Assembly: GCA_031263965.1 (NCBI GenBank)
Contig: JAISES010000469.1
Span: forward strand, 1-14,788
DNA length: 14,788 bases
Reading direction: 5' to 3'
Source: Prevotella sp.
Lineage (GTDB): Bacteria; Bacteroidota; Bacteroidia; Bacteroidales; Dysgonomonadaceae
The position numbers were made by a program, and so were the translations under genes. The notes under the pieces were generated by a model. It saw only the letters and a list, made by a program, of their open reading frames with translations. It had not been told where the DNA came from and made no database searches. How positions within the stretch are numbered: position 1 is the stretch's first letter; every line of letters starts with the position of its first letter. This document shows positions 1 through 14,788 of the stretch, piece after piece.

Positions 1-1
1 T

Positions 2-1330
2 AAACTCTTAAAAAAATACTGCCGGTTCTTGCCTGTACCAATTGTATCCGGGAAAAAGACAGAATGGAAAGATGGAAAATCCGTTGAAACGGATGAAGAT
101 AATGTTATAAACGAAACAAGCCCGTTGTGGACAAGAAAGCCGTCAGGACTGAAAGATGAAGACTACAAGAAGTTTTATCAGGACTTGTACCCATTCTCCG
201 ATGAGCCTATGTTTTGGATACACCTGAATGTTGACTATCCATTCAAATTGACAGGGATACTTTATTTTCCACAAATAAAGAGCAATGTAGACCTGAATAA
301 AAATAAAATACAATTATATAGCAATCAGGTATTTGTTACCGATTCGGTAGAAGGCATCGTACCCGAATTCCTTACACTGATGCATGGAGTGCTGGATTCT
401 CCGGATATTCCGCTCAATGTATCACGGTCTTATCTGCAAAGCGATCAGAATGTGAAGAAGATATCGGGCCATATAACTAAAAAGGTTGCCGACAGACTGG
501 AAGAAATCTTCAGGAACGATCGCACTCAGTTTGAGGAAAAATGGGATAACCTGAAAGTATTCATTGAATACGGTATGCTTACGGATGAGAAATTCAACGA
601 TCGGGCGCAAAAATTCTGTTTGTTAAAAAACACAGATGGCAAAGCTTTTACATTTGAAGAATACAAAGCATTAATATCTACAAACCAAACAGATAAGGAA
701 GGAAACCTGATTTATCTTTATGCAAACAATAAAGAAGAGCAATTTACATATATAGGCGCAGCAAAAGACAAGGGATATGATGTAATATTGTTCGATGGGC
801 AGCTCGACGTACATATGGCCGGCTTTCTTGAACAAAAACTGGAAAAGAGCCGTTTCATCCGTGTAGACAGCGATACCATTGATAATCTGATAGTAAAAGA
901 CGACGCCAAAGAAATCAAGCTGACTGACAAACAAAAAGAAGAACTGGGCGAGGCTTTCACTTCTCAATTACCAAAGATAGAAAAAACGGAATTTACAGTC
1001 GACTATAAAGCTTTGGACGAAAAGTCCCAGCCTATACAAATAACCCAGAACGAGTTTATGCGACGGATGAAAGAAATGTCGGCAATGCAAACAGGAATGG
1101 GATTTTATGGGGAAATGCCTAATAACTACAACCTTGTACTTAATATAGAGCATCCGCTTATAAAGAACATTATGGCTGATGTGGACGGTAAAGACAAAGA
1201 AGCCGTAGTTTCTTATGCCGGCAGCAATTCTAATATTCGTCAATTAATCGATTTAGCTTTGTTATCGAACGGTATGTTAAAAGGAGAAGCGTTAAATAAC
1301 TTCATAAAAAGAAATATGGAGAACATTTGA
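2..1330 (+). CDS. htpG: Molecular chaperone HtpG (Hsp90 family), 5'-truncated by window edge
   Basis: This is the bacterial Hsp90 chaperone, a cytoplasmic ATP-dependent homodimer that helps client proteins fold. The reading frame is open from base 2, and the first residues (KLLKKYCRFLPVPI) are already conserved HtpG sequence, so the true start lies upstream; the TTG at 29 is internal. About 442 residues of middle and C-terminal domain remain. Diagnostic middle-domain motifs are PLWTRKPS, the YPFKLTGILYFP stretch, and the DSPDIPLNVSRSYLQ segment, where the conserved Arg near residue 130 contributes to ATP hydrolysis. The N-terminal GHKL ATPase domain is outside the window. The frame ends at TGA 1328-1330, and a strong hairpin about 30 bp later closes the unit. 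The family call is secure; regulation cannot be judged without the upstream region. Confidence 0.97.
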   Translation, partial: KLLKKYCRFLPVPIVSGKKTEWKDGKSVETDEDNVINETSPLWTRKPSGLKDEDYKKFYQDLYPFSDEPMFWIHLNVDYPFKLTGILYFPQIKSNVDLNKNKIQLYSNQVFVTDSVEGIVPEFLTLMHGVLDSPDIPLNVSRSYLQSDQNVKKISGHITKKVADRLEEIFRNDRTQFEEKWDNLKVFIEYGMLTDEKFNDRAQKFCLLKNTDGKAFTFEEYKALISTNQTDKEGNLIYLYANNKEEQFTYIGAAKDKGYDVILFDGQLDVHMAGFLEQKLEKSRFIRVDSDTIDNLIVKDDAKEIKLTDKQKEELGEAFTSQLPKIEKTEFTVDYKALDEKSQPIQITQNEFMRRMKEMSAMQTGMGFYGEMPNNYNLVLNIEHPLIKNIMADVDGKDKEAVVSYAGSNSNIRQLIDLALLSNGMLKGEALNNFIKRNMENI

Positions 1331-1360
1331 TACATCCCTTATACACAATAAATTCATCGT

Positions 1361-1394
1361 AAAAGGGGGAGGATATGATCGTCCTCCCCCTTTT
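1361..1394 (+). terminator. Rho-independent terminator after htpG
   Basis: A perfect 13-bp inverted repeat, AAAAGGGGGAGGA (1361-1373) and TCCTCCCCCTTTT (1382-1394), encloses an 8-nt loop. The GC-rich core with A-tract and T-tract at the two ends would work in either direction. It lies about 30 bp after the htpG stop. Confidence 0.9.
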
Positions 1395-1408
1395 ATAAGT
1401 CAAATTTT

Positions 1409-1604
1409 AGAAACTGTTTGAATTTTATAGCAAATTTTTTTTATAGATATTTTCAGATGGATTTTGTTCTTTTTGCTTGCAGGTTTAGCGGGCTAAACCA
1501 AAAGGAAAAAGGGAAAAATACGCTGAAAAGAGCATAAAAAAATTGCTAAGAAGTCTTTTTCTAATCCTATAATAATATTTTTCGATAAAATTCAAACAGT
1601 TTCT
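1409..1604. repeat. 196-bp non-coding element with 20-bp terminal inverted repeats (MITE-like), full copy
   Basis: The outer ends are perfect inverted repeats: AGAAACTGTTTGAATTTTAT at 1409-1428 and its reverse complement at 1585-1604. Weaker inverted similarity extends about 20 bp further inward. The centre holds an 8-bp perfect hairpin, GGTTTAGC/GCTAAACC (1482-1489 and 1492-1499), flanked by T-rich and A-rich arms, so the whole element could fold back on itself. No ORF of any size is present. If the ends are taken as GAAAC...GTTTC, the flanks are TTA on both sides (1407-1409, 1604-1606), a possible but weak 3-bp target duplication. The right arm (1533-1607) recurs at 3529-3604 and 12244-12317. 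I cannot name a family. Confidence 0.75.
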
Positions 1605-1639
1605 TAGTCTGTAAAGTATGAGTATTACAGAAATTATTC

Positions 1640-1647
1640 TATCTTTG
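1640..1647 (+). promoter_or_regulatory. Bacteroidetes -7 box for tRNA-Ala
   Basis: TATCTTTG fits the Bacteroidetes sigma-ABfr -7 consensus TAnnTTTG and ends 17 bp before the first base of the mature tRNA. No clear -33 TTTG is seen. It lies 33 bp beyond the right end of the repeat element. Confidence 0.75.
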
Positions 1648-1664
1648 TGCTGCCCAAAACACAC

Positions 1665-1738
1665 GGGGGATTAGCTCATCTGGCTAGAGCGTTAGACTGG
1701 CAGTCTAAAGGTGATCGGTTCGAGTCCGATATTCTCCA
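1665..1738 (+). tRNA. tRNA-Ala (anticodon GGC)
   Basis: A complete 74-nt cloverleaf is present. The acceptor arm GGGGGAT pairs with ATTCTCC and includes the G3:U70 wobble that is the identity element for alanyl-tRNA synthetase. The D arm is GCTC/GAGC. The anticodon stem TTAGA/TCTAA encloses loop CTGGCAG, with GGC at positions 34-36, reading GCC and, by wobble, GCU codons. The T arm is ATCGG/CCGAT with loop TTCGAGT. The discriminator base is A, and CCA is not encoded (the next bases are CGA). There is no clear terminator between the tRNA and the downstream regulator genes. Confidence 0.97.
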
Positions 1739-1763
1739 CGACAAACAGAAATCTTCAGGTAAA

Positions 1764-1814
1764 ATGAAAAAAATCCATCTAAAAACAGATATAAAAATGA
1801 AAAAGGGCTTTTAG
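1764..1814 (+). CDS. Possible 16-aa Lys-rich leader ORF upstream of the AraC pair
   Basis: An ATG at 1764, 8 nt after an AGG-containing stretch (cttcaggt), opens a 16-codon frame, MKKIHLKTDIKMKKGF, ending at TAG 1812-1814. Only one base separates this stop from the ATG of the first AraC-type gene at 1816, so ribosomes finishing here could reinitiate on the regulator. The peptide is strongly basic (seven Lys). It has no recognisable family and could be chance in an A-rich stretch. Its placement and phase are the only evidence. Confidence 0.3.
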   Translation: MKKIHLKTDIKMKKGF

Positions 1815-1815
1815 G

Positions 1816-2658
1816 ATGGATGAAAAAGGTACTGGATTCCGGCTCTTTTCTCTGGATAATACTGAGTTATTTCGATTCTATTCAGAACAAAAGGACAATA
1901 ATTCCCTATGCTATATTTTTTATATCGAAAGATGTACCCGGGATTTCTCGGCGGAAACGAAGGAGGCGCTTCATCTGCGGGATAATTCTATCTTGTTAAT
2001 TGACAGACATATGGTGTCTGTTTTTTATCGTTTATCTTTAAAAGGATATGCAATTATATTTTCGGAAACATTTTTTGTATCATATGAAAATAGAGTTTTA
2101 TTGAAGTTTTTATTTTTTCACAGTCAGTCGGAAGGCATTATCGATATGGGTTGTGCCAATATATATCAAAAAAAATGCATAAGTGCATTATGCAACGAGT
2201 ATTATTCTCCACACGATGATTTCCGGGATACAGCATTAAGAAACCTATTAACAAACATAGTCCTGCTCTCTCCGGCAGTGAATTATGAAGGACAATTTAA
2301 ATCGGGACATTTATTAAATTATGCCTTGGAATTTGCAGACCTGGTAGATAATTATGCTTTTTCGGCAAAGAAAAAAAACTTCTATGCAGAAAAGATCAAT
2401 ATCACTGAAAAAACCCTGGATAAATCATTGAAATGTATTTATCATAAAAAATATAAAGAAATGTTGGCAACCAGGATTATACTTGAATCGATAAGATTGC
2501 TTGTATTCGGGAATAAATCTATTACCCAGATCGCCAATGAACTGGGCTATGAAGTATCCTCTTTTATTAAACTTTTCTCACGGTGGAAAGGAATGCATCC
2601 GAAGACATTAAGGGAGAATTACCGTAAAATATTAAAAGAGATTGAGGATGGCAACTAA
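1816..2658 (+). CDS. AraC-family transcriptional regulator (first of a tandem pair)
   Basis: This 280-aa protein is a predicted DNA-binding transcriptional regulator. The C-terminal region, about residues 188-270, is a double helix-turn-helix of AraC/XylS (HTH_18) type. The second HTH, SITQIANELGYEVSSFIKLF followed by SRWKGMHPKTLRENYR, fits the family signature I..IA...G[FY].....F...F....G..P...R. The N-terminal 180 residues are not recognised; alternating beta-like segments would suit a cupin-like ligand or dimerisation domain, which is inference. The ATG at 1816 follows a short leader ORF by one base. The gene overlaps the next regulator by 11 bp, so the two are translated together. Base composition is visibly more A/T-rich than in the surface-protein genes downstream. 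Target and ligand are unknown; the nearby surface operon is a candidate target by position only. Confidence 0.85.
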   Translation: MDEKGTGFRLFSLDNTELFRFYSEQKDNNSLCYIFYIERCTRDFSAETKEALHLRDNSILLIDRHMVSVFYRLSLKGYAIIFSETFFVSYENRVLLKFLFFHSQSEGIIDMGCANIYQKKCISALCNEYYSPHDDFRDTALRNLLTNIVLLSPAVNYEGQFKSGHLLNYALEFADLVDNYAFSAKKKNFYAEKINITEKTLDKSLKCIYHKKYKEMLATRIILESIRLLVFGNKSITQIANELGYEVSSFIKLFSRWKGMHPKTLRENYRKILKEIEDGN

Positions 2659-3532
2659 AACTCCCCGTTATAGCAGCGAAGATGTATTATATTATCTGGG
2701 TATTGAAGTCAATTCTTTCGATGAATTATATTTGCAAAAAGTCGCACAGGAAACAATTTATCATTATCACAGAGCCTCTTTTTATCACATTATCCGATAT
2801 CAGGGAGAAGAGAATACCCACTATATCAAAAACAAAAAAATAAAATTCGCTGACAATTCTTTGTTAATCATTAACCATGATATTTTACAACAATATTCTA
2901 AGCACAAATGCAGCGGAGATATGGTGCTTTTCAACTTCAATTTTTTTACAAGCACAAAAGAAAAGACCGATTATCTGAACCAATGTACTCTTTTCGAGAA
3001 TGATTATCTTGTTATACCTCCGGGATCAGATAGCTTCATGTCATCTGTAGATTTGTATTTTTCTTTGATGAAAACATCAATTAAGAGAAATAAAATACAG
3101 GAAGGGGATATCGTTTTGTTACGCAATTGGCTGCATAATCTGCTGATAATCGTTGAACGTGAATACCAGCTACAGAAAAACCGGATTGATCCCATTCACA
3201 ATTCAGAGGATTGCATATTGCAATTCAAAGGATTGCTTGATATATATTATCGAAGAGAAAAACAAGTTCGTTTTTATGCAAAAAAATTAAATGTATCCGA
3301 GCGGAAATTGTCACAGATTATATATGCGGTTCATAGTATTTCGGCTAAAGAATACATTAATGAGAAAGTATTTCGGGAAGCTATCCGGTTGGTGGAAAAT
3401 ACAACACTTAATCAGGGTGAGATCGCGACTGAGTTAGGCCTCGATTTTACATATTATGTCAAATCTTTTCGTAAACGTTTTAACACAACTCCAGCTAAAT
3501 ACAGACAAAGCAAGAGGAATATTATTATTTAG
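2648..3532 (+). CDS. AraC-family transcriptional regulator (second of a tandem pair)
   Basis: This 294-aa protein has the same architecture as its upstream neighbour: an unrecognised N-terminal domain and a C-terminal AraC-type double HTH over roughly the last 90 residues (VRFYAKKLNVSERKLSQII, then GEIATELGLDFTYYVKSF with RKRFNTTPAKYRQS). The ...F.kRF.ttP..YR ending is classic for the family. I chose the ATG at 2648 over the in-frame TTG at 2642 because it is a standard codon preceded by purine-rich GAGATTGAGG; it overlaps the previous gene by 11 bp (2648-2658). The stop TAG (3530-3532) is part of a dispersed repeat beginning at 3529, so the native 3' end may have been altered when the repeat arrived. 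The pair are probably diverged paralogues and may act together. No sensor partner is present. Confidence 0.85.
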   Translation: MATKTPRYSSEDVLYYLGIEVNSFDELYLQKVAQETIYHYHRASFYHIIRYQGEENTHYIKNKKIKFADNSLLIINHDILQQYSKHKCSGDMVLFNFNFFTSTKEKTDYLNQCTLFENDYLVIPPGSDSFMSSVDLYFSLMKTSIKRNKIQEGDIVLLRNWLHNLLIIVEREYQLQKNRIDPIHNSEDCILQFKGLLDIYYRREKQVRFYAKKLNVSERKLSQIIYAVHSISAKEYINEKVFREAIRLVENTTLNQGEIATELGLDFTYYVKSFRKRFNTTPAKYRQSKRNIII

Positions 3533-3604
3533 AAACAGTTTGAATTTTATCGAAAAATATTATTATAGGATTTTGAAAAAAAACTTCTTAGCAATTTTTT
3601 TAAA
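3529..3604 (-). repeat. Dispersed repeat arm, copy 2 (inverted relative to copies 1 and 3)
   Basis: The sequence begins TTAGAAACAGTTTGAATT and ends CTTCTTAGCAATTTTTTT. It is the reverse complement of the right arm of the full element (1533-1607), with a small indel in the A-run near the middle. Its first bases supply the TAG stop of the second AraC gene. Together with copy 1 it brackets the tRNA-AraC segment as an inverted pair. Confidence 0.8.
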
Positions 3605-4035
3605 ATATACCTCAATACAAAGGCTCCGCATACTTATATAATACAAAACAGACTATTTTTTAGGATAAATAAATTGTATTAGTATTGTTTTTATGTAGTA
3701 TTTTTATGCCCTAAAATTAACACAAATAAAATGGGGATATATTCACTAAAAAAACAAATAAAATATAGTCGCACAGAAGGTAAATTCAACGGATATTCCG
3801 GATGGACTGATACTATATACACATAAAACACATACGGCAGGTAAATGCTGTAATTCAAGCTTTATAAATCATCCATAGAATTATGACTTTTTTCAGCAGG
3901 ATATTCACAAAATCCTGTGGTAATGATTCTTTGTTCCCACGATTGATGAGAAGATTGGTTTTATTTTAACCGGAATCAGGTAGATTCAACCGACAGCTAA
4001 AACAACAAAAACAAAAACATACAATAATTTTTATT
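3605..4035. other. 430-bp A/T-rich intergenic region upstream of the surface-protein operon
   Basis: No supported gene is seen. The longest ATG frame noticed is 31 codons (3731-3826), with no recognisable product. Possible regulatory features are weak: an inverted repeat CAGGAT/ATCCTG (3897-3902 and 3912-3917), and a near -7 box ATTCTTTG (3926-3933; consensus TAnnTTTG). If real, these would drive and control the gene at 4036 from about 100 bp upstream. Confidence 0.35.
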
Positions 4036-4662
4036 ATGAGAAAAATAATTTTATCTTTTGCTTTACTATTCTACATCCTGACCATGAACGCCCAAGTGAC
4101 GATAGGATCGGGAATTCAACCGAACAATGACGCCCTGCTGGATTTGAAGGAAGATGCCAACGGGACAGCCAAGAAAGGCCTGCTTATGCCAAGGGTTTCA
4201 TTAACGGCGGCCAACCTGCCGGCTCCTATGGCAAGCCATACGGCAGGAATGACAGTTTACAACCTGGCTACCTCCCCCACAGGAACGGCTCAGGAGCATT
4301 ACGTGTCTCCCGGGTTCTATTACAATACCGGCAACCGCTGGGAGAGGCTGAATATGGGTGCAACCAATTGGTTTTATATGCCTTCCGTGGCCTTCAAAAC
4401 CGACAAGGATGCTACAGGAGAGACAAAAGACCTTTACACCCTGTATAAGGAGCAATTTGCATCACCGGTAAAGGCAAGTGCGGGAGCTCCTGTGGGAGTA
4501 CCTTATATCCCTGCTGCCGACCAGTTGTACTATTATGTCACTTATGCCGATCCTGCGGTCTTTACAATCAAGAGCATCAGCAATACGGGAATTATGAATT
4601 ACGATGTGCGGGCGAGTGCAACCGAAAGTTCATATATTAATGTCGTATTTGTCCTGAAATAG
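4036..4662 (+). CDS. Secreted Bacteroidales surface protein of unknown function
   Basis: This 208-aa protein begins with a clear Sec signal peptide (MRKIILSFALLFYILTMNAQ), with cleavage most likely after NAQ. The mature N-terminus, VTIGSGIQPNNDALLDLKED, followed by KKGLLMPRVSL, is a motif I recognise from many secreted Bacteroidales proteins of unknown function (VTIGSG..P..GALLDLK...GLLLPRV). The mid region, AGMTVYNLA and PGFYYNTGNRWERLN, resembles the short beta-rich repeats seen in surface or tail-fibre-like proteins. There are no cysteines, no lipoprotein box and no visible type IX sorting domain. The ATG at 4036 is preceded by an A-rich stretch. Only 47 bp separate it from the 1073-aa secreted protein downstream, so the two are probably co-transcribed. 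Base composition is more GC-rich than the AraC genes before it. Function is unknown. Confidence 0.75.
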   Translation: MRKIILSFALLFYILTMNAQVTIGSGIQPNNDALLDLKEDANGTAKKGLLMPRVSLTAANLPAPMASHTAGMTVYNLATSPTGTAQEHYVSPGFYYNTGNRWERLNMGATNWFYMPSVAFKTDKDATGETKDLYTLYKEQFASPVKASAGAPVGVPYIPAADQLYYYVTYADPAVFTIKSISNTGIMNYDVRASATESSYINVVFVLK

Positions 4663-4709
4663 AGGGGCGGAACGAATAGCCTGTTAATAGAATAATTGAA
4701 AAAGACAGA

Positions 4710-7700
4710 ATGAAGTTTATGAAAACGATATTATACAGATTTTATCAGTTGATGTTCGGAAAGAGAAAAATCCTCTTTCTTGTTTTGCTCTCGTTGAGCT
4801 TTGTATCCGGCCTCAGGGCGCAACAAAGTCCGGGCGGTGTATCTAACGGATTGAGGCTTTGGCTGCGAAGCGACGCCCTCAGCGGAAAGATTGATAGCAG
4901 CAAGCCGAATAACGGCGCTTCCGTTACGTCGTGGAAGGATTTCAGTCAAAAAAGTAATGTCACGTATGGACTTCCTCCAACAGGAGGAACTAGCGGTAAC
5001 AGCGATATTTATTTCAGGCCTCCGACATACAAAAGCTATGACCGCGACATGAATTTCCTGCCGACAGTGCATTTCGAAAGGATTGAAGGAAGCAGTGGTT
5101 ACAGGCAATACCTGAGTGCAACAAGCGGCGTGATGGTCAACAAGTCGCCGGACACATATACCATCTTTACCGTTGCCAATATTAAATTTGATCTGGTAGC
5201 GAATACAGGATCCGCCCGGAACCCCGAGACAATTGCTTATTTTATGGGGTTCGGAGGAAACTTCATTAATGGAAGTAACAGTAACGGCAATGTAGGAAGC
5301 ACCTCGCGCCGGGCGCCGGCAGTTGGCCTTACCGGAGGACGCGGGAGCAATAACAGCTCTTCCTTTGGAAAAGGGCGCTTTTACAGTTATGATTCAGGAA
5401 ACGCTTATGACGGACAAAAAGACCTTTTTACTCCCCGGTCGACGCTTGTAGCCGTACATGAGGTAACAAAAAGCCAGTATATCCAGTACGAAGCCGATGG
5501 GCGTAAGGAAAGGATGGATAGAAGCAGCGGTCTTAGCGCGGCGCAAGTCAGAGCTATATCGAGTGATGGAGGTATTACTATGAATGGAGCGAGCATGCTT
5601 GGAGCAGGAAGCCGTCCCGCACGGAATATGATCGGATATATCAGTGAAGTGATTGTTTACGAACGGGTACTGTCCGAAAATGAGAAACAAGAGGTATATT
5701 CTTACCTGGGACTGAAATATGGGATAACTATTAGTCCTGACGGCAACAGGTTCGACTATAAGTTTTCGGATGGGACAATCCTGTGGCCCGGAAAGACGAC
5801 GGCGTCATACGGCAAGTACCATCATAATGTGGCGGCCATCGTCAGAGATGATACTCAAAGACTTTGGAACGACAAAGCACGTTCGACAGACGAATCCAGC
5901 TTTGTTACCATCGAACTTCCGGGTGCGCCTGACATTAACGGAACCAAATCCATGCTGGCCCGCGACAAGACGGCAATCGTATGGGGAGATGATAACGCTT
6001 CCCTGACTAAGAGGGTCGTACCCATTGCCAGATGTGCTCCTTACGCATATGATATCGCACGGCTATGGATGATAGACAGTCATATGATAGCCGGCAGTAA
6101 AGAGCTTACACTCAAGACTTCCGGATTCGCAGACATGTATCCCTTCAACGGAGCCGGCTGGGATGTGTATCTGATGATTGCGAAAAACGAAACCGATGCA
6201 AAAAACGGAAAATGGGACAGGACGATCCCCAGTACCTATATAAATGGTGAACAGGTATTCAAGTTCCTGCTCGATGACAATTATCCTCTCGCTTATTTTT
6301 CATTCGGCGCCTCGCCCAATGCGGTGGTATGCGCGACATGCACGTTCTCGGGAGAAGAAAAACTACTGATACAACAGAATAATACAAGTTGGGGGAGCCG
6401 TGTGAAGCTTAACGGAGGACAATCTATAACGAAAACGAATGTTAAGACCGTAAAGGGGAATTTTTCGATGGATGTGAAATTCGAGGCTGCCGCAGGTACA
6501 ACCCTGTCGGTGGATGCTCCGGCCGTACACAATGCGAACAGTCCCGTCCATCTGAAGGCCTCGGGTACAGCCAACGGTAAATCGACCATCACCTATACTT
6601 TCCGGCAACCGGCCGATGTTGAATTTGTGATCGGCGACATCGACCAGATGGAGGTTGTGGAAGTATACGGATATTGCGGAAACGACCAGATACGTCCGTC
6701 CCGGGTTGAGAAACTGCCGTTGAGCGGTCGCAAGGGACATACTTTCGATATACAGAACGTAAGCAAGATGGTCGGCAACGGAAAACAATCGCCGGGCAGG
6801 GGTAATCCCCAGGGGAAAGTATCCATCCAATTCGGCGTTCCTGTAGGAAAAGTCGTTATTGAATACACCAATACAAAGGGAGCGCTTAGATGGCTGGACC
6901 TTTATCCGTTGACCTTTTCCTGCCCTCAACAGCTTCCTCCGCCCAATGAAGCCGGTTATGCATTCGCAAAGAGAGGCCCTGCGAATGTGGATATCTGTGA
7001 AACGGTCGATTATTCGTTTACCATTATGAACGCAAATCCGGGATGCGACCCCGAGCCTGTCCGTTTCAAGGACGAGTTGCCGCAGGGAATGTACTGGGTA
7101 CCTAATTCGCTGGTAGTGAATGCCGGCCAACTGGATGCAAATTATACGTTGACGATGTCGGGACGAACCTTAGATCTTAACGGCTTGCTTCTCCCCGGTT
7201 CCGGAAGGGAAACCCACGTCAGGGCACAGGCGGCATTCACCGATGACGCTGCTACCAACACATATTATTATAATCAGGGGGAAATAACCTATACGCGTAA
7301 AGACAATAAAAAGTCCGAGACGCTTGCCAGTACGGATGCTTATTACATATCCGGAAACGATAAGCGGACGAAGACCATGGTCACCGGAACCAAGACTTAC
7401 AAATCCATTACCACGGATATGGAACTGATTCCTTCCTCATGTTTCAAGGAGGACAGGGAAGCGCAGGTCAAAGTGAAGGTACATAACCCTAACGGGCAAA
7501 TACTCAGCGATTCGAAAAAGACTCTATATTTTGAAAGCTATTTCAACGATAATTTTTCGTATAAGGCAGGTTCATTAAAGATAAACGGAGCTCCGGTGAG
7601 TGATACTGCTTCCGGCGTAACTATCGGTACAGGCGACGATCGCGGAATTATTGCCCTTGAAGGTGTATCCGCCTTTATCCTGCCGGCCGCCGGCGATATG

Positions 7701-7931
7701 GAAATCTCCTATATCATCACGATTCCGCCTAAGGCAAACCTGACCTTCGATAACACAAGCGGCAAGATAATATACGATAATATGGTTGTCGGCCATGCGC
7801 TGTCTGCAATAACAAGCGATATCTGCCTGCAAAATGCTTTCCTTAACGCCTTGGATGAATATACCGTCACTTACTGTAGTTCCCCTGAAAGTATCATTTC
7901 CAACAAGATGGTACAGCCCAGGCTGAAATAA
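4710..7931 (+). CDS. Large secreted multidomain surface protein (LamG-like N-terminal region, DUF11-like repeat region)
   Basis: This 1073-aa protein carries an N-terminal signal segment (hydrophobic ILFLVLLSLSFVSG, likely cleaved near LRAQ, residue 38). Residues about 45-340 resemble Bacteroidetes concanavalin/LamG-like domains: an opening NGLRLWLRSDALSG, then VTSWKDFSQ, and a closing strand-helix EVIVYERVLSENEKQEVYSY followed by LGLKYGITI. A cysteine pair (VCATC, about residue 538) marks a domain boundary. From about residue 750, FAKRGPANVDICETVDYSFT, then PVRFKDELPQGMYWVPNSLV, resembles the DUF11/isopeptide-type beta-sandwich repeats of cell-surface proteins. No type IX C-terminal sorting domain is visible, so anchoring is unclear. 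The partner gene 47 bp upstream is probably in the same operon. I infer an extracellular adhesin or structural role; no enzyme motif is seen. Confidence 0.75.
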   Translation: MKFMKTILYRFYQLMFGKRKILFLVLLSLSFVSGLRAQQSPGGVSNGLRLWLRSDALSGKIDSSKPNNGASVTSWKDFSQKSNVTYGLPPTGGTSGNSDIYFRPPTYKSYDRDMNFLPTVHFERIEGSSGYRQYLSATSGVMVNKSPDTYTIFTVANIKFDLVANTGSARNPETIAYFMGFGGNFINGSNSNGNVGSTSRRAPAVGLTGGRGSNNSSSFGKGRFYSYDSGNAYDGQKDLFTPRSTLVAVHEVTKSQYIQYEADGRKERMDRSSGLSAAQVRAISSDGGITMNGASMLGAGSRPARNMIGYISEVIVYERVLSENEKQEVYSYLGLKYGITISPDGNRFDYKFSDGTILWPGKTTASYGKYHHNVAAIVRDDTQRLWNDKARSTDESSFVTIELPGAPDINGTKSMLARDKTAIVWGDDNASLTKRVVPIARCAPYAYDIARLWMIDSHMIAGSKELTLKTSGFADMYPFNGAGWDVYLMIAKNETDAKNGKWDRTIPSTYINGEQVFKFLLDDNYPLAYFSFGASPNAVVCATCTFSGEEKLLIQQNNTSWGSRVKLNGGQSITKTNVKTVKGNFSMDVKFEAAAGTTLSVDAPAVHNANSPVHLKASGTANGKSTITYTFRQPADVEFVIGDIDQMEVVEVYGYCGNDQIRPSRVEKLPLSGRKGHTFDIQNVSKMVGNGKQSPGRGNPQGKVSIQFGVPVGKVVIEYTNTKGALRWLDLYPLTFSCPQQLPPPNEAGYAFAKRGPANVDICETVDYSFTIMNANPGCDPEPVRFKDELPQGMYWVPNSLVVNAGQLDANYTLTMSGRTLDLNGLLLPGSGRETHVRAQAAFTDDAATNTYYYNQGEITYTRKDNKKSETLASTDAYYISGNDKRTKTMVTGTKTYKSITTDMELIPSSCFKEDREAQVKVKVHNPNGQILSDSKKTLYFESYFNDNFSYKAGSLKINGAPVSDTASGVTIGTGDDRGIIALEGVSAFILPAAGDMEISYIITIPPKANLTFDNTSGKIIYDNMVVGHALSAITSDICLQNAFLNALDEYTVTYCSSPESIISNKMVQPRLK

Positions 7932-7962
7932 CAGGACGGCAACCATTGCGGGAGTGACAATG

Positions 7963-7981
7963 CTTAGAAACAGTTTCTAAG
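7963..7981. repeat. Tip palindrome of the dispersed repeat family
   Basis: CTTAGAAAC-A-GTTTCTAAG is a perfect palindrome with 9-bp arms around one base. The same tip (TTAGAAACnGTTT) begins copies 1 and 2 and ends copy 3. Here it stands alone, 31 bp after the large surface-protein gene, like two element ends joined or a trimmed remnant. Confidence 0.55.
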
Positions 7982-8009
7982 TAACTTTACTGAAATAAAA
8001 ACTTTCCGG

Positions 8010-8044
8010 CCGGTGGCGCGTAAATTAAATTTACACGCCACCGG
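8010..8044 (-). terminator. Terminator between convergent transcription units
   Basis: CCGGTGGCG (8010-8018) pairs with CGCCACCGG (8036-8044). After one mismatch the stem continues for 6 bp (GTAAAT/ATTTAC) around a 3-nt loop. On the minus strand it is followed by a T-rich run (complement of aaataaaaacttt, about 7993-8005), so it ends the Ibr-type operon. It may also stop transcription from the surface genes. Confidence 0.8.
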
Positions 8045-8048
8045 TCAT

Positions 8049-8708
8049 TTATTCCCTATCCGGTTTATTGTTTATTGTCCTTACCGAAAACTCCCTGTCT
8101 TTGAACAGTTCAGCAATACCGGTCAATTGTTTTAAGCGCAGTATTTCATCCATGTCCATCCCGATGTGTTTTGATATCCATGTGCCGGATTTTCCTATGG
8201 AGATCAGTTCCCGCACAATTTCCGACATCAGGGTTATGTCGTGGGTTCCCCTGGCCCTGTTGTGGCGTATGGTTGAAGCCATCCTTTCGCTTAATTCCCG
8301 TTTAGACTCACGTATGTAGGTTACAGGGAGCCTGCCCTGTGTACTTTGGGATATCTTCCGCGACCGGCGTTCGGCCTTCCTGCGGTGAAACCCGTCCACG
8401 ATACGGATTATATCCTCTTCCGGACTGCCGACAACAGGCATGGTATAGCCGTCCTCCTCAATGGACGTAATCAGCAAAGTCATTTCCGGCGGGGCTACAC
8501 TATTCGGGTTATAGTCGTTGCCTTCTACATTTCCGGATTTTTCCCATGCTACAAAGTCTACCGGATGATGTTTCATCGGGCTCACTTCATGCAACATGGA
8601 CCGGATATAATTCAGGGTATCTATTTTTTCGTCCGTGTCTTCAATGCCCTCTATATAACCGCATATATTTTTTGTTATCTGTTCGATGGTATCCTTTTCT
8701 TTTTTCAT
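8049..8708 (-). CDS. ibrB: IbrB-like ParB-fold protein
   Basis: This 219-aa protein has a ParB/sulfiredoxin-type N-terminal domain. Residues about 49-110 run from HPVDFVAWEK through DYNPNSVAPPEM to IIRIVDGFHRRKAER; the DGFHR (105-109) and RRKA residues match the nucleotide-binding G-x-x-R-x-x-A/DG-x-HR motif. A second ParB-like motif, IRHNRARG (147-154), follows, then a helix-turn-helix-like segment (about 173-197, SGTWISKHIGMDMDEILRLK). This layout matches IbrB-like proteins, encoded next to DUF3440/IbrA proteins; in E. coli the IbrA/IbrB pair activates eib immunoglobulin-binding genes. It is the last gene of a four-gene minus-strand operon, and its ATG overlaps the IbrA-like stop in ATGA (8705-8708). 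It is not a chromosome-partition ParB: no parA neighbour and different length. The molecular role is unknown; DNA binding is inferred. Confidence 0.85.
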   Translation of the reverse strand: MKKEKDTIEQITKNICGYIEGIEDTDEKIDTLNYIRSMLHEVSPMKHHPVDFVAWEKSGNVEGNDYNPNSVAPPEMTLLITSIEEDGYTMPVVGSPEEDIIRIVDGFHRRKAERRSRKISQSTQGRLPVTYIRESKRELSERMASTIRHNRARGTHDITLMSEIVRELISIGKSGTWISKHIGMDMDEILRLKQLTGIAELFKDREFSVRTINNKPDRE

Positions 8709-10012
8709 AGCATTTCTTCATATTTCCGGATTAATTCCTGTTGCCTTAATATCTGCCTCTTTGTCATCGAGAAAGACAAGGTCCTGCATGTAATATCATT
8801 TTTAAGAATCGCCATACACATACGTTTCCATGAGAGGAAATCCGTTTTGTTATCCAAGCCGGGCAATGCGTCCGGAATAGTTCTGAAACGGACGACAGGC
8901 TTATCACCCTTTCCCCGTTTACTATACTGACGGGTATTGACAATCGTATCCGGATCCAGTTCTAATATATCTTCCTCGCTGACGGGAGAGCCAATCCTGT
9001 TCCAGTAACGGATAAACTTTATGAATTTGGACGTATATATGTTGCGGGTTTCTGCCGGAAGTGTTTTCAGCAGGAACTTGCAGTAGCTTTTCCATGTATG
9101 CCCCTGAGGAAGGTTTATCTTTTTGGCGCCTATTGCTTTGGTTCCGCAATAGATATTTCCGAAGTTGGCTCCGCTGACACGGTCTACCACCTTTACCCAG
9201 GTTTCGGGCTCCAGAACTTTGAAAAGGTTTAGCCAGGCTTTTTGCTCATCCCCGTAAGGCTCGCATATTCGCATTCTGGACAAAGGTACTCCCGCCATAT
9301 AAAACAGGTCGTAGATACTGTTATAAGGTTTACTGTACTTGCCGTTGTAGGTCCAGATGTCCTCTGTGCGCCAGTCGCATATGGGATAAAAATTATAGGT
9401 ATTGTCCGATACTTCTGTTGAGTAGCTTTTATCTTTATAGGAAAGTTTATCTTTCCGTGATACGGCATAATAACGGTTCAGGCTTTCGTCTGCCCTGATA
9501 CCTATCAGGCAAGCGGTCTTTTTATTCCCGTGCCGTGCGCCGTACCAGTCACCGAATAGAGGGGTGAACTCTTCGAAAGTCATGTTTTCCCTGTAAAAAT
9601 CAAAGGGATGATTGTCCTTATTGATAATGAAGCCGTATTCCGGCATCGGGCGTACCCATTTTTCTTTTTTCGCAGGCTCCCAGAATATCCAGAACGGCTC
9701 GTACATGGAAACCGCATTGGTAGTCGTCATCGGAAGGCATACCCAATAGGGTTCTATCAGGTCAAGATTATCGAGGTACATCCGTTCAATAAAACCGGCG
9801 GTTCTTTTATAGGAAGCCTCCACATCTATATACAGCACCCCTACTTTACGCTTTATTCCGTACCGGCGCATATAGTCGAGGACTATATTGAGCATCACTC
9901 CGCTGTCTTTGCCTCCCGAAAAAGCAAGGTATATATTCTCAAATTCCGAGAATATATATCCGATACGTTCCTGAGTGACCTCATAGACATTCTTTCCCCT
10001 GTACCCATTCAT
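8705..10012 (-). CDS. ibrA: IbrA-like DUF3440 phosphoadenosine phosphosulfate reductase-family protein
   Basis: This 435-aa PP-loop protein carries the ATP-pyrophosphatase motif SGGKDSG at residues 32-38 after the strand IYLAF, the VLYIDVEASY strand, the family motif GIRADESLNR (171-180), and ICDWRTEDIW (211-220). The C-terminal half, with PYNSIYDLFYMAGVPLSRMR and SGANFGNIYCGTKAIGA, matches DUF3440/IbrA proteins. Relatives of the superfamily adenylate or reduce sulfur compounds (PAPS reductase CysH) or insert sulfur into DNA (DndC). Cysteines at 168, 212, 250, 289 and 311 could hold a metal or Fe-S site, which is untested. The start is fixed by an ATGA overlap with the GNAT-like gene (10009-10012), and a second ATGA overlap joins it to ibrB, so the three genes are translationally coupled. 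The substrate is unknown. Confidence 0.9.
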   Translation of the reverse strand: MNGYRGKNVYEVTQERIGYIFSEFENIYLAFSGGKDSGVMLNIVLDYMRRYGIKRKVGVLYIDVEASYKRTAGFIERMYLDNLDLIEPYWVCLPMTTTNAVSMYEPFWIFWEPAKKEKWVRPMPEYGFIINKDNHPFDFYRENMTFEEFTPLFGDWYGARHGNKKTACLIGIRADESLNRYYAVSRKDKLSYKDKSYSTEVSDNTYNFYPICDWRTEDIWTYNGKYSKPYNSIYDLFYMAGVPLSRMRICEPYGDEQKAWLNLFKVLEPETWVKVVDRVSGANFGNIYCGTKAIGAKKINLPQGHTWKSYCKFLLKTLPAETRNIYTSKFIKFIRYWNRIGSPVSEEDILELDPDTIVNTRQYSKRGKGDKPVVRFRTIPDALPGLDNKTDFLSWKRMCMAILKNDITCRTLSFSMTKRQILRQQELIRKYEEML

Positions 10013-10416
10013 ACGATTTTTGCCATTTTAAAATACTTCGACCATTCCTTTTGTACAAAGAAGCCCATTTCTTCAAGGAGAGGCCGGTCCGAATTGTCGG
10101 CAACGAAAGTAACGAGCGTTCCTTTCTCAATATCCATAAAAGCCTGTTCTATCAATATCCTTAACAAGTCTTTATCCTGCCAGGTAAAGTCATTGCACAA
10201 ACGGCCGTTCACAATGGAAATGAATCCGGTAACCAGATTCTTACCTTTGAGGGAAATATACCAAAGGTGGTCTTCTGTGTTTTTGAAAGGATAGCCTCCG
10301 TTCAGGCGGATAACTTCAGGGTTCATCACAAAAGGAGCTATCAGTTCATACAGGCGACTGTCGGTACCCCAGATCTTTTCTATTCTCATTTCATCATTAT
10401 CGTGTGTCATACGCAT
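10009..10416 (-). CDS. Small GNAT-like protein of the IbrA/IbrB operon
   Basis: This 135-aa protein resembles GCN5-related N-acetyltransferases in outline. Two central strands (HLWYISLKGKNLVTGFISIV, residues 50-69) are followed by a helix (LLRILIEQAF) and the typical C-terminal block LVTFVADNSDRPLLEEMGFF (101-120), ending in YFKM. The acetyl-CoA pyrophosphate motif (Q/R-x-x-G-x-G/A) expected before the central helix is not visible; the segment reads CNDFTWQDKD instead, so it may be inactive or use another ligand. The ATG at 10416 lies 4 nt after the helicase stop; a second ATG two codons later is possible. Its stop overlaps the start of the IbrA-like gene. Conserved linkage would suggest a partner or regulator of the PP-loop protein, by inference. 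Confidence 0.65.
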   Translation of the reverse strand: MRMTHDNDEMRIEKIWGTDSRLYELIAPFVMNPEVIRLNGGYPFKNTEDHLWYISLKGKNLVTGFISIVNGRLCNDFTWQDKDLLRILIEQAFMDIEKGTLVTFVADNSDRPLLEEMGFFVQKEWSKYFKMAKIV

Positions 10417-10420
10417 ATGT

Positions 10421-12076
10421 TTATAAGCTTTCTACAAATTTTCTCAGATTCTGCCGGTCTGTAAACAGCCGGTTGACCTGATTCGCCAGTTTTTCTTTGC
10501 GGGACAGGTTCTCTACAATCTTTCTGTCAATTCCGCTGTTTGTTATAAAACGTTTTACCGGAATGTCCCTGATCATGTCATTTTCCCTGATATAAGCAAG
10601 CTCCCTTCTGTAATCCCTGTATCTGAAAGAGAGGCTGAAGAAAATAATTTCGCATTGCGCCCCGACTCCTTCCATACATGTTTCCTGTATGCCTAATGTA
10701 GAAATAAGGTATTTCTTATTATTCCTCATAAATTGTGTTCTTTCGGTTTTCCTGTCGCTTTTATTTTTACCACAAAAAACAGCGCAGGATTTCCGGCCCC
10801 AGAAGCTTGTCAGCAGGTCCACTTCAAAGAGATACTTGCAAAAGACAATATATCTGGACTCTTCGGATGTATGTTTTTTCAGCAATAGTAACTTATTGGT
10901 ATTGTAATAATAATTCCTTTTATGATCGACGGAAATATAACCGCACGTGATCCGTTCCATCTCCCCCATGATCCTGAAAATGTCATATACCTGTATTTCG
11001 TATTTTTCAATGAGCAGCAGCAGTTCATTTTTTTTTCTTCTGTAAGATTCTTTCTGGGAAGGGGTCAGTTCACAGATGTAGGTCTTAACATCCGGCTCAA
11101 CATCCGGAATCTCTTTTTCATTGACCGAGTAAGTATAAGGCTCTGTCAATCCAACCAGATAAGACAGGTTTTTATACCCTAATATTTGCTTTCCGTCCAC
11201 CCCTCCGTAAATAATATGCTTCCGTGAAAAATCTTCCCAATGGTAATATCCGAGTATATCCTTATTCAGTATCCGGTATTGCATATAAACATCATGGATA
11301 TTGTTCACTATCAATGATTCGGTCATCATCAGTTTATAATTGCATTTGTCCGCTATATCCATCATGCGCCGTGAGCGTATGGCGTCGGGGGATTTGAACA
11401 GATGGCTGTCATCGATTACGAGCATAGTCCGTGTGTCCACTGACTTTAATAACTTTTCATAAGCCTGTATATTAAAACTTAAACTTTCGACAGGAATAAG
11501 GGATACCGGAAACCTTACCGCAGGCCACTGCTTCTCCATATCTTTTTTCAAATCGGGGATCTGTGCATTCGGTATGAATAAGTATAATTTGTTGATCCTG
11601 TTATTCAGGTAACGCATCCGGGCAAGGGATAGCGACAGGAACCATTTGTCGCGCCATCTCCCCGACAGTAAAACGGATACCTTCATGTTGCACAGGAAAC
11701 GAAGGGCGTTCCCATAATAAGGGATAACGTTTTCGGCCGTAGGGACAAGTTCGTCCCGCAAGCGGGTAGCCAGAGGAATCTTCCGGTATGTCAATTCGCA
11801 ATCGAATATGATTTCGTGGAACTGCTCTTCAAGTATCAGCTTAATCCGCGCAGCTTCCTGTTTGCGCCAAGAAGGGGCATAATCATTTGAAGAAACAGCT
11901 ACATTGAGCCTGAAACTGTCGTTTACAACCTCAAAATAAACTTTTATCCTTGCCTTAAAGGGGGAATAATCCAGGGTGTAGGGAACATATACACGACAGC
12001 CCATATAAATATTATGATAAAGTTTTGAACCCTTTATCCGACTTGATAATTCTACGAGAGATTGTGGTACAACCAT
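10421..12076 (-). CDS. Degenerate SNF2-like helicase/ATPase, first gene of the IbrA/IbrB operon
   Basis: This 551-aa protein lines up with SNF2-family translocases. In this numbering (ATG at 12076), the Walker B equivalent is MLVIDDSHLFKSP (218-230; DDSH for DEAH), and the motif III region KLMMTESLIVNN (248-259) replaces LTGTP..N. The second RecA-like domain shows EESRYIVFCKYLFEVDLL (405-422) and LISTLGIQETCMEGVGAQ, resembling LISTKAGGEGLNLQ. The motif VI region PVKRFITNSGIDRKIVENL has the family's V..LVT.GTIDE.I pattern. The Walker A region reads SGRWRDKWFLSLSLA, keeping only the Lys of GKT. ATP hydrolysis is therefore doubtful. An in-frame TTG at 12109 would add 11 residues, but it lies inside a TAnnTTTG promoter box, so the ATG is preferred. 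Its stop is 4 nt before the GNAT-like gene. A role on DNA beside IbrA/IbrB is inferred. Confidence 0.7.
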   Translation of the reverse strand: MVVPQSLVELSSRIKGSKLYHNIYMGCRVYVPYTLDYSPFKARIKVYFEVVNDSFRLNVAVSSNDYAPSWRKQEAARIKLILEEQFHEIIFDCELTYRKIPLATRLRDELVPTAENVIPYYGNALRFLCNMKVSVLLSGRWRDKWFLSLSLARMRYLNNRINKLYLFIPNAQIPDLKKDMEKQWPAVRFPVSLIPVESLSFNIQAYEKLLKSVDTRTMLVIDDSHLFKSPDAIRSRRMMDIADKCNYKLMMTESLIVNNIHDVYMQYRILNKDILGYYHWEDFSRKHIIYGGVDGKQILGYKNLSYLVGLTEPYTYSVNEKEIPDVEPDVKTYICELTPSQKESYRRKKNELLLLIEKYEIQVYDIFRIMGEMERITCGYISVDHKRNYYYNTNKLLLLKKHTSEESRYIVFCKYLFEVDLLTSFWGRKSCAVFCGKNKSDRKTERTQFMRNNKKYLISTLGIQETCMEGVGAQCEIIFFSLSFRYRDYRRELAYIRENDMIRDIPVKRFITNSGIDRKIVENLSRKEKLANQVNRLFTDRQNLRKFVESL

Positions 12077-12106
12077 TAGCTTATTAGTTGTATAATTGTG
12101 AGCTAT

Positions 12107-12114
12107 CAAATTTA
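12107..12114 (-). promoter_or_regulatory. -7 box of the helicase-GNAT-IbrA-IbrB operon
   Basis: Read on the minus strand, TAAATTTG matches TAnnTTTG exactly. Transcription would start about 20-25 bp before the ATG at 12076. No good -33 element is seen. The box contains the upstream TTG start candidate of the helicase and so argues against that start. Confidence 0.55.
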
Positions 12115-12143
12115 CTTAAATACAATTTGTTAAAATGAATATC

Positions 12144-12193
12144 TTACCGAATATTTGCTTTTATTAACATTGTCATAAACAATAGTTCGGTAA
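12144..12193. promoter_or_regulatory. Inverted repeat TTACCGAA-34 bp-TTCGGTAA, possible operator
   Basis: Perfect 8-bp arms lie at 12144-12151 and 12186-12193, with related A/T-rich bases continuing beyond each arm. They sit 30-80 bp upstream of the minus-strand -7 box and on the other side of a repeat arm from tdk. They could be paired binding sites for a regulator of the Ibr-type operon. Confidence 0.35.
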
Positions 12194-12243
12194 ATAATCA
12201 TTTAATGTTCACATTTGCAATGGATCTTACAAACAAGAATCAG

Positions 12244-12317
12244 CATAAAAAAATTGCTAAGAGGTCTTTTTCCAATCCCATAATAATATTTTTCGCTAAA
12301 ATTTAAACAGTTTCTAA
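12244..12317 (+). repeat. Dispersed repeat arm, copy 3
   Basis: It runs from CATAAAAAAATTGCTAAG to AAACAGTTTCTAA and matches copy 1 (1533-1607) in the same orientation, with about six base changes and no indels over 72 bp. It lies 20 bp before the tdk -7 box, so its end falls where a -33 element would be. No left arm of the full element is present here. Confidence 0.8.
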
Positions 12318-12337
12318 ACAGACTTATATAAAAATTG

Positions 12338-12345
12338 TACTTTTG
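12338..12345 (+). promoter_or_regulatory. Bacteroidetes -7 box for tdk
   Basis: TACTTTTG fits TAnnTTTG and lies 27 bp before the tdk ATG. The repeat end GTTTCT (about 12310-12315) sits 22-27 bp upstream and might contribute a weak -33 element. Confidence 0.55.
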
Positions 12346-12372
12346 CTTAGAAAAAAAATGCAATGAAAAAAC

Positions 12373-12912
12373 ATGGGTAAAATTATTTTCAGATATGGCG
12401 CTATGGGCTCCAGCAAGTCCGCTCACTTATTAATGACAGGATATAATTTTGAAGAAAGAGGAAAGACTGTCGTATATGCAAAATCGAGTATAGACACAAG
12501 GGATGGAGAATATATCATTACCCGGTCGGGGATACCTCCTAAGAAAAGTTTAACCATTCCTGAAAATTCAAACTTGTCGCTACTATTTGGCAATCTTCGA
12601 AACCAGTCCGTAATTATGATCGATGAATGTCAATTTTTATCTGAAGATGACATTAACCAGTTAAATAAACTAAGCATAGAGAAAGATCTGGTGATAATTT
12701 GTTATGGATTAAGAACCGATAGCGACAGCAATCTCTTTTTAGGATCTAAAAGGCTGTTTGAAATAGCAGACGTAATAGAAGAAATAAAGTCCTGCTGTTC
12801 CAGATGTGCAAGGAAAGCTACCATGAATTTATATTTAGGAGCGAAAAAAGACGTGGTTCTTATCGGTGATAGTGGTTACTTACCTATATGCAGGGAATGC
12901 TATTTTAAATAG
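12373..12912 (+). CDS. tdk: Type II thymidine kinase (TK1-like), unusual subtype
   Basis: This cytoplasmic enzyme phosphorylates thymidine with ATP in pyrimidine salvage. The 179-aa sequence shows the family hallmarks: a P-loop GAMGSSKS (9-16), the strand VIMIDECQF (80-88) with catalytic Glu85, the lasso-loop start YGLRTD (111-116), and two zinc-binding Cys pairs, C142/C145 (CSRC) and C173/C176 (CREC). The length is somewhat short (about 190-200 is usual). The P-loop has Ser where most members have Gly before Lys; I recall this form from Clostridia-type thymidine kinases rather than the usual Bacteroides Tdk, so acquisition by transfer is plausible. A -7 box lies 27 bp upstream, just after a dispersed repeat arm. 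The mannosidase gene follows after 36 bp without an evident promoter, so the two may share a transcript. Confidence 0.9.
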   Translation: MGKIIFRYGAMGSSKSAHLLMTGYNFEERGKTVVYAKSSIDTRDGEYIITRSGIPPKKSLTIPENSNLSLLFGNLRNQSVIMIDECQFLSEDDINQLNKLSIEKDLVIICYGLRTDSDSNLFLGSKRLFEIADVIEEIKSCCSRCARKATMNLYLGAKKDVVLIGDSGYLPICRECYFK

Positions 12913-12948
12913 ATAAATAAGAGTTTTAACGAAATAAGTAGATACGTA

Positions 12949-14421
12949 ATGAAGAAAAAAGAATTTTTAGCTTTTTGTTTCGGGGTGTCAGCACTGTTTG
13001 CCGGAAATAATCTGTTTGCTTCCGGAATAACGGCACGCATCCCAACAGATAATACACGAATTACTATGGGTATTGATAAACAAACTAACCGTCCGCCTCA
13101 AAAAGACCGCTTGTTCGTTTCTCAAGCTGTAGAGAAGGAAATTGTACGTGTAAAGAAGTCGTTAGTCAATCCCAAGTTGGCCTGGATGTTCGAAAACTGT
13201 TTTCCGAATACGCTCGACACCACAGTGCGTCATTACACGACAGATGGCAAAGATGATACGGTAGTATACACCGGAGATATTCATGCTATGTGGTTGCGCG
13301 ATTCCGGAGCACAGGTATGGCCTTATGTTCAACTGGCTAACAGCGATCCTCAACTTAGAGCGATGTTGGCCGGAGTTATACGCCGCCAGTTCAAATGTAT
13401 AATTATCGATCCTTATGCCAATGCATTTCTCGACCCGCACGATCCTAATCCTGATCATCAGTGGATGAGCGATTTGACTGATATGAAACCTGAGTTGCAT
13501 GAGCGGAAATGGGAAATAGATTCGCTCTGTTATCCTTTGCGCCTGGCCTATCATTACTGGAAAGTAACAGGCGATGCGAGCATATTCGATGATGAATGGT
13601 TACAAGCCATAACAAATATCCTTAGAACGTTCAGGGAACAGCAACGCAAAGACGGGGTCGGCCCTTATAAATTCCAACGTAAGACCGAGCGTCAGTTAGA
13701 TACCCTTAATAACGATGGTCTGGGTAATCCGGTTAATCCGGTAGGGCTCATTGTTTCTTCTTTCCGTCCTTCGGATGATGCTACAACGTATTCATTTTTG
13801 ATTCCTTCAAACTTTTTTGCCGTAACGTCTTTGAAAAAAGCGGCGGAAATACTGGAAACTGTAAGTAAAAAAACAGACCAGGCTAAAGAATGCCTTGATT
13901 TGGCCAATGAAGTGGAATCGGCCTTGAAAAAGTATGCGACCTACAATCATCCCAAATACGGTACTGTCTACGCATTCGAAGTAGATGGTTTTGGAAATAA
14001 ATACCTGATGGATGATTCGAATGCCCCAAGCTTATTATCTATGGCATATCTGGGAGATGTGGATATAAATGATCCTATCTATCAGAACACACGGAAATTC
14101 GTATGGAGTAAAGACAATCCTTATTTTTTTAGCGGCACGGCAGGAGAAGGTATCGGTGGACCACACATCGGCTACAATATGATTTGGCCGATGAGTATTA
14201 TGATGAAAGCCTTTACCAGCCAGAATGATGAAGAGATTAAATGGTGTATAAAAAAGTTATTGGATACAGATGCCGATACCGGATTTATACATGAGTCTTT
14301 CCATAAAGACAATCCTAAAAAATATACCAGGGCATGGTTTGCCTGGCAGAATACACTCTTCGGCGAGCTAATTCTGAAATTGGTAAATGATGGAAAAATA
14401 GAATTGCTGAATAGTATATAG
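12949..14421 (+). CDS. Secreted GH125 exo-alpha-1,6-mannosidase
   Basis: This 490-aa glycoside hydrolase family 125 enzyme is a metal-independent, inverting exo-alpha-1,6-mannosidase that removes terminal mannose from alpha-mannan or N-glycan. A signal peptide (MKKKEFLAFCFGVSALFAGN, with cleavage near LFAS/G) sends it to the periplasm or cell surface. Family blocks include GDIHAMWLRDSGAQVWPYVQ (about 108-127), HQWMSDLTD, HERKWEIDSLCYPLRLAYHY (with Asp191 in the position of the catalytic acid), FRPSDDATTYSFLIPSNFFA, and GFIHESFHKDNP (with Glu449 in the position of the catalytic base). The ATG at 12949 is 36 bp after tdk. The gene is closed by a strong hairpin at 14465. No susC/susD pair is in the window, so any mannan locus is elsewhere or absent. 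The call is firm; the exact substrate is inferred from the family. Confidence 0.93.
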   Translation: MKKKEFLAFCFGVSALFAGNNLFASGITARIPTDNTRITMGIDKQTNRPPQKDRLFVSQAVEKEIVRVKKSLVNPKLAWMFENCFPNTLDTTVRHYTTDGKDDTVVYTGDIHAMWLRDSGAQVWPYVQLANSDPQLRAMLAGVIRRQFKCIIIDPYANAFLDPHDPNPDHQWMSDLTDMKPELHERKWEIDSLCYPLRLAYHYWKVTGDASIFDDEWLQAITNILRTFREQQRKDGVGPYKFQRKTERQLDTLNNDGLGNPVNPVGLIVSSFRPSDDATTYSFLIPSNFFAVTSLKKAAEILETVSKKTDQAKECLDLANEVESALKKYATYNHPKYGTVYAFEVDGFGNKYLMDDSNAPSLLSMAYLGDVDINDPIYQNTRKFVWSKDNPYFFSGTAGEGIGGPHIGYNMIWPMSIMMKAFTSQNDEEIKWCIKKLLDTDADTGFIHESFHKDNPKKYTRAWFAWQNTLFGELILKLVNDGKIELLNSI

Positions 14422-14464
14422 TAATTCGCCCTTCATTGCACTTCTCGCATGACAGTTCAATAAA

Positions 14465-14498
14465 AAACTGATGTTACGGCCTTGCGTAACATCAGTTT
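14465..14498 (+). terminator. Rho-independent terminator after the GH125 gene
   Basis: AAACTGATGTTACG (14465-14478) pairs perfectly over 14 bp with CGTAACATCAGTTT (14485-14498) around a 6-nt loop. It is followed by the T-rich cttaatttctcttt and preceded by an A-run, so it is potentially bidirectional. Confidence 0.88.
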
Positions 14499-14567
14499 CT
14501 TAATTTCTCTTTCCGTTCAATACCCAAATTATAATCCGATTATTCTTTTATCAATCTATTTTTTGCC

Positions 14568-14575
14568 TACCTTTG
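14568..14575 (+). promoter_or_regulatory. Bacteroidetes -7 box upstream of the cobalamin riboswitch
   Basis: TACCTTTG matches TAnnTTTG. Transcription would begin within about 10 bp, right at the start of the riboswitch fold. No clear -33 element. Confidence 0.7.
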
Positions 14576-14584
14576 CACATGGTT

Positions 14585-14788
14585 TTGGTGTCGCTGTCTG
14601 TATTCTCAGATAGCGGTGAAAAGGGAATCAGGTGTAAGTCCTGAACAGACCCGCTGCTGTAAGCTCTTTTCAGTTAACAATGTTGCTGAAAAAGTTTTTG
14701 AACAATACTCAATACCACTGATTGACAGTCATCAGTCATCAGTTATCAGTCATCAAATCATTTTTGTTCACTGTTAACTGCTCACTGT
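14585..14788 (+). ncRNA. Cobalamin (adenosylcobalamin) riboswitch, 3' part outside window
   Basis: The conserved core is present: a P2 stem CGCTGTCTG/CAGATAGCG (14592-14600 with 14607-14615, one G-U), then GGTGAAAAGGGAATCAGGTG (14615-14634), AAGTCC, and CAGACCCGCTGCTGTAAGC (14646-14664). This is the diagnostic cobalamin signature. After CTGTAAGC a long extension follows: CAGTTAACA (14671-14679) can pair with TGTTAACTG (14772-14780), enclosing about 92 bases that include a tandem repeat. The last bases, CTCACTGT, probably begin the next conserved block. The expression platform and the regulated gene, typically a B12 transporter or B12-related gene in Bacteroidales, lie beyond the edge. Confidence 0.92.
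14726..14753. repeat. Four 7-bp tandem repeats (CAGTYAT) inside a riboswitch extension
   Basis: Units CAGTCAT, CAGTCAT, CAGTTAT and CAGTCAT run head to tail. They lie within the peripheral stem enclosed by 14671-14679 and 14772-14780, and related CAGTTA/ACTGTTAACTG words surround them. The copy number is likely to vary between strains. Confidence 0.85.

Follow-up and report, generated by a model that had tools for sequence, protein, structure and literature searches.

We analyzed a 14,788-nt stretch of a Dysgonomonas chromosome (the window) and found a four-gene operon in which two core enzymes, IbrA (A) and IbrB (B), that still look active by their motifs are accompanied by a SNF2-like protein (H) and a GNAT-fold protein (G). 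What is new is that the ATPase motifs, judged by sequence patterns, are gone from the helicase of this cassette. Our preferred explanation, held tentatively, is that the cassette may have been domesticated in the chromosome from an IbrA-IbrB module that phages spread and that serves nucleic-acid or nucleotide modification, with exchangeable partners and, in this copy, two non-catalytic subunits.

Organization and borders of the cassette

All four ORFs proved to be real when checked, and their coordinates (Table 1) agree with those of the first-pass annotation, which had described a tightly coupled set running in one direction with a 4-nt gap and two ATGA overlaps; the intergenic gaps were measured as 4, -4 and -4 nt. 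The terminator claimed for the set was also recovered. A -7 box of its own had been proposed as well; the box is present, but its pattern TAnnTTTG occurs 15 times in the window against 14.4 expected by chance, so that it is weak evidence.

Table 1. Features of the cassette and its surroundings in the window
Feature	Positions	Strand	Remarks
H, SNF2-like	10421..12076	-	551 aa from ATG; 562 aa from TTG 12109
G, GNAT-fold protein	10009..10416	-	135 aa
A, IbrA: PP-loop ATPase (SGGKDSG) + DUF3440	8705..10012	-	435 aa
B, IbrB: ParB/sulfiredoxin-like, DGFHR + RHNRARG motifs	8049..8708	-	219 aa
-7-like box of Bacteroidetes type, TAAATTTG	12107..12114	-	weak
Terminator hairpin, then T-rich run, between convergent genes	about 8010-8044	-	-31.7 kcal/mol, z=-6.18
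Block homologous to L025/L026 cassettes	8046..12179	-	about 88% nt
Thymidine kinase flank	12325..12913	+	homologous to genome G009

The segment common to the window and two Dysgonomonas genomes (L025 and L026) is the four-gene unit alone, at unrelated sites; in the compared stretch (7701-12400), nothing outside the homologous block matches either genome. Genome G009 (55% complete) keeps the thymidine kinase and GH125 genes, and the cassette is not beside them. Since its other flank differs, only one border is bounded, between 12179 and 12325.

A nearly constant core pair

IbrA matches DUF3440 (PF11922, E=2.9e-54) and PF01507 (E=2.1e-13) and contains SGGKDSG, while IbrB matches the ParB-like phrog_2159 (E=5e-62) and contains DGFHR, as expected for the PP-loop and ParB-fold genes described earlier. 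The motifs of both proteins are near invariant among relatives. IbrA and IbrB are a nearly constant pair, adjacent in 79 of 80 loci in each of two samples (the best 80 of at least 333 and the best 80 of at least 308 confirmed loci) and in 27 of 29 further loci. Just two IbrA cysteines reach >90% conservation, which argues against an Fe-S site with four cysteines like that of certain relatives that insert sulfur. The structures probably nearest to IbrA are FAD synthase and CysD, and CysH structures are among its closest folds.

These CysH-like folds, the PF01507 domain and the PHROG label of IbrA-like proteins ('phosphoadenosine phosphosulfate reductase', category 'moron, auxiliary metabolic gene and host takeover') could suggest that IbrA is a PAPS reductase (a viral cysH) serving auxiliary sulfur metabolism. 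However, ECGxH, the catalytic motif of PAPS reductase (CysH), was found in none of the 197 IbrA rows. This motif evidence and the near-constant IbrB speak against the label for the family, and we regard a role in sulfur metabolism as highly improbable. Such a mislabelling would matter for what is claimed about sulfur metabolism in viruses.

Partner proteins without catalytic motifs

The gene first called helicase-like deserves that name by descent: window H matches the helicase family phrog_62 (E=9.9e-28) and the SNF2-related domain of Pfam (E=1.9e-5, 0.5 bit under the Pfam cut-off), which indicates that it is related to SNF2 helicases. The name does not extend to its ATPase motifs. When Walker A, DExH and the motif VI arginines were tested, all three patterns failed: motif I reads GRWRDKWF where GTGKT is expected, motif II reads DDSH, and motif VI is without the arginine pair. 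Window H, which also has an N-terminal extension of ~120 aa, is predicted to be non-catalytic.

Walker A is intact in all 22 testable H proteins of viral contigs (from the best-80 sample) and in 5 of 5 in phage records. It is lost in two separate lineages, namely the seven Dysgonomonas-type loci and 14 of 14 testable loci of proteobacterial MAGs; the latter are mostly from Alphaproteobacteria, and H is still in their operon. These losses are independent. Bacterial residence does not require such loss, since the ATPase motifs are intact in H of Listeria L067 and L069 (one record is titled chromosome) and another five cassettes or H genes from Bacteroidota keep all three. One more H (L076) keeps Walker A and fails at motif VI. 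The related H of L032 is intact.

Window G gave no match to Pfam, NCBIfam or PHROG up to E=1. Its AlphaFold2 model (pLDDT 92.7) matches acetyltransferase structures and three of its relatives match Pfam GNAT families, which supports the earlier GNAT-like assignment and indicates that G has a GNAT fold. Acetyltransferases carry a CoA-binding loop motif, R/Q-x-x-G-x-G/A. The R-x-x-G-x-[GA] loop is absent in window G, with a conserved CNDFTWQD in its place, and is kept by some relatives. Of 48 GNAT-like rows, 40 lack the CoA motif, and four of these are viral (the 48 take in L030, both L029 copies and the second, upstream GNAT of L241); thus, acetyl transfer was possibly never the main role. The four-component machine envisaged in the first-pass annotation therefore holds in part: the set recurs as a unit, but it does not appear to have four active parts, because H is without motifs I, II and VI and G is without the CoA loop.

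These losses raise the possibility that the cassette is a passenger in decay, in which H and G are being lost and only IbrA and IbrB matter. Among three close relatives, dN/dS is higher for H and G than for A, and H, where inactivated, has diverged more quickly than IbrA (distance ratios of 1.94 and 2.70 vs 1.61 for intact pairs), which is also what decay would give. Moreover, 77 of the 197 rows have no H, G or cupin partner, H is split over two frames at L246, and ibrA is broken at a related GNAT-A-B locus (L248). On the other hand, the dN/dS of H (0.13-0.16) lies within the range of B (0.08-0.17) in the same three pairs, and this low value points to purifying selection in Dysgonomonas; proteobacterial H gives 0.08-0.34, resting on saturated dS. 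The conserved motif of G is present in 62 of 63 sequences, and 14 proteobacterial loci retain a long H frame, though these frames are open partly by construction because open frames were searched. We consider decay quite improbable.

Recurrence and exchange of partners

Both the helicase and the GNAT genes recur beside ibrA/ibrB in other genomes, a recurrence on which the first-pass annotation had made its proposal depend. H adjoins A in 25 of the 80 genome-contig loci and in 23 of the 80 viral loci (best 80 each); among phage records it does so in 5 of 6, and among further Bacteroidales loci in 4 of 29. The corresponding counts are 6, 10, 0 and 25 for G, and 5, 6, 0 and 2 for H and G together. 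Because the best 80 were sampled, these shares are not natural frequencies. L030, on the same contig as L026, is included in the 80 and excluded from trees. A further locus (L033), where G forms a fusion with the end of H directly before A and B, was excluded from the H counts, and L024, an unverified 3.2-kb record whose proteins are 93-94% identical to those of Listeria L069, is maybe not phage. Dysgonomonas has the order H-G-A-B, as do certain other Bacteroidota. Viral contigs, phage records, Listeria and proteobacterial MAGs have H-A-G-B or H-A-B, with H-A-B also in Streptococcus thermophilus phage CHPC877, and 23 of the 29 Bacteroidales loci have G-A-B.

A third partner, an ectoine-synthase-like cupin (E), was detected in 32 of 80 viral loci (best 80) and is fused to IbrB in 15 of these. 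All 32 belong to one IbrA clade, which suggests that the cupin was acquired once.

Some other candidates were rejected. ORFs of 123-163 aa adjoining A in many viral loci were considered as GNATs, and the two tested are EctC-like; the Gaia gp102 'helicase' gave no match to the H profile. A tblastn search of phage records with the GNAT of L110 also gave no match.

Genomic neighborhood

The suggested role in defence was not borne out by PADLOC, which gave partial weak matches for the four cassette proteins (DrmD, DpdE, DndC, BrxP), weak matches for three of ten flanking proteins and no system; a defence island was rejected accordingly. A related explanation is superinfection exclusion, in which a host copy with inactive H and G would poison the homologous phage complex (dominant negative) or sense phage. 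Intact phage versions set against two independently inactivated lineages in bacterial genomes would fit this, as would a compact cassette at different sites in relatives. However, besides the PADLOC results, 8 of 15 proteobacterial copies lie, unlike a defence island, at one place beside ordinary chromosomal genes (the other seven are elsewhere). We judge this explanation improbable.

A close rival to the modification reading is that IbrA-IbrB is mainly a transcription activator, in which IbrB would bind DNA, IbrA would make or sense a nucleotide, and H and G would be adaptors, so as to control surface or fimbrial genes. The usual annotation is co-activator of prophage gene expression, and PMC8813620 uses the wording 'prophage transcriptional regulators'. 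Of the seven Dysgonomonas-type loci, four have surface-type genes nearby: a secreted-looking protein family is found by the window and L026, and by L027 through weak pairwise similarity, and a FimA family protein adjoins L025. Loss of the ATPase and CoA motifs would also fit an adaptor role. Against this, the adjacency was noticed post hoc, and the secreted-looking proteins belong to a common family, matched 5, 19 and 24 times in the three respective genomes.

The flank scans covered 26 of 36 proteins in a first set and 77 of 89 at G-A-B loci, and their counts are biased because the lists were shortened by manual removal of proteins (ten from the first set: thymidine kinase, GH125, hisS-like, mdh-like, ilvD-like, recombinase-like and others; twelve from the second: some shorter proteins and all of L229 and L248). 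Within these limits, AraC-type HTH_18 was found in 6 of 26 proteins, in keeping with an activator, whereas no surface family is prominent among the 77 G-A-B neighbors, whose top family is a rubrerythrin-type domain (six, some at least from one genus). With only these two types prominent, a surface-gene link, which the first-pass annotation had also suggested, did not emerge from these scans. In addition, the catalytic motifs kept in IbrA speak against a mere activator, and the IbrB-fused ectoine-synthase-like enzyme would be hard to explain by one. We regard this reading as possible but lean against it.

Comparison with known systems

E. coli ECOR-9 IbrA/IbrB and K-12 YbdN/YbdM, which we take to be PP-loop and DUF3440 proteins with a ParB-like partner, have the same PP-loop-DUF3440 and DGxHR ParB-like pair that is adjacent in the window. 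In E. coli, IbrA/IbrB reportedly activate eib surface-protein genes, a gene-expression phenotype. We know of no SNF2, GNAT or cupin partner in the known pair; the cassette adds such partners and their inactivation. DndB carries a DG-x-HR-type motif, and Dnd phosphorothioation (DndB, DndC) likewise combines a PP-loop enzyme with a ParB-superfamily protein. However, in family scans DndA, DndD and DndE were not among the four genes, and the DndC profile matches were partial (29.2 bits for the curated family, under its cut-off of 290.4).

PMC9068703 names YbdN PAPS reductase/DUF3440, and PMC5736727 tables Listeria lmo1309-lmo1311 together as IbrB, IbrA and a SNF2 protein. Listeria L067 and L069 differ from the window in having the order H-A-B, no GNAT found and intact ATPase motifs. 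As described in PMC12839542, DpdB is a ParB-like ATPase that works with the DNA-modifying DpdA and is held dispensable in some clusters, and type 4 BREX has a PAPS-reductase-like protein (BrxP) and a PglZ with an inactive SNF2 domain. The pairing in the Dpd 7-deazaguanine system of a ParB-like protein with a modifying enzyme resembles IbrB/IbrA, and the two BREX features resemble IbrA and H, but family scans found no TGT, PglZ or BrxC homologue among the four genes.

In Mycobacterium phage Gaia and Pseudoalteromonas phage XCL1123, neighboring genes annotated as 'PAPS reductase' and 'ectoine synthase/ParB multidomain protein' match the IbrA, IbrB and cupin profiles. Their partner is a cupin rather than SNF2 or GNAT, whose profiles are unmatched in the stretches compared, and the records state no function. 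Among the papers listed in searches of open-licence full texts, no description of the four-gene set or of an EctC-IbrB link came up.

Proposed mechanism and implications

Under the preferred reading, domestication of a phage modification module, we infer the chemistry as follows. IbrA would use ATP to activate (adenylate) a group, like FAD synthase and CysD, and IbrB, as a nucleotide-binding ParB-like protein, would couple this activation to DNA, as DpdB reportedly does for DpdA (PMC12839542). In phages, H would make DNA accessible, and G or E would use amine or acyl chemistry to tailor the group that is added, the product being a modified nucleic acid or nucleotide. As a separate observation, APS/PAPS reductases bind products of such adenylation. 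Transfer would have run from phage to chromosome; IbrA and IbrB of the host copy would remain catalytic, and its H and G would persist as non-catalytic subunits, acting as scaffold, substrate recognition or brake. Counting against this reading are the expression phenotype in E. coli, the cysteine pattern of IbrA, the single acquisition of the cupin, the dispensability of DpdB in some clusters, the intact H of several bacterial copies, the scarcity of the CoA motif and the faster divergence of inactivated H.

In a wider and more doubtful form of this proposal, IbrA-IbrB would form the core of a viral pathway, so far undescribed, that hypermodifies nucleic acids or nucleotides, whose partners (SNF2 motor, GNAT, IbrB-fused cupin) build and tailor an amino-acyl or cyclised group, and which was domesticated at least twice with a non-catalytic helicase (here with a non-catalytic GNAT too). 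If this is true, viral genes of this family labelled cysH or ectC would serve hypermodification rather than sulfur or osmolyte metabolism. The two independent lineages whose operon retains an SNF2 protein that lacks ATPase motifs offer natural separation-of-function cases, and the exchangeable partners, chiefly the IbrB-fused ectoine-synthase-like enzyme, turn the IbrA/IbrB puzzle into a concrete chemical search in phages that infect laboratory hosts.

Organization of the operon and its genomic sites

The genome carrying the window is a Dysgonomonas draft; within the searched collection, its closest named relative is D. hofstadii. The one-direction, tightly coupled four-gene operon proposed in the first-pass annotation was borne out (see the table), and its 3' end is a strong terminator hairpin (z=-6.18). 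Its genes encode a SNF2-like protein (H; score slightly below the Pfam threshold), a GNAT-like protein (G; no family match in our family scans), IbrA (A; a PAPS-reductase-like PP-loop domain plus DUF3440) and the ParB-like IbrB (B; phrog_2159, E=5e-62).

Coordinates of the operon and of other components found near ibrAB or H in other loci
Feature	Location	Strand	Remarks
Operon H-G-A-B	window, 12076 to 8049	-	gaps 4, -4, -4 nt
Stand-alone small protein	L120:3562-3873		DUF3440 match
Stand-alone small protein	L265:7225-7533		weak IbrA-profile match
Stand-alone small protein	L266:6549-6839		weak IbrA-profile match
phrog_5809	L180:5937-6260		function-less label; 9 loci, all with H
phrog_27058	L021:3356-3754		function-less label; 8 loci, all with H
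phrog_16123	L169:4995-6056		function-less label; 13 loci, all with H

Within the compared region 7701-12400, 8046-12179 alone matches two other Dysgonomonas genomes (~88% DNA identity), and the cassette moves as one block. By protein comparison, one family in the flanks, a 208-aa secreted-looking protein, also has relatives beside the cassette of Dysgonomonas locus L026, and a weaker one beside L027. Dysgonomonas copies lie beside different genes, namely hisS-like (L025), mdh-like (L029) and ilv-like (L031) by our reading of the sequence. Genome G009 (55% complete) shares synteny with the window over the thymidine kinase and GH125 genes, from 12325 onward, and lacks the cassette there. In one Dysgonomonas genome, G-A is repeated after H-G-A-B (L029:4377-10274), with a gene that reads as recombinase-like nearby. 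Between L025 and L026, dS of IbrA is 0.16, whereas that of H is 0.54, which suggests recombination inside the cassette.

Recurrence of the gene set

The same set was found elsewhere by tblastn and profile searches. With an IbrA alignment as query, we collected the best 80 of at least 333 genome-contig loci and the best 80 of at least 308 viral-contig loci; a set of 393 Bacteroidales genomes, 30 of which have IbrA (window genome included), gave 29 further loci. In these three samples, respectively, IbrB adjoins IbrA in 79/80, 79/80 and 27/29 loci, H lies near IbrA in 25/80, 23/80 and 4/29, and G in 6/80, 10/80 and 25/29; 54/80, 21/80 and 2/29 are without any tested partner. H and G are both near IbrA in 5/80, 6/80 and 2/29 loci; the association of helicase and GNAT genes with ibrAB, whose absence elsewhere would have told against the first-pass annotation, therefore extends beyond the window. 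On an IbrA tree of 197 rows, 9 changes are needed for the H label and 13 for the G label, so both partners have been repeatedly gained or lost. In a Bacilli MAG (L033), the 58 C-terminal residues of H are joined to G in an open frame at the contig end (1-636), after which come A and B.

Among phage records, H-A-B is present in Streptococcus phages CHPC877 and PY3 and Lactobacillus phage CR28, the order A-B-x-H in Fusobacterium phage phiFN37, and A-B without H in CHPC1230. The phiFN37 locus (L023:6289-11039) also has, near ibrAB, a queuine tRNA-ribosyltransferase gene with a further ParB-like gene next to it. Among the papers listed by our literature search, we found none describing the four-gene set; a table of PMC5736727 gives lmo1309-1311 as IbrB, IbrA and SNF2, and in PMC7020466 lmo1309-1310 are called by association a putative toxin-antitoxin pair.

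Loss of ATPase motifs in the SNF2-like partner

Motifs I (Walker A), II and VI were scored by fixed patterns on an alignment of cassette helicases. Walker A is intact in 22/23 viral-contig copies (the remaining copy is incomplete), in 5/5 phage records and in 5/5 further genome contigs, two of them from Listeria (one of these records has chromosome in its title). It is also intact at six Bacteroidota loci: L028 (IbrA absent nearby), L032 (recombinase-like and phage-like neighbours, read by eye), L076 (motif VI fails), L079, L220 and L222. The L028 copy (8243-9880) is an H relative in an 18-kb locus without IbrA, and its genome also has L029.

The window's H has lost Walker A, as have the copies at six further distinct loci of Dysgonomonas type and at 14/15 proteobacterial MAG loci (one incomplete; by title, 12 Alphaproteobacteria and three "proteobacterium" only). 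By the patterns used, seven of these 14 retain DES in motif II and none the motif VI arginines. The lost state represents two changes on the IbrA tree (FastTree), where the closest grouping of the Dysgonomonas clade is with two loci whose H is intact, L032 and L222. Among the 15 proteobacterial copies, eight have one and the same aldo/keto-reductase-like gene as a neighbour; six of these eight additionally lie by lpxK-like and kdtA-like genes, and five of the eight by a mutL-like gene. Another site is common to L044 and L047, and the remaining copies lie elsewhere.

In three close Dysgonomonas pairs, dN/dS of H is 0.136, 0.157 and 0.130 (A, 0.078-0.090; B, 0.080-0.172), and H is still under purifying selection there. 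The proteobacterial values are 0.08-0.34, with dS saturated and 3/6 pairs lacking a value for one gene or another. Mean H/A distance ratios are 1.94 (18 pairs) and 2.70 (85) in inactivated lineages versus 1.61 (91; exchanged partners mixed in) in intact ones; relative to A, inactivated H evolves faster.

The GNAT-like partner

Nearly all of the 50 PDB entries listed for the AlphaFold2 model of G (pLDDT 92.7) are acetyltransferases by title. The best TM-score normalised to the model is that of 1xeb_A (0.76; ElaA, 0.72), and PseH is the top match by E-value (TM-score 0.54). The G relatives at L110, L179 and L037 match Pfam GNAT families. Eight of the 48 GNAT-like rows (those of L032, L037 and six viral loci) have the R-x-x-G CoA loop; the other 40, window included, do not. 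Among 73 relatives found, CNDF[TA]Wx[DN] occupies the loop position in 62/63 nearest and 0/10 remote ones; this is a conserved motif, not random decay. Selection acts on both H and G in Dysgonomonas. The loop is absent in all seven loci with inactivated H and also in 6/10 loci with intact H and G; the two losses are therefore not tightly tied.

Other components and a possible pathway

In 32 of the best 80 viral loci, a cupin resembling ectoine synthase is encoded within 3 kb of IbrA; in 15 of the 32 it is fused to IbrB. Two cupins matched PF06339 in Pfam (E=2.9e-45 and 3.3e-31), and a profile built on these found the rest. The cupin accompanies H in 0/23 and G in 0/10 of these 80 loci (Fisher p 5e-7, which overstates independence because a single IbrA clade, with one change and support 100, comprises all 32 cupin loci). 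Phages Gaia and XCL1123 have the same pair, annotated as PAPS reductase and ectoine synthase/ParB. Gaia gp102 (L266:2743-3639), annotated as a helicase, has no match to the H profile.

The stand-alone small proteins near ibrAB, with the L120 family in 14 viral loci (L120 included), could be a detached recognition domain. The three phrog families in the table lie near H, mainly directly upstream, and are perhaps a further phage component. A 143-aa protein near ibrAB (L150:9054-9485) belongs to a family present at 33 viral loci, all of which lack H.

What the data show is the operon's anatomy, its recurrence, the swapping of partners, the motif losses and, in Dysgonomonas, selection acting on H and G. 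In the mechanism we propose, IbrA would activate a group with ATP and IbrB would couple it to DNA, as stated for DpdB, which according to PMC12839542 is also considered dispensable in some clusters. G and the cupin would tailor the activated group, and inactivated H may be a structural subunit, for which the same paper gives a precedent in the inactive SNF2 domain of PglZ. The H-G fusion (favourable) and the wider spread of sites and intact bacterial copies (unfavourable) bear on anatomy, not on chemistry.

AraC-type regulators and secreted-looking proteins (window 1816-7931) adjoin the cassette. A transcription-activator role for IbrAB keeps weight because of the reported work on eib and the surface-type genes near 4/7 Dysgonomonas-type loci. 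The cupin partner makes it less likely that IbrAB act purely by activating transcription, and speaks for an enzymatic pathway whose tailoring steps are exchangeable.
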